A stretch of 64,000 nt of DNA from Streptomyces sp. NRRL F-5727 (lineage in GTDB: Bacteria > Actinomycetota > Actinomycetes > Streptomycetales > Streptomycetaceae), in the NCBI RefSeq assembly GCF_000719555.1, contig NZ_JOGX01000004.1, positions 248,001-312,000 on the forward strand, given 5' to 3'. The notes beneath the pieces were generated by a model that saw only the letters and a program-made list of their open reading frames with translations, searched no databases and was not told where the DNA came from. Positions 1 through 64,000 of the stretch are shown here, piece by piece (within the stretch, counting starts at the first letter, position 1; the number at the start of each line of letters is the position of its first letter). Both the position numbers and the translations under genes were made by a program.

Positions 1-127
1 CGCCTTCGGCGGCACGAAGGGCGCCGGCGAGTGGAAGCTGCTCCAGGACTTCCTGCGCGACCCCTCGGACCCGGCGCGGACCGCGGCCGCCCTGGAGGCC
101 GCCGCCGCCAAGGCGTACGGGAACTGA
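1..127 (+). CDS. Sugar ABC transporter substrate-binding protein, C-terminal end (partial)
   Basis: The reading frame enters the window already open and ends at a TGA at 125-127, giving about 41 residues that finish with an alanine-rich helix ending KAYGN. Lone alpha-helical tails of this kind are typical of extracellular sugar-binding proteins. The two genes that follow closely are the matching permeases, so this is most likely the lipoprotein receptor of a carbohydrate importer. The ligand cannot be inferred from the fragment. Confidence 0.7.
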   Translation, partial: AFGGTKGAGEWKLLQDFLRDPSDPARTAAALEAAAAKAYGN

Positions 128-139
128 GGCCGGACCGCC

Positions 140-1507
140 ATGGACCGGCAGTCCGTCACGGACCGGAGCCCCCGCACGCACCGGCGGCCGAAGGCGCGCG
201 CCGCGGGCGACCCGCGGCGCCGCGTCCGGCGCGGCAGGCGGCTCCTCGGTGCCGCCTTCGCCCTGCCCGCGCTCCTGCTGCTGGGCGCGCTCGTCGCGTA
301 CCCGGTCGTCTTCTCCGTCGTCCGCAGCCTGTTCGACGCGAGCGGCGACCGCTTCGTCGGCGCGGACAACTACCTGGAGATGGTCCGCGACCCGGCCACC
401 CTGAAGGCGCTCCGCAACAGCGCGATCTGGGTGGTGGTCGCCCCCGTCCTGCTCACCGGGCTCGGGCTCGTCCTGGCCGTGCTCACCGAGCGGGTCCGCT
501 GGGCGACCGCGTTCAAGCTGGTGCTGTTCCTGCCGATGGCCGTGTCGTTCCTCGCCGCGGGCATCGTCTTCCGGCTGGCGTACGAGCAGGATCCCGACCG
601 GGGCGTCCTCAACGCGGTGGTGGTCGGCGTCCACGACGCCTTCGACGCGCCGGCCCCGTATCCGACCGCCCGCGCCCGGGACGGCCGGGGCCTGACCGGC
701 GGACCGGCGAGCGGGTACACGACCGGCGAGCTCCGGCCCGGCTCCGTCGCCGTCCTGCCCTTCGTGGGCGTCGCCCCCGGGGCCGTACCGGGGCGTGCGG
801 AGCCGGCGCGGGCCCCGGAACCGGCACCGGACGGCCTGACCGGCACGGTCTACCTGGACTTCACGCCCGGCACGGGCGGCCGGCCGGGCGTCGTCGACGG
901 ACGGGAGCAGGGGCTGCCCGGGATGACCGTCGAGGCGGTCCGCGACGGGAAGGCGGTGGCGTCGGCGCGCACGGACGCCGCCGGCTCGTTCCGGTTCGAC
1001 GGGCTCGGCGACGGCACGTACCGGCTGCGGGTGCCGGCCGCCAACTTCGCCGCGGGGTACGGCGGTGTCGACTGGCTCGGCCCGACGCTCGTCACCCCGG
1101 CGATCATCGGCGCCTATCTGTGGGTGTGGACCGGCTTCTCCATGGTGCTGATCGGCGCGGGGCTGGCCGCGCTCCCCCGCGACGTCATCGAGGCGGCCCG
1201 GGTGGACGGCGCGAACGAGCGGCAGATCTTCCGCCGGATCACCGTGCCGCTGCTGGCCCCCGTCCTCACGGTCGTCCTCGTCACGCTGGTCATCAACGTG
1301 ATGAAGGTCTTCGACCTCGTCTACGTCATCGCCCCGGGACCGGTGCAGGAGGAGGCGAACGTGCTGGCCACCCGCATGTGGCTGGTCTCCTTCGGCGGCG
1401 GCAACGACCAGGGGCTCGGCGCCGCCCTCAGCGTGCTGCTGCTCCTGCTCGTCGTCCCGGCGATGGTCTTCAACATCCGGCGCTTCCGGAAGGGCGGCGG
1501 CTCATGA
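140..1507 (+). CDS. Sugar ABC transporter permease, MalF type, with an inserted extracytoplasmic beta-domain
   Basis: This 455-residue inner-membrane permease forms the import channel with the next gene. A basic N-terminus (about 1-35) precedes membrane helices near 37-60, 94-115 and 123-147. The EAA loop that docks the ATPase is at about 350-372 (EAARVDGANERQIFRRIT). It is 150 residues longer than usual relatives (about 300) because residues 151-315 form an insert. That insert holds a Pro/Ala-rich linker and a Cna-B/SdrD-like beta-sandwich near 233-300 (GLPGMTVEAVRDG, AGSFRFDGLGDGTY). It sits after the third helix, where E. coli MalF carries its periplasmic P2 loop. Its stop overlaps the next start by 4 bp (ATGA), so translation is coupled. 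No ATPase gene follows; a shared MsiK-type ATPase is inferred. Confidence 0.9.
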   Translation: MDRQSVTDRSPRTHRRPKARAAGDPRRRVRRGRRLLGAAFALPALLLLGALVAYPVVFSVVRSLFDASGDRFVGADNYLEMVRDPATLKALRNSAIWVVVAPVLLTGLGLVLAVLTERVRWATAFKLVLFLPMAVSFLAAGIVFRLAYEQDPDRGVLNAVVVGVHDAFDAPAPYPTARARDGRGLTGGPASGYTTGELRPGSVAVLPFVGVAPGAVPGRAEPARAPEPAPDGLTGTVYLDFTPGTGGRPGVVDGREQGLPGMTVEAVRDGKAVASARTDAAGSFRFDGLGDGTYRLRVPAANFAAGYGGVDWLGPTLVTPAIIGAYLWVWTGFSMVLIGAGLAALPRDVIEAARVDGANERQIFRRITVPLLAPVLTVVLVTLVINVMKVFDLVYVIAPGPVQEEANVLATRMWLVSFGGGNDQGLGAALSVLLLLLVVPAMVFNIRRFRKGGGS

Positions 1508-2352
1508 ACAGGCCCACGCGCGTCACCCGGTGGCTCGGAAGTGCGGCGGTGCAGTCGCTGCTCGTCCTGGTCGCCCTCGTCTGGATCACCCCGCTGGCGG
1601 GGCTGCTGCTCTCCTCGCTCCGCTCCGAGCGGGACAACGCCTCGGACGGCTGGTGGACGTCGCTCGTCGAGCCGTCGCAGCTCTCCTTCGACAACTACCG
1701 TGCCCTGCTGGAGGATTCGGGGCTGGTCCAGGCGTTCTGGAACACCGTCCTGATCGCCGTCCCCACCACCGCCCTCGTGGTCGGGATCGCGGCGCTCGCC
1801 GGATACGCCTTCGCGTGGCTGGACTTCCCCGGCCGGGACGGGCTCTTCCTGGTGGTGGTCGGCCTGTTGGTGGTGCCGGTGCAGATCGGCCTGCTGCCGG
1901 TGGCCAAACTCTTCGGCGCCGTGGGGCTGTTCGGGACGGTCGCCGGGGTCGTCCTCTTCCATGTGGCGTACGGACTGCCGTTCGGGGTCTTCCTGCTGCG
2001 GAACTTCTTCGCCGAGATCCCCCGCGAGATGCTGGAGGCGGCCCGGCTCGACGGCGGCGGCGAGTGGCGGATCTTCCGGGGTCTCGTGCTGCCGCTGGGC
2101 CGGCCGGCGCTGGCGAGCCTGGCGATCTTCCAGTTCCTGTGGGTCTGGAACGACATGCTGGTGGCCCTGCTCTTCGCCGACGGGGAGTCCCAGCCGCTGA
2201 CGGTGGCGCTCCAGTCCCAGATGCGGCAGTTCGGCTCCAACATCGGGGTCCTCGCGCCGGGGGCCTTCCTCTCCCTGGTCGTCCCGCTGGTGGTGTTCTT
2301 CGCCTTCCAGCGGCACTTCGTCCAGGGGGTGATGGCCGGGTCGGTCAAGTGA
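1504..2352 (+). CDS. Sugar ABC transporter permease, MalG type
   Basis: The 282-residue second permease subunit of the importer has about six hydrophobic helices, the first near residues 16-35. An intact EAA loop reads EAARLDGGGEWRIFRG, followed by the usual WVWNDMLVALLF segment and a C-terminus ending QGVMAGSVK, typical of MalG-like subunits. Its ATG lies inside the stop of the preceding permease. No ATPase gene follows, so the pair probably relies on an ATPase encoded elsewhere, as is usual in Streptomyces. Confidence 0.93.
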   Translation: MNRPTRVTRWLGSAAVQSLLVLVALVWITPLAGLLLSSLRSERDNASDGWWTSLVEPSQLSFDNYRALLEDSGLVQAFWNTVLIAVPTTALVVGIAALAGYAFAWLDFPGRDGLFLVVVGLLVVPVQIGLLPVAKLFGAVGLFGTVAGVVLFHVAYGLPFGVFLLRNFFAEIPREMLEAARLDGGGEWRIFRGLVLPLGRPALASLAIFQFLWVWNDMLVALLFADGESQPLTVALQSQMRQFGSNIGVLAPGAFLSLVVPLVVFFAFQRHFVQGVMAGSVK

Positions 2353-2438
2353 CGGGCGCCGCCCCTCGCCGGGAGCCACCCGAACGGCTGACGCCGGAAT
2401 CACAGCGGAGCGGACGGAGCGGAAAGTATGATCAGGCG

Positions 2439-2975
2439 ATGTCTGACATGACTGAGACCACGCCCGGCTGGATGACCTCGGACGAGCTGGACACGGCCCG
2501 TGCCCGGATGCCGATCCTGTACGTCGACGCGGTTCCCGTGCGGGTGGACGACAGCGGCGAAGTCACGAGCATCGGACTGCTGCTCCGCATCGGCGCCGAC
2601 GGAACGATCAACCGCACCCTCGTCTCCGGACGCGTGATGCACCACGAGCGCGTCCGGGACGCCCTGTTGCGGCACCTGGAGAAGGACCTGGGTCCGGTCG
2701 CCCTGCCGCGGGTGCCCGCCTCGCTCCAGCCCTTCACGGTCGCCGAGTACTTCCCGACCGCGGGCATCACCCCGTTCCACGACCCCCGCCAGCACGCGGT
2801 GTCGCTCGCCTACATCGTCCCCGTGAGCGGCGACTGCCGTCCCCGCCAGGACGCCCTCGACCTGGTCTGGTTCACCCCCCAGGAGGCCGCGTCACCGGCC
2901 GTCCAGAGCGAGATGCCCGGCGGCCACGGCGTCCTGCTGAAGCAGGCGCTGGCCCATGTGGGGGTCACCTGCTGA
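2439..2975 (+). CDS. DUF4916 / NUDIX-like hydrolase family protein
   Basis: A 178-residue cytoplasmic protein beginning MSDMTETTPGWMTSDEL. It matches my recollection of the actinobacterial DUF4916 family, described as NUDIX-hydrolase-like: it has the ILYVDAVPVRVD opening strand, a central RVMHHERVRDALLRHLEKDLG helix and the late LVWFTP strand. A full NUDIX box (GX5EX7REUXEEXGU) is not present, so catalysis is uncertain. The ATG at 2439 is chosen because it fits the family N-terminus; an in-frame ATG nine bases later is possible. It stands alone between the sugar operon and a convergent carboxypeptidase gene. Confidence 0.8.
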   Translation: MSDMTETTPGWMTSDELDTARARMPILYVDAVPVRVDDSGEVTSIGLLLRIGADGTINRTLVSGRVMHHERVRDALLRHLEKDLGPVALPRVPASLQPFTVAEYFPTAGITPFHDPRQHAVSLAYIVPVSGDCRPRQDALDLVWFTPQEAASPAVQSEMPGGHGVLLKQALAHVGVTC

Positions 2976-2989
2976 CACCGCCGAAGCGG

Positions 2990-3026
2990 GCCCGGCCGCG
3001 ACGCTCTCGCGCGCGCGGCCGGGCCT
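2990..3026. terminator. Bidirectional hairpin terminator
   Basis: A perfect 12-bp GC inverted repeat (GGCCCGGCCGCG at 2990-3001 with its complement at 3015-3026) encloses a 13-nt loop. It lies between the convergent DUF4916 and carboxypeptidase genes, so it can serve both strands. There is no U-tract, which is common for Streptomyces terminators. Confidence 0.7.
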
Positions 3027-3057
3027 GTGCGGTGCCGACTCGGACGGGGACGCGGAC

Positions 3058-3831
3058 TCAGATGCCGCAGGAGGAGGCGGACCAGTAGCGGCTGGACCGG
3101 TGGTCCACGTGGGTGTGGTCGGAGTGGCCGGGGTAGCCCGGGCCGAGGATGCCGTTGAAGCCGTGGTAGCGGGCCTGCTGGGCCAGCCGGCACAGCGAGT
3201 GCGGGCCGGAGCCGAGGTCGGCGGCGTCGCCGTAGAGGTGCCGGCTGTCCGAGGCGCCGCCGACAGCTGAGTTGCAGGCGGTGCTGCGGAAGCCGCTGGT
3301 CACCCGGATGGGCTCGTCGCCGAGGGCGTGGCGGAGCGCCTCCAGCTTCCACATCGTGCGCAGCGCGTTGGCCTTGGCGGTGGTGGCGCTGACGGCGCCG
3401 CCCGCCCAGGTGGTGTTGCAGTCGTTCAGCTCGGCGTACGTGAAGTGGATCGGTGTGCAGTCGTCGTCCTGGAGCGCGTACAGCTTGCTGAAGGTCGCCG
3501 GTCCGGCGACCCCGTCGGCGGCCAGGCCGTAGGCGGACTGGAAGCGCGACACGGCGGCGGCGGTGGCCGGGCCGTACGAGCCGTCGACGGCCAGCACGCC
3601 CCCGTAGCCCGGGTAGCCGGCGACCCGGATCTGGAGCTGGGTGACGTCGGCGCCGGTCGCTCCCTGGGAGAGGGTGCGCGACCAGGTGTAGCAGGCGTCG
3701 GCGCGGGCGGGACCCGCACCGGCCACGACGCCGGTGAGGCCGGCGAGCAGCAGGACGAGGGCGAGCAGGAGTCGGGACACGGGGGACGCGAGGGACACGG
3801 GCGGAACGGAAGCGCGGGTGTGCGGGGACAT
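3058..3831 (-). CDS. Secreted zinc D-Ala-D-Ala carboxypeptidase (M15A) with peptidoglycan-binding domain
   Basis: This secreted enzyme should trim D-Ala-D-Ala peptides of peptidoglycan. The 257-residue precursor opens with MSPHTRASVPP, a long hydrophobic core (LLLALVLLLAGLTG) and a cleavage-like site ending ARA. A PG_binding_1 domain follows (VTQLQIRVAGYPGYGGVLAVDG, FQSAYGLAADGVAGPAT). The C-terminal M15A domain has the zinc ligands in SRHLYGDAADL (His and Asp) and HSDHTHVD (His). The layout and length match Streptomyces albus G carboxypeptidase. The start at 3831 is preferred because GGTGGAGG lies 8-15 bp upstream; an earlier in-frame ATG at 3888 lacks this site. Confidence 0.93.
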   Translation of the reverse strand: MSPHTRASVPPVSLASPVSRLLLALVLLLAGLTGVVAGAGPARADACYTWSRTLSQGATGADVTQLQIRVAGYPGYGGVLAVDGSYGPATAAAVSRFQSAYGLAADGVAGPATFSKLYALQDDDCTPIHFTYAELNDCNTTWAGGAVSATTAKANALRTMWKLEALRHALGDEPIRVTSGFRSTACNSAVGGASDSRHLYGDAADLGSGPHSLCRLAQQARYHGFNGILGPGYPGHSDHTHVDHRSSRYWSASSCGI

Positions 3832-4013
3832 ACGGGCGGGCCTCCACCTCGGCGGGTACGGAGAACAGGGACCGTGCGTGTCATGCATCTGTCAGAGAAC
3901 GCCTCTCGGGAGGAAGCCTGGCCGGTCGGTCGACGCGCGTCAACCTCCCCGGACACGGCCGTACGGCGGCACCGCGGCGGGCCGGGATCGGCCCGCGCCG
4001 CGATGATGAGAGC

Positions 4014-6095
4014 GTGAAGGGCGGTGAGAGCACGGGAAGGCCCGGCGGACACGGCGCGGACGTGCCGGGGAACGGGCCGGACCCCGGTGCGGGCGCGGCG
4101 GACACGGGTACGGGCGGGACGCCCGTCGATCCGCGGATGTTCGACGGGACCGTCGCCGCCGTCGCCGTCCTCGCGGGCCCCGAGGGACGGCTCCTCTACA
4201 CCAACTCCGCGTTCACCCGGCTCTTCGGCCCCCGGCGGATCGGACTGCCGGCCCACGCCGCCTTCCCGGACGCGGACGGGCACCGCTTCCTGTCGGTGCT
4301 CGACTCCGTACGGGCCACGGGCCGGGCCCGGCAGGTCGTCGGCGAGCGGCGCACCGACCCCGGGGCCGCCGGGCAGGCCCGGCACTTCGTCTACTCCTGC
4401 AGCCCCGTCACCACGGAGCGGGGCCCCGGGATCCTCGTCCTCGCCATGGACACCACCGCCGAGACCCAGGCGCTCCAGCGGTACGAGGCGCTGGTCTCCG
4501 CGGTCTCCCAGATGGTCTGGGTGATGGGCGCCGACGGGTCCATGGAGGAGCTCGTCCCCGGCTGGGAGCAGCTGACCGGGAAGCCCTGGCACCCGCGGGC
4601 GGACGCGGGCTGGTACCCGCACATCCACCCGCGCGACCGGGAGAAGCTGAGCGCGGGATGGCGGCGCGCGGCCGGGGAGGGCGAGCGGCCCGGGGTCTTC
4701 GAGGCGACGTTCCGGGTGCGGGCCGCGGACGGCTCCTACCGGCATCTGTCCACCCGTTCCGTGCCGGTGCTGCGGGACGGGCGCGTCGCCGAGTGGGTGG
4801 CGGCCACCGCCGACGTCGAGGACGCCTGGGGCACGCGGCTGCGCGAGCGGCTGCTCGCGCAGGTCGCCGCGGTGACGGAGGCGAGCCTGCCGGACGCCTT
4901 CGCCGAGGTCGTGAAGGTGCTGGTGCCGGAGCTCACCGACGCCTGCCTGATCCTGCTGCTGTCGCACGACGAGTGGCCGCTGCCGGAGCACGCCGGGGTG
5001 ACGGCGCGGCGGATCGCGTCGGCGACCCGACCCGGACTGCCGGCCCCGCCCGCGCTGCGCGGGCAGGAGGTGGCGGTGACGCCCGCGGTCCGCGAGGTCC
5101 TGCGGGGGCGGGAGCCGGTCACCTTCCCGCTGCCGCCCGGCGGGCCGGTGCCGCCCGGGCTGATCCCCACGGTCAGCGAACGCTGGCTGACCGCCTCGGG
5201 CGCCACCAGCCTCACCCTCGTCCCGCTGATCGTCGGCGACCTGGTGCTCGGATACGCCGCCAGCAGCACCAACGGCGACACGCCGATCCCCGGCCCGGCC
5301 GAGACCGAACTCCTCCGTGAGGTGCTGCACCACGCCCAGCACCCGATCCGGAAGGTCCTGGACCTCCAGCGGGCCCGGCGCACCGCGCTGGGGCTCCAGC
5401 GGTCGCATCTGACCGAGCCGCCGCCGGTGCGGGGCGGGGCGCTGGCGGCGCGCTACCAGCCGGCCAGTCCCAGCGGGGAGATCGGCGGGGACTGGTACGA
5501 CGCCTTCACGCTGCCGGACGGGACGCTCGTCCTCGGCATCGGGGACGTGGCCGGGCACGATCTGACGGCGGCGACGGCGATGGGGCAGATGCGCAGCATG
5601 CTGCGGGCCCTGGCGTACGCGGGCGGGCCGGAGGCCGCGCCGGACGAGGTCCTCGCCCGGCTCGACCAGGTGTCGGCCGGTCTGGCCACCGCTCCCCTGG
5701 CCACCGCCCTGCACGCGACCCTGCGCCGCGGCGCGGCCGGTACGTGGCGGCTGACCTGGTCCACCGCCGGGCACCCGCCGCCGCTGCTGGTGCCCGCCGA
5801 GGGCGCCGCCCGCTATCTCCCCGGCTCGGCCGACCCGCCCCTCTGCGTGGCCTCGGAACTCCCCCGGACGACCCACGCCCACGTCCTGCGTCCCGGCGAC
5901 ACCCTGCTCCTGTACACCGACGGCCTCATCGAGACGCCGTCCGCCGCCATCGACGAGGGGCAGCGCCAGCTGGCCGCCGAGTCCGCGCGCGGCCGCCGCC
6001 TGCCGCTCCCCGAGCTCCTGGGCGTCCTCCAGGAGCTGTCGGACCACCGTGACGACACGGCCCTGCTGGCCTTCCGGGTGGACCGGGGGAGCTGA
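4014..6095 (+). CDS. PAS-PAS-GAF-SpoIIE protein serine phosphatase
   Basis: This 693-residue signalling phosphatase probably dephosphorylates an anti-sigma-factor antagonist. Order: a disordered Gly-rich start (1-40), PAS (about 42-150; LYTNSAFTRLFGP), a second PAS/PAC (about 155-275; WVMGADGSMEELVPGWEQLTG), GAF (about 280-450) and SpoIIE/PP2C (about 465-690). The phosphatase metal motifs are intact: GGDWYDAF near 490, IGDVAGHD near 508, and LLYTDGLIETP near 633. No HATPase kinase domain follows. The GTG start at 4014 has no strong ribosome binding site and the N-terminus is low complexity, so the true start may be later. It transcribes divergently from the carboxypeptidase gene. Confidence 0.92.
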   Translation: MKGGESTGRPGGHGADVPGNGPDPGAGAADTGTGGTPVDPRMFDGTVAAVAVLAGPEGRLLYTNSAFTRLFGPRRIGLPAHAAFPDADGHRFLSVLDSVRATGRARQVVGERRTDPGAAGQARHFVYSCSPVTTERGPGILVLAMDTTAETQALQRYEALVSAVSQMVWVMGADGSMEELVPGWEQLTGKPWHPRADAGWYPHIHPRDREKLSAGWRRAAGEGERPGVFEATFRVRAADGSYRHLSTRSVPVLRDGRVAEWVAATADVEDAWGTRLRERLLAQVAAVTEASLPDAFAEVVKVLVPELTDACLILLLSHDEWPLPEHAGVTARRIASATRPGLPAPPALRGQEVAVTPAVREVLRGREPVTFPLPPGGPVPPGLIPTVSERWLTASGATSLTLVPLIVGDLVLGYAASSTNGDTPIPGPAETELLREVLHHAQHPIRKVLDLQRARRTALGLQRSHLTEPPPVRGGALAARYQPASPSGEIGGDWYDAFTLPDGTLVLGIGDVAGHDLTAATAMGQMRSMLRALAYAGGPEAAPDEVLARLDQVSAGLATAPLATALHATLRRGAAGTWRLTWSTAGHPPPLLVPAEGAARYLPGSADPPLCVASELPRTTHAHVLRPGDTLLLYTDGLIETPSAAIDEGQRQLAAESARGRRLPLPELLGVLQELSDHRDDTALLAFRVDRGS

Positions 6096-6102
6096 CGCGG
6101 GC

Positions 6103-6135
6103 GGGCCGGGCCGCTCGGTGCGAGCGGCCCGGCCC
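6103..6135. terminator. Perfect 15-bp hairpin terminator between convergent genes
   Basis: Arms 6103-6117 and 6121-6135 are perfect complements with a GTG triloop. The hairpin sits 8 bp after the phosphatase stop and about 30 bp from the stop of the convergent baeRF3 gene, so it probably terminates both transcripts. Confidence 0.8.
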
Positions 6136-6164
6136 GGTGCTCCGCGCCTTCCCGGCGCCGGGCG

Positions 6165-7259
6165 TCAGTAGCGGAGGACGGCGGCGATGCGGCCCTGGCC
6201 GTCGAGGGTGCCCGTGGGGACGAAACGGACCTCGGCGCCGGTGTCCAGGGCCCGTTCGACGATCTCGTCGACCATGTCGTCGCGGGCGCCGGCGTCGCCG
6301 GCCTCGGCCGGCTGCAGGTGGTCGCCCTCCTCGCGCACGACCGTCCGGTAGTCCTCCTCGACGGCGACGAGCCGCGCCCGGCCCTCCTTGGCCGCCCGCC
6401 ACACCTCGTCGATGCCGCCGGCGAACTCGCGCCGGCCGCGCGCCGCGTCGAGCTCGGCGGAGAGCGCCGTGACGGCGGCGGCCGCCCGGGCGGCGCGGGA
6501 GGGTTCGACGGCGGCGTGGACGGCGGCGGCCGGGGCGCCGGCGAGGCCGCCGTGCTCGACGGTCACCGTGTCGGGGCCGAGCGGGCCCAGCTCCTCCACC
6601 GCGCCGAGGGCCGCGGCCGAGCCGAGCACGTACAGCGGGCGGGGCTCGGCGGCGAGGAGGACCCGCAGCTTCTCGTGCGCCTCGCGCAGGAACTGCCGGG
6701 TGTCCTCGTCCCGGAAGAGGCTGGGGACATCGCCGACGCGTTCCTCGCGTTCGACGTCCTGGGGCTCCAGGCTGCGGGTCAGCGGGAAGCCGTCCCGGGC
6801 GGCCTCGGTGGCCCGCTCGGGGTCGCCGCTCCACAGGGAGACCCGGTCGGCGGCGACGGCGACGGCCCAGTAGGGCTGTTCGGCGGCGCGGGCGGCGACC
6901 AGGTTCCGGGTGAGGAAGGTGTCCGAGAGGACCACCCGCTCGGGCACGGTCCGGGGCAGCGACCACACCTGGTGCTCGCCCTGCGCGGCGTAGATCACGA
7001 GGCCGTCCTCGGCGCGGGTGAGGTCCACCTCGGCGGCGGCGCGGCCGAGTTGGTCGAGGATGTCGAGCCGGCGCTCGCGCGGCACGTCCGGATCGCCGGT
7101 GAGCCGCTTCTCGGCCTCGGCGAGCAGATTGCGCAGCCGGACCGGGTCCTGGGCGTTGTCCGGTCCGCGGCGGTGCGTCGGCATCGCCAGCGAGACGGCC
7201 GGGTACGGGCGGGGCTGACGCAGCTTCGCGAGCACCTCAGTGCTGAGCACGGGGTCCAT
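6165..7259 (-). CDS. baeRF3-family protein (bacterial archaeo-eukaryotic release factor-like)
   Basis: This 364-residue cytoplasmic protein is related to archaeal/eukaryotic peptide-release factor domains. The family features I recognise are LRQPRPYPAVSLAMPTHRR at the N-terminus, a middle LSDTFLTRNLVAARAAEQPYWAVAVA region with acidic helices, and a C-terminal domain with IVERALDTGAEVRFVPTG. Such proteins are thought to act on ribosomes, including in hibernation or rescue, but this is untested for this member. AGGAAGG lies just upstream of the ATG. It is followed upstream, on the same strand, by a DUF1269 gene 79 bp away, so the two may be co-transcribed stress genes. Confidence 0.85.
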   Translation of the reverse strand: MDPVLSTEVLAKLRQPRPYPAVSLAMPTHRRGPDNAQDPVRLRNLLAEAEKRLTGDPDVPRERRLDILDQLGRAAAEVDLTRAEDGLVIYAAQGEHQVWSLPRTVPERVVLSDTFLTRNLVAARAAEQPYWAVAVAADRVSLWSGDPERATEAARDGFPLTRSLEPQDVEREERVGDVPSLFRDEDTRQFLREAHEKLRVLLAAEPRPLYVLGSAAALGAVEELGPLGPDTVTVEHGGLAGAPAAAVHAAVEPSRAARAAAAVTALSAELDAARGRREFAGGIDEVWRAAKEGRARLVAVEEDYRTVVREEGDHLQPAEAGDAGARDDMVDEIVERALDTGAEVRFVPTGTLDGQGRIAAVLRY

Positions 7260-7338
7260 GGAGGGGCCTTCCTGTGGGGTCGGGCGGGCACCGGGGACGG
7301 GGGGCCGGCGGTGGTGCGGGGTGGGTACGGAGAGGGGG

Positions 7339-7827
7339 TCACTCGGGGCCGGCGAGCTGCCGCGCCAGTTCCCTCTCGTCCGCGTCGCTGAGGGACGTCT
7401 TCAGGACGGTGCCGCCGTGGCGCTGCATCGCCGCGGTGAACTTGTCCTCGGTGAGCTTCGCGGCCATGATCACGACGGCGGCGGTGCCCGGCCGCAGCAG
7501 ATCGCCGACCTGCTGCCGGAACCGCTCGTCGATGCCGGACTTGCTGAGCCGGCCGACGAGTCCGCCGAGCGCGGCGCCGGTGAGGGCGCCCACCGCGGGG
7601 GCCAGGAAGAGAATGCCGAAGATGGTGCCCCACAGGGCGCCCGTCGCGGCGGTGGCGCCCACGACCCGGCTCGACGTGTCGACATGGGTGCCGCCCTCCG
7701 CGTCCACGGAGACGACCGCGAGGCCGTTGAGCACCACCACCTGGTCGCGCTGCAGGTCCTGCACCGTGCCGAGGGCCTCCTCGGCGGCGGCGCGGTCCTC
7801 GTACCCGATCACGATGAGTTCCGACAC
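7339..7827 (-). CDS. DUF1269 domain membrane-associated protein
   Basis: A 162-residue protein with the DUF1269 layout: a ferredoxin-like N-terminus (MSELIVIGYEDRAAAEEAL), a glycine-rich membrane-inserting hairpin near 60-95 (GALWGTIFGILFLAPAVGALTGAALGGLVG), and a C-terminal segment around VVIMAAKLTEDKF. The role is unknown in general; relatives occur in stress regulons. GAGGAGG lies 6 bp before the GTG start. The gene lies just upstream of the baeRF3 gene in the same direction. Confidence 0.88.
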   Translation of the reverse strand: MSELIVIGYEDRAAAEEALGTVQDLQRDQVVVLNGLAVVSVDAEGGTHVDTSSRVVGATAATGALWGTIFGILFLAPAVGALTGAALGGLVGRLSKSGIDERFRQQVGDLLRPGTAAVVIMAAKLTEDKFTAAMQRHGGTVLKTSLSDADERELARQLAGPE

Positions 7828-7951
7828 GGACGCCTCCTCGGTCTCGCGCGGGGCGGCGGGGCCGGGCCGCGCGACCGCGTGGGGGCGCCGTCAGCCGCCC
7901 CCTTCTCCGCCCGATCCTGTCCCGATATGTCCGGTCCCGCGAATCGAACCG

Positions 7952-7978
7952 CGCCCGCCGGGGGACGTCAGGCGGGCG
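7952..7978 (-). terminator. Possible terminator overlapping the hydrolase stop
   Basis: An 8-bp inverted repeat (7952-7959 with 7971-7978) flanks the stop codon of the alpha/beta hydrolase gene. It could end that transcript, although overlap with the last codons makes the call tentative. Confidence 0.4.
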
Positions 7979-8618
7979 TGGTCGCCAGGATCTCCAGGGC
8001 CAGTGCGGCGGCGCGCCGGTGCCACAGGCGGGCGCCGCGCAGCATGGTGTGGCCGCCGAACGGCATGGGGACGCCGGTCGCGTCCGCGCCGGCCTCCCGG
8101 GCCCGGGCGACGAAGGCCCACGAGTCGCGGGCGGCCGTCACCCGGTCCGTCTCGTCGTGGAGGAGGTGCAGCCGGCGCCCCGCGAGGTGGGCGACCGGCT
8201 CGCCCGGCGGACACCAGGGCGCGAGGGCGACGACGCCCCGGACGGCCGGGTCACCGGCGACGGCGAGGGCGGCCCGGCCACCCATGGAGTGGCCGACGAG
8301 GACGACCGGGATCTCCCCGAAGCGGGCCCGCAGCCCGGCGAGCGCGGTCTCGGCGTCCCTGGCGGCGTCGGCGCGCTCGCCGTTCCACCCCCGGTGCCGG
8401 TAGCGGCCCTCGGCGACCAGCACCGCCCGGCCGCCCGCCGCCCGCCGCACGGCCTCGGCGAAGGGCCGCATGCGCAGGGCGGGCAGGTTGAGGAAGGGCG
8501 GGGCCTCCAGCCCGTCGGCCCGCCCGCCGTGCAGCAGGAGCACCGCGCCGGCCGGGGCCTCGGCCCCGTACCGCACGAGCAGCGCGGGGGACGCGGCGGA
8601 CCGGGGAAGGACGGTCAT
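7968..8618 (-). CDS. Alpha/beta hydrolase
   Basis: A 216-residue cytoplasmic hydrolase of unknown substrate. It carries the oxyanion-hole LLLHGG near residue 27, the nucleophile elbow GHSMGG, a late Asp in [10 protein letters not shown] and a His in PFGGHTML, giving a complete Ser-Asp-His triad. GGAGG lies 6 bp before the ATG at 8618, which decides this start over an upstream in-frame ATG at 8696. It runs divergently from the secreted lipase gene. Confidence 0.85.
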
Positions 8619-8673
8619 CGGGCCTCCTGTCGGCCGTTCGGGTGATCGGGCTGAGGCCCGCAGTCTCCCACGA

Positions 8674-8747
8674 CCCTTCACGCCACGCTCTCCCACGGGC
8701 CCTTCACGCGAGCCTCCCGCGGGCCCTTCACGCCACGCCCTTCACGC
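8674..8747. repeat. Four copies of CCCTTCACGC
   Basis: The 10-mer CCCTTCACGC begins at 8674, 8700, 8724 and 8738, three of the copies extended to CCCTTCACGCCACGC. They fill the 311-bp divergent intergenic region (8619-8929) between the hydrolase and lipase genes. Apart from this I see no gene there. They may be regulator half-sites or a local duplication. Confidence 0.6.
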
Positions 8748-8929
8748 CACGCGCGCGGGCTGTCACGTCATGCCCCACGGCGCTCCGGCCCCGTGCCGCC
8801 CGCGCGGGCCTCAGGGCCGGTGATTGTGCCGATGACGGCCTTCCCCGCCGCCCCCACAGTGGCGGGGCCGTCCCACGGCAGCGGCCCCCTCAGGGCGGCC
8901 GTACCACGACACGAGAGGACGACTTCGTC

Positions 8930-9796
8930 GTGAAGCGATACCTTGCCGCGGCCTCCGCCGTCGCCGCCGGCCTCGCGCTGCTCCTCGCCCCGGGCGCGGG
9001 AGCGGCGACCGGCAATCCGTACGAGCGCGGCCCCGCGCCCACCGAGGCGAGCGTCGAGGCCCTGCGCGGCCCCTACGCGGTCGCGCAGACCTCGGTCTCC
9101 TCGCTCGCCGCCGTCGGTTTCGGCGGCGGCACCATCTACTACCCGACGAGCACGGCCGACGGCACGTTCGGCGCGGTGGCCATCTCGCCCGGCTTCACCG
9201 CCACCCAGTCGTCGGTGGCCTGGCTCGGGCCCCGGCTGGCCTCGCAGGGCTTCGTCGTCTTCGTCATCGACACGCTCACCACGCTCGACCAGCCGGACAG
9301 CCGGGGCCGCCAGCTCCTCGCCGCCCTCGACCACCTCACCCAGAAGAGCCCCGTCCGGAACCGGGTCGACGCCTCGCGGCTCGGCGTGATGGGCCACTCG
9401 ATGGGCGGCGGCGGCACCCTCGAAGCGGCGAAGAGCCGACCGAGCCTGAAGGCGGCCGTGCCGCTGACCGGCTGGAACACGGACAAGACCTGGCCCGAGA
9501 TCAGCACCCCGACCCTCGTCATCGGCGCGGACGGCGACACGATCGCCCCCGTCCTCACCCACTCCGAGCCGTTCTACGAGAGCCTTCCCTCCGGCCTCGA
9601 CAAGGCGTACCTGGAGCTGAACGGCGCCACGCACTTCACGCCCAACACGTCGGACACGACGATCGCGAAGTACAGCCTCGCGTGGCTGAAGCGCTTCGTC
9701 GACGACGACACCCGGTACGAGCAGTTCCTCTGCCCGCTCCCCCGGCCGAGCCTGACGATCGAGGAGTACCGGGGCTCCTGCCCGCTGGGGTCCTGA
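8930..9796 (+). CDS. Secreted cutinase/lipase of the PET-hydrolase-like family
   Basis: This 288-residue secreted ester hydrolase closely resembles actinomycete cutinases and Streptomyces exfoliatus-type lipase. A signal peptide (about 1-26, ending GAGA) precedes the mature start [13 protein letters not shown]. The catalytic triad is Ser157 in GHSMGG, Asp203 in [10 protein letters not shown] and His235 in GATHF. The conserved wobbling-Trp region ([11 protein letters not shown]) is present, and Cys268/Cys284 should form the C-terminal disulfide. The oxyanion position reads SPGFTATQ, with Phe where Thermobifida cutinases have Tyr. The GTG at 8930 is chosen because GAGAGGA lies upstream and the signal peptide starts there. 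Polyester activity is plausible from family membership, not demonstrated. Confidence 0.92.
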
Positions 9797-9873
9797 CGGG
9801 TCGTGCCGGGACCCGGCGGCCGTGGCGGGCCCGGCGGGTTCCGGCCTCGTGTGCGCGGGCACAGCCCCGCGGC

Positions 9874-9903
9874 CGGGGGTCTGGGCGCCGGCCCAGACCC
9901 CCG
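9874..9903 (+). terminator. Hairpin terminator after the lipase gene
   Basis: Arms 9874-9885 and 9892-9903 form a perfect 12-bp stem with a 6-nt loop, 77 bp after the lipase stop and 38 bp before the regulator start. It probably separates the two transcripts. Confidence 0.65.
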
Positions 9904-9940
9904 TACGGCTCCGTTCCGACCTCCCGCCGGGGCCGTTAGC

Positions 9941-12532
9941 GTGACGGGCGTGACCGCCGACACCGGACCCGTGCTGTACGGACGGGAGGCCGAACTGGCC
10001 GCCGTCTCCCAGCTGTTGTGCCCGACGGAGCGGCCGCTGGGGGGCGAGCCGCTGGTCCGTGTGGCCGGCGGTCCCGGGGAGGGGCGCTCCGCCCTGCTGG
10101 CCCGCGCGGCCCGGGACTTCCCCGGTGCGGCGTACGTGGTCGGCGCGCCGCGCCGGCAGGTGCCGTGGAGCGGGGCGCGGGCGCTGTTCGACGCGCTGGT
10201 CCCGTCCGGGGCGGGGGCCGGCCGGGCGGCTCGGCTCGCCCGTGGCCCGGACGGGATCGCGGCGGCGCTCGCCGCCTCGCTGCCCGGCCGGGGGCCGGTG
10301 CTGCTCTGCCTCGACGACTTCCCGCTGTGGGACGCGCACTCGCGGGCCGCGTTCACGGCACACTGGCGGGCCTCGCACCCGCGCGGCAGCGCCCGCGTCG
10401 GCTGGCTCGTGGCGTCCGCACCCGGCCGCCCGCTGCCCGCGGCGGACCCCGTGGACGGCACGGACGCCGCACCGCTGGTCCGGCTGCCGCGCCTCCACCG
10501 CGCGAGCGCCCGGGCGCTGGTGGCCGGCGCCGCCGGAGGGCGCGTCGACCCCGCCGTGGGCGAGCGGCTCCTCGACGAGGCGGCCGGGCACCCGGGGGTC
10601 CTGGCCGAGGCGGTCCGCCGGCTCGCGCCCGGCGTGCTCGCCGGGACGGTCCCCCGGCCGGGGCGGCTGGTCGACGACGGCGTCCTGGTCACCGTGTACG
10701 GCGGGCTGCTGGACGCCCTCCCGGCGGACGGACGCCGGCTGCTGGGCGTGGTGGCGCGGGCCTGCGGCGCGCCGGACGCGTCGAGCCCCGCGCCCGGGGA
10801 CCCGAACCGCACGGCCGCCGGCACGGCGCTGGCCCGCGCCCGCTCCCTCCGGGTGCCGACCGAGGCCCTCGACGGTCTGGTGGCGGCCGGACTGCTGCAC
10901 CTCCGGGACGACGCACTCGCCTTCCCCGACCCGTTCCTGCGACGGGCGGCGGCGGCCCAGGACGGCCGGACCCACGGCCGGGACGGGGACCGGGAGCGGG
11001 AGCGGGACCGGGGCCGGGACCGGCGGCACGTCTCCACCGCTCCGCCCGACCCCCACGAGCGGCACCGGGCCGATCGTCTCGGGCCTCCCCCGGTCGTGCG
11101 GGCGCGGTCGGCCGCGGCGCGGGGGCGGGCCCTGCTGACGCGGGGGTTCGCCGCGCTCGCGGGCGGGCCGGTGATGGACGCGCACGAGGCGTTCCTGCAG
11201 GCGGCGAAGGTGCTGCGGGACCGGGAGCCGGCCGAGGCGGCGGACGCCCGGTTCCTCGCCATGGAGGCCGCGTGGGCGGCCGGGGACGTCGGGGCCTGTC
11301 TCGCCGCGCTCGACCTGGCCCCCGCCGTCCCGGGCACCGAGCGGGCCTTCGCCGAGGGGCTGCGGGCGGCGCTCACGGTCCGCCCGGACCAGGCGCGTAC
11401 CCCGCTCTCCTCGGTCGTCGCGGGCGGTGCGGCCCGCGACGAGCCCAGGCTGCTGCTGCGGGCGGGGTCGGCCGCGCTGGTGCTCGGCGACGTCACGGCG
11501 GCGGCCCGGCTGCACGGCCGGGCCCTGGCGCGGGCGCGGGCCGAGCAGCGGGCGTCGCTGCTCCCCCGGATCCTCGAACACCTCGCGTACGCCGAGCTGC
11601 GCGCCGGACGGTACGCCCGGGCCGGGCACGCCGCCGGGGAGGGGCTGCGCGCCGCCCGCGCCACCGGCCAGCTCAACTCGGCGGCCCACCAGCACGCGGT
11701 GCTGGCCCTGGTGGCGTCGGTGACCGGCGACGGGTCGTCGGTCGCGGAGCACGCGGAGCGGGCGCTCGCGATCGGACGCCCGCACGGTCTCGCCCAGGCG
11801 GTGACGCTCGCCGAATGGGCGCTGGCCCGGGCGGAGCTGGGCGGGGGTCTCGCCGCCCAGGCCGCCGCGCGCCTCGCGCCGCTGGTCCGCCCCGGCCCGC
11901 GCGGCGGCCACTTCGCGCTCCGCATGCTGGCCGTCCCGTGCTTCGTGGAGGCGGCGGTCGCCTCGGGGCGGGCGGTGGAGGCCCGGGCGGCGACGGAGGA
12001 GTACGCACGCTGGGCGGGGTACGGGCTCGACCGGCCAGCCCCCGCCCAACTGGCCCGCTGCCGCGCCCTGCTGGCCCCGCACGGCGAGGAGACGCACCGC
12101 TGGTTCGGCGAGGCCCTGCGGCACCACGAGACCGGCGGCAACGACTTCGAGCGGGCCCGCACCCTCTTCGCGTACGGGACCTGGCTGCGCCGGCGGCGCC
12201 GGCCGGGCGAGGCGCGGGGCCCGCTGCGCGACGCCCTGGTCGCCTTCGAGCGGGCCGCCGCCGAGGGATGGGCCCGGCAGGCCCGCGCGGAGCTCCGGGC
12301 GACGGGTGCGCCCGGCGCGCGGCGGCCCGACCCCTCCGCCCTGGCCGGGCTCACGCCGCAGCAGCGGCGGATCGCCCGGCTCGTCGCGGACGGCGCCACG
12401 AACGAGGAGGTCGCGGTGCGCCTCTCGCTGAGCCCCCGGACCGTCGACCACCATCTGCGCGGCGTCTACGCCAGGCTCCAGCTCCGGTCCCGGGTCGAAC
12501 TGTCCGCCCTGGTCGCGGCGGCGGAGCGGTGA
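9941..12532 (+). CDS. LAL-family transcriptional regulator (AAA-like ATPase plus LuxR HTH)
   Basis: An 863-residue large LuxR-type regulator. The N-terminal nucleotide-binding module begins VLYGREAELAAVSQLL, with a Walker A near residue 43 (GGPGEGRSALL, Arg in place of the usual Lys) and a Walker B-like VLLCLDDFPLW. A charged low-complexity stretch near 345-375 (RDGDRERERDRGRDRR) separates it from a helical repeat region. The C-terminal HTH is near 800-860 (LTPQQRRIARLVADGATNEEVA, LSLSPRTVDHHLRGVY). GTG at 9941 and GTG at 9950 are both possible starts. Because the P-loop lysine is replaced, ATP use may be weak. Its target is unknown; the neighbouring lipase gene is a candidate. Confidence 0.88.
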   Translation: MTGVTADTGPVLYGREAELAAVSQLLCPTERPLGGEPLVRVAGGPGEGRSALLARAARDFPGAAYVVGAPRRQVPWSGARALFDALVPSGAGAGRAARLARGPDGIAAALAASLPGRGPVLLCLDDFPLWDAHSRAAFTAHWRASHPRGSARVGWLVASAPGRPLPAADPVDGTDAAPLVRLPRLHRASARALVAGAAGGRVDPAVGERLLDEAAGHPGVLAEAVRRLAPGVLAGTVPRPGRLVDDGVLVTVYGGLLDALPADGRRLLGVVARACGAPDASSPAPGDPNRTAAGTALARARSLRVPTEALDGLVAAGLLHLRDDALAFPDPFLRRAAAAQDGRTHGRDGDRERERDRGRDRRHVSTAPPDPHERHRADRLGPPPVVRARSAAARGRALLTRGFAALAGGPVMDAHEAFLQAAKVLRDREPAEAADARFLAMEAAWAAGDVGACLAALDLAPAVPGTERAFAEGLRAALTVRPDQARTPLSSVVAGGAARDEPRLLLRAGSAALVLGDVTAAARLHGRALARARAEQRASLLPRILEHLAYAELRAGRYARAGHAAGEGLRAARATGQLNSAAHQHAVLALVASVTGDGSSVAEHAERALAIGRPHGLAQAVTLAEWALARAELGGGLAAQAAARLAPLVRPGPRGGHFALRMLAVPCFVEAAVASGRAVEARAATEEYARWAGYGLDRPAPAQLARCRALLAPHGEETHRWFGEALRHHETGGNDFERARTLFAYGTWLRRRRRPGEARGPLRDALVAFERAAAEGWARQARAELRATGAPGARRPDPSALAGLTPQQRRIARLVADGATNEEVAVRLSLSPRTVDHHLRGVYARLQLRSRVELSALVAAAER

Positions 12533-12544
12533 CCGTCCGGCCGG

Positions 12545-14155
12545 TCAGCGGGCGCCGAAGACCTGGGTCCAGTAGGGCCCGCCGTCGGTGTGGATGCCGA
12601 CGCCGATCTCCTTGAAGTCGCAGTTGAGGATGTTCGCGCGGTGGCCGGGGCTGTTCATCCACGCGTCCATGACCTGCTCGGGCGTCGTCTGCCCCTTGGC
12701 GATGTTCTCGCCGTAGGTGGTCCACGGGTAGCCGGCGGCGGTGACCCGCTCCCCGGGGCCGTCGCCGTCGGGGTTGGTGTGGTCGAAGAAGTCCCGGGCG
12801 GCCATGTCGTCGGAGTGGCCCTGGGCGGCGCTGGTGAGGGTGGCGTTCGCGGTGAGCGGCCCGCACCCCGCCTTGGCGCGTTCGGCGTTGACGAGGGAGA
12901 TCACCTGGTCCGCGGCCGACCCCTGGCCGGTGTCGTTCTGCCTGCCGCCGCCCGGGTCCGGTTCGGTCGTCGGCGGCGCGGTCGTCCGGGTGGGCTCCGG
13001 GGCGGTCGTCGGGGCGACGGTCGGCTTCGCCGGGGTCGCGACGGGGCTCGCGGTGGTGCGGCGCGGGGTGGGGGTCGCCGTGGTGGGGCGCGCGGTGGCG
13101 GTCTTCCCGGCGGAGGGCGTGGCGGAGGCGGTCGGCCGGGCGGACGGCGTGCCGGTGCCGGAGGGGGTCGCGGTGGAGGTGGCGGGCGAGACGGACAGCG
13201 AGTCCGGGGAGTGGCTGAGGGGGACGTCGGGGCCGGGCACGGTGGCGCGGTTGGCCTCCAGGAGTTCCTCCTGCCCGCCCCGCCCGCCGTACAGCGAGAA
13301 CGCCCCGCCGGTCACGGCGACGACCGCGATACCGGCCGCGACGGCGGCCCGCCGCCGGGTCCGCTCCTCGACCTGGCGCCGGCGCCGGCGGTCGGCCCGC
13401 GTCCCGCGCGGTCCGACGGGCACCGCGGCAAGCCCTCCGAGGTCGTACGCCCGCGTCGGGGCGTCGGCCTCGACGGCCCCGACCTCGACCTCGACCTCGA
13501 CCTCAGGGTGAGGGTGAGGCCCGGGCACCGCTGGGGCGGCCGTCGCGACGGGCGCCAGCCCGCTGCAGGCCGCGCACGTGCCGGTGTGCGCGGCCAGATG
13601 GTCGCGCCAGCCCGGGCCGGGCCGGCCGTCCCAGCCGGCGGTCAGCTCCCGGAGCCTCGGGCAGCGCGGCCGGCGGGCCAGCGCGGCGCCGACGGACCGG
13701 GCCGCGTCGACGCGGGTCCGCACGGTCTCCATGCGCAGGGCGGTGTCCTCCGGCGTCCACTGGAGGGCGGCGGCCGTCTCGTACCGCAGGAGCAGCCCCT
13801 CGTCCTCCAGCGAGCCGAGCGCGGCGAGCACCGCGTCCTGCACGTCCAGCCAGCCCCCGGCCTGGTCGAGGCCGACGGCCGTGTGCGCGAGGGTGGTGTC
13901 CACGGCGAGCGCGACGAGCCAGGGCCGGAACGCCTCCGGGTACGGCAGCGTGTGCAGGGTGCCGTGGGCCCGGCGCAGGGTCTCCTGGACGACGGTGCCG
14001 GCGGCGACGGACGGGCGGGCGACGAGGGCGCGGGACACCAGGGCGTGGACGAGCGGCTGATGGGCGCCGAGGACCTGGTCGCACGCCCAGGGGTCCCCGT
14101 ACTGCGCCGCCCGTATCCGTTCCGTCATCTCGTCCGCACCTGTGGTCCGCTGCAC
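12545..14155 (-). CDS. Membrane fusion protein: sigma-factor-like domain, zinc-finger-like motif, transmembrane helix, extracellular CAP domain
   Basis: The 536-residue protein joins regulatory and extracellular parts. Residues 14-90 resemble ECF sigma region 2 (GDPWACDQVLGAHQPLVHAL, VVQETLRRAH, PEAFRPWLVALA). Residues about 110-160 look like a degenerate region 4. A His/Cys cluster near 185-200 (HLAAHTGTCAACSGL) resembles an anti-sigma zinc finger. A basic stop-transfer and single helix lie near 258-289, then a Thr/Pro/Ser-rich stalk (310-395), and a CAP/SCP domain near 415-536 (NAERAKAGCGPLT, GENIAKGQTTPEQVMDAWMNSPGHRANI). GTG at 14155 has AGGA 8 bp upstream; ATG at 14128 is the alternative. 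DNA binding has not been shown. Confidence 0.88.
   Translation of the reverse strand: MQRTTGADEMTERIRAAQYGDPWACDQVLGAHQPLVHALVSRALVARPSVAAGTVVQETLRRAHGTLHTLPYPEAFRPWLVALAVDTTLAHTAVGLDQAGGWLDVQDAVLAALGSLEDEGLLLRYETAAALQWTPEDTALRMETVRTRVDAARSVGAALARRPRCPRLRELTAGWDGRPGPGWRDHLAAHTGTCAACSGLAPVATAAPAVPGPHPHPEVEVEVEVGAVEADAPTRAYDLGGLAAVPVGPRGTRADRRRRRQVEERTRRRAAVAAGIAVVAVTGGAFSLYGGRGGQEELLEANRATVPGPDVPLSHSPDSLSVSPATSTATPSGTGTPSARPTASATPSAGKTATARPTTATPTPRRTTASPVATPAKPTVAPTTAPEPTRTTAPPTTEPDPGGGRQNDTGQGSAADQVISLVNAERAKAGCGPLTANATLTSAAQGHSDDMAARDFFDHTNPDGDGPGERVTAAGYPWTTYGENIAKGQTTPEQVMDAWMNSPGHRANILNCDFKEIGVGIHTDGGPYWTQVFGAR
13481..13504. repeat. Four tandem GACCTC hexamers
   Basis: Four exact GACCTC units run from 13481 to 13504 within the sigma-like/CAP gene, encoding an alternating Glu-Val tract between the zinc-finger motif and the membrane helix. 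The six-base unit keeps the frame, so copy-number change would alter linker length only. Confidence 0.75.
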
Positions 14156-14299
14156 GCCGTCCGTCCTTCTCTCGCCCGTTCCCGGAGTTACCTGCGCCTG
14201 GGAGAGCCTCGGCCGGGGAGGGGGATAACGGAAAGAGGGAAAGCGGAATCCGTGACATGGGTCACAGCGGACGGCGGAGCAGGTCATAGGGTGGTCCCC

Positions 14300-15277
14300 A
14301 TGGGTGGGGATCATGGTGACGAGTGGCTGGCGGGGCGCCTGCGGGCGCTGACGGGCGGGCGGTTCCCGGTGGCGGGGGCCGTCGTCGGCCCCGGGGGCGC
14401 GGTGACGGCGTCCGTGGGCGCGGCGCTCGGGGCGGACTACGAGATCGGGTCCGTGTCGAAGGGCGTCACGGGGCTGCTGTACGCGGACGCGCTGGAGCGC
14501 GGGGAGGTGACGGCGGGGACGGCGCTCGGCGCGCTGCTGCCGCTCGCGGACGTGCCGGCGGGCGCGGTGACGCTGGGGGCGCTGGCCACGCACCGGTCGG
14601 GGCTGCCGAGGGTGCCGGCCTCGGCCCGGCCGTGGCGGCGGACGGTCGCGCTGTGGCGGCACGGCACCAATCCGTACGGCGAGGACGTCGCCGGCCTGAT
14701 CGACCAGGCCCGCTCGGTACGGCTGGGCCCGCCGCGGCCCCGCTACTCCAACCTCGGCTTCGAACTCCTCGGGCACGCGCTGGCGGCCGCAGCCGGGACG
14801 TCGTACGAGGAGCTGGTCGCCGACCGGATCGGCGGGCCGCTCGGGCTCGGCTGCTTCTACCTGCCCGCGGATCCGGCCGGGCTGCGGCCCGGCGCCCTCG
14901 CGGGGACGACCCGGCGGGGCAGGCCGCGCGAGCCGTGGACGGGCGAGGCCCTGGGGCCGGCCGGCGGGATCCGGGCCGACATCGGCAGCATGGCGCGCCT
15001 CACCGCCGCTCTCCTCGACTGCACGGCACCGGGGACGGCCGCGCTCGATCCGGTCGCCCGGTTCGGCGCGGGGACCCGGATCGGCGCGGCCTGGATCACC
15101 CTGCGGGTCCGGGACCTGACGGTGACGATGCACAACGGCGGGACCGGCGGCTTCCGCTCCTGGCTCGGCCTGGACCGCGCCTCCGGCACCGGCGTGGTCG
15201 TCCTGGCGGCGGCGTCCGTCTCCGTGGACCGGCCGGGGTTCGCGCTGCTCACGCGCGACCGGGCCGGGACCGCCTGA
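14300..15277 (+). CDS. Serine hydrolase, class C beta-lactamase/penicillin-binding-protein-like
   Basis: A 325-residue protein with the serine beta-lactamase fold: SVSK as the SxxK nucleophile motif near residue 50, YSN (RYSNLGFELLG) as the second motif near 150, and HNGGTGG as the KTG-like third motif near 276. No signal peptide is visible, so it may act in the cytoplasm as an esterase or peptidase rather than in resistance. The ATG at 14300 is assumed; an in-frame GTG at 14252 lies nearer a GAGGGA site and would add 16 residues. It faces the MFS gene convergently. Confidence 0.85.
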   Translation: MGGDHGDEWLAGRLRALTGGRFPVAGAVVGPGGAVTASVGAALGADYEIGSVSKGVTGLLYADALERGEVTAGTALGALLPLADVPAGAVTLGALATHRSGLPRVPASARPWRRTVALWRHGTNPYGEDVAGLIDQARSVRLGPPRPRYSNLGFELLGHALAAAAGTSYEELVADRIGGPLGLGCFYLPADPAGLRPGALAGTTRRGRPREPWTGEALGPAGGIRADIGSMARLTAALLDCTAPGTAALDPVARFGAGTRIGAAWITLRVRDLTVTMHNGGTGGFRSWLGLDRASGTGVVVLAAASVSVDRPGFALLTRDRAGTA

Positions 15278-15309
15278 CCGCGCGCCCGGCATGATCCGAA
15301 AGACACGGC

Positions 15310-16584
15310 CTAGGCGTCGGCGTCCCGGGTCCGGGCCGCCCAGCGGGAGACCGGGCCGGTGGCCGCGGCGGCCAGGGCGAGGAGGGCGCCGAGCAGCAGC
15401 CAGCCGAGGGGCCCGACGCCGATGAGGAGGGTCGTGACGACGAGCGGGCCGAGCGACCGGGCCACGGGGACGCCGGCGCCGTAGAAGCCCTGGTACAGGC
15501 CGATCCGGTCGGCGGGCGCCAGGCCGAGGCCCAGCTGCCAGGAGCCGGCCGCGTGCCGCATCTCGCCCACGACGAGGAGGACGGCGCCGAGCACCAGGAC
15601 CGCGACGGCCGCGCCGGCGCCGAGCCCGGGGAGCGCGGTCGCGGCGAAGACGGCGCAGCCGGCGAAGAGGACGACGCCCGCGCCCCGGACCGCCGCCGCG
15701 GCGGTGCCGAGGTCGGTGACGGAGCGGGCGGCGCGGACCTGGAAGAGGGTGACGGCCGCGGTGTTGAGGACGAAGAGCGCCGAGACGGTCCAGCCGGGCG
15801 CCGCCGTCCGCTGCGCGATCCACAGCGGCAGGGCCAGGCTGAGGAGCGGCATCCGCAGCAGCAGCAGCGCGTTGAGGAGCGTGAGGACCACGTACGGCCG
15901 GTCGCGCAGCACGGCCGTCCCGGAGGCCCCGCGCGCGGCGGTCGGGGCGGCCGGGGTCGCCGCGGCTGCGGGGAGCCTGCCCAGCAGCAGGGCGCAGCAC
16001 AGGAACCCGGCCGTGTCGAGGGCGAAGACGGCGAGGTAGGCGTCGCGCGTGCCGGCGTGCAGGGCGAGGCCGCCGAGGGCCGCCCCGACGGCGAGGCCGC
16101 CGTTGAGGACGGCCTGGAGCCGGGCGAGGACGGCGGTCCGGTCGGCCGGGGCGACGAGTCCGGCGAGCAGCGCCTGCCGGGCGGCGGCGAGACCGCTCTG
16201 GGCGCAGGCGTACAGGGTGGCGGCGGCGAGGAAGGCCGGGAAGGAGCCGATGAGGAGGAAGGAGGCGACGGCCGCCGCGGTCACGAGCGCGAGGAGGACG
16301 GAGACGCCTCGCGGGCCGCGCCGGTCGGCGAGCGCCCCGAGCGGCACCCCGGCGGGCGAGCCGACCGCCCAGGCGATGGCGAGACCGGCCCCGACCTGGG
16401 CGGCGGAGAGCCCGACGACATCGGTGAAGTAGAGCGCCGAGGTCACGTAGAAGGCGCCGTCGCCGACGGAGTTGCTGAGCTGGGCGAGGAGCAGGGTGCG
16501 GGGTGCGGACGGTCGCGCGGCCGGGGAGGCGGGGGCGGGGACGGTGGTCGCGACCGTGGGGTGCGCCGGGGAGGTGTTCGCCAT
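15310..16584 (-). CDS. MFS transporter
   Basis: A 424-residue major-facilitator protein with about 12 hydrophobic helices. Early segments read LLLAQLSNSVGDGAFYVTSALYF, and the loop 2-3 signature appears as LGALADRRGPRGVS. It resembles drug-efflux carriers of the DHA1 type, but the substrate cannot be told. ATG at 16584 is used; a GTG two codons earlier is also possible, and neither has a good ribosome binding site. A long inverted repeat lies immediately upstream. No regulator gene is adjacent. Confidence 0.88.
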   Translation of the reverse strand: MANTSPAHPTVATTVPAPASPAARPSAPRTLLLAQLSNSVGDGAFYVTSALYFTDVVGLSAAQVGAGLAIAWAVGSPAGVPLGALADRRGPRGVSVLLALVTAAAVASFLLIGSFPAFLAAATLYACAQSGLAAARQALLAGLVAPADRTAVLARLQAVLNGGLAVGAALGGLALHAGTRDAYLAVFALDTAGFLCCALLLGRLPAAAATPAAPTAARGASGTAVLRDRPYVVLTLLNALLLLRMPLLSLALPLWIAQRTAAPGWTVSALFVLNTAAVTLFQVRAARSVTDLGTAAAAVRGAGVVLFAGCAVFAATALPGLGAGAAVAVLVLGAVLLVVGEMRHAAGSWQLGLGLAPADRIGLYQGFYGAGVPVARSLGPLVVTTLLIGVGPLGWLLLGALLALAAAATGPVSRWAARTRDADA

Positions 16585-16600
16585 GGACACGACGGTACGC

Positions 16601-16655
16601 CGAAGTGGCCCGCGCTCCTTGGTCCATTGACGGCCTGTGGGACTGGGCCACTTCG
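16601..16655. promoter_or_regulatory. 11-bp inverted repeat upstream of the MFS gene
   Basis: CGAAGTGGCCC (16601-16611) and its exact complement GGGCCACTTCG (16645-16655) are separated by 33 bp. They lie between the MFS start and the end of the lipoprotein gene. The half-sites are about four helical turns apart centre to centre, so they could be a paired operator, or a hairpin on the MFS leader. Confidence 0.55.
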
Positions 16656-16663
16656 ACGGTCCG

Positions 16664-17242
16664 TCAGCGGCCGTACATGCCGCGGCACAGCTCCGCCGCG
16701 CCTATGGGAGCGTCGATCCGCTGCGCCTCGCGGCAGAGGTTCCGCATCTCGGGGACCTGTGTGCCCGCCGGCCGGGGCGTGGGTGCGCGGGCGGGGGCGG
16801 GGACAGGTGCGGGAACGCTGCGCGGGGTCACCGCACGGGTCCGGGGCGGGCGTTGCTTCGTCGCGGCCGGGCGGGGCGGCGTCGTCCGGGGTGCCGGGGC
16901 GGGCGCGCGCGTGGCGTCGGATCCGCTGCCGTGCCGCACCGGCGCCCGGCCGTCCCCGTGCGGGCGTCGCGCGGGGGTGTCCCGGGACTCGCGCGCCGGC
17001 GCCGATCCGGTCTCCCGGGGCTCCCCCTCGGCCTCCGCCAGTTCCTCCCGGGGCTCGGGCTCGACCGGCCGCGCAGGGCGGGCCGGGAGCGCCGACGGGG
17101 GGCGCTGGGCGGCGGGGGCGAGCGCGGGCGGGACGGACCCCGGCGGCCGCGGGGCGGGCGGCGCGGACGGCTTCGGGAGCGCGACGCACCCGCCGACCAG
17201 GAGGACGGTGAGCAGCGGGAGCGCGGTGCGGCGGACGTTCAT
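16664..17242 (-). CDS. Proline-rich lipoprotein of unknown function
   Basis: A 192-residue secreted lipoprotein: a signal peptide with lipobox VLLVGGC puts the modified Cys near residue 19. The middle (20-160) is a disordered Pro/Ala/Arg-rich stalk. The only folded-looking part is the last 30 residues (MRNLCREAQRIDAPIGAAEL then CRGMYGR), with two cysteines that may pair. I recognise this tail from other Streptomyces secreted proteins but know no function. ATG at 17242 is used; GTG at 17251 is an alternative. Confidence 0.75.
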   Translation of the reverse strand: MNVRRTALPLLTVLLVGGCVALPKPSAPPAPRPPGSVPPALAPAAQRPPSALPARPARPVEPEPREELAEAEGEPRETGSAPARESRDTPARRPHGDGRAPVRHGSGSDATRAPAPAPRTTPPRPAATKQRPPRTRAVTPRSVPAPVPAPARAPTPRPAGTQVPEMRNLCREAQRIDAPIGAAELCRGMYGR

Positions 17243-17338
17243 GGCGGTCACGCTGCCGTACGGGGGTGGCGGCGGGAGCCGCTACGGGCCGCGACCACCG
17301 CCACGGGTGAACGGCCGGCCCGCCGGGGTGCCGCCCGG

Positions 17339-18175
17339 TCAGCGGGCCGGTCCGGCGGCGCGCAGGGTCTCCATGAGGGCGAGGAGCAGGGAGACGTCGG
17401 GGGTGTAGCGGGTCGGGGCGACGACCAGCGGGCTCCGGCGGCCCTCGGCCCGGACGGTGATCGTGCCGTCCTCGACCTGGACCCCGCTGACGAGGTGCCA
17501 GAGCGCGGAGGTGCGGCCCGAGCCGAGTTCGGCGGCGTTGAGCCAGATGATGCCGAAGGAGAGCCGTTCGCCGGCGTCGAGGCGGGCGAGCGCGCCGGGC
17601 AGCTGGGCGCGGGCGGCGTCGTGGCGCAGCAGCGGCCCCCAGACGTCGCCGCCGGTGAAGAGGCTGCCGACGACGAGGTTGCGGCCCTCGGTGTCGGTGA
17701 GGCCGAAGGAGTACGTGACGGAGAGCGTCCGGCCGTTCCGGGTGCGGCGGACCGTGTTGTCGAGCACCGTGGTGTCGGCGTAACGGACCACCCGGATCCG
17801 GCCCTTGAGGTGGACGACGAGCCCTCCCTCGTACTGCTCCAGGCGCGCGTCGCCGGTGCGGGCGCCGAAGACCAGGTGGCCGAGGAGCGAGATCACGCAG
17901 AGGACCAGGGAGAGGCCGGGGACGAGCGCGAGGGCTCCGTAGCCGCCGGCGAGGGACGCGACGACGGCCGCGGCGAGGACGGCCGCGAGGACCGCGACCC
18001 CGAGCGCGCCGCGGTTCCGCGCCGGGGCCGAGGAGGCGTGGCCGCCGCGGTGCCCGCCGAGCCCGGCCCGTGCCGCCGCCTCCCTCATCAGCCGTTCCTG
18101 GTCACCCTGTTCGGCGTCTGTCCGCACCATGGTCTCCCCCGGTCCCGTGTCGGTGTCGTCGGTCTGCGTCGCCAT
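17339..18175 (-). CDS. Membrane protein of unknown function (DUF6585-like)
   Basis: A 278-residue protein with a charged N-terminus (1-55), two closely spaced membrane helices near 56-100 (GVAVLAAVLAAAVVASLAGG, LVPGLSLVLCVISLLGHLVFG) and a soluble PH-like C-terminal half (YEGGLVVHLKGRIRVVRYADTTVL). The arrangement recalls DUF6585 proteins; that assignment is from memory. An ATG at 18130 preceded by GGGGGAG is an alternative start; at 18175 no ribosome binding site is visible and the transcript could be leaderless. Confidence 0.7.
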   Translation of the reverse strand: MATQTDDTDTGPGETMVRTDAEQGDQERLMREAAARAGLGGHRGGHASSAPARNRGALGVAVLAAVLAAAVVASLAGGYGALALVPGLSLVLCVISLLGHLVFGARTGDARLEQYEGGLVVHLKGRIRVVRYADTTVLDNTVRRTRNGRTLSVTYSFGLTDTEGRNLVVGSLFTGGDVWGPLLRHDAARAQLPGALARLDAGERLSFGIIWLNAAELGSGRTSALWHLVSGVQVEDGTITVRAEGRRSPLVVAPTRYTPDVSLLLALMETLRAAGPAR

Positions 18176-18189
18176 GCTACGGGCAGATC

Positions 18190-18215
18190 AGAACCCTGTT
18201 CTAGAATTGTGTTCT
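18190..18215. promoter_or_regulatory. Two tandem AGAAY-N3-GTTCT palindromes
   Basis: AGAACCCTGTTCT (18190-18202) and AGAATTGTGTTCT (18203-18215) abut each other. Each is a short dyad with a 3-bp centre. They lie 15 bp upstream of the membrane-protein start and 145 bp upstream of the LacI gene, in an unusually AT-rich patch. They look like an operator, but differ from the LexA box (GAAC-N4-GTTC) by one spacer base. Confidence 0.5.
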
Positions 18216-18251
18216 GAACCACTGGCGGCCCGCCGGCGGGGTTCGGCTCCA

Positions 18252-18263
18252 GAGAGCGCTCTC
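18252..18263. promoter_or_regulatory. LacI operator A (GAGAGCGCTCTC), upstream of the repressor gene
   Basis: A 12-bp perfect palindrome identical to the core of two further copies in front of the glucanase and binding-protein genes. It lies 98 bp before the repressor start, so autoregulation is likely. Its central CG step is typical of LacI-family operators. Confidence 0.8.
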
Positions 18264-18360
18264 AGGCCGCTCACCCGTACGGATATCCTGGTCCCGGTAC
18301 ATCACGCGGTCCGTCCGGGCAGCCGCCCGCTCCCGGACCGAGCAGATGAAGGGGGCCCAC

Positions 18361-19392
18361 GTGGCCGAGCAGACGACGAGGGCGCGTCCGACCCTGGAGG
18401 CCGTCGCGGCCCTCGCCGGAGTGTCCCGGGCGACGGCCTCCCGGGTCGTCAACGGCGGCGCCGGGGTGCGCCCCCCGCTGGTCGAGAAGGTCCGGCAGGC
18501 GGTCGACGCGCTCGGGTACGTGCCGAACCTGGCGGCCCGCACCCTGGTCACCCGGCGGAACGGCGCCGTGGCCGTGGTCATCGCCGAGCCGGAGTTCCGG
18601 ATCTTCTCCGACCCCTTCTTCCAGGAGCAGGTGCGCGGCATCAGCCGTGAACTGACCGCCCACGACTCGCAGTTGGTGCTGCTCTGGGTGGAGAGCCCGG
18701 GCGACTACGACCGGATCGCCCGCTATCTCGCCGGCGGGCACGTCGACGGCGCCCTCGCCTTCTCCCTGCACGACGAGGACGAGCTGGCGGCGGTGCTGCG
18801 CCGGGCGAAGGTGCCGACGGTGCTGGGCGGGCGGCCGACGGACGGGATCGGCCAGGACATGCCGTACGTGGACGCCGACAACCGCGGCGGGGCCCGCGAG
18901 GCCGTCCGGCTCCTGGTCGGCCGGGGCTGCCGCACGGTCGGGCACCTCGCCGGGCCGCGCGACCAGACCTCGGCGGTGGACCGCGCCGAGGGCTGGCGCG
19001 ACGCGCTCGGGGAGCCGGATGCGGACCTGCTGTGTCAGGGCGACTTCACGGCGGAGAGCGGCGCCCGGGCGATGGCCGAGCTGCTCGTCCGGCGGCCGGA
19101 CGTGGACGGGGTGTTCGCCGCCAACGACCTGATGGCCTCGGGTGCGCTGCGGGTGCTGCGGGAGCGGGGGCTGCGGGTGCCGGAGGATGTGGCCGTGGTC
19201 GGTTTCGACGACGTGGCGTCGATCGCCGAGCGCACGGAGCCGCCGCTGACGACGGTCCGGCAGGACATCGAGGGCATGGGCCGGCTGATGGTCCGGCTGC
19301 TGATGCGACTGCTGAACGACCACGGGTCCGGGGCGCCCGCCCCGGACCCGCTGATCACGCCGACGACGCTGGTGCGCCGGGCGTCGGCCTAG
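18361..19392 (+). CDS. LacI-family repressor of the beta-glucan regulon
   Basis: A 343-residue DNA-binding repressor. The N-terminal HTH reads TLEAVAALAGVSRATASRVVNGG, followed by the hinge (YVPNLAARTLVTRR) that inserts into the central CG of the operator. A periplasmic-binding-protein-like sensor domain (about 60-340) follows. The GTG at 18361 is chosen because AAGGGGG lies 5 bp upstream; the ATG 15 bp earlier lacks a site. CebR-like repressors respond to imported oligosaccharides; here the inducer is inferred to be a beta-1,3-gluco-oligosaccharide because the linked genes encode GH81, an importer and GH1. It converges on the glucanase gene with only 7 bp between stops. Confidence 0.93.
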   Translation: MAEQTTRARPTLEAVAALAGVSRATASRVVNGGAGVRPPLVEKVRQAVDALGYVPNLAARTLVTRRNGAVAVVIAEPEFRIFSDPFFQEQVRGISRELTAHDSQLVLLWVESPGDYDRIARYLAGGHVDGALAFSLHDEDELAAVLRRAKVPTVLGGRPTDGIGQDMPYVDADNRGGAREAVRLLVGRGCRTVGHLAGPRDQTSAVDRAEGWRDALGEPDADLLCQGDFTAESGARAMAELLVRRPDVDGVFAANDLMASGALRVLRERGLRVPEDVAVVGFDDVASIAERTEPPLTTVRQDIEGMGRLMVRLLMRLLNDHGSGAPAPDPLITPTTLVRRASA

Positions 19393-19399
19393 CCTCCGC

Positions 19400-22198
19400 T
19401 CAGTCGAAGGGGATGACCACGACCGAGTCGGCCGTCCCCGTCCTGACCGTGGACGGGCCGTTGCCGATGGCGCTCCACAGTTCCACGCGGACGGTGCCGC
19501 CGCGCAGGTCGCCGAGGGTGCCGGTGGCGGACTTCAGGCCGCGGGTCTGGTCGTAGCGCTCCCAGCCGGTTACCGGGTCGGTGGCGAAGTAGTGGTACGT
19601 CTCGGTGCGTTCGAAGCTGCCGTCGCCGGTCAGGTCGTAGCTGACCCGGACCTGCTGGCCGAGGCCGACGGTGGTGCCCGCGTCCACCGCGAGGCGGAAG
19701 GCGGTGGCGGCGCCCGGGGTCAGGGTGCCGGTGACGTTCCGCGCCTCGTAGACGAGCGGCTGGTACGGGGTGCCGTCGTGGTTGGCGCCGCCGGCGGAGG
19801 CGATGGTGTCGCTGCCGGCGGTGGTGTCGGTCGCGGTGGTCAGCTGGCCGCCGCTCTTGAGCCGGAAGGTGTCGCCGGTGCTCGGCTCGGGGCAGGCCGG
19901 TCCGCCGGGCTGGCCGCAGGGGATGGTGCCGGTGCCCTTGCCGGTGGCGGTGGAACGGGCCGGTACGGTCAGGGACTTGCCGTCGGAGAAGGTGACGGTG
20001 ACCGGGGCGGAGCCGTGGTTGTGGGCGGCGTAGGTCCGCTCGGTGCCCTTCAGGAAGACGGCCGAGGTGGGGATCGAGCCGGTGACGGTCGCGTCGGGGG
20101 CGCCGAGCGCGTCCAGCGTGGTCAGCCAGTGGTAGGTGTGGGCGCGGGACTCGCCGGCCTCGGGGGTGTAGTTCCCGCCGACCGCGTCGAAGCGGCCCTT
20201 GGCGCGGGCCGGCTCGGCGAGCGACTCGAACTCCCAGAGAATGTCGCGCCATTCGACGGCGGGGCCGCCGTTCTCCCGCTCCATCTCGGCCAGGTTGCGC
20301 CGGATGGCGCCCGGGTAGGCGCCCATGTGCAACGCGTTGCCGGAGGTCACCGGGAGGGTGTTGATGCCGTGGATCTCCTCGGGGTTGGCGGTCCACCAGG
20401 TGGAGTAGGCGCCGCCGCTGCCCCAGACCATGCCGACGGTGTCGTGGCCGAAGGAGCCGGGGAAGACCTGCTGGTCGGCGTCGAACCAGTACTGGCCGAT
20501 GGCGTCGGACTCGGTGGCGAGGAGGTAGCCGCCGAGGTCGCGCAGGGCGGTGTCGCCGGTGGCCGAGCCCCACAGCACGAGCGCGGCGCTCAGGTTGGTG
20601 GACTCGGAGGAGGACTCCTGGTTGTTGCCGGCGGCGAAGCCGGAGTGGCCGGAGGCCCAGCTGTGGCCGGCGTAGACGTCGAAGCCGCGCAGGAACGGGA
20701 AGGCCGTGTCGGTGCGGCTGGGGTTGGCGACGTCGCGGACCAGGGTCTTCACCATGCCGCCCCAGGCCGAGTCGGCGGCCCACGCCTGGTCGTACTGGGC
20801 GACGATCGCGGCGGCGTACACGTAGTAGCCGTAGTGGAAGTGGTGGTCGTTGAGCTCGGTGTCGCTGCCGTAGGAGGCCGGATAGCCGGTCAGGGTCTTC
20901 CAGGTGCGGTCGTACGAGAACTCGTTGGCGCCGCCGGCGGTGAACCAGTCCTGGAGCCGGCCCTTGAGCAGGCCGAGGAGCCGGTCGCGCAGGGCGGTGT
21001 CGCCGAGCTGCTCGGCGAGCGGCACGAGCTGGGCGAGCTTCCCGAGCGCCTTGCCGGTCCAGTACGTGTCGGTGGCGCCGGAGAACGGGTCCGCGGAGTT
21101 CACCACCTCGTTCAGGTACGTACGCAGCCGGGCCTGGTCCACCGCGCCGGAGGCGGGCAGCCCGGGCAGGACGGCGGCCTGCCTCCGGCTGGTGGTGAAG
21201 CTCCGGCTCTCGCGGACCTTCATGGTGCCGCGCGGGGAGACGTAGGTGTACGGGGTGAGGGCGTCCGTGGTGTTGAGCCACTGGTGGCGGTAGAGGGCCT
21301 GGAGGGTGCCGGTCTCGGTGCCCTCCTTCGCCTCGGTGGTGAGGGCGTAGGTGGCGTTGATCCTGCCGCCCGAGGACGACCAGGTGACGCGGGAGCCGGT
21401 GACGAAGCTGAAGGCGTACCTGCGGAAGGTGGCCAGCGCGTCGGTGGAGGGCAGGACGGCGACGGAGAAGTAGTCCTTGCCGCCGAGGCCGGCGGTCACC
21501 GTGGTGCCGGAGACGTTCCAGTCGGTGCCGGTGGGCGAGAAGAGGGCGTAGTGGTGGCCGGCGACGGTGATGCCGAGGACGTTGCCCTGGTCGGCGAAGA
21601 CGGTGGGGGTGGACGCCGTGGTGATGCGGGCGTCGCCGCCGGTGCCCTTGGCGTACACGAACGGCATGCCGTGGCCGATGGTGGTGCGCAGGGTGCGGGC
21701 GCCGTCGGACCAGAGGGGGGTGACGGTCCAGTCGGACCAGTCGTCGGCCTTGGTGTCGGGCGAGTTCAGGCCGGTGAGACCGAGGGTGAGGTCGGCCTTG
21801 TGGGCGAACTCGTACTGCCGCCCGTCGCCGACGATCGCGGGCGTGGTGGGGTAGCCGATCTGGAGGCCGCCGGCGACGGCCTGGTAGGTGAGCGGGTGCC
21901 CGTACATGGGGGTGGAGTACGGGTTGTCGCCGTAGCGCTGGAAGGCGAGCGAGGACCACCAGTCGTTGGTGGGAACGGGCCGGTCCTTGGCGGCGGCGGT
22001 CACCTTGGGGGTGACGGGGGTGCCGGTGTTGGTGGTGGGGCCGGAGGTCCCGGCGGGGCGGGTGTCCGAGTACCCGCCGGCGCCCACGGGGACGGTGGCG
22101 GCGGAGGCGGGACCGGCGGCGGCCGGTACGAGACCGGCGGCGGCCAGGGCGGCGGTGAGGACCAGCGACGCGGCCGGTCGGGAGCGGGGAGCTGACAC
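19400..22198 (-). CDS. Secreted endo-beta-1,3-glucanase, family GH81
   Basis: A 932-residue secreted enzyme that should cleave laminarin, curdlan or fungal wall beta-1,3-glucan. A signal peptide (1-34, ending GPASA) precedes the catalytic region, whose GH81 signatures are PVPTNDWWSSLAFQ near the start, LNDHHFHYGYYVYAAA carrying the proposed catalytic Asp, and the acidic NNQESSSEST motif. After about residue 690 come a short beta-domain, then a C-terminal module from about 775 (GDTFRLKSGGQL to VELWSAIGNG) resembling a beta-glucan-binding CBM56. GTG at 22198 is chosen because GAGGTG lies 6 bp upstream. Operator B lies over the expected start of transcription. Confidence 0.93.
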   Translation of the reverse strand: MSAPRSRPAASLVLTAALAAAGLVPAAAGPASAATVPVGAGGYSDTRPAGTSGPTTNTGTPVTPKVTAAAKDRPVPTNDWWSSLAFQRYGDNPYSTPMYGHPLTYQAVAGGLQIGYPTTPAIVGDGRQYEFAHKADLTLGLTGLNSPDTKADDWSDWTVTPLWSDGARTLRTTIGHGMPFVYAKGTGGDARITTASTPTVFADQGNVLGITVAGHHYALFSPTGTDWNVSGTTVTAGLGGKDYFSVAVLPSTDALATFRRYAFSFVTGSRVTWSSSGGRINATYALTTEAKEGTETGTLQALYRHQWLNTTDALTPYTYVSPRGTMKVRESRSFTTSRRQAAVLPGLPASGAVDQARLRTYLNEVVNSADPFSGATDTYWTGKALGKLAQLVPLAEQLGDTALRDRLLGLLKGRLQDWFTAGGANEFSYDRTWKTLTGYPASYGSDTELNDHHFHYGYYVYAAAIVAQYDQAWAADSAWGGMVKTLVRDVANPSRTDTAFPFLRGFDVYAGHSWASGHSGFAAGNNQESSSESTNLSAALVLWGSATGDTALRDLGGYLLATESDAIGQYWFDADQQVFPGSFGHDTVGMVWGSGGAYSTWWTANPEEIHGINTLPVTSGNALHMGAYPGAIRRNLAEMERENGGPAVEWRDILWEFESLAEPARAKGRFDAVGGNYTPEAGESRAHTYHWLTTLDALGAPDATVTGSIPTSAVFLKGTERTYAAHNHGSAPVTVTFSDGKSLTVPARSTATGKGTGTIPCGQPGGPACPEPSTGDTFRLKSGGQLTTATDTTAGSDTIASAGGANHDGTPYQPLVYEARNVTGTLTPGAATAFRLAVDAGTTVGLGQQVRVSYDLTGDGSFERTETYHYFATDPVTGWERYDQTRGLKSATGTLGDLRGGTVRVELWSAIGNGPSTVRTGTADSVVVIPFD

Positions 22199-22269
22199 GT
22201 ACAGCACCTCGTTGGCTCGAAGGGGGTTCGTGGGGGTTCACGGGTTTCGTCCGTCGGCTCGACGGCTCC

Positions 22270-22283
22270 TGAGAGCGCTCTCA
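22270..22283. promoter_or_regulatory. LacI operator B (TGAGAGCGCTCTCA), upstream of the glucanase gene
   Basis: A 14-bp perfect palindrome, 72 bp before the glucanase start and 9 bp downstream of a good -10 box on the minus strand, so a bound repressor would block RNA polymerase at the transcription start. Confidence 0.88.
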
Positions 22284-22292
22284 GCAGTGCGC

Positions 22293-22322
22293 AACGTAAA
22301 ACTCCCGAAACCTGAGCGTCAA
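22293..22322 (-). promoter_or_regulatory. Predicted glucanase promoter
   Basis: Read on the minus strand: TTGACG (22322-22317), an 18-bp spacer, then TACGTT (22298-22293). This fits the housekeeping-sigma pattern, and operator B follows directly. The binding-protein promoter shows the same spacing to its own operator. Confidence 0.65.
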
Positions 22323-22399
22323 GAGACGGGACGCGAAGCGGTGTTGGGGCGACGGCTCCGTAGGAACCGTTCGATTCGGAGCCGTTACGCCTTCGAGTC

Positions 22400-22429
22400 T
22401 TGACGGGAACGGGAGAGTCGGGGCACGCT
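22400..22429 (+). promoter_or_regulatory. Predicted promoter of the binding-protein gene
   Basis: TTGACG (22400-22405), an 18-bp spacer and CACGCT (22424-22429), with operator C beginning 11 bp after the -10 box. The -35 is strong and the -10 is one base off TAnnnT. The geometry mirrors the divergent glucanase promoter in the same 339-bp intergenic region. Confidence 0.55.
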
Positions 22430-22439
22430 CCAGACCGTT

Positions 22440-22457
22440 CTTGAGAGCGCTCTCAAG
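22440..22457. promoter_or_regulatory. LacI operator C (CTTGAGAGCGCTCTCAAG), upstream of the importer operon
   Basis: An 18-bp perfect palindrome, the longest of the three sites, 80 bp before the binding-protein start. It shares the 14-bp TGAGAGCGCTCTCA with operator B and the 12-bp core with operator A. Confidence 0.9.
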
Positions 22458-22537
22458 CGTCCCTCCGGTCTCCGGGAGGACCCGGAGCCGTCCCTCGCCT
22501 CTCCCCCGATCCGTCCCGACGCCAAGGGAGCCCGTCC

Positions 22538-23842
22538 ATGCCCATCACCCGAGCCGCCACCCAGGCCGCCCTCCGCCTCGGAGCGGTCGCGCTCGCCGGT
22601 TCCCTGCTCGCCGCCTGCGGATCCGGCTCCTCCGGCACCGCCTCCGACAAGCCGGGCGGCGAGGTCACGATCACCGTCGACCTCTTCGGCTCCTTCGGCT
22701 ACAAGGAGGCCGGGCTCTACGCCGAGTACGAGAAGCTCCACCCCGGCGTCACCATCAAGCAGACCGACACCGAGGACGAGGCCGACTACTGGAAGTCGCT
22801 CCAGACCCGGCTCGCCGGCGGCGGCGGCCTCGCCGACGTCCAGGGCATCGAGGTCGGCCGGATCGCCTCCGTCACCCAGCAGCAGGCCGACCGCTTCGAG
22901 GACCTGCGGAAGTACGGTGCCGACGGGCTCAAGAGCCAGTTCGCCGACGCCAAGTGGGCCGCCGCCACCGGGAAGAACGGCGAGGTCCTCGGCCTCGGCA
23001 CCGACGTCGGCCCCGAGGCGATGTGCTACCGCACCGACCTCTTCGAGCAGGCCGGACTCCCCACCGACCGGGCCGAACTGGCCAAGCGCTGGTCCACCTG
23101 GGACGGCTACCTGGAGCTCGGCAAGCAGTACAAGGCCAAGGCGCCCGCCAAGAGCGCCTGGCTCGACAGCGTCGGCAGCCTCTTCTCGATCATGATCGGC
23201 CAGGAGAAGGAGCGCTACTACGACGCCTCCGGCGCCCTGATCTGGGAGACCAACCCGGCCCTCAAGACCGCCTGGGAGACCTCCGTCGAGGCGAGCGGCG
23301 CCGGCCTCAGCGCCAAGCTCGACCAGTGGTCCCCGCAGTGGAACCAGGCGTTCGCCGCCGGCTCCTTCGCCACCATCCCCTGCCCCGCCTGGATGCTCGG
23401 CTACATCAAGGGCCAGGCCGGCGAGTCCGGCAAGGGCAAGTGGGACATCGCCGCGCTGCCCGGCGGCGCCGGCAACTGGGGCGGCTCGTACCTCGCGGTG
23501 CCGCGCGCCGCGCAGCACAAGAAGGAGGCGTACGAGCTGATCAAGTGGCTCACCGCGCCCGAGCAGCAGGCCAAGATCTTCGCCAAGCAGGGCAACTTCC
23601 CCTCCTCGACCGGCGCCATCGCCGAGGTCGCGGACACCACGGACCCGTACTTCTCCGGCGCGCCGATCGGAAAGATCTTCGGCGACGCGGCCAAGGCGGC
23701 CCCGGTCCAGGTCCTCGGCATCCACGACCAGAACATCAACCAGCAGATCACCAACGCGCTGAGCGAGGTCGAGCGCAAGGGCCTCGCCCCCGAGAAGGCG
23801 TGGGAGAACGCGAAGAAGGGCGTCGCGAACACCCTCGGCTGA
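22538..23842 (+). CDS. Oligosaccharide ABC transporter substrate-binding lipoprotein (CebE-like)
   Basis: A 434-residue lipoprotein that should capture beta-gluco-oligosaccharides at the cell surface. The signal peptide ends in lipobox LLAAC (Cys near residue 27) and a Gly/Ser linker. The mature part has the family 1 solute-binding layout: EVTITVDLFGSFGYKEAGL, ADVQGIEVGRIASV, the CYRTDLFEQAGLP hinge region, and late YELIKWLTAPEQQAKIF. Several Trp and Phe residues suit sugar stacking. The permeases of the system do not follow directly: a 1.1-kb repeat-rich non-coding spacer intervenes. Confidence 0.92.
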   Translation: MPITRAATQAALRLGAVALAGSLLAACGSGSSGTASDKPGGEVTITVDLFGSFGYKEAGLYAEYEKLHPGVTIKQTDTEDEADYWKSLQTRLAGGGGLADVQGIEVGRIASVTQQQADRFEDLRKYGADGLKSQFADAKWAAATGKNGEVLGLGTDVGPEAMCYRTDLFEQAGLPTDRAELAKRWSTWDGYLELGKQYKAKAPAKSAWLDSVGSLFSIMIGQEKERYYDASGALIWETNPALKTAWETSVEASGAGLSAKLDQWSPQWNQAFAAGSFATIPCPAWMLGYIKGQAGESGKGKWDIAALPGGAGNWGGSYLAVPRAAQHKKEAYELIKWLTAPEQQAKIFAKQGNFPSSTGAIAEVADTTDPYFSGAPIGKIFGDAAKAAPVQVLGIHDQNINQQITNALSEVERKGLAPEKAWENAKKGVANTLG

Positions 23843-23893
23843 CCCCGGCGCGCCTCTGGCCCGGCGTGCCTGACCCGATGTCTCCGGCCCTGC

Positions 23894-24359
23894 GGGACCC
23901 GGTCCGTCGGACCCCGCCAGGTGGGACCCGGTCCGACGGACTCCAGCCCTGCGGGACCCGTCCGGACGGACCCCGGCCGGGGGGACCCGGTTCGACGGAC
24001 CCCCGGCGGGGCCCGGCCGAAGGACTCCGGCCCTGCGGGACCCGGTCCCGGCGGACCGCGCCAAGGTGGGACCCGGTCCGACGGACTCCAGCCCTGGGGC
24101 CTGTCCGTTGGACTCCCGCCCTGCGGTCCCACCGGGAGGGACCCCGGCCGGCGGGACCCGGTTCAACGGACTCCCACCGGCGGGACCCGGCCCGACGGGG
24201 CCCCGACCAGCCGGACCCGGTCCGAAGGACTCCAGCCCTACGGGGCCGGCCTGATGGACTCCGGCCCTGCGGGGCCAGGTCCGTCGGACCCCGCCAGGTG
24301 GGACCCGGTCCGAAGGACTCCAGCCCTACGGGGCCGGACCGACGGACTCCGGCTCGGCA
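23894..24359. repeat. Array of about sixteen 27-31-bp GC-rich direct repeats inside the importer operon
   Basis: Units begin at 23894, 23923, 23953, 23982, 24009, 24037, 24068, 24096, 24125, 24153, 24182, 24212, 24242, 24271, 24300 and 24330; the mean period is 29.1 bp. The best units start GGGACCCGGTCCG, then A/T-CGGAC and a variable tail (AGCCCTGC or CGCCAGGT). Each has two overlapping dyads, GGACC-C-GGTCC and GTCCG-N-CGGAC, which share the middle arm. Units 1-2, 6-7 and 14-15 match as pairs, so duplication of a 59-bp block is likely. The uneven period, not a multiple of three, argues against coding. There are no unique spacers, so it is not a CRISPR. Confidence 0.9.
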
Positions 24360-24943
24360 GGTTCCGGCTCGGGCGGGCCCCGCGCTGGCGGGCCGTCGGG
24401 ACGGATCCCTCCGGCGCGGGCCCGGCCTGGGCGGGGCCGATCCGGTCGGCCCTGGACCGGGCGGGCCTCGCTCCGGATGGCCCGGACCGGACCGACCGCG
24501 ACCGGGTGCGGCACCGGCGAGAACCGAGCCGGTGACGTCGGGCCGTACGGAACAGCCCGGTGACCCCGGCCTGTTCGGTGCCCCGTCCGGGCCGGGCACC
24601 GGTCCGGTGCCCGGCCCGCCCCGGGCCCTGACCGATCGACCCGACCTGGCCAGGGGACCCGACCCGATCAGCCCAGCCCGGCCGGGGCCTGGCCCGGTCT
24701 ATCCGGCCCGGCAGAGCCGCCGACCCGGGTGGTCCCGGGCCTGGGCGGGGCCGAGCCGGCTCCGCCCCGCCCGGGGCGACCGGAGCCCGCGGGCTGCGCC
24801 GACCCGGGCGCGCGGGCTCGCTCACCCGTCCCGGGACGGGCGCGCGCCGGCTCGCTCGTTCCGGCCGGGGCGGCTCCCCCCGCCCCGGCCACCCGCTCCA
24901 CCGCCTCACCCTCCTCCGTGACCGTCTCCCGAAGGGCCGCACC
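24360..24943 (+). other. GC-rich non-coding remainder of the operon spacer
   Basis: After the clear repeats come two or three decayed units (to about 24450), then some 490 bp of very GC-rich sequence with short fragments such as CCGGGCC and GGACCGG. All frames are open mainly because A+T is scarce; no ribosome binding site plus protein-like frame was found. The last 20 bp hold GAAGGG, the ribosome binding site of the first permease. Confidence 0.6.
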
Positions 24944-25891
24944 GTGACCCTCACCGCACCGGCGAAAGCCGTCACCGTCCCGCGCCAGCCGGTTCTCCGG
25001 CGGGCGTGGCGCGCGGTGTCGCCGTATACGTACGTCGCCCCGTTCTTCACCCTCTTCGCCGCCTTCGGGCTCTTCCCGCTGGTCTACACGGCGTACGTCT
25101 CCCTCCACCGGGTCGAGCTCCAGGACCCCGGCGCCATGGAGTGGCGCGGGCTCGGCAACTACACCGCCCTGTTCGGCGACGAGTTCTTCTGGACCGCGCT
25201 GCGCAACACCTTCACCATCGGCGTGCTCTCGACCGTCCCCCAGCTGGTGATGGCCCTGGCGCTGGCGCATCTGCTCAACCACCGGCTGCGCGGCCGGACC
25301 TTCCTGCGCACCGCGATGCTGCTGCCGTACGCCACCTCGGTCGCCGCCGCCACCCTCGTCTTCGCCCAGCTCTTCGGCCGCGACTTCGGGCTCTTCAACT
25401 ACGTCCTCGGCCTGGTCGGCGTCGGTCCGATCGACTGGCAGTCGGGCACCCTGAGCTCCCAGATCGCCGTCTCCACCATCGTCGTGTGGCGGTGGACCGG
25501 CTACAACGCGCTCATCTACCTCGCCGGCATGCAGTCCATCCCGTCCGAGCTGTACGAGGCGGCCGAGATGGACGGCGCCTCCCGGTGGCGGCAGTTCTTC
25601 CACGTGACGCTGCCGGGGCTGCGGCCGACCATCCTCTTCACGGTCGTCGTGTCGACGATCGGCGCGACCCAGCTCTTCGGCGAGCCGCTGCTCTTCGAGG
25701 GCTCCATGTCGGGCGGCATCTCGCACCAGTACCAGACCCTCGGCCTGTACATGTACGAGCAGGGCTGGGGCTTCTTCCACCTGGGCCGGGCGGCCGCGAT
25801 CGCCTGGGTGATGTTCCTGCTGATCCTGGTGCTCGTCGGGGTCAACGCCCTGATCGCGCGCCGCCGTTCCCGCAAGGAGGCCGGCCGATGA
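24944..25891 (+). CDS. Oligosaccharide ABC transporter permease (CebF-like)
   Basis: A 315-residue inner-membrane permease with six helices, the first near 27-50 (YVAPFFTLFAAFGLFPLVYT). The EAA loop is EAAEMDGASRWRQFFHVTLPG. GTG at 24944 has GAAGGG upstream. It overlaps the next permease by 4 bp (ATGA). It pairs with the binding protein 1.1 kb upstream. No ATPase gene is present; an MsiK-type shared ATPase is inferred. Confidence 0.93.
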   Translation: MTLTAPAKAVTVPRQPVLRRAWRAVSPYTYVAPFFTLFAAFGLFPLVYTAYVSLHRVELQDPGAMEWRGLGNYTALFGDEFFWTALRNTFTIGVLSTVPQLVMALALAHLLNHRLRGRTFLRTAMLLPYATSVAAATLVFAQLFGRDFGLFNYVLGLVGVGPIDWQSGTLSSQIAVSTIVVWRWTGYNALIYLAGMQSIPSELYEAAEMDGASRWRQFFHVTLPGLRPTILFTVVVSTIGATQLFGEPLLFEGSMSGGISHQYQTLGLYMYEQGWGFFHLGRAAAIAWVMFLLILVLVGVNALIARRRSRKEAGR

Positions 25892-26790
25892 CCGCGCTCG
25901 CCGACCCGCCCGCCCCGGTCGTCTCCCCCACGGGACGGCCCCCCGTCCGCCGCCGCCGGTCGGGCGCCGGACGGACCCTGAAGGCCGGACCACTCGCGTA
26001 CGCCGTGCTGATCCTGGCGGTCCTCGTCTCGGCCTTCCCGTTCTACTGGACCATCGTCGCCGCCAGCCGCACCAACGCCGACCTGGCCCAGGTGCCCCCG
26101 TCGCTGGTGCCCGGCCCCCACCTCATCCGGAACTTCGAGGCCGTCCTCGCCGAGGCCGACATCGGCAAGGCACTGCTCAACTCCCTGATCGTGTCCGGCT
26201 CGATCACGGTGGGCACGGTGCTCTGCTGCACCCTCGCCGGGTTCGCCTTCGCCAAGCTCCGCTTCCGGGGCCGGGGCGCGCTGCTCGCGGTCACCGTGGG
26301 CACGATGATGATCCCGCCGCAGCTCGGCGTCATCCCGCTCTTCATGCTGATCGCGGAGCTCCAGTGGGTGAACCAGCTCCAGTCGGTGATCCTGCCCGGC
26401 CTCGTCTCCGCCTTCGGCGTGTTCTTCATGCGCCAGTACCTGGTGCAGTCGCTCCCCGACGAGCTGATCGAGGCGGCAAGGGTGGACGGCGCCTCGACGG
26501 CCCGGATCTTCTGGTCGATCGTCGTGCCGATCGCCCGCCCCGGCATGGCCGTGCTCGGCCTGCTCACCTTCATGGCCGCCTGGAACGACTTCTTCTGGCC
26601 GATCGTGGCGCTCTCCTCGCAGGAGCCGACCGTCCAGGTGGCGCTCCGCCAGCTCGGCGGCGGATACGTCCACGACCAGTCGGTGATCATGGCCGGCACC
26701 CTGCTGGGCACGCTGCCCGTGCTGCTGGTCTTCGGCCTGCTGGGCCGCCAGATCGTCGGCGGCATCATGCAGGGCGCGGTCAAGGGCTGA
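25888..26790 (+). CDS. Oligosaccharide ABC transporter permease (CebG-like)
   Basis: A 300-residue permease, partner of the preceding gene. A basic N-terminus (to about residue 35) precedes six helices; the EAA loop is EAARVDGASTARIFWS, followed by FMAAWNDFFWPIVAL. AAGGAGG lies 8 bp before the ATG, inside the end of the previous gene. The C-terminus IVGGIMQGAVKG is typical for MalG/CebG proteins. Confidence 0.94.
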   Translation: MTALADPPAPVVSPTGRPPVRRRRSGAGRTLKAGPLAYAVLILAVLVSAFPFYWTIVAASRTNADLAQVPPSLVPGPHLIRNFEAVLAEADIGKALLNSLIVSGSITVGTVLCCTLAGFAFAKLRFRGRGALLAVTVGTMMIPPQLGVIPLFMLIAELQWVNQLQSVILPGLVSAFGVFFMRQYLVQSLPDELIEAARVDGASTARIFWSIVVPIARPGMAVLGLLTFMAAWNDFFWPIVALSSQEPTVQVALRQLGGGYVHDQSVIMAGTLLGTLPVLLVFGLLGRQIVGGIMQGAVKG

Positions 26791-26862
26791 GCCCCCGCCC
26801 TCCCCGATGCCCCCACCCCTTCCTCCTCCCCTCCCCTTTCCTCCCTCTGGAGTTGTCTCCTC

Positions 26863-28263
26863 ATGACCGCTGTCGACGCCCGCCCCGACTCCTCCGCGAC
26901 CCTCCGCTTCCCGGAGGGTTTCCGCTGGGGCACCGCCACCGCCGCGTACCAGATCGAGGGCGCGGCCACGGAGGACGGCCGGACGCCGTCCATCTGGGAC
27001 ACCTTCAGCCGGACGCCGGGCAAGGTCCGCAACGGCGACACCGGCGACATCGCCGCCGACCACTACCACCGGGTCCGCGAGGACGTGGCCCTGATGCGCG
27101 AACTGGGTGTGACGGACTACCGGTTCTCGGTGGCCTGGCCGCGTGTCCAGCCGACCGGGCGCGGACCGGCGCTCCAGAAGGGCCTGGACTTCTACCGGCG
27201 GCTCTGCGACGAGCTGCGGGAGGCGGGCATCCGGCCGGTGGCGACGCTGTACCACTGGGACCTGCCGCAGGAGCTGGAGGACGCGGGCGGCTGGCCGCGC
27301 CGCGAGACCGCCGCGCGGTTCGCCGAGTACGCCGGGATCGTCGCCGACGGACTCGGCGACCGGGTCGCGACCTGGACGACGCTGAACGAGCCGTGGTGCG
27401 CCGCCTTCCTCGGGTACGGCAACGGCGTGCACGCCCCGGGCCGGACGGACGACGCGGCCGCGCTGCGCGCCGCGCACCATCTGAACCTGGCGCACGGCTG
27501 GGCGGTGGCGGCGCTGCGGGAGTCGCTGCCGGCCGGCACGGAGGTCTCGCTGACGCTCAACCTGCATGTGGTGCGGTCGCTGACGGAGTCGGCGGAGGAC
27601 CGGGACGCGGCACGGCGGATCGACGCGGTGGCGAACCGGATCTTCCTGGACCCGGTCTTCCGGGGCCGGCTGCCGGAGGACCTGGTGCGGGACACGGCCG
27701 GCGTGACGGACTGGGCGTTCGTACGGGACGGGGACCTGGCGGCGATCGCGGCGCCGATCGACTCGCTGGGCCTGAACTACTACTCGCCGACGGTGGTCGC
27801 GGCGGGCTCCTCGGAGTCGCCGTCGCCGTGGGCGGGCGCGGAGCGGCACGTGCGGTTCCTGCCCGCGCCGGGGCCCCGGACGGCGATGGACTGGCCGGTG
27901 GACGCGGACGGGCTGTACGAGCTGCTGGTGCGGCTGCGGGACGAGCTGCCGCACGTGCCGCTGGTGATCACCGAGAACGGGGCCGCGTACGACGACTACG
28001 CGGACCCGTCCGGGCAGGTGCGCGACCCGGAGCGGGTCGCGTATCTGCACGGGCATCTGGCGGCGGTGCGGCGGGCCGTCGAGGACGGCGCGGACGTGCG
28101 CGGCTACTTCCTGTGGTCGCTCCTGGACAACTTCGAGTGGGCCTTCGGGTACAGCAAGAGGTTCGGGATCGTGCACGTGGACTTCGCCAGCCAGCGGCGG
28201 ACGCTCAAGGACAGCGCCCGCTGGTACGCGGACGTGATCGCGCGCGGCGGGCTGCCGTCCTGA
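26863..28263 (+). CDS. Beta-glucosidase, family GH1
   Basis: A 466-residue enzyme without a signal peptide, so it should hydrolyse imported gluco-oligosaccharides to glucose in the cytoplasm. GH1 signatures: [15 protein letters not shown] near residue 17, the acid/base TLNEPW near 175 and the nucleophile [10 protein letters not shown] near 370. TGGAG lies 10 bp before the ATG. It ends the LacI-controlled operon, 72 bp after the second permease. Expected product chain: GH81 outside, importer, then GH1 inside. Confidence 0.95.
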
Positions 28264-28279
28264 CCGTCCGGGCCGCCGG

Positions 28280-30439
28280 TCAGCCGGTGGTGAGGACGAC
28301 GAGCCGCTGGGTGGCCCGGGTCATCGCCACGTAGCGGTCCACCGCGCCCTCGATGCCCTCGCCGTACTCCTGCGGGTCGAGGAGGACGACGAGGTCGAAC
28401 TCCAGGCCCTTGGAGAGGCTCGGCGTGAGCGCCCTGACCCGGGGGCGGTCGCCGAGCTCGGGGAGGCGTCCCTCGGCGGCGATGACGCAGGCGACGCCGT
28501 CGGCGTGCTCGGCGAGCCAGTCGTCGAGGAGGGTGTCGAGCTCGGCGGTGGTGCCGTGGTGGACCGGCGTGCCGGAGGCGCGGACCGAGGTCGGCACGTT
28601 GGCGTCCGGGAGGGCGGCGCGGATGACCGGCGCGGCCTCCGCCATGACCTCCTCGGGGGTGCGGTAGTTGATGCTGAGCGAGGCCGTCTCGATCCGGTCG
28701 AGGCCGACGCGCTCCAGGCGCTCGCGCCAGGTCTCGGTGAAGCCGTGCCGGGCCTGGGCGCGGTCGCCGACGACGGTGAAGCTGCGGGACGGGCAGCGGA
28801 CGAGCAGCATCTGCCATTCGGCGTCGGTGAGTTCCTGGGCCTCGTCGACGACGACGTGGGCGAACGGGCCGGCCAGCGGGTCGGTGGTGGCGGCGGGCAG
28901 GCCGGCGTCGTCGACGAGGCTGTCCTGGAGGTCCTTGCCGAGGAGCATGGTGACGGCGCCCTCGCCGTCGTCGTCGGAGCGCACGATGTTGTCGATGACG
29001 CCGGCCATCCGCTCCTTGCGGGCGGCGAGGGTCGCCTTCTCCCGGCGCTTGCGGGCGGCGGACCGGGGGTCGCCGAGCCGCTGCCGGGCCGCGTCGAGGT
29101 ACGGCAGGTCGGACTCGGTCCACGCCTGGGCGTCGGCCCGCTGGAGGGTGCGCACCTCGTCCCGGTCCAGCCAGGGGGCGCACAGGCGCAGGTAGGCGGG
29201 GACGGTCCACAGGTCGCCGACGAGGTCGGTGGGCTCCAGCATGGGCCAGGCGCGGTCGAGGGTGGAGACCAGCTCCCGGTCGCTCCGCAGGGCCCGCTCG
29301 AAGAGGACCTCGGGGACCTCGTCGCCGGCCTTCTCCCTGAGGAGGGTGACGAGCTCCTCCCAGATCAGTTCGCGGGCCTCGTTGTGCGGGGTGCTGGGGC
29401 CGGGGGCGTCGAAGACCTCCGCCCAGTCCTCGGCGGTGACGGTGAGGTCGCCCCAGTCGGTGGTGACGTGGGTCGGCTCGGCCGGCGGCTCCTCGTAGAA
29501 GCGGACGGCCTTCTCGATGCCGCGGACCAGTGCGGCGGAGGACTTGAGCCGGGCGACCTCCGGGTCCTTCTCGGGGCCCGCGGTGGCCCCTTCGGGGACG
29601 AGGTCGCGGACGGTGCAGGTGCGCACGCCCTCCTCGCCGAGGCTGGGCAGCACGTCGGAGACGTAGGCGAGGTAGGGCTGGTGGGGGCCGACGAAGAGGA
29701 CGCCGCCGCGGCGGTGGCCGAGCCGGGGGTCGGAGTAGAGCAGGTAGGCGGCGCGGTGCAGGGCGACGACGGTCTTGCCGGTGCCGGGTCCGCCGTCGAC
29801 GACGAGGGCGCCGCGCGAGCCGGCGCGGACGATGGCGTCCTGGTCGGCCTGGATGGTGGAGAGCACGTCGCGCATCCGCTCGGAGCGGTTGGTGCCGAGG
29901 CTGGCGATGAACGCGGACTGGTCGTCCAGGGCCGCGTGCGCGTCCAGGCCGCCCTCGGTGAAGACCTCGTCCCAGTAGTCGGTGACCGCGCCGCCGTTCC
30001 AGCGGTAGCGGCGGCGGCTGGCCAGTCCCATGGGGTGGGCGTGGGTGGCGCCGAAGAAGGGCTCGGCGGCGGGCGAGCGCCAGTCGACGAGCAGCCGGTT
30101 CCCGGCGCTGTCGGTGAGGCCGAGGCGTCCGATGTAGAGGGGCTCGGAGCCGTCGGCGGAGACGATCCGGCCGAGGCAGAGGTCGAGGCCGAAGCGGCGC
30201 AGGGTGCGCAGCCGGCCCGAGAGCCGGTGGACCTCCAGGTCACGCTCCATCGCCTCGCGGCCCGCGCCGCCGGGGGCGCGGCGCACGGCGTCGAGCCGCT
30301 CGGAGAGTTCGGCGACGGCCTGGTCGAGGCTCTCCGCGATGGCCGCGAAGTGCTGCTCGTCGTCGGCGATGAGCGCGGGGGCGGCCTTGGCGGCGAGACG
30401 GTCGGGAAGCTGGAAGGGACCGGTGGTGCGCAGCGGCAT
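28280..30439 (-). CDS. helR: HelD-type ATPase, probable rifamycin-resistance protein HelR
   Basis: This 719-residue protein of the UvrD-like superfamily frees RNA polymerase from stalled complexes. The HelD coiled-coil arm lies near 20-80; Walker A GGPGTGKTVVALHRAAYLL is near 213; Walker B VVVDEAQELTDAEW is near 530; a C-terminal helicase motif (ALTPSLSKGLEFDLVVLLDP) follows. In actinomycetes one HelD subset, HelR, displaces rifamycins from RNA polymerase and is controlled by a rifamycin-associated element; such an element lies 62 bp upstream here. ATG at 30439 is used, with GTG at 30445 possible; an earlier in-frame ATG at 30517 falls inside the regulatory element and is discarded. Confidence 0.88.
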   Translation of the reverse strand: MPLRTTGPFQLPDRLAAKAAPALIADDEQHFAAIAESLDQAVAELSERLDAVRRAPGGAGREAMERDLEVHRLSGRLRTLRRFGLDLCLGRIVSADGSEPLYIGRLGLTDSAGNRLLVDWRSPAAEPFFGATHAHPMGLASRRRYRWNGGAVTDYWDEVFTEGGLDAHAALDDQSAFIASLGTNRSERMRDVLSTIQADQDAIVRAGSRGALVVDGGPGTGKTVVALHRAAYLLYSDPRLGHRRGGVLFVGPHQPYLAYVSDVLPSLGEEGVRTCTVRDLVPEGATAGPEKDPEVARLKSSAALVRGIEKAVRFYEEPPAEPTHVTTDWGDLTVTAEDWAEVFDAPGPSTPHNEARELIWEELVTLLREKAGDEVPEVLFERALRSDRELVSTLDRAWPMLEPTDLVGDLWTVPAYLRLCAPWLDRDEVRTLQRADAQAWTESDLPYLDAARQRLGDPRSAARKRREKATLAARKERMAGVIDNIVRSDDDGEGAVTMLLGKDLQDSLVDDAGLPAATTDPLAGPFAHVVVDEAQELTDAEWQMLLVRCPSRSFTVVGDRAQARHGFTETWRERLERVGLDRIETASLSINYRTPEEVMAEAAPVIRAALPDANVPTSVRASGTPVHHGTTAELDTLLDDWLAEHADGVACVIAAEGRLPELGDRPRVRALTPSLSKGLEFDLVVLLDPQEYGEGIEGAVDRYVAMTRATQRLVVLTTG

Positions 30440-30500
30440 GGGCACGCGGGGAATCTCGTTTCGGCAGGTGACGGGGTAGATGTGCGATTGTGCGGCATCC

Positions 30501-30525
30501 GGGGGGCCTTGCCGCAAGGCCCCCC
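30501..30525 (-). promoter_or_regulatory. Rifamycin-associated element (RAE) upstream of helR
   Basis: A 25-bp perfect inverted repeat: GGGGGGCCTTGC (30501-30512) and its complement (30514-30525) around one base. On the helR strand it contains GGGGCCTTGCGGCAAGGC, matching the published RAE pattern found before rifamycin-inactivating genes and helR. A possible promoter runs through it on the minus strand: TTGCGG from the element, 19 bp, then CACAAT. The assignment rests on my memory of the consensus. Confidence 0.85.
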
Positions 30526-30651
30526 TTGCGCTATACCTTGAACATGGCGGGAGGTGTTCCCGCCTTTTTCTGTGCCCGGGCGCGTTCGGGGCTGTGCCCG
30601 GCCCGGCCGGTGCCTGTGCCCGATACCCGGCGGCGGGTGTCGCCGGGCGCG

Positions 30652-30933
30652 TCAGCGGGTGTCGCCGGTCCAGTCGAAGCGTCCGGGGTCGCCGTCCCGC
30701 GGACCGTACACCGCTCTGCCGTCCGCCCCGTAGCGGCCCAGCTCCGTCTCCAGGACCGCGCCGGCGCGTATCTCCTCGCCGGTCCAGTCGGTCACGTCGA
30801 GCAGCAGCCCGTCGAGCGGGCCGCCGACCAGCTCCACGTAGACGCGCCCGGGGCGCGGTCCGGGGCGCGGGTCGTCGTGGTCCTGGCCGTAGACCCGGCC
30901 ACGCAGCAGTTCCTCGTCACGGTCCCCGCCCAT
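30652..30933 (-). CDS. Small conserved hypothetical protein
   Basis: A 93-residue soluble acidic protein. Recognisable stretch: GRVYVELVGGPLDGLLLDVT, then W-T-GEEIRAGAVLETELGRYG. I know this pattern from Streptomyces hypothetical proteins but no function. The ATG at 30933 is chosen because GAAGGA lies 7 bp upstream; an ATG at 30981 would add 16 residues and lacks a site. It is convergent to nothing and lies upstream of helR on the same strand, beyond the RAE. Confidence 0.7.
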   Translation of the reverse strand: MGGDRDEELLRGRVYGQDHDDPRPGPRPGRVYVELVGGPLDGLLLDVTDWTGEEIRAGAVLETELGRYGADGRAVYGPRDGDPGRFDWTGDTR

Positions 30934-31134
30934 GCCGCCGTCCTTCCCCCTGTCCCTGGGACTGTCGCTCTGCCTGTCCATGGCCCCAGCGTGACAGCCG
31001 CCACTGACAACGGCCCCCCGGCCGGCCCGTACGGACGTTCCCGTCGGTCCCGAGGCAACCGGACGGGCCGTCAGACCGTCCTCCCGGGCAGAGCCGCCGG
31101 AGCGTGTCCGGCGCCCCCACCTGGAAGGATGCCG

Positions 31135-31800
31135 ATGACGATCACGCTCGCCGAGGAGATCGCCCTGCTGTCGCTGGACGACGAGTCCGGGGAGGCGAAG
31201 GAGCGGCACGCCGCCGCGTGGGCGGTCGCGGGCGGGATCCTGCTGGAGCTGGCGTTCGCCGGGCGGGTGTCGGTGGCCGGCGGGCGGATCGCCGTCGCGG
31301 ACGGGAGCCCCACCGGGGAGCCGCTGCTCGACGAGCGGCTGGCGCTGATCACCGCCTGGGCGGCGAAGCGGGACCGGGCTCCGAAGGTCACCGAGTGGCT
31401 GACGAGGGACCAGGCGAAGGCGCCGGCCGCGACGGTCGCGCGGCTCTGCGAGCGGGGTCTGGTGGCGGAGGAGAAGCACCGGGTCCTGGGCCTGTTCCCG
31501 GTGCGGCGCTACCCCGAGGCGGACGGCTCGGCGGAGCGGGAGCTGCGGGAGCGGCTGCGCGCGGTGGTGCTCGACGGCGCCGCGCCGGACGAGCGGACGG
31601 CCGGGCTGGTCGCGCTGGTGCACGGGGCGAAGCTGCACCGGCTGGCGTTCCCCGGGGAGCCGCGCAAGGAGATCGCCGCGCGGATGGCGGAGCTCGCGGA
31701 GGGGCAGTGGGCGACCGAGGGCGTCCGGGTGGCGATCCGGGACATGCAGGCGGCGGTGACCACGGCGACGGTGGTCACCCTCTTCGCGGCCACCAGCTGA
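31135..31800 (+). CDS. GPP34-family (Golgi phosphoprotein 3-like) protein
   Basis: A 221-residue helical protein of the GPP34/GOLPH3 fold. Typical features: MTITLAEEIALLSLDDESG start, GGILLELAFAGRVSV, and VVLDGAAPDERTAGLVALVHGAKL. Eukaryotic relatives bind phosphoinositide membranes; the bacterial role is unknown though such genes are common in Streptomyces. GGAAGG ends 6 bp before the ATG at 31135, which decides it over the ATG at 31129. It faces an HD-domain gene convergently. Confidence 0.9.
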   Translation: MTITLAEEIALLSLDDESGEAKERHAAAWAVAGGILLELAFAGRVSVAGGRIAVADGSPTGEPLLDERLALITAWAAKRDRAPKVTEWLTRDQAKAPAATVARLCERGLVAEEKHRVLGLFPVRRYPEADGSAERELRERLRAVVLDGAAPDERTAGLVALVHGAKLHRLAFPGEPRKEIAARMAELAEGQWATEGVRVAIRDMQAAVTTATVVTLFAATS

Positions 31801-31814
31801 GCCCGGCCGGGCGG

Positions 31815-32411
31815 TCAGGTCACGGCGTGACCGTACGTGGCGGCCAGGGCGTCCAGTTCGGGGTCCCCGTACAGCCGGCGCAGGGCCTGGAAGACGGTGA
31901 CCTTCTCGGGGCCGAAGCGGCTGATGCGCACCTCGAAGCTGTCCGGGGAGACGAACCGCGGCGGGGTGGACTTGGAGTGGAACTTGTCGGCGTACATGAC
32001 CATCCGCTCCTCGGGCGTGACGGGCACGTAGTCGGCCGGCGGGATGGGCAGCCCCTGGGCGAGGACGTCCTCCTGGGTGATGCCGACGCCGGTGTGGCAG
32101 GAGCAGAAGCGGCAGAGGGCCTCGGGCAGGCCCTCCTCCGCGAGCAGCCGGTGGCCGAGGACACCGTGGGTGACGTACGAGGCGCCGTCGATGCGCCCGG
32201 AGGTGTCGTACAGCCGGTAGACGCCGATGTCGTGCAGCAGGCAGCCGGCGCGGACGAGGTCGGCGTCGACGCCCCGGCCGGAGCGGGAGAGCAGCTGGTC
32301 GGCGATGGCGGCGACGATCTCGCAGTGGGTGAAGACGAGTTCGAAGGCGGCGTCGCTGGGGGCGTGCTTCCGGTGCAGCGCCCGGATCTCGTCATATGAG
32401 GGGATCTCCAC
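31815..32411 (-). CDS. HD-domain phosphohydrolase-like protein
   Basis: A 198-residue metal-dependent hydrolase candidate. HD ligands are visible as His in FTHCEIVAA, the HD pair in LLHDIGVY, and His in THGVLGHRLL; a late MYADKFHSKSTPP gives the final Asp. The substrate is unknown; relatives are annotated as HD superfamily hydrolases. The GTG at 32411 gives the family N-terminus (EIPSYDEIRALHRKHAPS). Confidence 0.85.
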   Translation of the reverse strand: MEIPSYDEIRALHRKHAPSDAAFELVFTHCEIVAAIADQLLSRSGRGVDADLVRAGCLLHDIGVYRLYDTSGRIDGASYVTHGVLGHRLLAEEGLPEALCRFCSCHTGVGITQEDVLAQGLPIPPADYVPVTPEERMVMYADKFHSKSTPPRFVSPDSFEVRISRFGPEKVTVFQALRRLYGDPELDALAATYGHAVT

Positions 32412-32669
32412 CCCGGAAGGATATCGGGGCGGGACCCCGCCCCCGACGGGGTGCCGCGGGCGGCTGACGGCCCGGGCCGCGGGCCCGCCGGCTACGGCGG
32501 GCGGGTGATGTACGGAGCCGGGCCCGGCGGTCCCGCGCCCGGCCGGGGAAGGGAGGGGAACCGAACCTTCCACGACTCTGCGGCCGGCGGCGAACTCCCG
32601 GCCACCCTCCGGCAACTGACGGCGTGTTGTCTCCGTATCCAGGTGCGTTCCGACGACGGAAGGACTCCC

Positions 32670-34238
32670 ATGCAGCGCAGGTCCCTCGCCCTCCTGGCGG
32701 CCGTGGCGGTCCTGTCCGCCGCCTCCGTGCCCCTCGCGGAGGCCCGCCCCGCCGTCACACGCCATCCGGTGGACGGCGCGGCGGCCGTCACCAGTACGCC
32801 GGCGCCGGGCGTGACGCTCACCACCCTCACGTACGGACGGCGGGACGCCGGCCACGTGTGGACCGTCCAGGTCAACCTGCCCCAGCACCCCGACGGCCCG
32901 TTCGCCGGCGCGCCGCTGGCCCTCGGGCCGCGCGGGACGGCGGTGCGGGTGGCGGAGGCGCTGCGGGCGGCGGGGTTCGAGCCGCGGGTGGCGGAGGTGA
33001 CCACCCCGGCCTACGCGGACCTGCGGCCCGCGGTGCTCGGCTGGACGGTGCGGACCGGCGGCTACCCGGACGAGGCCGGGGCGGCGGCGCTCGCCGGCCG
33101 GCTCCGGACGGCCGGGTTCACCGCCCGCACCCGCTACACGGCCCAGGACGGCACCGACGACGACGCGCCGCAGCGCGTCCACGTCCTGCGGATCGACCTG
33201 CACGAGTCCGGCGGCCGGCTGGAGACCGGCCACGGGCCCACCCTCCACGGCACCGAACCCCTGACCGCCCTGATCGGCGCGGCGGGAGCCGTCGCCGGGA
33301 TCAACGGGCAGTGGTTCTACGACAGCGCCCCCGGCGGCCTCTACGTGCGCGACGGCCGGCTGCTCGGCTCCGCCACCCAGGGACGGTCCGGCATCCGGCT
33401 GGAGCGCGGCGGGCGGTCCTTCTCCGTCGACACCTTCACGGCCCGGGTGACGGTCACGGCGGCCGGGGAGACCGCGGAGGTCGACGGCGTCAACCGGCTC
33501 CCGGGCTCGATCTGGAACTGCGGCGGCGTCGGCGGCGACCTGCCGACCGAGCGCCCGCAGCACGACGTCCGGTGCACCGACGACAGCGAACTCGTCCGCT
33601 TCACCCCCGAGTGGGGCGCGCCCCCGGCCGGCCCCGGCGCGGAGGCCGTCCTGGACTCCCGGGGCCGGGTGACATCCGTCCGGCACAGCCGCGGCGCCGC
33701 CGTCCCGCCCGGCGGGTCGACGCTCCAGGGCACCGGCGCCGGCGCCGCCTGGCTGCTGCGCACCGTGCGGGTGGGCGCGACGCTCGCCTTCGACGAGCGC
33801 GTGCGGGACGGCCGGGGCCGCCCGGTCCCGCTCCACCACGACACGACCGTCCTCCAGGTGGGCCCGGCCCTGGTCCGCGACGGCGAGGTGGCGGTGAACG
33901 CGCTGGCCGACGGCGTCGTCCGCGAGGGCCCGGACCAGTCCTTCACCTACGAATGGACGGTGCGCGCCAACCCCCGGTCCATGATCGGCGTGGACGACCG
34001 GGGCCGCCTGATGCTGGTCGTCGCCGACGGCCGCCGCCCCGGCGTCAGCGAGGGCCTGGGCATCGACGGCGCCGCCCGCCTGATGCGCGCCCTGGGCGCC
34101 CGGGAGGCGCTCAACCTCGACGGCGGCGGTTCGAGCGTCCTCGCGACGGCGGCGGGCATCGTCAACCAGCCCTCCGACGCCGCCGGCGAACGCTCCCTCG
34201 GCACCGGCCTCCTCCTGATGCCCCCGGGCTCCCGCTGA
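32670..34238 (+). CDS. Secreted SPOR-like and phosphodiester glycosidase (NAGPA) domain protein
   Basis: A 522-residue exported protein. The signal peptide is about 1-26 (LALLAAVAVLSAASVPLAEA). Residues about 90-170 form a SPOR-like pair of repeats (VAEALRAAGFEPRVAEVTTP, LAGRLRTAGFTARTRYTAQ). The C-terminal half is a NAGPA phosphodiester glycosidase domain: GAVAGINGQWFY, then late GREALNLDGGGSSVLA-type metal site (LNLDGGGSS). It may process cell-wall glycan phosphodiesters. GGAAGGA lies 5 bp before the ATG. Confidence 0.9.
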   Translation: MQRRSLALLAAVAVLSAASVPLAEARPAVTRHPVDGAAAVTSTPAPGVTLTTLTYGRRDAGHVWTVQVNLPQHPDGPFAGAPLALGPRGTAVRVAEALRAAGFEPRVAEVTTPAYADLRPAVLGWTVRTGGYPDEAGAAALAGRLRTAGFTARTRYTAQDGTDDDAPQRVHVLRIDLHESGGRLETGHGPTLHGTEPLTALIGAAGAVAGINGQWFYDSAPGGLYVRDGRLLGSATQGRSGIRLERGGRSFSVDTFTARVTVTAAGETAEVDGVNRLPGSIWNCGGVGGDLPTERPQHDVRCTDDSELVRFTPEWGAPPAGPGAEAVLDSRGRVTSVRHSRGAAVPPGGSTLQGTGAGAAWLLRTVRVGATLAFDERVRDGRGRPVPLHHDTTVLQVGPALVRDGEVAVNALADGVVREGPDQSFTYEWTVRANPRSMIGVDDRGRLMLVVADGRRPGVSEGLGIDGAARLMRALGAREALNLDGGGSSVLATAAGIVNQPSDAAGERSLGTGLLLMPPGSR

Positions 34239-34352
34239 CGGCGCCGGATCCCCTCCCCCGGTGGGCCGGTGGCGGGTGCGGCGACAGGCGGAGTGCCCGG
34301 GGAGCGGCCAGACTGGGCCTGGACCGGGTGTCGAGCACTGACAGGGGTGCAC

Positions 34353-36335
34353 ATGTTCGAGGACGTTCCCCCCGTGCCCGACGGCGCCGTCCTCGACACC
34401 GTGTTCCGGCAGACCGACGTCGGGGTGCACGTGCTCGACCGGAAGCTGCGGCTCGTACGGGTCACCGGCGCGGGCCTCGTCACGGGGAGCGTCACGGAGC
34501 ACCTCCTCGGGCGGCCGGCGGCGGAGGCGTACCGGATCTTCGGCGTCGAGGTGCGCGAGGACGCGCTCCGCGAGGTCCTGGACGGCGGACCGCCGCTGCG
34601 GGACGTCCTCGTACGGGGCCGCCCGCCGCACGAGACGGGCCCCGGGCACGTCTACTCCGTCTCCGTGTACCCGCTGATCGCACCGGAGGCGGACGGGGGG
34701 CAGGCGCCGCCGATCGGGCTGGTCGCCACCGTCAGGGACGTCACCCAGCGGATCCTCGCCGAACAGCGGCTGGGACTGCTCTACCAGGCCCGGGAGCGGA
34801 TCGGCCGGACCCTGGACGTGGAGCGGACCGCCCAGGAGTTGGTCGAGGTGACCGTGCCGGGCTTCGCCGGATCCGTCGTGGTCGCGCTGACCGACGCCGT
34901 ACTGCGCGGCAAGCCGCCGGAGCTGCGGCGCGCGGGCGAGACGCCGCTGCTGCGGTGCGCCGCCGTGGGCGGCTCCGGCGCCGTCCACGCGGACGGACCG
35001 CTGCCGGAGCCCGGGGCGGTACTGCTGCCCGGACTGTTCGGCGAGCGGCTGCCCGAGGGGCCCGAGCTGGTGCCCGCCGGCCCGGACGTCCGGCTGGTGG
35101 CGCCGCTCGCGGTCCGCGGGCAGTTGCTGGGGGCGGTGGCCTTCCGGCGCCCGCCCGGGGCCGACCCGTACACCGAGGACGACCTCGCGCTGGCCGAGGG
35201 GGTGACGGCGCACACCGCGACCTGTCTGGAGAACGCGCTCCGCTTCACCCGCGAGCACATCGTGATGACCGCTCTCCAGTCCTGGCCGCTGCGCCCCGAG
35301 GGCGAGACCCGGCACGCCGTCGAGGTCGCCCAGCGGCACCGGCCGGGCGGCACCGGGGCGGGCTCCTGGTTCGACGTCATCCCGCTGCCCGGCGCGCGGG
35401 TCGCGCTGGTGGTGGGCCAGGTGGAGCGGCCGGGGCTGAGCTCGGTGGCGACCATGGGCCGGCTGCGGACCGCCGTCTACAGCCTCGCGACGCTGGACCT
35501 CTCCCCGCACGAACTGCTCGCCCGGCTGCACACCGTGACGCAGCGTCTCGCCCGGGAGCAGGGCCCGGCGCACGACCCGGACGAGCCGGCGGCGAGCTGC
35601 ACGATCGCCGTGCACGACCCGGTGACCGGACGCCTCGAGATCGCCCGGGCGGGCTCCTCGCTGTGCGTCGCCGTCCGGCCGGACGGCTCCCTCGACGCGG
35701 ACCTGGTGGAGGAGGGGCCGCTGCTCGGCGGCGACGGGCCGCCGTTCGCCTGCGCCTCCCATCTGCTGCCGGAGGGCACCACCCTGTGCCTGGCCTCCTC
35801 CGAACGGGCCGGCGGCGGCCCCTCCGAGGCCCGGATCGCGGCGGCGCTGGCCCTCCCCGGCCGCGGCCCGCATCCGATGGCGGACGACCTGGCGGCCCTC
35901 CTCGCGCCCGAACGCGTGCTGCTGGTGGCCCGCACCCTGCGGCTGCCGGCCGGCGACATCGCCGAGTGGGAGGTGCCCGGCGAGCTGTCGGCGGTGGCGC
36001 CGGTACGTCACGCGGCCGAGGAACGCGTACGGCGGTGGGGGGTCGGGGTGGACCCGCTCACCGTCGAGCTGATCGTGAGCGAACTGATCACCAACGCGGT
36101 CCGGCACGGCGCCCCGCCCGTCGCCCTCCGGCTGCTCCGGGGCGACGCCACGCTCACCGTGGAGGTCCGCGACGGCGCGGCCACCGCCCCGCACCTGCGG
36201 CACGCGAAGGCCGGGGACGAGGGCGGCCGCGGCCTGCACATCTGCGCGACGCTGTCGGACGCGTGGGGCGTCCGCTACGAGGCGGAGGGCAAGACGGTGT
36301 GGGCGGAGATCGCGCTGGACGCACCGGCGCACTGA
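34353..36335 (+). CDS. PAS-GAF protein with degenerate SpoIIE domain and HATPase domain
   Basis: A 660-residue signalling protein. Order: PAS (about 10-130; TDVGVHVLDRKLRLVRV), GAF (about 145-300), SpoIIE-like fold (about 315-520) and an anti-sigma-type HATPase (about 545-655; VELIVSELITNAVRHG, GRGLHICATLSDAWGV). The phosphatase metal motifs have decayed: GSWFDVIPL replaces GDWYDVF near 337, VVGQVERPG replaces IGDVxGHG near 353, and LCLASSERAGG replaces LYTDGLVE near 480. So the phosphatase is probably inactive, while the kinase-like domain keeps its N-box. It could be a pure sensor kinase of an anti-sigma antagonist. Confidence 0.88.
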   Translation: MFEDVPPVPDGAVLDTVFRQTDVGVHVLDRKLRLVRVTGAGLVTGSVTEHLLGRPAAEAYRIFGVEVREDALREVLDGGPPLRDVLVRGRPPHETGPGHVYSVSVYPLIAPEADGGQAPPIGLVATVRDVTQRILAEQRLGLLYQARERIGRTLDVERTAQELVEVTVPGFAGSVVVALTDAVLRGKPPELRRAGETPLLRCAAVGGSGAVHADGPLPEPGAVLLPGLFGERLPEGPELVPAGPDVRLVAPLAVRGQLLGAVAFRRPPGADPYTEDDLALAEGVTAHTATCLENALRFTREHIVMTALQSWPLRPEGETRHAVEVAQRHRPGGTGAGSWFDVIPLPGARVALVVGQVERPGLSSVATMGRLRTAVYSLATLDLSPHELLARLHTVTQRLAREQGPAHDPDEPAASCTIAVHDPVTGRLEIARAGSSLCVAVRPDGSLDADLVEEGPLLGGDGPPFACASHLLPEGTTLCLASSERAGGGPSEARIAAALALPGRGPHPMADDLAALLAPERVLLVARTLRLPAGDIAEWEVPGELSAVAPVRHAAEERVRRWGVGVDPLTVELIVSELITNAVRHGAPPVALRLLRGDATLTVEVRDGAATAPHLRHAKAGDEGGRGLHICATLSDAWGVRYEAEGKTVWAEIALDAPAH

Positions 36336-36350
36336 GCCGGTGCCGCCGGG

Positions 36351-37166
36351 TCAGGCGAGGCCGTACGACCTGGGGGTGAGCGGGGTGACGGCGTGCGGGG
36401 CCGGAGCGAGACCGAAGCCGTGGTTGGCGGCGACGGCGCGGATGTGGTCGGCCGAGAGCGAGCCGTGCCGTTCGAGGACGAGCACGGGCAGGCCGGAGCG
36501 GGTGTGCCCGGCGGTGCGGTGGAAGGACAGGACGCTGACCGCGGTCGGCCGGTGGAAGGGATGGCGCCGGCGGGCGGCCTCCTCGTCGGCGTGCGCCAGG
36601 ATCCCGACCTCGGGCTCGCCGCCGAACGCGTCGACGAGGCCGTCGGCCCGCCAGTGCGCGGGTTCCTGGGCCCGGCCGGCCGAGGCGACGGCCAGGAAGT
36701 CGCCGCCGGTCCGCGCGAGCGCGGCGCCCAGGAAGGCGTGCGAGGGGCAGCGGGTGCCGGGCACGACGACCTGGACCGTACGGGCGCCGCCGTCCGTCCC
36801 GACGAGCGCGTCGGGCACCCGGTCGGCCGCCGGCCCCCGCAGCCCGATGGGCCCGAGCCCGAGCAGCTCGTCCATCAGCGACCGCACCTGCTGCCACGGC
36901 ACGCCCTCGGGGAGCCGGGTCCAGTCGAAGGCGGCCGGGATCCGCTCGGGCACGGTCACCAGCCCGGCGGCCCGGCCCGCCGGACGACCCCTCATCCGGT
37001 TCACCCGCTCGACGGTCTCCCGCTCGGAACGGAAGGTCAGCGCGTAGCCGTTGCCGAACCCGTGCGCCACGGCCCGCCCCGCGGCGAGCGCCCCGGCCGC
37101 CTCCCGTACGTCCTCCGGGTCGTCGAGCACCCCGGTCCTCACCGCCGTGACCTGCTGAACGCTCAC
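36351..37166 (-). CDS. YrdC/Sua5-like protein
   Basis: A 271-residue protein with the YrdC fold pattern: VREAAGALAAGRAVAHGFG, then VERVNRMRGRPAG (like the KxR region), and TVQVVVPGTRCPSHAFLGAAL ending in a loop where SAN is expected but ASAGRAQEP is present. Canonical members make threonylcarbamoyl-AMP for tRNA t6A; this one lacks the clear PTDTVYG start and SAN motif, so it may have another role. GGAGGTGG lies 5 bp before the GTG start. It converges on the PAS-GAF gene. Confidence 0.65.
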   Translation of the reverse strand: MSVQQVTAVRTGVLDDPEDVREAAGALAAGRAVAHGFGNGYALTFRSERETVERVNRMRGRPAGRAAGLVTVPERIPAAFDWTRLPEGVPWQQVRSLMDELLGLGPIGLRGPAADRVPDALVGTDGGARTVQVVVPGTRCPSHAFLGAALARTGGDFLAVASAGRAQEPAHWRADGLVDAFGGEPEVGILAHADEEAARRRHPFHRPTAVSVLSFHRTAGHTRSGLPVLVLERHGSLSADHIRAVAANHGFGLAPAPHAVTPLTPRSYGLA

Positions 37167-37357
37167 GAAAACCACCTCCGCGTCCTCACCGATGTGATCG
37201 TTGTCACGCGTGCAACGACCCAGCGCTGCGGTGGTCACCCCCGGGTGGTGTCGGGACGGGGTTCGCCGAACTCGGTCGGCGGGTGCGGCGGACGGGTTCT
37301 ATGATCACGTGTTCGACTCGGGACGTGGGCCCCGGGCGGCCGGTGAGGGGACGTCAT

Positions 37358-37714
37358 ATGCGAGCTGCGCACGTGCTGAACGATCTGCTGGCCTTCCTGT
37401 GGGAGATGCTCGCGCTCGGCGTGCTCGCGTGGTGGGGCTGGCAGGTGGTCGACCCGGTGTGGCTGCGGCTGGTGACCGCCGCGGCGGTGCCGGGGGCGGC
37501 GGCGACGCTCTGGGGGCTGTTCGCGGCCCCGAAGGCACGGTTCCGGGTGCCGCTCGCCGGGGTGCTGGCCGTGAAGGCACTGGTCTTCGGGGCCGCGGCG
37601 CTGGCCCTGGCGGGGCTCGGGCACGGCACGTGGGCGGGGGTGTTCGGGCTCGTGGCGGTGGTGAACACGGCGTTCGTGACCGTGTTCCGGCGGTCCGCCG
37701 CGTACGGGCGCTGA
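37358..37714 (+). CDS. YrdB/DUF2568 family membrane protein
   Basis: A 118-residue membrane protein with four predicted helices (LLAFLWEMLALGVLAWWGWQVV, LVTAAAVPGAAATLWGLFAA, LAGVLAVKALVFGAAALALAG, AGVFGLVAVVNTAFVTVF). It matches the DUF2568/YrdB pattern, function unknown. GAGGGG lies 7 bp before the ATG. It converges on secDF. Confidence 0.82.
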   Translation: MRAAHVLNDLLAFLWEMLALGVLAWWGWQVVDPVWLRLVTAAAVPGAAATLWGLFAAPKARFRVPLAGVLAVKALVFGAAALALAGLGHGTWAGVFGLVAVVNTAFVTVFRRSAAYGR

Positions 37715-37742
37715 CGCCCGCCGCGGCCGGCCGCACGGTCCG

Positions 37743-40040
37743 TCAGACGACCGCGCCCGACGGGTCGGTGGTCCTGGGGCGCGCGCGGCGGGTGGGGGCC
37801 GGGGCGCGGGATTCCAGGGTGACCGTCAGGGGCAGGGCGGTGAAGACCGTGGACGCCATGCCCAGGACGACGCCGGCGAGGAGGGCCACCGAGAAGTCCG
37901 TGAGGGTGTCCCCGCCGAGGACGGCGAGGGCGGCCAGGACGAACAGGGCGCCCATCCCGGTGTTGACCGTACGCGGCAGGGTCTGGGCCACCGCACGGTC
38001 GGCCAGCTCCGCGAGCGGCGGCCGGCCGCCCTTGCGGCGCAGTTCGCGGAGACGGTCGAGGACGACGACCGAGTCGTTGACCGAGTAGCCGACGACCGTC
38101 AGCAGCGCGGCCAGGAACACGCTGTCCACCGGCTTGCCGAGCCAGGCGAAGAGACCGACGACGAGCAGCACGTCCTGCACCATCGCGGCGACGGCCGCCG
38201 CCGCGTACGTCCAGCGGAAGCGGACGGACAGGTAGCCGAGCTGGGCGGCGACGGCGAGGCCGAGCGCGAGGAGCGCGTGGGTGCGGAGCTCGCCGCCGAG
38301 ACTGGGGCCGATGAGGTCGTCGCGTTCGACCGTGACGGGGCCCGCCGCCTCCGTGAGGGCCTCGGTGACGCGGGTATGGGCGGCGTCGCCGGTCTCCCCC
38401 ACCCGGACGGTGACGTCCCGGCCGCCGTCGCCGGTGGTCTGGACGACGGCGTCGGGGAAACCGGCCGCGGCGATCGCGGCGCGGGCCGCGTCGGCGTCCA
38501 CCGGGGCGGCCGCCGTGTACCGGACGTCCCGGCCGCCCGTGAACTCGACGCCCAGGTGCACGCCCCGTACGCCGATCCCGGCCAGCGCGAGCAGCAGCAG
38601 CGCGGTGCTGACGGTGAACCAGCGGCGCCGGCGGGCCATCAGCCGGGGGGCGCGGCGGCCCAGCCGGGTCCGCAGCCGGCCGAGGCCGGCCATGCCGGTG
38701 AGCGCGGGCCTGCGGCGGACGGCGGGCAGGGCGAGGGCCGCGTCGGCGAGCAGCCGCGTGATCACCATGGCGGTGACCATGGAGGCGAGGACGCCGATGG
38801 CGAGGGTCACGCCGAAGCCCTTCACGGGGCCGGTGGCGAAGGCGAAGAGGAGGCCGGCGGCGAGGAGCGTGGTGACGTTCGAGTCGGCGACGGCGCTCCA
38901 CGCCTTGCCGAAGGCGGCGGCGAGCGGGCGGCGCGGATCGCGGGTGACGGCGGCGCGGCCGAGGGCCGCGTACTCCTCCCTGGCGCGTTCGAAGACCAGG
39001 ACGTTGGCGTCGACGGCGATGCCGACCGCGAGGACGAAACCGGCGAGTCCGGGGAGCGTGAGGGTGGCGCCGAGCGCGACGACCGCCGCGTACGAGATCA
39101 GTCCGTAGAGGAGCAGGGCGATCGTGGCGAGCAGTCCGAGGAGCCGGTAGACGGCGATGACGAAGACGCCGGTGCAGGCGAGGCCGATCACGGCGGCGAG
39201 GGCACTGGCCCGGATGGCGTCGGCGCCGAGGGTCGGACCGACGGTGCTCTGCTCGACGGTGGTGACGGGGACCGGCAGGGCGCCGCCCTCGACGAGCGCG
39301 GCGAGGTCGCGGGCCTCCCGCGCGGAGAAGCCGCCGGTGATCTGGGTGGCGCCGCCGACGATGCCGCCGCCGCAGGTCACGCCGGCCTGGACGGCGGGGG
39401 CGGAGACGATCCGCCCGTCGAGGACGATGGCGACCCGGCGGGCGGGGTCGCCGGCCGGGGCGCAGGCGGCCTGGCCGGTGAGCCGGGCCCAGCCGGCGGC
39501 GGCGCCGTCGCGGAAGGCGAGGTCGACGGTCCAGCCGCGCCCGCCCGTGGTGTCGAGGACGGCGTCGGCGCTCTTCACGCCGTCGCCGGTGAGGGCGGGC
39601 GCGGCGAGGGCGAGGTAGCCGGCGGAGTCGGGGTCGCGGAGGGTGCGGCTGCCGTCGGCGGCGGGCCGTTCCGCCGGTGCGGCGGCGGTGCCGGTGACGG
39701 CGTGGACGGTGAGCTGGGCGGTGCGGCCGATGACCTCGGCGGCCGCGCGCGGGTCGCGCAGACCGGGGAGTTCGACGACGATCCGGTTCTCTCCGGAGCG
39801 GGCGAGCGACGGTTCGGCCACGCCGAGGCCGTCGACCCGTTTGCGGAGCACTTCGAGGGCGCGGTCGGTGGCCTCCGCGTCGGCGCGGAGTCCGGGGGCG
39901 TCCTGGGTCTCCAGGACGATCCGGGTGCCGCCGCGGAGGTCGAGTCCGAGGCGGGGCGAGGTGGTGAGGGCGGTCCAGAGGGCGAGCGCGACGACGGCGA
40001 GCGCGAGGAGCGCGCGCCGGAGCACGGCGGACGAGGGCAT
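37743..40040 (-). CDS. SecDF fusion, protein-export accessory subunit
   Basis: A 765-residue membrane protein that should use the proton gradient to pull exported proteins through SecYEG. The SecD half has LGLDLRGGTRIVLET, a periplasmic P1 domain and GFVLAVGIAVDANVLVFERAREE; the SecF half has LGVEFTGGRDVRY and VVGYSVNDSVVVLDRLRELR. About 12 helices are expected. ATG at 40040 has GGAG 5 bp upstream; an ATG at 40070 lacks a site. It lies away from any sec operon, so it is probably the extra fused paralogue Streptomyces often carry beside separate SecD and SecF. Confidence 0.92.
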   Translation of the reverse strand: MPSSAVLRRALLALAVVALALWTALTTSPRLGLDLRGGTRIVLETQDAPGLRADAEATDRALEVLRKRVDGLGVAEPSLARSGENRIVVELPGLRDPRAAAEVIGRTAQLTVHAVTGTAAAPAERPAADGSRTLRDPDSAGYLALAAPALTGDGVKSADAVLDTTGGRGWTVDLAFRDGAAAGWARLTGQAACAPAGDPARRVAIVLDGRIVSAPAVQAGVTCGGGIVGGATQITGGFSAREARDLAALVEGGALPVPVTTVEQSTVGPTLGADAIRASALAAVIGLACTGVFVIAVYRLLGLLATIALLLYGLISYAAVVALGATLTLPGLAGFVLAVGIAVDANVLVFERAREEYAALGRAAVTRDPRRPLAAAFGKAWSAVADSNVTTLLAAGLLFAFATGPVKGFGVTLAIGVLASMVTAMVITRLLADAALALPAVRRRPALTGMAGLGRLRTRLGRRAPRLMARRRRWFTVSTALLLLALAGIGVRGVHLGVEFTGGRDVRYTAAAPVDADAARAAIAAAGFPDAVVQTTGDGGRDVTVRVGETGDAAHTRVTEALTEAAGPVTVERDDLIGPSLGGELRTHALLALGLAVAAQLGYLSVRFRWTYAAAAVAAMVQDVLLVVGLFAWLGKPVDSVFLAALLTVVGYSVNDSVVVLDRLRELRRKGGRPPLAELADRAVAQTLPRTVNTGMGALFVLAALAVLGGDTLTDFSVALLAGVVLGMASTVFTALPLTVTLESRAPAPTRRARPRTTDPSGAVV

Positions 40041-40167
40041 GGGGTCTCCACGGGCGGTGCACGGCCGCACGCCGGCGGCGGCGTTCCGTGCGGGGCGAGC
40101 TGGGGTACGCGCGCGTGCCGGGCGGCGGGCATGCCGGAGGCCCGGACGGCGGCGCGGTGGAACGGCG

Positions 40168-40563
40168 TCAGCTGTGCCGGGTGGAGGGTGGGCCGCGGGG
40201 GGCGGCGGGGTCGTACGGGAGGCCGGGCGGCGCGCGTTCCCGGCGCGGGTCCCCCGCCACGCGCCCGCGTGCCGGTGCCTCGTCGCCGTCGCGCGTGAGC
40301 GCGGGCACGGCGGCGGGCGGCGCCGGGAACCGAACGACGTGCTCGACGGCCTCGGCCGGTTCGACGGTCTCGGCGGGAGCCGCGTCGGTGCCGTCGACGA
40401 CCGGCGCGGCGACGGCGGACGTCGTCGCCGACGGGCCGTCAGGCGCCGGTGCCGGGGCGGTGGCGGCGAGGAAGGCGCAGAGGGCGTACAGCAGGGCGGG
40501 GAGGAGGCGGGTCAGGAGGGCCGCGTGCGGGGCACGGCGGGTCGGTCGGCTTGTCGTGCGCAC
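40168..40563 (-). CDS. Hypothetical short membrane-anchored or secreted protein
   Basis: A 131-residue frame with a basic start, one hydrophobic segment (LLTRLLPALLYALCAFLAATA, about residues 16-36) and a Pro/Ala-rich disordered tail. GGGGGCGG precedes the GTG start. No family recognised. It lies upstream of secDF on the same strand. Given the high GC, it could be a chance frame. Confidence 0.5.
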   Translation of the reverse strand: MRTTSRPTRRAPHAALLTRLLPALLYALCAFLAATAPAPAPDGPSATTSAVAAPVVDGTDAAPAETVEPAEAVEHVVRFPAPPAAVPALTRDGDEAPARGRVAGDPRRERAPPGLPYDPAAPRGPPSTRHS

Positions 40564-40766
40564 CGTCCGCCCCCCGTTCGCCGTCGTTCGCCGTGGTGTC
40601 CCCGTGCCGTCAGCGTAGACGGCGGGCGGTGGGCGCCGGACACCAGGTGTGCGGGGCGGTGGAGTTGAGTACGGGATGAGTACGGGCGCCCATGCCGGAG
40701 GCGGGGGCTCCGGCCGACGATGGGCGGGCCGTCGTCGTCCCGGTTCCGAAGGTGGAGGGTCCGCCC

Positions 40767-41474
40767 GTGCTCAGTCGTCTCGCCGCGCATGTCGTGCCGT
40801 TCTTCGGGCGGTTGACCGTGACCGCGGATCCCGGCGCCCGGATCGAGCCGGGCACCATCATCGTCGTCAACCACACCTCGCTCGCCGACCCGGCGCTGGT
40901 GCTGGCCGCGCTGCGGCGGCGGCTGGGCGCCGAGCCGGTGCTGCTCGCGGCGGCCGGGCTGTGGCGGGTGCCGGGGCTCGGGCGGGCGCTGTCGCGGGAC
41001 GGGTACGTGCCGGTGCACCGGAACACCGCGCACGCCTCGGCCGCGCTGGACCGGGCGGCGGTGGCCCTCGCCTCGGGGCGGCCGGTGATGCTGTACGCGG
41101 AGGGGCGGATCCCGCCGCGCCGGGAGGCGTCGGAGGCGCCGCCGGAGTCGTTCCGCACCGGTCTGGCGCGGCTCGCCGGGGCGACGGGCGCGCCCGTGGT
41201 GCCGGTCGGGCAGGCCGGGGCGCGCCGGATCACCTCGGGCGGGACGGTGAAGCAGATCGCGGGGGTGCTGACGGCGCCGCTGCGGCGCCCGTGTCTGCAT
41301 GTGCACATCGGGGCGCCGCTGCGGCTGCCGCAGGACGTGCCGGCGGCGACGGCGCTGGCGCACGGGGCCGTCACGGAGGCGTGGCGGAGGGCGGCGCTCG
41401 CGCTGGGCGAGCCGGCGGCCGGGGCGGAGCCGGTCAGCCGGCGAGGCCGAGGTCGCCGCCGGGCGGAGGCGTGA
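40767..41474 (+). CDS. 1-acyl-sn-glycerol-3-phosphate acyltransferase family (PlsC-like)
   Basis: A 235-residue membrane-associated acyltransferase for phospholipid or lipid synthesis. Motif I is NHTSLAD (HX4D) near residue 35; later motifs appear as DGYVPVHRN and YAEGRIPP, with the usual Pro in VVPVGQAGARR. GTG at 40767 is chosen because GGTGGAGGG lies 7 bp upstream and HTS motif spacing is typical; an ATG at 40692 would add 25 unconserved residues. Its last 41 bp overlap the convergent hydrolase gene. Confidence 0.88.
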   Translation: MLSRLAAHVVPFFGRLTVTADPGARIEPGTIIVVNHTSLADPALVLAALRRRLGAEPVLLAAAGLWRVPGLGRALSRDGYVPVHRNTAHASAALDRAAVALASGRPVMLYAEGRIPPRREASEAPPESFRTGLARLAGATGAPVVPVGQAGARRITSGGTVKQIAGVLTAPLRRPCLHVHIGAPLRLPQDVPAATALAHGAVTEAWRRAALALGEPAAGAEPVSRRGRGRRRAEA

Positions 41475-42516
41475 GGTAGCGGGCCACGTCCGCGTCGGTG
41501 ACCTCGGCGAGGGTCGCCGGCCGCCAGCGCGGGTTCCGGTCCTTGTCGACGACCTGGGCGCGGATGCCCTCGACGAGGTCGTGGCCGGTGACGGCGGCGC
41601 AGGAGGCCCGGTACTCCAGGTCGAGGACGGCTTCGAGGCTGTCGAGGGCGCGGGCGGCGCGCAGCACGGCGAGGGTGGCCTTGAGGGCGGTCGGGGACTT
41701 GGCGAGGAGGGTGGTGGCGGCCTCCTTGGCGGCGGGGACGCCGCTGTCGGTGAGGCGGTCGACGATCTCCTCGACGGTGGGGGCCGCGTAGCAGGCGTCG
41801 ATCCAGTGGCGCTGCTCGGCGAGGACGCCGGGGGCGGGCGCGGTGGTGTGCCGGGCCAGGGCCTCGTCGGCGGGGAGGCGGGTGAGGTCGGCGGCGAGGG
41901 CGTCGAGCGCGGCGGCGGGGACGTGGTGGTCGGCGAGGCCGGTGAGGAGGGCGTCGGCGGCGCCGATCTGGCCGCCGGTGAGGGCGAGGTGGGTGCCGAG
42001 TTCGCCGGGGGCGCGGCCGAGGAGCCAGGTGCCGCCGACGTCGGGGACGAAGCCGATGCCGGTCTCGGGCATGGCGACGCGGGAGCGTTCGGTGACGACG
42101 CGGACGGAGCCGTGGGCGGAGACGCCGACGCCGCCGCCCATGACGATGCCGTCCATGAAGGCGACGTACGGCTTGGGGTAGCGGGCGATCCGGGCGTTGA
42201 GGCGGTACTCGTCGGCCCAGAAGGCGACGGTGGCGGTGCCGCCGGTGTCGCGGGCGTCGTCGTGGATGGCGCGGATGTCGCCGCCCGCGCACAGACCGCG
42301 CTCCCCGGCTCCGCGCAGGACGACGGTGGTGACGGCGGGGTCGTGCTCCCAGGCGGTGAGGGCGGCGTCGAGGGCGCGGACCATGGGGTGGGTGAGGGCG
42401 TTGATGGCCCGGGGCCGGTCGAGGGTGAGGAATCCGGCCCGGCCCTCGGTGCGGCGCAGGACGTCCGCGTCCCGGTCGGCGGCGTCGGCGGGGTGTTCGG
42501 CGGGCACGGCGATCAC
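41434..42516 (-). CDS. 3-hydroxyisobutyryl-CoA hydrolase (enoyl-CoA hydratase family)
   Basis: A 360-residue crotonase-fold enzyme of valine breakdown. Signatures: LDRPRAINALTHPMV, the oxyanion GLCAGGDIRAIHDDA, GIVMGGGVGVSAHG, and AMPETGIGFVPDVGGTWLL with the catalytic Glu, followed by the C-terminal GIRAQVVDKDRNPRWRP typical of HIBCH proteins. GTG at 42516 has GGAAGG 5 bp upstream; a GTG at 42534 is less likely. Its 3' end overlaps the convergent acyltransferase gene. Confidence 0.93.
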   Translation of the reverse strand: MIAVPAEHPADAADRDADVLRRTEGRAGFLTLDRPRAINALTHPMVRALDAALTAWEHDPAVTTVVLRGAGERGLCAGGDIRAIHDDARDTGGTATVAFWADEYRLNARIARYPKPYVAFMDGIVMGGGVGVSAHGSVRVVTERSRVAMPETGIGFVPDVGGTWLLGRAPGELGTHLALTGGQIGAADALLTGLADHHVPAAALDALAADLTRLPADEALARHTTAPAPGVLAEQRHWIDACYAAPTVEEIVDRLTDSGVPAAKEAATTLLAKSPTALKATLAVLRAARALDSLEAVLDLEYRASCAAVTGHDLVEGIRAQVVDKDRNPRWRPATLAEVTDADVARYLTPPPGGDLGLAG

Positions 42517-42646
42517 TCGGTCCTTCCCTGGCACGGCACTGTGTCGCCGCCCAAGGTACCGGGCCGTGATCCGGGGCCGACGGGCGCGGGCGAACGCTGC
42601 GGCCTAGCGTGGATGGCGGGGACGATCCGAAGGAGGGATCGCGGGC

Positions 42647-42865
42647 ATGAGCGGCACGATCGGCAGGGCGAAGGAGAAGGCCCGGCACGAGGTCGACAGG
42701 GCCAGGGGCCGGGCCAAGGAGCTCGCCGGCAGACTCAGCGGCGACGAGCGCATGGAGGCCGAGGGCAGGACGGACCGCGCCAGGGCCGACCTGCGCAAGG
42801 CGTGGCGGAGTCTCCGTGAGCGGGTCAGAGGCGTCGGGGACTCACTGAGGAAGGACCGGTCCTGA
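42647..42865 (+). CDS. CsbD-family stress protein
   Basis: A 72-residue, very hydrophilic helical protein of the CsbD family (GRAKEKARHEVDRARGRAKE, AGRLSGDERMEAEGRTDRAR). Relatives are stress-induced, in Bacillus by sigma-B. GAAGGAGGGA lies 9 bp before the ATG. It is 72 bp upstream of the GAP-family gene. Confidence 0.9.
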   Translation: MSGTIGRAKEKARHEVDRARGRAKELAGRLSGDERMEAEGRTDRARADLRKAWRSLRERVRGVGDSLRKDRS

Positions 42866-42937
42866 CGGTACGGGCCGTCCGGGCGGCCCGGCCCCCCGGG
42901 CCGTCCGGGACGGCGTCCGCGGACCGGTGGTGACGCG

Positions 42938-43606
42938 ATGGTCGTCGACCTGGTGGTGATCGGGCTCGCGGTGACGCTGTTCCCGCTGCCGATCATGGCC
43001 TTCGTGCTGGTGCTGGCCTCGGCCCGGGGGCTGCGCAAGGGGCTGGTGTTCATCGGCGTCTGGCTGGCCTGTCTGGTGGCCGTGATCGGGATCGTCGTGC
43101 TGCTCACCGGCGGGCAGCCGCCGCCACCCCGCTCCCCGCCGTCGCGGGCCGCGCAGGTGGCGACGCTGGTCATCGGCGTGGGCCTGATCGGGTACGCGGT
43201 GTACCGGCGCCGCCGGACCCGTCGGGGCGCCGCCGTGCCGGCGTCCGCGGACGGGGCCGTGGAGCGGCCGGGGTCCGCTTCGGACGGGGTCTCCTACCGC
43301 TCCGCCGCGGTTCTTCCGCTCCTCCTCCAGCCGTGGGGGATGGTCGGCGCGGCGGCCGCCACGGTCGTCCAGGCCGATCTCTCCGACGCCGGGAACGTGG
43401 TGGCACTGGTGGGCTTCTGTCTCCTCGCCACGTCGTCGCTGCTGGTGATGGAGCTGTGGATGGTGTTCTCGCCCGAGCGGGCCGAGCGGGCCCTCACCGG
43501 GCTGCACGACTGGCTCTCACGCCACAAGGAGCCCGCCATCGTCGGCGTGTGCCTGCTGCTGGGGCTGTGGCTGATGAGCCGCAGTCTCTACCTGCTGACG
43601 ACGTGA
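42938..43606 (+). CDS. GAP-family (Sap-like) membrane protein
   Basis: A 222-residue protein with six likely membrane helices, starting MVVDLVVIGLAVTLFPLPIMAFVL and ending LLGLWLMSRSLYLL. The P-x-P-I early motif and overall plan match the GAP family (LysE-like fold), whose mycobacterial members handle glycolipids at the membrane. The substrate here is unknown. The gene follows csbD and converges on a small membrane protein gene. Confidence 0.82.
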   Translation: MVVDLVVIGLAVTLFPLPIMAFVLVLASARGLRKGLVFIGVWLACLVAVIGIVVLLTGGQPPPPRSPPSRAAQVATLVIGVGLIGYAVYRRRRTRRGAAVPASADGAVERPGSASDGVSYRSAAVLPLLLQPWGMVGAAAATVVQADLSDAGNVVALVGFCLLATSSLLVMELWMVFSPERAERALTGLHDWLSRHKEPAIVGVCLLLGLWLMSRSLYLLTT

Positions 43607-43652
43607 CGGGCTCCTCGCCGTGGATCGCGGCGGACCGCGGTGCCCCGGGGGG

Positions 43653-44072
43653 CTACCGCACGTCGTCGGGCTTCACGACGCACAGGGCCCAGATGACGAA
43701 GCCGGACATGGCGATCATCAGGATCGACCAGGCCGGGTAGTACGGCAGGGACAGGAAGCTGGCGATGACGACGAGGGCGGCGATGGCCACGCCGGCGACC
43801 CGTGCCCACATCGACACCTTGTACAGGCCGAAGCTGACGAGGATCGCGACGGCGCCGAGGGCGAGGTGGATCCAGCCCCATCCGGTCAGGTCGAACTGGA
43901 ACACGTAGTTCGGAGTCGTGAGGAAGACGTCGTCCTCGGCGATCGCCATGATGCCCCGGAAGACGCCGACGACGCCGGTGATCCCGAGCATGACGGCGGC
44001 GAAGACGGTCAGTCCCCCCGCCCACATCGCGCTCGTGCTTCCCGAGCGGTGAGGGGTGTGCGTGGTGGCCAT
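43653..44072 (-). CDS. Small four-helix membrane protein (DUF7144-like)
   Basis: A 139-residue protein with four helices: MWAGGLTVFAAVMLGITGVV, GWIHLALGAVAILVSFGLY, VAGVAIAALVVIASFLSLPYY and WSILMIAMSGFVIWAL. The IFRGIMAI-like loop followed by a YVFQFDLTGWGWIHL segment is characteristic of DUF7144 membrane proteins common in Streptomyces. Function unknown. GAGGTCCACC precedes the ATG at 44072. Confidence 0.82.
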   Translation of the reverse strand: MATTHTPHRSGSTSAMWAGGLTVFAAVMLGITGVVGVFRGIMAIAEDDVFLTTPNYVFQFDLTGWGWIHLALGAVAILVSFGLYKVSMWARVAGVAIAALVVIASFLSLPYYPAWSILMIAMSGFVIWALCVVKPDDVR

Positions 44073-44169
44073 GGTGGACCTCGCTCTCGCTCCGCCGGGT
44101 ACGGTCGCGGTACCCGTACTTCCCTCCATGGTGGTCCCGGGACGTCGGGGCCGCACGGTGCGGCGGGTG

Positions 44170-45498
<1,329 letters not shown>

Positions 45499-45585
45499 GG
45501 GACCGCCTCCTTCGCTCCCGGCAGGGTCGTCGCCGGCGGGGAGGCGGGCGGACCTGGGAAGCGGGGCGCGACAGCAGAAGAAGGG

Positions 45586-45678
45586 CGGGAAGGACTCACC
45601 CGCTTCTCGCGGATCCTGATTGCACGGTGCACGGCCACGAGGGCCGCTACCCCGTGTCCTCACACGGAGTCCTTCCCG
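45586..45678 (-). ncRNA. Candidate structured 5' leader RNA of the antiporter gene
   Basis: On the minus strand, 88 nt before the antiporter start, a perfect 12-bp stem (45667-45678 with 45586-45597) encloses about 69 nt. Inside lie four small hairpins: 45652-45667 (6 bp, tetraloop; one base shared with the closing stem), 45632-45646 (5 bp), 45621-45631 (4-5 bp) and 45600-45612 (4 bp, five-nt loop). Closed multibranch folds like this are typical of riboswitches. I cannot match it to a class I know, including fluoride, Mn2+, c-di-AMP or guanidine. Confidence 0.5.
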
Positions 45679-45702
45679 TCACTCCCATGAAAACACCCCG
45701 TG

Positions 45703-45727
45703 GCGCCGCCCGCAGTGCGGGCGGCGC
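45703..45727 (-). terminator. Terminator of the GNAT gene
   Basis: A perfect 11-bp GC stem (45703-45713 with 45717-45727) with an AGT loop, 9 bp after the GNAT stop. It should insulate that gene from the antiporter leader that begins about 25 bp further on. Confidence 0.8.
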
Positions 45728-45735
45728 GGGGCGGG

Positions 45736-46419
45736 TCAGGCCGGGAGGAGGTCCTGGAGGACCCGGCTCCGGCGGGGGGCGCTCAGCCGGAGCTCGATGA
45801 TGTCCCGGACGGTGGGCCACTCCTCGTCGAGGATCGAGTAGAAGGCCGTGTCCCGGACGGCGCCGTCGAGGCCGCGCGAGTGCGCTCTGCGAATGCCCTC
45901 GCAGGTGGCGCCGAGGCGTTCGATGGCCACCCGCGAGCGGGTGTTGCGGGCGTCGGCGCGGAGGGTGATCCGGCGGACGCCCCAGCTCTCGAAGGCGTGG
46001 CGGAGCATGAGCAGCTTCGCCTCGGTGTTGATGCCGGTGCCCCGGGCGTCTCCCGCGATCCAGGTGTTGCCGATCTCGGCGGCGTCGGGGATCGCGGTGA
46101 GCGGATCACCGTGGGGACGGCCGGGGGCCGGGGGCCAGACCAGCGGTCCCCGCCAGTAGTCGAGTTCGAGGAAGCGGGTGGAGCCGATCACCCGGTCGTC
46201 GGCGGTACTGACCAGGGCGAAGGGCAGGCAGCGCCCGACGGCCTGTTCGGCCAGGGCGCGGGCGATGTAGTCGAGAGCGGATTCCAGGCCGTCGGGCACG
46301 GGAGTGAAGGCATAGGCCGATCGGTCCGCCTCGCCGGCCCGCGCAAGGGCTTCGGCGTGCCGCATCGCCAGCGGCTCCAGGCGCACGGTGCGCCCGGTCA
46401 GGAGAACAGGTACTGGCAC
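45736..46419 (-). CDS. GNAT N-acetyltransferase (RimJ/RimL-like)
   Basis: A 227-residue acetyltransferase: GRTVRLEPLAMRHAEAL start, GSTRFLELDYWRGPLVW, and an acetyl-CoA region with NTWIAGDARGTGINTEAKLLMLRHAF, then RITLRADARNTRSRVAIERLG. This is the RimJ/RimL subgroup that often modifies N-termini or amino groups. CGAGG lies just before the GTG start. Confidence 0.9.
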   Translation of the reverse strand: MPVPVLLTGRTVRLEPLAMRHAEALARAGEADRSAYAFTPVPDGLESALDYIARALAEQAVGRCLPFALVSTADDRVIGSTRFLELDYWRGPLVWPPAPGRPHGDPLTAIPDAAEIGNTWIAGDARGTGINTEAKLLMLRHAFESWGVRRITLRADARNTRSRVAIERLGATCEGIRRAHSRGLDGAVRDTAFYSILDEEWPTVRDIIELRLSAPRRSRVLQDLLPA

Positions 46420-46707
46420 GGAACCTCGGGTCTTTCACGGGCAGGGGTCACTTCCGTCACGACGCTGTGCGCCGGAAGTGAAGGGGGGAATCTCGCCGGG
46501 TGCCGGATTCACGTCGAGAGACGTCGGATGAGCAGGCAAAACGGTTCGTCACCAGGTGCGAGGAGGAACAGTATGCAGCCACAACAGCTCTGAGAACAGA
46601 ACCCCGGGAGAACCCGCATCCACGGGCGGGTGAAGCCTGCCGGAGGCGCTCGGAACGCGGTCTCAGGGGGCGGACAGGCACGCCCGCCCCTCGGACGGCG
46701 TCAGCGC
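46420..46707. other. Intergenic region between GNAT and RNase HI genes
   Basis: No convincing gene. It holds a six-codon frame (46573-46593, encoding MQPQQL) behind a perfect AGGAGG six bases upstream, and a 7-bp stem (46667-46673 with 46684-46690) that could terminate the RNase HI transcript. It also carries the GNAT promoter on the minus strand, which I cannot place exactly. Confidence 0.5.
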
Positions 46708-47409
46708 TCAGACGCAGGTGGGATGCCCCCAGCCCTCCGCGTTCTTGCTGATGCTCTCCCCCTTGTCATAGGCACGCCCACAGCGGCAGCGGCCCGGAAA
46801 CTTGGCCTTCAGAGTGCCGCCGGACGGGCGACTCCGCCGGGCCCCCGAGGCCCCGGAACCGCCGGGCGCGGAGGAGCGCGCCCGGGGCGTGCGGGGCGCG
46901 GAGGCACGCGCCGTGGCGGGCTCGGGGTCGGGGAGGGCGGAGCCGGCGTCCGATCCCAGGGGCTCCTGGGTGCGGGCGCTGTGGCTGGCGGCCCGGTCGG
47001 CGGCGTCGTTGAGGGGGTCGCCGCCCGTCTGGTGCGCGGGGGTGTAGACGAAGTCGACGTCCCGGCCGGTGAGCAGGGCGTCGATCCGGACGACGAGGTC
47101 CTTGTTGGCGACCGGCGTCCCCGCGGCGGTCTTCCAGCCCTTGCGGCGCCAGCCGGGGAGCCAGGTGGTGACGGCCTTCATGGCGTACTGCGAGTCCATC
47201 CGGATCTCCGCGGGCGCCGCGGGGTCCAGGGTCTCCAGGAGCCGTTCCAGGGCAGTGAGTTCGGCCACGTTGTTGGTGGCGCGGCCGAGCGGGCCCGCCT
47301 CCCAGCGCTCGACGGTGCCGTCCGCCCGGCCGATGACCCAGGCCCAGGCTGCGGGGCCGGGATTTCCCTTGGACGCGCCGTCACACGCGGCGATGATCTT
47401 CTCCAGCAT
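46708..47409 (-). CDS. rnhA: Ribonuclease HI with C-terminal cysteine-rich extension
   Basis: A 233-residue enzyme that cleaves RNA in RNA-DNA hybrids. The N-terminal RNase H domain (about 1-145) has its catalytic acids in IIAACDGASKGNPGP, NVAELTALERLL, RMDSQYAMKAV and GDPLNDAADRAA. A disordered Ala/Pro/Arg-rich linker leads to a short tail (FPGRCRCGRAYDKGESISK, then GHPTCV) with CxC and a late Cys/His that may bind zinc. GAAGG precedes the ATG. The tail is unlike E. coli RNase HI (155 residues). Confidence 0.93.
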   Translation of the reverse strand: MLEKIIAACDGASKGNPGPAAWAWVIGRADGTVERWEAGPLGRATNNVAELTALERLLETLDPAAPAEIRMDSQYAMKAVTTWLPGWRRKGWKTAAGTPVANKDLVVRIDALLTGRDVDFVYTPAHQTGGDPLNDAADRAASHSARTQEPLGSDAGSALPDPEPATARASAPRTPRARSSAPGGSGASGARRSRPSGGTLKAKFPGRCRCGRAYDKGESISKNAEGWGHPTCV

Positions 47410-47587
47410 CCTTCGATCCTGACACGGACGGGGGTGTGCTCGGGGCCGTCCGGGGTGCCGTTCCGGGGGCGCCCGGCCGGGTGGCGGCGGGCTCCCCGCG
47501 CCACGGGGTGTCGGCGGTTCCCCGTAGACTCGCCGTCTGCCCGCCAAGGGTGGCACCGGCCCCAGCTGACAGGAAGCGACGGACTCC

Positions 47588-48100
47588 ATGAACCACGCGG
47601 ACGGCACCGCACCGATCTACGCCCAGCTCATACGGGAGCGGGGGGACGTTCCCGGTGACGTGCGCCAGACCGCGGAGGATGTGCTGCGGGACCTGAGCCG
47701 GTACATCAAGCTTCCCCCGGCGGCGCCGCAGCAGCCGCCGATGGGCGTCGGTGCGCCGGTGGGCATGCCGGGGATGCAGGGGATGCAGGGGATGCCCGGC
47801 CAGCCGGGGATGCAGGGCCAGCCCGGCATGCAGGGCCGGCCGGGGATGCAGGGTCAGCCCGGTATGGGGCAGCCGGGTCAGCCGGGGATGCAGGGCGGTC
47901 CGGGAATGGCGGGCGGCCAGCCGGGGCCGCAGGGCCTTCCGGGTGTGCCCGGCCAGCCTGTGCCCGGGAACCCCGGGTCGGCGGGTCCCGCCGGTCTGCC
48001 GGGTCCGGCGGGCATGCAGGGCGCCGGTCCGGTCCCCGGCCAGGGCGGCCCGGGCGGGCACGCCGGCATCGTGGCGATGCGGTCGCTGCCGCAGGGCTGA
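47588..48100 (+). CDS. Collagen-like repeat protein
   Basis: A 170-residue protein without a signal peptide. Residues 1-42 form a short helical head (PIYAQLIRERGDVPGDVRQT). From about 59 to 158 the sequence is Gly-X-Y-like, first Met/Gln-rich (GMPGMQGMQGMPGQPGMQGQ) and later Pro-rich, with a few breaks. A short tail (HAGIVAMRSLPQG) follows. Bacterial collagen-like proteins form triple helices, often at the surface; with no signal here the site is unclear. No neighbour suggests a role. Confidence 0.8.
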   Translation: MNHADGTAPIYAQLIRERGDVPGDVRQTAEDVLRDLSRYIKLPPAAPQQPPMGVGAPVGMPGMQGMQGMPGQPGMQGQPGMQGRPGMQGQPGMGQPGQPGMQGGPGMAGGQPGPQGLPGVPGQPVPGNPGSAGPAGLPGPAGMQGAGPVPGQGGPGGHAGIVAMRSLPQG

Positions 48101-48424
48101 ACCCACCCGCAGAAGACAGGGGCCGGGTGGACGCCGAGCGGTACGCGGAGTGCCAGGTGTGCGTCGGCACGGCCGATCCGGGGACGCTCGTCGACCGGCT
48201 GCGGCGGCCGTGCCGGATGCCGGGCCGGCCGGGACGGTCGGGGCCGTGAGCGTGCGCCTGGCGCGCCGGGTCGTCCGATCGGCGGACCCGGGGGTCCACC
48301 GGAGGGGCCAGAGGCCGTAACCGGCCGGGCGAGGGGGTCGGGGCCCGGGGGCACCGAGGATCGGGGTACGGGAGGGGCCGGTTCGCGCGGTGTCCTCCTC
48401 CTGTCCCGTACCGAGGAGCCCGAG
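48101..48424. other. Intergenic region upstream of the beta-propeller gene
   Basis: No gene seen. A 9-bp inverted repeat (GGTACGGGA at 48365-48373 with 48404-48412) sits just before the ribosome binding site GAGGAG of the next gene and could affect its translation. Confidence 0.5.
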
Positions 48425-49579
48425 ATGACGAAGATCCGCCGCCCGTCCCGTACCGCTCGCGTCCTGCTGCCCGCGGCCGTCGCCGGGGTGCTGCTCGCGG
48501 GATGCGCCCAGGCGGACGAGGCTCCCGCCGCCGGGACGGCCGCGCCGACGGGCCCCACCGTGACCGTCACTCCCCCGCCGTCCACCGCGTCCGCGCCGTC
48601 GCGGACGGCGGCGGGCACGCTGCTCGTCAGCGACTTCGGGTCGGACACCGTGACGTTCGTGGACCCCGCGCGCGGCTCCACCGGCTCCGTGCGGGTGGGC
48701 ACCGCGCCGTACGGGCTCGCGCTCGGGAAGGACGGGCGGGCCTGGGTCGCGACCGCCGAGGGCGTCGCCGTCGTCGACACCGACACCCGCCGGCGTCTGG
48801 CCCTCGTCCCGTACCGGACGGACACCGGTCCCGTGACGACCGGCGAGTACCGGGGCGGCGGGATGGGCATCGCGCTGTCGCCCGACGGGCGGCGGGTGTA
48901 CGTCGGGGTGAACGTGCCGGGCGGCGACGGCACCCTGGAGGTGATCGACGCCGCGTCCGCGAAGGTGGTGGACGTGGTGGAGGTGGGGCGCCGGCCGTTC
49001 GACGTCGACGTGAGCCGGGACGGCTCCGCCGTGTACGCGACGAACCACGACTCCTTCGACGTGACCGTCGTCGACGCGGACTCGCTCGACGCCCGGCGCG
49101 TCGAGGTCGCTCCGTACGGCACCGAGGGCGGGCTCGGCTCCTGGCTGAAGCCGCACTACACGGCCGTGCGCCCGTCGGACGGAAAGCTGCTGCTGCCGTT
49201 CGAGGGCGAGCGGCTGGCCGTCGTCGACCCGGCCACCGGGCGGGTCGAGATCGAGCCCATGACGGCGAACACGCATCAGCACGGGGCGACCGTGACGCCG
49301 GACGGGACGCTCCTCGCGGTCGGCACCGGCCCGATCGACCCGAGCGAGGACCGGGGCCCGTCGCTGACGGTGCGCTCGCCCGAGGGCGTCGAGCGGGTCT
49401 ACCCGCTCGACGGGCCGCACGAGGACGTGGCCGTCTCGAAGGACGGCCGGACCGCCTATGTGACCGGCGGCTTCACCCGGGACGGGTACTGGGACGGGAT
49501 CAGCGTCGTCGACCTCGGCTCGGGCGAGGTGAAGCGCCTCGCGGCCGGCTCCCGTCCGCTGGGCGTCGTGGTCCTCTAG
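48425..49579 (+). CDS. YncE-like beta-propeller lipoprotein
   Basis: A 384-residue lipoprotein: lipobox VLLAGC (Cys near residue 25), a Thr/Pro-rich linker, then a seven-bladed propeller built of NHL/YVTN-like repeats (TVTFVDPARGSTGSVRVG, GVAVVDTDTRRR, LEVIDAASAKVVDVVEVG, ISVVDLGSGEVKRL). Each blade ends in a VD-type strand. Such proteins often bind ligands or partners at the cell surface; no catalytic residues are apparent. GAGGAG lies 7 bp before the ATG. Confidence 0.85.
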   Translation: MTKIRRPSRTARVLLPAAVAGVLLAGCAQADEAPAAGTAAPTGPTVTVTPPPSTASAPSRTAAGTLLVSDFGSDTVTFVDPARGSTGSVRVGTAPYGLALGKDGRAWVATAEGVAVVDTDTRRRLALVPYRTDTGPVTTGEYRGGGMGIALSPDGRRVYVGVNVPGGDGTLEVIDAASAKVVDVVEVGRRPFDVDVSRDGSAVYATNHDSFDVTVVDADSLDARRVEVAPYGTEGGLGSWLKPHYTAVRPSDGKLLLPFEGERLAVVDPATGRVEIEPMTANTHQHGATVTPDGTLLAVGTGPIDPSEDRGPSLTVRSPEGVERVYPLDGPHEDVAVSKDGRTAYVTGGFTRDGYWDGISVVDLGSGEVKRLAAGSRPLGVVVL

Positions 49580-49599
49580 CCGGTCGGACCGGTCGGGTC

Positions 49600-50445
49600 C
49601 TAAGGTCGCTCCGCCGTCACCAGCCACGCCGTGCTCAGCAGCCGGACCGGACCCTCGGGGGTCTCGTGGGCGCGGAGGTGGTCGGTGAGCGCGGTGCGGG
49701 CGCGGGTGCGCGTGGGCTCGTCGGCCTGGTCCATCAGGTGGCGGCCGGGGCCGGTGGCCAGGAGGAAGTCCGCCGCGTCGGCGGCGTCCCGGCCCCAGGT
49801 GCCGTACGCCCGCGCCTCCTCGATCGCGACGCCGGTGAACCCGGCGGCCGCGAGGAGGGTGCGGACGGTGTCCGGGACGGCGAGGGAGAACATGCCGGGG
49901 ACGCCCGGCCGGCCGAAGTCGCCGACCGGCAGGATGCCGCGTAGCGACGTCATGGCCGTCACCCAGCCGTTGAGCCCGGGATCGGACGGGCAGACGAGGG
50001 CGAGCCGCCCGCCGGGGCGCAGGGCGCGGCCGATGTGGGCGAAGGCGGCCTCGGGGTCCTCGAAGAACATGGCGCTGTACCGGCTGATCACCGCGTTGAA
50101 GGCGCCCTCCTCGTAGGGGTGGGTCTGGGCGTCGCCGCGGGTGAAGGTGACGTTGTCGACGCCTTCGGCGGCGGCCCGGACGCGGGCCTCGGCGAGCATC
50201 GGGGCGGAGAGGTCGAGGCCGAGGGCGTGGCCGCGCGGGGCGCGGCGGGCCGCGAGACGGGTGGTCTGTCCGGCGCCGCAGCCGACGTCGAGGGTGCGGT
50301 GCGCGCCGGCGATGCCGGCGGCGTCGAGCAGCGGGGTGTTGAAGCCGTCGTTGACGGCGTTCCAGCGGTCCTGGTGGCGGGCCCAGTGGGCGCCCTCGGG
50401 GCCGTTCCAGGCCTGGTCCTGCGCGGCGTTGGCGATGGTGGTCAC
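49600..50445 (-). CDS. SAM-dependent class I methyltransferase
   Basis: A 281-residue enzyme with the SAM motif TLDVGCGAGQTTRLAARRAP near residue 58, acidic motif II LGLDLSAPMLAEARVR, and motif III ITRGDAQTHPYEEGAF (TFTRGDAQTHPYEEGAF). The C-terminal half resembles UbiE/COQ5-type enzymes; the acceptor is unknown. GAGGAG lies 6 bp before the GTG at 50445, deciding this start. It runs divergently from a TetR gene, with TetR-type operators between, so it is probably the TetR target. Confidence 0.9.
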   Translation of the reverse strand: MTTIANAAQDQAWNGPEGAHWARHQDRWNAVNDGFNTPLLDAAGIAGAHRTLDVGCGAGQTTRLAARRAPRGHALGLDLSAPMLAEARVRAAAEGVDNVTFTRGDAQTHPYEEGAFNAVISRYSAMFFEDPEAAFAHIGRALRPGGRLALVCPSDPGLNGWVTAMTSLRGILPVGDFGRPGVPGMFSLAVPDTVRTLLAAAGFTGVAIEEARAYGTWGRDAADAADFLLATGPGRHLMDQADEPTRTRARTALTDHLRAHETPEGPVRLLSTAWLVTAERP

Positions 50446-50469
50446 GGCTGGCTCCTCGTCCGGAGGGAA

Positions 50470-50516
50470 GTATGGGCACACGCCTATTCCCGAACAGTAT
50501 GGGCACGTGCCCATAC
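50470..50516. promoter_or_regulatory. Two TetR-type operators between methyltransferase and tetR
   Basis: GTATGGGCACGTGCCCATAC (50497-50516) is a perfect 20-bp palindrome. A weaker copy, with the same left arm and six of ten right-arm bases, spans 50470-50489, giving 27 bp between site centres. The array lies 25 bp before the methyltransferase start. Confidence 0.88.
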
Positions 50517-50582
50517 CGGCAATCCCCGTCTACGATCCAGGCAGTCGGATCCGGCCGGGTACTGGGAGAGGGAGGCGGGCTC

Positions 50583-51188
50583 ATGTCACCGCGTGGAGTG
50601 GCGACGCCGGACGTGCGCGAGCGGCTGTTCGCGGCGGCCGAGCGGGTCGTGGAGAGGGACGGGCCGGGCGCGCTCACCAGCCGGTCGGTGACGACCGAGG
50701 CGGGATGCGCGAAGGGGCTGCTGCACGCCCACTTCTCGGGGTTCGACGAGTTCGTCGCCGAGCTGTGCCTGGACCGCTTCGCCCGTACGGCGGTGAAGGC
50801 GCGGGCGCTGGCCGGGGCGGTGGGCCGGGGCACGGTCGGCGGGAACCTCGACGCCGTCGTCCTCGCGCTCTTCGACTCGGGCGGCCCGGCGGTCTCCGGC
50901 CTCGCCATGGCCCGCCCCGCCGCCGCGCTGCGGATCCGCGAGGCGCTGGCCGCCGGCGCCCCGGGGTTCACGGCGATCGAGGAGGCCGTCGCCGGCTACC
51001 TGGAGGCCGAGCGCGGCCTGGGCCGCGTCCCGGCCGACCTGGACCCGGCCAGTGCGGCCCTCGCCCTCGTCGGCACCAGCCACCACCTGCTGATGACCAC
51101 CTGGCCCGGCTCCCCCGACCCCCGCCCGGCGGTCCGGCGGCTGGTGGCCACACTCGTCCCGGAGGTCCGGGACGCGGAGGCGCCCTAG
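50583..51188 (+). CDS. TetR-family transcriptional regulator
   Basis: A 201-residue repressor: HTH RLFAAAERVVERDGPGALTS, then SVTTEAGCAKGLLHAHFSG in place of the usual YYHF, and a helical ligand domain (about 65-195). GAGGGAGG lies 7 bp before the ATG. It is divergent from the methyltransferase gene with the palindromic operators between, so it should repress that gene and perhaps itself. The inducer is unknown. Confidence 0.92.
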   Translation: MSPRGVATPDVRERLFAAAERVVERDGPGALTSRSVTTEAGCAKGLLHAHFSGFDEFVAELCLDRFARTAVKARALAGAVGRGTVGGNLDAVVLALFDSGGPAVSGLAMARPAAALRIREALAAGAPGFTAIEEAVAGYLEAERGLGRVPADLDPASAALALVGTSHHLLMTTWPGSPDPRPAVRRLVATLVPEVRDAEAP

Positions 51189-51400
51189 CTCCGGGGCGGA
51201 GCCGTCAGGGCCGCTCGACGAACGACGTGAAATCGCCCCTCGCACTCCGCGGCAGACCGGGGCGGACCAGGCCGAGGAGCGATACCGCCGCAATGGCGAT
51301 AGAAAGGGGTGAACCACGGAAAGTCAGTGAACAAGTGCAAAAGCCGCCCGCGAGGTCAGAGGCGGCGACACTTCGCACGCTCATACGGAAGGCGGCAAGC

Positions 51401-52768
51401 GTGACGCGACCGAGGATTCTCGTGGTGGGCGCCGGGTTCGCCGGAGTGGGCTGTGTGAAGCGGCTCGAACGGCGGCTGACCGCGCGGGAGGCGCGGATCA
51501 CGCTGCTCTCACCCTTCTCGTACCAGCTCTACCTGCCGCTGCTCCCCCAGGTGGCGGCGGGCGTCCTGACGCCCCAGTCGGTGGCGCTGTCGCTGCGGCG
51601 CAGCCAGAAGCACCGGACCCGGATCGTGCCGGGCGGCGCGGTGGGTGTGGACACGGCGGCGAAGGCCGTGGTGGTGCGGACGATCTCCGGGGAGTACGAG
51701 GTCGAGCCCTACGACCATCTGGTGCTCGCGCCCGGCAGCGTGACCCGGACCTTCGACATCCCGGGGCTCGCCGACCACGCCCGGGGCATGAAGACGCTGG
51801 CCGAGGCGGTCTACATCCGCGACCACGTCATCGCCCAGCTGGACCTGGCCGACGCCAGCGACGACGAGGCCGAGCGGGCGGCGCGGCTCCAGTTCGTGGT
51901 GGTCGGCGGCGGGTACGCGGGCACCGAGACGGCGGCCTGCCTGCAGCTGCTCACCCACAACGCGGTCAAGCGGTACCCGCGGCTCGACCCGGCGCTCATC
52001 AAGTGGCACCTGGTGGACATCGCGCCCCGGCTGATGCCCGAGCTCGGCGACAAGCTGGGGGCGGCCGCCCTGGACATCCTCACCAAGCGGGGCATCCAGG
52101 TCTCGCTGGGGGTGTCGGTGGCCTCGGTGGACGACGAGGCGGTCACTCTGACGGACGGCAGGGTGCTGCCCTGCCGCACCCTCATCTGGACGGCCGGTGT
52201 GGCCGCGAGCCCGCTCGTCGCGACCGTCGGCGCCGAGACCGTCCGCGGCCGTCTGGTGACGACGCCGGAGATGCGGGTGCCGGGGCTCGACGGGGTGTGG
52301 GCGCTCGGTGACGCGGCGGCGGTGCCGGACCTGGCGAAGGGCGAGGAGGGCGCGATCTGCCCGCCGACGGCCCAGCACGCGATGCGGCAGGGCAAGACGC
52401 TCGCCGACAACCTGGTGGCGACCCTGCGCGGCCAGTCGCCGCACCCGTACACGCACAAGGACCTGGGTCTGGTGGTGGACCTGGGCGGGATGGACGGGGT
52501 GTCGAAGCCGCTGGGCGTCGAGCTGCACGGGCCGGCGGCGCAGGCGGTGGCGCGCGGCTACCACTGGGCGGCGCTGCGCACCAACGTGGCGAAGACCCGG
52601 GTGATGACGAACTGGCTGCTGAACGCGGTGGCCGGGGACGACTACGTACGGACCGGGTTCCTGGCCTCGAAGGCGGGGACGCTGCGGGACTTCGAGTACA
52701 CCGACGCCTATCTGACGCCGGACCAGATCCGGCTGCACACCGGGCCGTTCCGGGGTGCGGTCGGCTGA
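51401..52768 (+). CDS. NDH-2-like NAD(P)/FAD-dependent oxidoreductase
   Basis: A 455-residue flavoprotein of the type II NADH dehydrogenase family that should pass electrons to quinone at the membrane. FAD motif ILVVGAGFAGVGCVKRL, second nucleotide motif FVVVGGGYAGTETAACL, late FAD site WALGDAAAVPD, and SYQLYLPLLPQVAAG. GTG at 51401 is chosen because GGAAGG lies 8 bp upstream; an in-frame ATG at 51293 has none. The 212 bp before it hold no gene I can support. Confidence 0.88.
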   Translation: MTRPRILVVGAGFAGVGCVKRLERRLTAREARITLLSPFSYQLYLPLLPQVAAGVLTPQSVALSLRRSQKHRTRIVPGGAVGVDTAAKAVVVRTISGEYEVEPYDHLVLAPGSVTRTFDIPGLADHARGMKTLAEAVYIRDHVIAQLDLADASDDEAERAARLQFVVVGGGYAGTETAACLQLLTHNAVKRYPRLDPALIKWHLVDIAPRLMPELGDKLGAAALDILTKRGIQVSLGVSVASVDDEAVTLTDGRVLPCRTLIWTAGVAASPLVATVGAETVRGRLVTTPEMRVPGLDGVWALGDAAAVPDLAKGEEGAICPPTAQHAMRQGKTLADNLVATLRGQSPHPYTHKDLGLVVDLGGMDGVSKPLGVELHGPAAQAVARGYHWAALRTNVAKTRVMTNWLLNAVAGDDYVRTGFLASKAGTLRDFEYTDAYLTPDQIRLHTGPFRGAVG

Positions 52769-52813
52769 TCGCACTCCCCCGCGGGCCCGGCCGGCCCCCG
52801 GCTCGCCGTGCTG

Positions 52814-53596
52814 TCAGCGGGCGAGTTCGGGGGCCGGTCCCATGACGACGACGGGTTCGGCGGCCGGGTCGAGGGCGACCAGCAGGGTGCGCAGGTCGTC
52901 GCGGTCGAGGGCGACGCACGCCTGCGTGGGACCGCCGTGGTCGACGTGGATCCAGACGCCGCCGCCCTTGTCCGCGCCGAGCGGGCGCTCCTTGTCGAGG
53001 GGGGTGCGGCCGGGGACGCGGTTGTAGTCGATGGCGATGACGTGGTCGAAGGAGCCTTCGAGGGACTCGCCGTGGAAGCCGGTGCCGCTGATGGCGAACT
53101 CGGGGTCCTCGTCGTACGGGAGGCGGGCGCCGGGGTCGGGCAGACGGCCGCCGGCGTCGCCGATGCGGTAGACGCCGATGGGGGTGCGCAGGTCGCCGGC
53201 GGAGTGGTCGGCGGTCCAGCCCTTGAGCGCGTTGCGCGCGGGCCAGGGGCCGCCGGCCTCGTACCACGGGCCGCCGCGGGCGCGCTGGTGGAGGACGACG
53301 GTGGCGGTGTTGCTGTTCTCGGTGGCGCCGGTGACGACCAGGGCCTGGGTGGTGCCGTCGGGGATCCGGGCCTGGGTGAGCGGGCCGATGCCGGGGATGC
53401 GGGCGGGGCCGGCGGGGCGCGCGTCGGTGGCCTCGGGGGCGGTCGTCTTCGCGGCGGGCGCGGAGGACCCGGCGGGCGGGGCCGGCGGGGTGGCGGCGGT
53501 CGGTTCGGGGTGTGCGCAGCCGGTGAGCAGCAGGGCCGCGCACAGGGTGCCGGCGCCGAGGAGCGCGGGGGCGCCCTTGCGGACGAAGGCGGGCAT
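52814..53596 (-). CDS. L,D-transpeptidase-like (YkuD) lipoprotein
   Basis: A 260-residue lipoprotein (lipobox LLTGC, Cys near 27), then a Pro/Ala linker and a YkuD fold. The catalytic core reads IHVDHGGPTQACVAL, where the usual SxGC(V/I) is QAC, keeping the Cys and the preceding His. It should cross-link peptidoglycan or tether proteins, but loss of the Ser-His-Gly pattern before the Cys makes activity uncertain. It converges on the NDH-2 gene. Confidence 0.85.
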   Translation of the reverse strand: MPAFVRKGAPALLGAGTLCAALLLTGCAHPEPTAATPPAPPAGSSAPAAKTTAPEATDARPAGPARIPGIGPLTQARIPDGTTQALVVTGATENSNTATVVLHQRARGGPWYEAGGPWPARNALKGWTADHSAGDLRTPIGVYRIGDAGGRLPDPGARLPYDEDPEFAISGTGFHGESLEGSFDHVIAIDYNRVPGRTPLDKERPLGADKGGGVWIHVDHGGPTQACVALDRDDLRTLLVALDPAAEPVVVMGPAPELAR

Positions 53597-53749
53597 GGGA
53601 AGGCATCCTCCTGGCCGGGGGCAGTGCAGCGATCCGTACCCGCTCGGCGGGCGGCGCTGCGCGGGAGGGCGGCGGCCCACCCGTACGGCGGAGCGGGACG
53701 TGCGGGAACGCGGTTGACCGGCGGGCGGCGGGTGCGATGGGGTGCGGGG

Positions 53750-54208
53750 ATGAACGGTTTCGAGGGGTGCGGGGAGCTGCGGGTGGTCCCGGCGGCGGGC
53801 GGGCGGGAGCTGGCCGACTGGCGGGCGGTCCACAACGCGATCATCCCGACGGCGGTGCTGTCGGCGGACGAGGTGCGGGAGCGGGCCGGGCGGAACCGGC
53901 TGGAGGTGGCCTATCTGGGCGGGGTGGCGGTGGGGTGTTCCACCGTGCGTCCGCCGGACGGGGAGACGCCGGCGGCGACGGTGATCGCGCGGATCCTGCC
54001 GGAGTACCGGCGGCGGGGCTTCGGGACGGCGCTGTACGAGCAGGGTCTGGCGCACGCGCGGACGATGGATGCGGCGGGGGTCGAGACGGTGGTGCTGGCG
54101 TCGAACGAGGAGGGGTTGCGGTTCGCGCTGGCACGCGGCTTCGCGGAGGTGGAGCGGTATGTGCTGCCGGGGGACACGATCCCCTTCGTGACCCTGCGGC
54201 TCGGCTGA
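53750..54208 (+). CDS. GNAT N-acetyltransferase
   Basis: A 152-residue acetyltransferase: ELADWRAVHNAIIPTAVLS start, then VIARILPEYRRRGFGTALYEQGL as the acetyl-CoA loop (RRRGFG) and TVVLASNEEGLRFALARGF. The target is unknown. The ribosome binding site is weak. It lies divergent from the L,D-transpeptidase gene and ends 90 bp before the dehydrogenase gene. Confidence 0.87.
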   Translation: MNGFEGCGELRVVPAAGGRELADWRAVHNAIIPTAVLSADEVRERAGRNRLEVAYLGGVAVGCSTVRPPDGETPAATVIARILPEYRRRGFGTALYEQGLAHARTMDAAGVETVVLASNEEGLRFALARGFAEVERYVLPGDTIPFVTLRLG

Positions 54209-54298
54209 TCCTCCGTACGACTCAAGCGATCTGACGTCTCGTCAGATCTCTGTGTCGCGGGTCTGGGAACCTCGCTCGCCCGGCGCTACCCTCCGCGC

Positions 54299-55378
54299 AT
54301 GATACGGACGGTGGTGTGGGGAACCGGAAATGTCGGGCGGGCGGCCATCCGGGCCGTGGACGCCCATCCCGGGCTCGAGCTCGCGGCGGTCCTGGTCTCC
54401 GACCCGGCGAAGGTGGGCCGGGACGCGGGGGCGCTCGCGGGCCTCGGGCGCGAGCTGGGCGTGGCCGCGACCGACGACGTCGGGGCGGTGCTCGGCGCCC
54501 GGCCGGGCGCGGTGGTGTACGCGGCCTCCGGCGACGTGCGGCCGGACGGGGCGCTGGAGGACGTGGTGCGGGCGGTCGCGGCGGGCGCGGTGGTGGTGAC
54601 GCCGTCGCTGTACCCGCTGTACGACCCGCGGAACGCGCCGCCGGAGTTCCGTGATCCGGTGCTCGCCGCGGTGGCCGGGGGCGGCGGGTCGCTCTTCGCG
54701 TCCGGGGTGGACCCCGGCTGGGGCAACGACGTGCTGCCCCTGCTGGTCAGCGGGCTCGGCACGACCGTGGACGCGGTCCGCTGCCAGGAGATCTTCGACT
54801 ACTCGACGTACGAGCAGGAGTTCTCCGTCCGCGAGCTGATCGGAATGGGCAAGCCGCTGGACCACGAACCGCCGATGCTCTTCCCCTCGGTGCCGACGAT
54901 GGTGTGGGGCGGGCAGATCCGGCTGATGGCGCGGGCGCTCGGCGCCGAGGTGGACGAGATCCGCGAGACGGTGGACCGGCGCCCGCTGGAGACGACGGTG
55001 AAGACGCGGACGATGGGCGTCTTCGAGGCGGGCACGCAGGGCGCGGTCCGCTTCGAGGTGCAGGGGATCGTCGGCGGCGAGCCGCGGATCGTGATCGAGC
55101 ACGTGACCCGGATCCATCCGTCCTGCGCGCCGGACTGGCCGGTGCCGCCGGACGGCGCCGGGGCGCACCGGGTGATCGTCGAGGGCCGGCCGCGCATCGA
55201 GGTGACGGTGGCGGCCACCGACGAGGACGAGAACCGGGCGGCCGGCGGGAACGCGACGGCGGTCGGGCGCCTGGTCGGGGCGATCGACTGGCTGGCGGCG
55301 GCGGAGCCGGGGCTCTACGACGCGCTGGACGTGCCGATACGGCCGGCGGTGGGGAAGCTGGGAAGGAGACCGCGGTGA
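54299..55378 (+). CDS. NAD(P)-dependent dihydrodipicolinate-reductase-like dehydrogenase
   Basis: A 359-residue Rossmann enzyme: VVWGTGNVGRAAIRA as the nucleotide loop, then CQEIFDYSTYEQEFSVRELIGMG characteristic of the 2,4-diaminopentanoate dehydrogenase/DapB-like group. The substrate is unknown; an amine or imine is likely. The next gene starts inside its stop (GTGA), so the two are translationally coupled. Confidence 0.85.
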   Translation: MIRTVVWGTGNVGRAAIRAVDAHPGLELAAVLVSDPAKVGRDAGALAGLGRELGVAATDDVGAVLGARPGAVVYAASGDVRPDGALEDVVRAVAAGAVVVTPSLYPLYDPRNAPPEFRDPVLAAVAGGGGSLFASGVDPGWGNDVLPLLVSGLGTTVDAVRCQEIFDYSTYEQEFSVRELIGMGKPLDHEPPMLFPSVPTMVWGGQIRLMARALGAEVDEIRETVDRRPLETTVKTRTMGVFEAGTQGAVRFEVQGIVGGEPRIVIEHVTRIHPSCAPDWPVPPDGAGAHRVIVEGRPRIEVTVAATDEDENRAAGGNATAVGRLVGAIDWLAAAEPGLYDALDVPIRPAVGKLGRRPR

Positions 55379-55863
55379 TCATCGACATTCCCGAGGGGCA
55401 GGAGCCGATCGGGTACGTGTGGGGCGACATGGTCCCGGAGATCGGGACGGCGGCGGCGAACTTCTCGCTGTCGGTGTACGCCCACACGACCCTGGGGCTG
55501 CGCGAGTTCGAGGCGGCGCGGCTGCGGATCGCGCAGATCAACGGCTGTCACTTCTGCCTGGACTGGCGGACGGACCGGGACGGCGTGAAGGTCGAGGAGG
55601 GCTTCGACGCGGTGGTCGCGGCCTGGCGGACCACGGAGGTGTCCGACTCCTTCGACGCGCGGACGCGTCTGGCGGCGGAGTACGCGGAGCGGTACGCGCT
55701 CGACCACCACGGCCTGGACGAGGAGTTCTGGGCGCGGATGACGGCCCACTACAGCCAGGCGGAGATCGTGGAGCTGACGATGAGCCTGGGTTCGTGGCTG
55801 GCCTTCGGGCGGCTGAACCGGGTGCTGGGGCTCGACGAGGTGTGCGTGCTGCCGACCGGCTGA
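55375..55863 (+). CDS. Carboxymuconolactone decarboxylase-family protein (AhpD-like)
   Basis: A 162-residue helical protein with the redox CxxC in INGCHFCLDW, preceded by LGLREFEAARLRIAQ, as in AhpD-like CMD proteins. AAGGAG lies 6 bp before the GTG, inside the previous gene. Coupling with the dehydrogenase suggests a shared pathway, perhaps handling a reactive intermediate or peroxide. Confidence 0.85.
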   Translation: MIIDIPEGQEPIGYVWGDMVPEIGTAAANFSLSVYAHTTLGLREFEAARLRIAQINGCHFCLDWRTDRDGVKVEEGFDAVVAAWRTTEVSDSFDARTRLAAEYAERYALDHHGLDEEFWARMTAHYSQAEIVELTMSLGSWLAFGRLNRVLGLDEVCVLPTG

Positions 55864-55881
55864 GGCCGTCGGGCGCGTCAG

Positions 55882-55911
55882 GGGCCGGCCGGTTCTCGAA
55901 CCGGCCGGCCC
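55882..55911. terminator. Bidirectional terminator
   Basis: A 13-bp GC stem (55882-55894 with 55899-55911) capped by CTCG lies between the convergent CMD and cholesterol oxidase genes. Confidence 0.8.
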
Positions 55912-55931
55912 GCGCGTGTGCCCGGTCACGC

Positions 55932-57662
<1,731 letters not shown>

Positions 57663-58436
57663 TTAGGCCGGATACGCCCTCTTGATCCCCGCGGCGACGT
57701 ACTCCGCGTGCCTGCGCGCCGCGGGCAGCCGGTCCGCCCAGGAGCCGTACTCCCCCGCCAGATACTGGGCCCGGGCGGCCTCCAGGGGCGCCCGGTGCTC
57801 CGCCGGCAGCGACGGCAGCAGCAGGGCCGCGGCCTCGTCCTTGGAAAGGATCCGGCCGGTGCGCAGGGTCGTGAGGATCCGGGCGAGGGTGAGCAGGACG
57901 TTGCGGGTGTCGCCGTCGAGATCGGCCAGGAGCTCCGGTACGCCCGCCACCATCGCGGCCCGCAGGTCGGCCTCCGGCACCGGGTCGAAGAGCTCGGTCG
58001 GGCGCGGCCCGTACAGGGAGACGTCGCCGGCCCGGGCCATGGTGAGGAGCGGCGCCAGGTCGGGGCAGGGCGCGGGGGCGGGGGTGAGGCCGGCCTCGCA
58101 GTCGTCGCGGAGCCATTCGCCGTAGAGGTACTCGCAGACCGGCGGGTACCGCCAGGGGCGGACGTCGGCGTGGACGACCAGGCTGAGTTCGACGGGCCGG
58201 GCCGGGCCGCGGTGGGCCCGGGCGCCGGAGACGGCGAGGAGGGCGTCGGTGAGGGCGCGCCGCTCGGCCCCGGTGGTGTGCCGGGTCAGGACGACGAGGA
58301 CGTCGACGTCGCTGGTGGGCCGCAGCCCGCCGAGGACGGCGGAGCCGTGGACGCAGGCGGCCCGTACGGCCTCGTCCCCGAGGGTCTCGCGGACGATCCG
58401 GACGACGTGGTGGGCCGGTGCGGTGGCGTCGGGCAC
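57663..58436 (-). CDS. Aminoglycoside nucleotidyltransferase-like protein (AadA family)
   Basis: A 257-residue protein with the nucleotidyltransferase core HGSAVLGGLRPTSDVDVLVV (GS and SDxD metal site) and the helical DUF4111-type C-terminus (NVLLTLARILTTLRTGRILSKDEA). Close relatives adenylylate streptomycin/spectinomycin, but genome copies in Streptomyces are not all resistance genes. GGAG lies 6 bp before the GTG at 58436; an earlier GTG at 58478 has none. Confidence 0.85.
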   Translation of the reverse strand: MPDATAPAHHVVRIVRETLGDEAVRAACVHGSAVLGGLRPTSDVDVLVVLTRHTTGAERRALTDALLAVSGARAHRGPARPVELSLVVHADVRPWRYPPVCEYLYGEWLRDDCEAGLTPAPAPCPDLAPLLTMARAGDVSLYGPRPTELFDPVPEADLRAAMVAGVPELLADLDGDTRNVLLTLARILTTLRTGRILSKDEAAALLLPSLPAEHRAPLEAARAQYLAGEYGSWADRLPAARRHAEYVAAGIKRAYPA

Positions 58437-58576
58437 GGGGGCTCCTGGGCGGGGGGCGGTGGACGAGGAGTCCGTCACCGTACCGAAGGGGCCGGGGCCG
58501 TACCGGGGTTGTTTCCGGCTCGCGGGCGGAGGAGGGGGAAGGTCGACGCCCGCGAGCCGGTGTTCGGGGGGCGCTC

Positions 58577-59686
58577 TCAGGCGCGGGCCGGGACCGGCGC
58601 GGCCTCGCGGGAGGTGCCGGTGGCGAGGGCGGGTTCGGTGCGGACCGGGCCTTCGAGGAGCCGGCGGAGGAGGGCGGCGCGGCGGGCCGGGTCGTCGCCG
58701 TCGGTCTCGGCGAGGAGGGCGGCGAGGACGGCGATGCGGGCCTGGCCGGCGCGGAGGGTGCCGGCGAGCAGGCCGCCCGCGGCGACCAGGTCGACGGCGC
58801 CGCCGCCGGTGTAGATCTCGGCGAGCGGGCCGGCCGGGACGCGGGTGGTGACGGCCACGAGGACGCCCTGGGCGGTGGCCTCCGCCACGGCCTCGGCGAT
58901 CTCCGGGGTGGCGTTCCCGGCGCCGGTGGCGACGAGGACGATGCCGCGGGCCCCGGCGGCGAGGGCGGCGTCGAAGTGCAGCCGGTCGCCGTCGGTGTGG
59001 TGGAAGACGACGTCCACGCGGGGCAGTCCGGCGCGGCGGCCGGCGTCCGGGTCGGCGGTGCGGGCGGCAGCCGGGAGCGGCAGGACGGCCGGGCGCTCGG
59101 GCAGCCGCTCGACGTCGACGCGGGAGAAGCCGACCCGGCCCAGGCGCTCGGCCGAGGGGTCGGAGAAGGCGTCGGCGGCCAGGGTCTGGGTCTTCACCGT
59201 GCCGCGGGCCGCGTGCACGCGTCCGTCGAAGACGACGAGGACGCCGAGGTCGCGGACGGTGGCGGCGACCTGGAGGGCGTCGTACAGATTGCCCGGGCCG
59301 TCGCCGTCGCCGGTGCCGAAGGGGCGCTGGGCGCCGGTGAGGACGACCGGGCGGGGGTCGGCGTGGTGGAGGTCCAGGAGGAAGGCGGTCTCCTCCAGGG
59401 TGTCGGTGCCGTGGGTGACGACCACGCCGTCGACCCCGGGGTCCGCCAGGGTCTCGTGGACCGTGCGGAGCAGCACGAGCTGGTGGGCCGCGGTCAGGAG
59501 CGAGCTGTTGACGTTGAAGAGGTCGCGGACCTCGACGGTCACGCCCTCGGGGAGCGGGGCGGTGGCGAGGACGTCGTCGCCGGAGGCGTCGGCGGCGTAG
59601 CCGGTGCCCTGCCAGCGGCTGGCGATCGTGCCGCCGGTGCTGATGACGACGATCCGGCGCGGGGTTCCGTCGTTCGTCCGCTGCAT
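58577..59686 (-). CDS. L-asparaginase (type I/II family)
   Basis: A 369-residue hydrolase of asparagine to aspartate and ammonia. Active motifs: VVISTGGTIASRWQG (nucleophile Thr) and VVTHGTDTLEETAFLL (the Thr-Asp pair). No signal peptide, so cytoplasmic. It is divergent from an Lrp/AsnC regulator, which probably controls it. Confidence 0.92.
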   Translation of the reverse strand: MQRTNDGTPRRIVVISTGGTIASRWQGTGYAADASGDDVLATAPLPEGVTVEVRDLFNVNSSLLTAAHQLVLLRTVHETLADPGVDGVVVTHGTDTLEETAFLLDLHHADPRPVVLTGAQRPFGTGDGDGPGNLYDALQVAATVRDLGVLVVFDGRVHAARGTVKTQTLAADAFSDPSAERLGRVGFSRVDVERLPERPAVLPLPAAARTADPDAGRRAGLPRVDVVFHHTDGDRLHFDAALAAGARGIVLVATGAGNATPEIAEAVAEATAQGVLVAVTTRVPAGPLAEIYTGGGAVDLVAAGGLLAGTLRAGQARIAVLAALLAETDGDDPARRAALLRRLLEGPVRTEPALATGTSREAAPVPARA

Positions 59687-59830
59687 GTCCGCCGCCTCTC
59701 GCTGCTCTGGGTGCCCAAGGGGGCTCGGTGATGGCTCCGTGACGAGCGTCGGCAACGCTAGACCAAAAGAGTGAGCAGGCGATTGCGGATACTGATACAG
59801 AAATGTTTCCTCATGGCAGATAATTGCGCC

Positions 59831-60295
59831 ATGGACCGAATCGATCTCCACATCTTGCGCGAGCTCCAGCAGGACGGCCGGCTGAGCAACCAGGAGCTCG
59901 CCCAGCGGGTCGGCCTGAGCCCCTCCCCCTGCCTGCGCCGGGTGCGCCAGCTGGAGCAGGACGGGGTGATCAGGGGCTACCGGGCGGTCATCGACCCGGA
60001 GGCGGTCGGACGGGGCTTCGAGGTGCTGGTCTCGGTCGAGGTGAAGCGGGACCGGGAGACGGTGGAGGCGTTCGAGGAGGCGCTCCAGTCGATCCCGGAC
60101 GTGATCGAGGCGTACCGGCTCTTCGGCAGCCCGGGCTGTCTGCTGCGGATCGCGGTGGCGGACCTGTCGGCGTACGAGCGGCTGTGGATCGAGCAGCTGA
60201 CGGCGCTGGCCGGGGTCACCGAGGTGAACTCGCAGATCATCATGAAGCGGATCAAGGAGCCGAAGGGGATGCCGGTGGACGTCCGGGGCGGCTGA
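59831..60295 (+). CDS. Lrp/AsnC-family transcriptional regulator
   Basis: A 154-residue regulator: HTH MDRIDLHILRELQQDGRLSN, AQRVGLSPSPCLRRVRQLE, and the RAM/ASNC ligand domain (DVIEAYRLFGSPGCLLRIAV). It should sense an amino acid, likely asparagine or aspartate given the divergent asparaginase. The start fits the family alignment; an ATG at 59813 is in frame. No clear ribosome binding site; the 144-bp intergenic is unusually AT-rich near it. Confidence 0.92.
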   Translation: MDRIDLHILRELQQDGRLSNQELAQRVGLSPSPCLRRVRQLEQDGVIRGYRAVIDPEAVGRGFEVLVSVEVKRDRETVEAFEEALQSIPDVIEAYRLFGSPGCLLRIAVADLSAYERLWIEQLTALAGVTEVNSQIIMKRIKEPKGMPVDVRGG

Positions 60296-60492
60296 GGCGG
60301 AAGTGGCGCGACCCGCCCGCGCACGGCTCCCGTGTATGCGAGAACGTCACCGAATGGCTCTTTGTCCGTAACACGACAACCCCCTCCCCCGTGCGACCCT
60401 CCCGGATGACACGCAGTCAACACGCGTAGAGTGCCGCCTCCCTGAGCCCGGGACGGCGCTCGCCCGCGTGCCGTCCCCGGAAAGGGCCCCCC

Positions 60493-61293
60493 ATGTCGGT
60501 AGCACGGATACGCAGTTGGAAGGTCTGGGCGGCGGTCTCCGCCGCCGTCGTCGGACTCACGCTCCCCGCGGTCACGGCGACGCCCGCCGCCGCCACCACG
60601 ACCGCGTACGACACCACGTACTACAAGAACGCGGTCGGCAAGACCGGCACGAGCCTGAAGTCGGCGCTGCACACCATCATCAGCAGCCAGAGCAAGATCT
60701 CGTACGACGCGGTCTGGAACGCGCTGAAGGTCACCGACCAGGACCCGAACAACACCAACAACGTCATCCTGCTGTACAGCGGCGTCTCCCGCAGCAAGTC
60801 CCTCAACGGCGGCGACGTCGGCGACTGGAACCGCGAGCACGTGTGGGCCCAGTCCCACGGCAGCTTCGGCACCTCGGCCGGCCCCGGCACGGACCTGCAC
60901 CACCTGCGCGCCTGCGACGTCCAGGTCAACAGCATCCGCGGCAACAAGGACTGGGACTTCGGCGGCAGCGCCGTCAGCGGTGCCACCGGCAGCTACACCG
61001 ACTCCAACTCCTTCGAGCCGCGCAACGCCGACAAGGGCGACGTGGCCCGGATGATCCTCTACATGGCCGTCCGCTACGAGGGCGACGACGCCTGGGCCGA
61101 CCTGGAGCCCAACGAGTCGACCACCAACGGCAGCGTCCCCTGGCACGGCCGCCTCTCGGTCCTCAAGCAGTGGAACGAGCAGGACCCGCCGAGCGCCTTC
61201 GAGGAGCGCCGCAACGACGTCATCTACAACACCTACCAGGGCAACCGGAACCCGTTCATCGACCACCCGGAGTGGGTCGAGGCGATCTGGTAG
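60493..61293 (+). CDS. Secreted endonuclease I
   Basis: A 266-residue exported nuclease of the EndA/EndonucI family. Signal peptide about 1-35 (ending TPAAA). The beta-beta-alpha-metal site reads NREHVWAQSHGSFG with TDLHHLRACDVQVNS and RGNKDWDFGG; these are the His and Asn of the family. GGAAAGG precedes the ATG. Probably digests environmental DNA for nutrition. Confidence 0.93.
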   Translation: MSVARIRSWKVWAAVSAAVVGLTLPAVTATPAAATTTAYDTTYYKNAVGKTGTSLKSALHTIISSQSKISYDAVWNALKVTDQDPNNTNNVILLYSGVSRSKSLNGGDVGDWNREHVWAQSHGSFGTSAGPGTDLHHLRACDVQVNSIRGNKDWDFGGSAVSGATGSYTDSNSFEPRNADKGDVARMILYMAVRYEGDDAWADLEPNESTTNGSVPWHGRLSVLKQWNEQDPPSAFEERRNDVIYNTYQGNRNPFIDHPEWVEAIW

Positions 61294-61361
61294 CACCGCC
61301 TTCCGGGCCCCGGCCGCTCCCCCGTTTTGGATTGTCGGAGGATCATCAATACGATCCGCCG

Positions 61362-62639
61362 ATGATCACGAGAAAACGGCTGGCGACCGGGGCCTGCGCC
61401 CTGCTCGTCGCCCTGACCGCCGCGCTGCTGCCGACGAGCGCGGCCGCCGACGAACCGGCGAAGGAATCCCCCAAGGTCGAGCTGGTCCTGGACGTCAGCG
61501 GCTCCATGCGGGCCAAGGACGTCGACGGCAAGTCCCGGATGAGCGCGGCCAAGGAGGCGTTCAACGAGGTCCTGGACGCGGTGCCGGAGGAGGTCCGGCT
61601 CGGCATCCGCACGCTCGGCGCCGACTACCCCGGCAACGACCGCAAGCGCGGCTGCAAGGACACCCGCCAGCTGTACCCGGTCGGCCCGCTCGACCGGACC
61701 GAGGCCAAGACCGCCGTCGCCACCCTCGCCCCCACCGGGTGGACCCCGATCGGCCCGGCGCTGCTCGGCGCGGCCGACGACCTCGGCACGGACGGGGCGA
61801 CCAAGAGGATCGTCCTCATCACCGACGGCGAGGACACCTGCGCCCCGCTCGACCCGTGCCAGGTGGCCCGCGAGATCGCCGCCAAGGGCATCCACCTCGT
61901 GATCGACACCCTCGGCCTGGTGCCCGACGCCAAGACCCGGCGGCAGCTCACCTGCATCGCCGAGGCCACCGGAGGCACCTACACCTCCGTCCACCACACC
62001 GAGGAACTCTCCCGCCGCGTACGCCAGTTGGTGGACCGCGCGGCCGACCCGGTGGTGACCCCCGTCGCCACCGAGGGCACCCGGCAGTGCGCGGACGCCC
62101 CGCAGCTCAAGCCCGGTCTCTACACCGACCGCGAGACGTTCGGCGAGCACCGCTGGTACAAGGTCGACCTGCTGCCCGGCCAGGAACTCCGCGCCTCCGT
62201 CAGCATCTCCGCCGACCGGGCCGTGAACGACGACTACGGGGTGCTGCTGCGGGCGGTCACCCGGAGCGGGCGGGAGATCGTCCGCGGCTCCGAGGCCGGC
62301 GACGGGCGCACCGACGTCATCTCGACCGGTCTGCGCTACCCGAAGCCGGAGACCGACGACGCGGACGAGGACGGCGACGGCAAGCCGGCCGCCGAGACCG
62401 TCTGCCTCCAGGTCAGCAACTCCTTCTCCGCTCCCCCGGCCGTGAAGACCACGCCCGGCATGCCGATCGAGCTGTCCGTGGACATCGTGGACGGTCCGTC
62501 CGGCGCCTCGGACGTGGCCTCCTTCGGGCTCGGCCGCGGCTGGTGGCTGCTCGGCGCGCTGGTGCTCGCCGGGTTCCTGGCCGGACTGATCTGGGGCTGG
62601 CTGTCCCGCTGGCGCGTCGCCGTCTGGAGGACCCACTGA
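61362..62639 (+). CDS. VWA-domain exported membrane protein
   Basis: A 425-residue protein: signal peptide (about 1-29), VWA domain (about 35-220) with an intact MIDAS (VLDVSGSMR, LAPTGWTP, VLITDGEDTC), a beta-rich region and a C-terminal membrane helix (WWLLGALVLAGFLAGLIWGW). The MIDAS suggests metal-dependent ligand or partner binding outside the cell. Its stop overlaps the next start by one base. Confidence 0.88.
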   Translation: MITRKRLATGACALLVALTAALLPTSAAADEPAKESPKVELVLDVSGSMRAKDVDGKSRMSAAKEAFNEVLDAVPEEVRLGIRTLGADYPGNDRKRGCKDTRQLYPVGPLDRTEAKTAVATLAPTGWTPIGPALLGAADDLGTDGATKRIVLITDGEDTCAPLDPCQVAREIAAKGIHLVIDTLGLVPDAKTRRQLTCIAEATGGTYTSVHHTEELSRRVRQLVDRAADPVVTPVATEGTRQCADAPQLKPGLYTDRETFGEHRWYKVDLLPGQELRASVSISADRAVNDDYGVLLRAVTRSGREIVRGSEAGDGRTDVISTGLRYPKPETDDADEDGDGKPAAETVCLQVSNSFSAPPAVKTTPGMPIELSVDIVDGPSGASDVASFGLGRGWWLLGALVLAGFLAGLIWGWLSRWRVAVWRTH

Positions 62640-63466
62640 TGCGTACCGTACGGATGCTCGCGGCGGCCGTGCTGGCCGGCGCCGCCCTGCTGGGCCCCGC
62701 CGCGCCGGGCGCCCTCGCCGACACGCCCACTCCGTCGGCCCCGGCCGGCGAGGAGGCGGGCCCCACGGAGGCCGGCACCACCTTCCGTACCGCCGCCGCC
62801 TTCCGGCCCGGCCAGGAGGCGACCGCGCAGGCGGCCACGGGCGACTACCTGTACTGGGTCTTCCCCGCGGACACCGGCGAACGGCCCACCGTGAAGGCGA
62901 CGGTGACGCTGCCGGAGAGCGCGCTGCGGCACGGCCCGGCGACCTGGCGGGTCGACGTCTACGACGGGCTGCGGCGCCGCCAGCCGTGCATGTACGGGAC
63001 CCAGTCCCGCACCGCCGCCAAGGAGGCCGGTTCGGTGCAACTCGCCTGTGTGCTGCGGCCGGTGCGGGCCTCCGCCGACGCCTGGGCCAACGACCCGCTG
63101 CCGGGCAGCTACTACGTCCGGCTGACCGTCACCGGGCTGCCGGAGGAGGACCTGGGGCAGCCGTTCTCGGCCCGCGTCGGCGTGGACGTCTCCGACCGGG
63201 GCGGCGCGTACGCCACCGACGGGGCGCTCGCCGCGCCGCTGGTGCCCGGCGCGACCACGGCCGAACTGGCCGAGGCCGAGGAGGCGGCGGGCCGGCGGAC
63301 CGCGGTGGAGGCCGCCGCGCCGGAGGGCGGCTGGTCCTCCGGCTGGTGGTCGGACCGCTGGATCTGGACCGCGGCCGGCGGCGTCCTCGCCGCGCTCGCC
63401 GGCATCGGCGGCTACGCCCTGACCAGGGGCGCGGGCCGTCCGCCGCGGGTGCCGCCCGCCGCCTGA
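62639..63466 (+). CDS. Exported membrane protein paired with the VWA protein
   Basis: A 275-residue protein: signal peptide (about 1-28, ending GALA), a beta-rich ectodomain (TTFRTAAAFRPGQEATAQAATG, GSYYVRLTVTGLPEEDL), and a C-terminal helix (WIWTAAGGVLAALAGIGGYAL). Two Cys lie near 120 and 135. No family recognised. GGAGG lies before the ATG, inside the VWA gene; the coupling suggests the two proteins act together. Confidence 0.82.
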   Translation: MRTVRMLAAAVLAGAALLGPAAPGALADTPTPSAPAGEEAGPTEAGTTFRTAAAFRPGQEATAQAATGDYLYWVFPADTGERPTVKATVTLPESALRHGPATWRVDVYDGLRRRQPCMYGTQSRTAAKEAGSVQLACVLRPVRASADAWANDPLPGSYYVRLTVTGLPEEDLGQPFSARVGVDVSDRGGAYATDGALAAPLVPGATTAELAEAEEAAGRRTAVEAAAPEGGWSSGWWSDRWIWTAAGGVLAALAGIGGYALTRGAGRPPRVPPAA

Positions 63467-63478
63467 CCCACCGTGTCC

Positions 63479-63512
63479 GGAAGCCCCCGTCGCGCGCGCG
63501 GCGGGGGCTTCC
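63479..63512 (+). terminator. Terminator of the VWA operon
   Basis: An 11-bp stem (63479-63489 with 63502-63512), extended by an alternating CG loop, 13 bp after the last stop. Confidence 0.8.
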
Positions 63513-63534
63513 GCATGTCCGGGGCCCGATGCCC

Positions 63535-63563
63535 TTTACAGTTCGCATCACGAACTATATGGT
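63535..63563 (+). promoter_or_regulatory. Predicted promoter of the FAD oxidoreductase
   Basis: TTTACA (63535-63540), 17 bp, TATGGT (63558-63563), about 74 bp before the ATG. The first of two operators fills most of the spacer. Confidence 0.55.
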
Positions 63564-63576
63564 TCGTAGCGCGAAC
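63541..63576. promoter_or_regulatory. Two GTTCG-N5-CGAAC operators
   Basis: GTTCGCATCACGAAC (63541-63555) and GTTCGTAGCGCGAAC (63562-63576) are 15-bp dyads 21 bp apart (two helical turns). The first is in the promoter spacer, the second over the probable start of transcription. The arrangement fits a repressor such as MarR; its gene is not in the window. Confidence 0.8.
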
Positions 63577-63636
63577 AACCGACGGCGCGCACCGCCGTCG
63601 GATCCGATCCGATCCGCTCTGAAGGGGAACACGGAC

Positions 63637-64000
63637 ATGAACGCGATCGTCACCGTCATCGGCGGGGGTTACGGCGGCTCGACCCTGGCCAAGGCACTGG
63701 AAGCGGACACCGAGGCCGGCGTCGAGGTCGTCCTCGTCGACCCCAAGGACGCCTTCGTGCACGCCGCCGGCTCGCTCCGGGCCCTCGTCCGGCCCGACTG
63801 GGCGCCGAACGTCTTCTTCCCGTACGACCGGCTGCTCGCCCGGGGCCGGGTGATCCGCGACCGGGCCGGCTCGGTCGACGCCCGGGGCGTCACCCTCGCC
63901 TCCGGCGGGCGCGTCGACGCCGACTACGTGGTCGTCGCCACCGGCTCCGCCTACCCGTACCCGGCCAAGTTCGACACCGACTCCTCCGCCGAGGCCCTGG
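63637..64000 (+). CDS. FAD-dependent pyridine nucleotide oxidoreductase, N-terminal part (runs off the end)
   Basis: The first 121 residues: FAD motif VTVIGGGYGGSTLAKAL, then VEVVLVDPKDAFVHAAGSLRAL and DYVVVATGSAYPYP, as in AIF/NDH-2-like flavoproteins. GAAGGGG lies 10 bp before the ATG. Two operators overlap its promoter. The C-terminus and any partner regulator lie beyond 64000. Confidence 0.85.
   Translation, partial: MNAIVTVIGGGYGGSTLAKALEADTEAGVEVVLVDPKDAFVHAAGSLRALVRPDWAPNVFFPYDRLLARGRVIRDRAGSVDARGVTLASGGRVDADYVVVATGSAYPYPAKFDTDSSAEAL

Follow-up and report, generated by a model that had tools for sequence, protein, structure and literature searches.

How a single operon can yield its binding protein in excess has long been asked, and beyond E. 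coli and Clostridia few cases have been worked out. The malE-malF intercistronic REP of E. coli forms palindromic RNA that was proposed to keep the binding-protein mRNA in excess. The locus described here resembles it in having palindromic structure between binding-protein and permease genes, but differs in its GC-rich hairpins, in an array expansion, and in the lack of a dispersed REP family (the genome search, with 40 of 109 candidates scored, showed no other place comparable to the array). In cellulolytic Clostridia, internal terminators in the form of stem-loops behind binding-protein genes are reported to reduce transcription further downstream and so to increase the binding-protein mRNA ratio (PMC9045158). 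A stem-loop downstream of the first gene is common to both systems (at or below -25 kcal/mol in 65 of 71 spacers here), and the long GC-rich stem and U-poor tail are also alike; however, a U-rich tract after the stem is missing here, where TTT occurs within 12 nt after the stem in 0 of 71 hairpins. The present case also differs from the clostridial terminators in belonging to a high-GC actinobacterium and in carrying repeat arrays. Closer in lineage, a Term-seq study of S. griseus assigns 441 of 2,115 3' ends to a 'structured non-motif' class, defined by folding below -25 kcal/mol with no U-rich motif, and finds 637 3' ends, of all classes, within clusters of transcription units that have no start downstream (PMC8914203). 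Most hairpins examined here are like this class in folding below -25 kcal/mol and in having no T-rich motif, as evaluated in windows of 45 nt rather than the 40 nt of that paper. Bacterial satellites are likewise described as tandem repeats that are intergenic in some cases (PMC6749651), whereas the arrays considered here return in several species at the same junction of one operon, where a hairpin recurs as well. The array is also locus-specific, as in a minisatellite (VNTR). A search of titles and abstract beginnings, covering few subscription papers, found no paper dealing with repeat arrays at this junction or with hairpins there, and passages found in two ceb papers (PMC4890002, PMC9953190) do not mention such a hairpin.

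The window analysed in this study is a stretch of 64,000 nucleotides (G000:C4:248001-312000) from a Streptomyces-clade genome, placed there by the match to its own genome and by the rows of the operon tree. On its forward strand, a sugar-binding protein gene (22538-23842; cebE-like, PF13416 and PF01547, third-position GC 0.98) is followed by two permease genes (24944-25891, cebF-like, PF00528; and 25888-26790, cebG-like, a UgpE-like family match below the family cut-off) and by a GH1 beta-glucosidase gene (26863-28263, TIGR03356 above cut-off). Upstream lies an open reading frame on the same strand (18346-19392) whose start bears a DNA-binding motif that we take to be of the LacI type, making it a probable local regulator. 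Divergent from the operon is a GH81 glycoside hydrolase gene (19400-22207, reverse strand, PF17652 E 4e-61) of the endo-beta-1,3-glucanase type. Given this enzyme type, the importer may take up oligosaccharides of beta-1,3-glucan instead of cellobiose, despite the cebEFG-bglC-like genes. The operator-like palindrome TGAGAGCGCTCTCA occurs as exact matches at 22270-22283 and 22442-22455; both copies precede the binding-protein gene, and the array contains no copy.

The binding-protein gene is separated from its permeases by an untranslated spacer of 1101 bp (23843-24943, forward strand, 81% GC) that lies between genes and has no codon periodicity. A scan of 23800-25000 revealed no sigma-70 promoter and no U-tailed terminator, and no Rfam family exceeded its gathering score in 22300-25500 (two matches, both far below). 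The preliminary description of this DNA had reported tandem repeats with a 29-bp period in the spacer, and TRF, autocorrelation and unit alignment all recover them at 23882-24358 (forward strand) as approximately 16 units of 25-31 bp (mean 29). TRF gives a period of 29, 16.4 copies, a score of 346, 68% matches and 8% indels, and the self-identity at lag 29 (0.546) exceeds the shuffle maximum of 0.438, with none of 1000 dinucleotide shuffles reaching it over lags 10-124. The reported recurrence of paired units also holds, since a 59-bp period is called as well (TRF score 337) and the block at 23919 recurs at 24064 and 24296 with 97% and 94% identity, respectively. Other parts of the description were too generous. 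The gap is indeed 1.1 kb, but the array does not fill it, covering 477 of 1101 bp (43%), with the remaining spacer weakly repetitive by TRF and autocorrelation. Similarly, the pattern GGACC-C-GGTCC-G-N-CGGAC, said to characterize every good unit, is present as a core but is exact in just 3 of 16 units, with at most one mismatch in 6 and at most three in 11. The reported array is therefore real but somewhat overstated, and the interpretation offered is of the right kind at the junction but unproven as regards the array. A coding reading of the array was rejected on the grounds of a period that is not a multiple of three and the absence of codon periodicity (GC at the three codon positions is flat at 0.79, 0.77 and 0.81, versus 0.64, 0.50 and 0.98 in the binding-protein gene), and a conserved protein encoded in the spacer is likewise not supported, with lengths in relatives that vary from 56 bp up. 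Descent of the unit from the junction hairpin (see below) was also considered and rejected: among nine hairpins aligned locally, the best score was reached by 6 of 300 shuffles, which is unconvincing after nine tests.

No comparable second place for the array was found in the same genome, where the next best match had E 2e-4 over approximately 45 bases (40 of 109 candidates scored). Among 295 genomes of the genus (own included), the array gave short, weak matches in three others (L090-L092), with no binding-protein or permease match within the respective 3-kb loci. Searching with the spacer from the array onward in 392 genus genomes (own included, overlapping the first set) gave matches in three others, two through the permease-proximal tail at this operon and one elsewhere; two candidates per genome were scored in both searches. 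When the spacers of the relatives described below were aligned to the array, 5 of 80, complete or cut (L014, L017, L024, L037 and L080, the last from S. griseus), beat all 60 shuffles, where about 1.3 would be expected. The strongest likeness was to the spacer of L017, from the same clade, with a local alignment score of 57 against a shuffle maximum of 50, and this spacer may be a remote relative of the window array. Comparison across relatives, which the preliminary description had proposed, thus yielded no clear copy of the array and one weak likeness.

The nearest relative, S. omiyaensis (L011), has a spacer of 128 bp, making the window spacer about eight times as long. The window spacer matches that of L011 over its last 135 bp alone (spacer positions 967-1101 against 4-128 in L011; 76% identity by blastn), and the local score of this tail alignment is 115 compared to a maximum of 52 in 100 shuffles. 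Loose blastn among spacers matched everywhere by composition and was used for this tail match only. The DNA missing from the L011 spacer, approximately 0.97 kb (23843-24808, forward strand), adjoins the binding-protein stop codon and precedes the hairpin shared with L011. We infer that this DNA was gained in the window lineage because most neighbours have short spacers (128-191 bp in three of the five nearest relatives); it is also possible that an older long spacer was instead lost in L009, L011 and L012. The 29-bp array, which makes up about half of the extra DNA, most likely grew locally. One of these neighbours, L009, is recorded as Microtetraspora glauca NRRL B-3735 but groups among Streptomyces on the operon tree with a permease 98% identical to that of the window, and its name is probably wrong.

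A permease search found 394 relatives, from which the best 80 were kept. The spacer was complete in 73 of these; L010, L030, L041, L050, L066, L075 and L085, in which the contig begins in or next to the spacer, were left out of the length and fold counts. Spacer length in the 73 relatives ranged from 56 to 1073 bp, with a GC content of 0.73-0.90 before trimming; ends were trimmed to the start codon by a ribosome-site pattern in 22 of 74 spacers and counted to the permease match in the others. Contig ends fell at most 396 bp upstream of the permease match in 7 of 80 loci, with six ends elsewhere in the fetched 4-kb flanks, and because they cluster at the spacer, the missing spacers are presumably hard to assemble and perhaps long. 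In the seven loci named above, the junction spacer itself appears to have broken the assembly. The eight spacers of at least 400 bp require six changes on the tree of the flanking genes, which was built from flanking coding pieces of 74 rows by a quick search with SH-aLRT support only and is weakly resolved near the window.

Four of these eight long spacers contain arrays with a TRF score of at least 80 (the window, L013, L014 and L071), L017 and L046 contain weak arrays only, and none is listed for L034 and L053. The units in L013 and L014 are differing 18-bp sequences, in 4.1 and 9.8 copies, starting at spacer positions 84 and 75. The 9.8 copies in L014 (spacer positions 75-251) match at 98%, as in a very recent expansion. 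Overall, arrays with a score of at least 80 occurred in 18 of 74 spacers, compared to 0 of 74 regions of 300 bp preceding the binding-protein gene and, further downstream, 2 of 71 gaps in front of the glucosidase gene, a contrast that may be inflated by the higher GC content of the spacers (0.81 versus 0.64 and 0.71). Copy number is compared here between species, each represented by one genome. A further 69 loci (L124-L192) were measured for length alone, including a distant permease clade (64-73% identity) whose gaps of 49-245 bp to the start of the permease match are truly shorter; the odd rows in this set are L126 (a gap of 0, with an apparent frameshift), L167 (which contains N), L145 (without a binding-protein gene) and L190 (without a permease match).

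Most relatives retain a strong hairpin at this junction. Folding was examined in 71 spacers including that of the window, with the three of 74 shorter than 70 nt, which have almost no fold, left out; the rows are related rather than independent. The best 45-nt window averaged -33.3 kcal/mol with a mean z of -2.94, and z was below -2 in 49 of 71 spacers relative to dinucleotide shuffles. Coding controls rarely reached this level (1 of 71 at the end of the binding-protein gene and 0-2 of 71 in six further coding segments), apart from the permease start, where 34 of 71 fell below -2 against dinucleotide shuffles but 6 of 71 against synonymous-codon shuffles, so the fold there comes mostly from the protein and its codon use. 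The hairpin appears dispensable, given the three very short spacers and the 6 of 71 that lack a hairpin at -25 kcal/mol, and in L013 and L014, both relatives with long spacers, the best hairpins stay at the level of chance (z 0.58 and 0.08). Its arm sequences vary among clades (e.g., L039, L023, L022 and L083). In the window, the presumed local form of the junction hairpin has an 11-bp stem (24863-24890, forward strand; -28.2 kcal/mol in 24857-24900, z -3.87), and its 28-mer is identical in L010, L011 and L012 and present in no other of the 80 loci. Two stronger hairpins lie upstream on the same strand, one of -39.4 kcal/mol at 24581-24625 (45-nt window fold) and the strongest of the spacer, -41.2 kcal/mol, at 24733-24777 (45-nt window fold, z -3.16 from 20 shuffles).

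Covariation was assessed in 17 of 23 rows caught by an outer-arm pattern, which missed L078, L065, L071, L043, L044 and L076, together with three rows of other clades that share those outer arms; 17 of the 20 sequences were distinct. In this set, 93.3% of cells pair, compared to at most 62% when the partner is slid. The eight outer stem pairs are nearly invariant by design of the selection, while the six inner pairs, in which 86 of 102 cells pair, include all four pairs that change on both sides and lie outside the selection pattern. Among the 17 distinct sequences, 4 of 14 stem pairs had changed on both sides, a count that averages 1.8 in shuffles and was reached by 11 of 500, and the 10 cells changed on both sides compare with 3.7 in shuffles and were reached by none of 500. 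Hairpins after the binding-protein gene may be general in the genome of the window. It contains 34 binding-protein matches, 30 with loci, and 10 of the 30 have a downstream permease match, including this locus (L117) and the uncertain L111. By estimated gap length, three gaps of 86-172 nt (L093, L108 and L112) hold hairpins of -31.9 to -38.2 kcal/mol, while five gaps of at most 65 nt (three folded, two too short) are without such hairpins; the 1101-bp gap is the longest measured between a binding-protein and a permease gene in this genome.

The spacer of the window is the most structured of the 74 examined, with a whole-spacer fold z of -7.5 (30 shuffles) where 24 of 74 fall below -2. The number of its non-overlapping windows with -25 kcal/mol or lower is 12, compared to a mean of 8.6 and a maximum of 11 in 25 shuffles; the corresponding counts and shuffle means are 12 versus 8.7 in L013, 9 versus 6.3 in L014 and 7 versus 5.1 in L017. 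With pairing limited to a span of 60, the region 23882-24392 is predicted to form 13 local hairpins, ten with 7-21 pairs. Nine of the 13 span 38-58 nt and join neighbouring units, which departs from the suggestion that the middle arm of each unit switches between its flanking arms. The GGACC and GGTCC arms of a unit are separated by one base, so a local hairpin with all five pairs is impossible. The real array folded better than most column-permuted arrays, its value being reached by 1 and 0 of 200 at span 100 and by 7 and 5 of 200 at span 60. Reordering whole units reached it in 6 of 200 (span 100) and 28 of 200 (span 60), and reordering unit pairs in 9 of 200 and 51 of 200, respectively; the duplicated blocks are not independent and can inflate the results of these tests. 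Tandem copies of the consensus unit showed no greater hairpin tendency than did shuffled units in tandem (three versions, with p 0.52, 0.75 and 0.29). Because the consensus unit performs no better than shuffled ones and the duplicated blocks are not independent, the pairing changes in the array, where covariation is modest, are no more than suggestive, and the predicted folds hint weakly that the array itself may be selected for mRNA structure. The idea that this region shapes the mRNA thus has indirect support at the junction, where a strong hairpin is kept in most relatives, and is weak for the array, whose idealised unit is no more hairpin-prone than shuffled units.

Between the junction hairpin and the permease ribosome-binding site, directly before the latter, lies a C-rich, G-poor tract (24893-24925, forward strand, (C-G)/(C+G) 0.58). 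Over the 60 nt leading up to the ribosome-binding site, the excess of C over G was greater than 0.3 in 54 of 71 spacers compared to 14 of 71 leaders of the binding-protein gene, which were placed approximately. Counted from the best hairpin onward, the excess was present in 46 of 66, and the value for the strongest hairpin of the window was 0.19. Such a tract would fit Rho loading and a ribosome-binding site that is kept open equally well.

Taken together, we consider the chances about even that partial termination combined with a protected hairpin 3' end yields excess binding protein at this beta-glucoside import operon, with the array pushing the ratio further. The junction mRNA would carry a U-less, GC-rich hairpin followed by the C-rich, G-poor stretch before the permease start, and part of transcription would end in or after the junction region, either Rho- or hairpin-dependently. 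By analogy with S. griseus and Clostridia, a short binding-protein mRNA would then have the hairpin as its protected 3' end, and the binding protein would be made in excess over the permease. The array, by folding into many extra hairpins and lengthening the untranslated RNA, would push the ratio further in the same direction, with permease lower still. We infer the termination, the 3'-end protection, the excess and the array effect from these parallels and from the predicted folds. A somewhat different reading, to which we give rather less than an even chance, accepts a functional junction hairpin but regards the array as a neutral minisatellite, a tolerated slippage expansion in a GC-rich spacer with no effect of its own. 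The lack of a second copy in the genome and of an array match at the operon in the genus searches is in keeping with neutrality, as are a unit that is not specially hairpin-prone and matches nine junction hairpins no better than chance, the presence of different repeats or none at the same place in other spacers, and the concentration of arrays in spacers (18 of 74 versus 0 of 74 upstream and 2 of 71 downstream). Against it, the array outfolds its own column-shuffled versions and the spacer is the most structured of 74.

A little less probable again is that the junction acts solely as a stabiliser of the malE-malF type, in which full-length mRNA would be cleaved and hairpins would stop 3'-5' decay without any termination. 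The position, the stable U-tract-free hairpins and the covariation would all fit, but the C-rich, G-poor tract past the hairpin suits termination as well. Far less probable is a role of the array in binding a regulatory or nucleoid protein at its repeated DNA sites, an option raised in the preliminary description. Regular spacing and the 59-bp super-period would be natural in such an array; however, 29 bp corresponds to a non-integral number of helical turns, no clear copy of the unit was found in relatives, and the operator-like palindromes stand upstream of the binding-protein gene, leaving none inside the array. The same description had also offered a selfish dispersed repeat, and the palindromic units do recall a REP/BIME-like element, but this is the hardest option to credit, since the genome search gave no comparable second copy (the best other place being the short E 2e-4 match among the 40 of 109 candidates scored) and the genus genomes searched gave no array match at the operon.

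If a hairpin spacer does set the ratio at this junction, the spacers may behave as an evolvable rheostat, in which the hairpin fold persists as its sequence turns over, and repeated, independent minisatellite expansions in different species (with units of 29, 18, 40 and 44 bp) change the hairpin number and thereby retune the balance of binding protein to permease. We regard this extension as doubtful; if true, hairpin number would retune an importer ratio over short evolutionary times. The spacers at this one junction in a high-GC genus form a natural series of 56 to 1101 bp, some having hairpins and others none and with arrays of various kinds, which makes the role of hairpin number testable by simple swaps. 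Tandem repeats in the window also occur away from this junction, the top array outside the spacer being an 18-bp period in 10.2 copies at 47767-47958 (TRF score 121).
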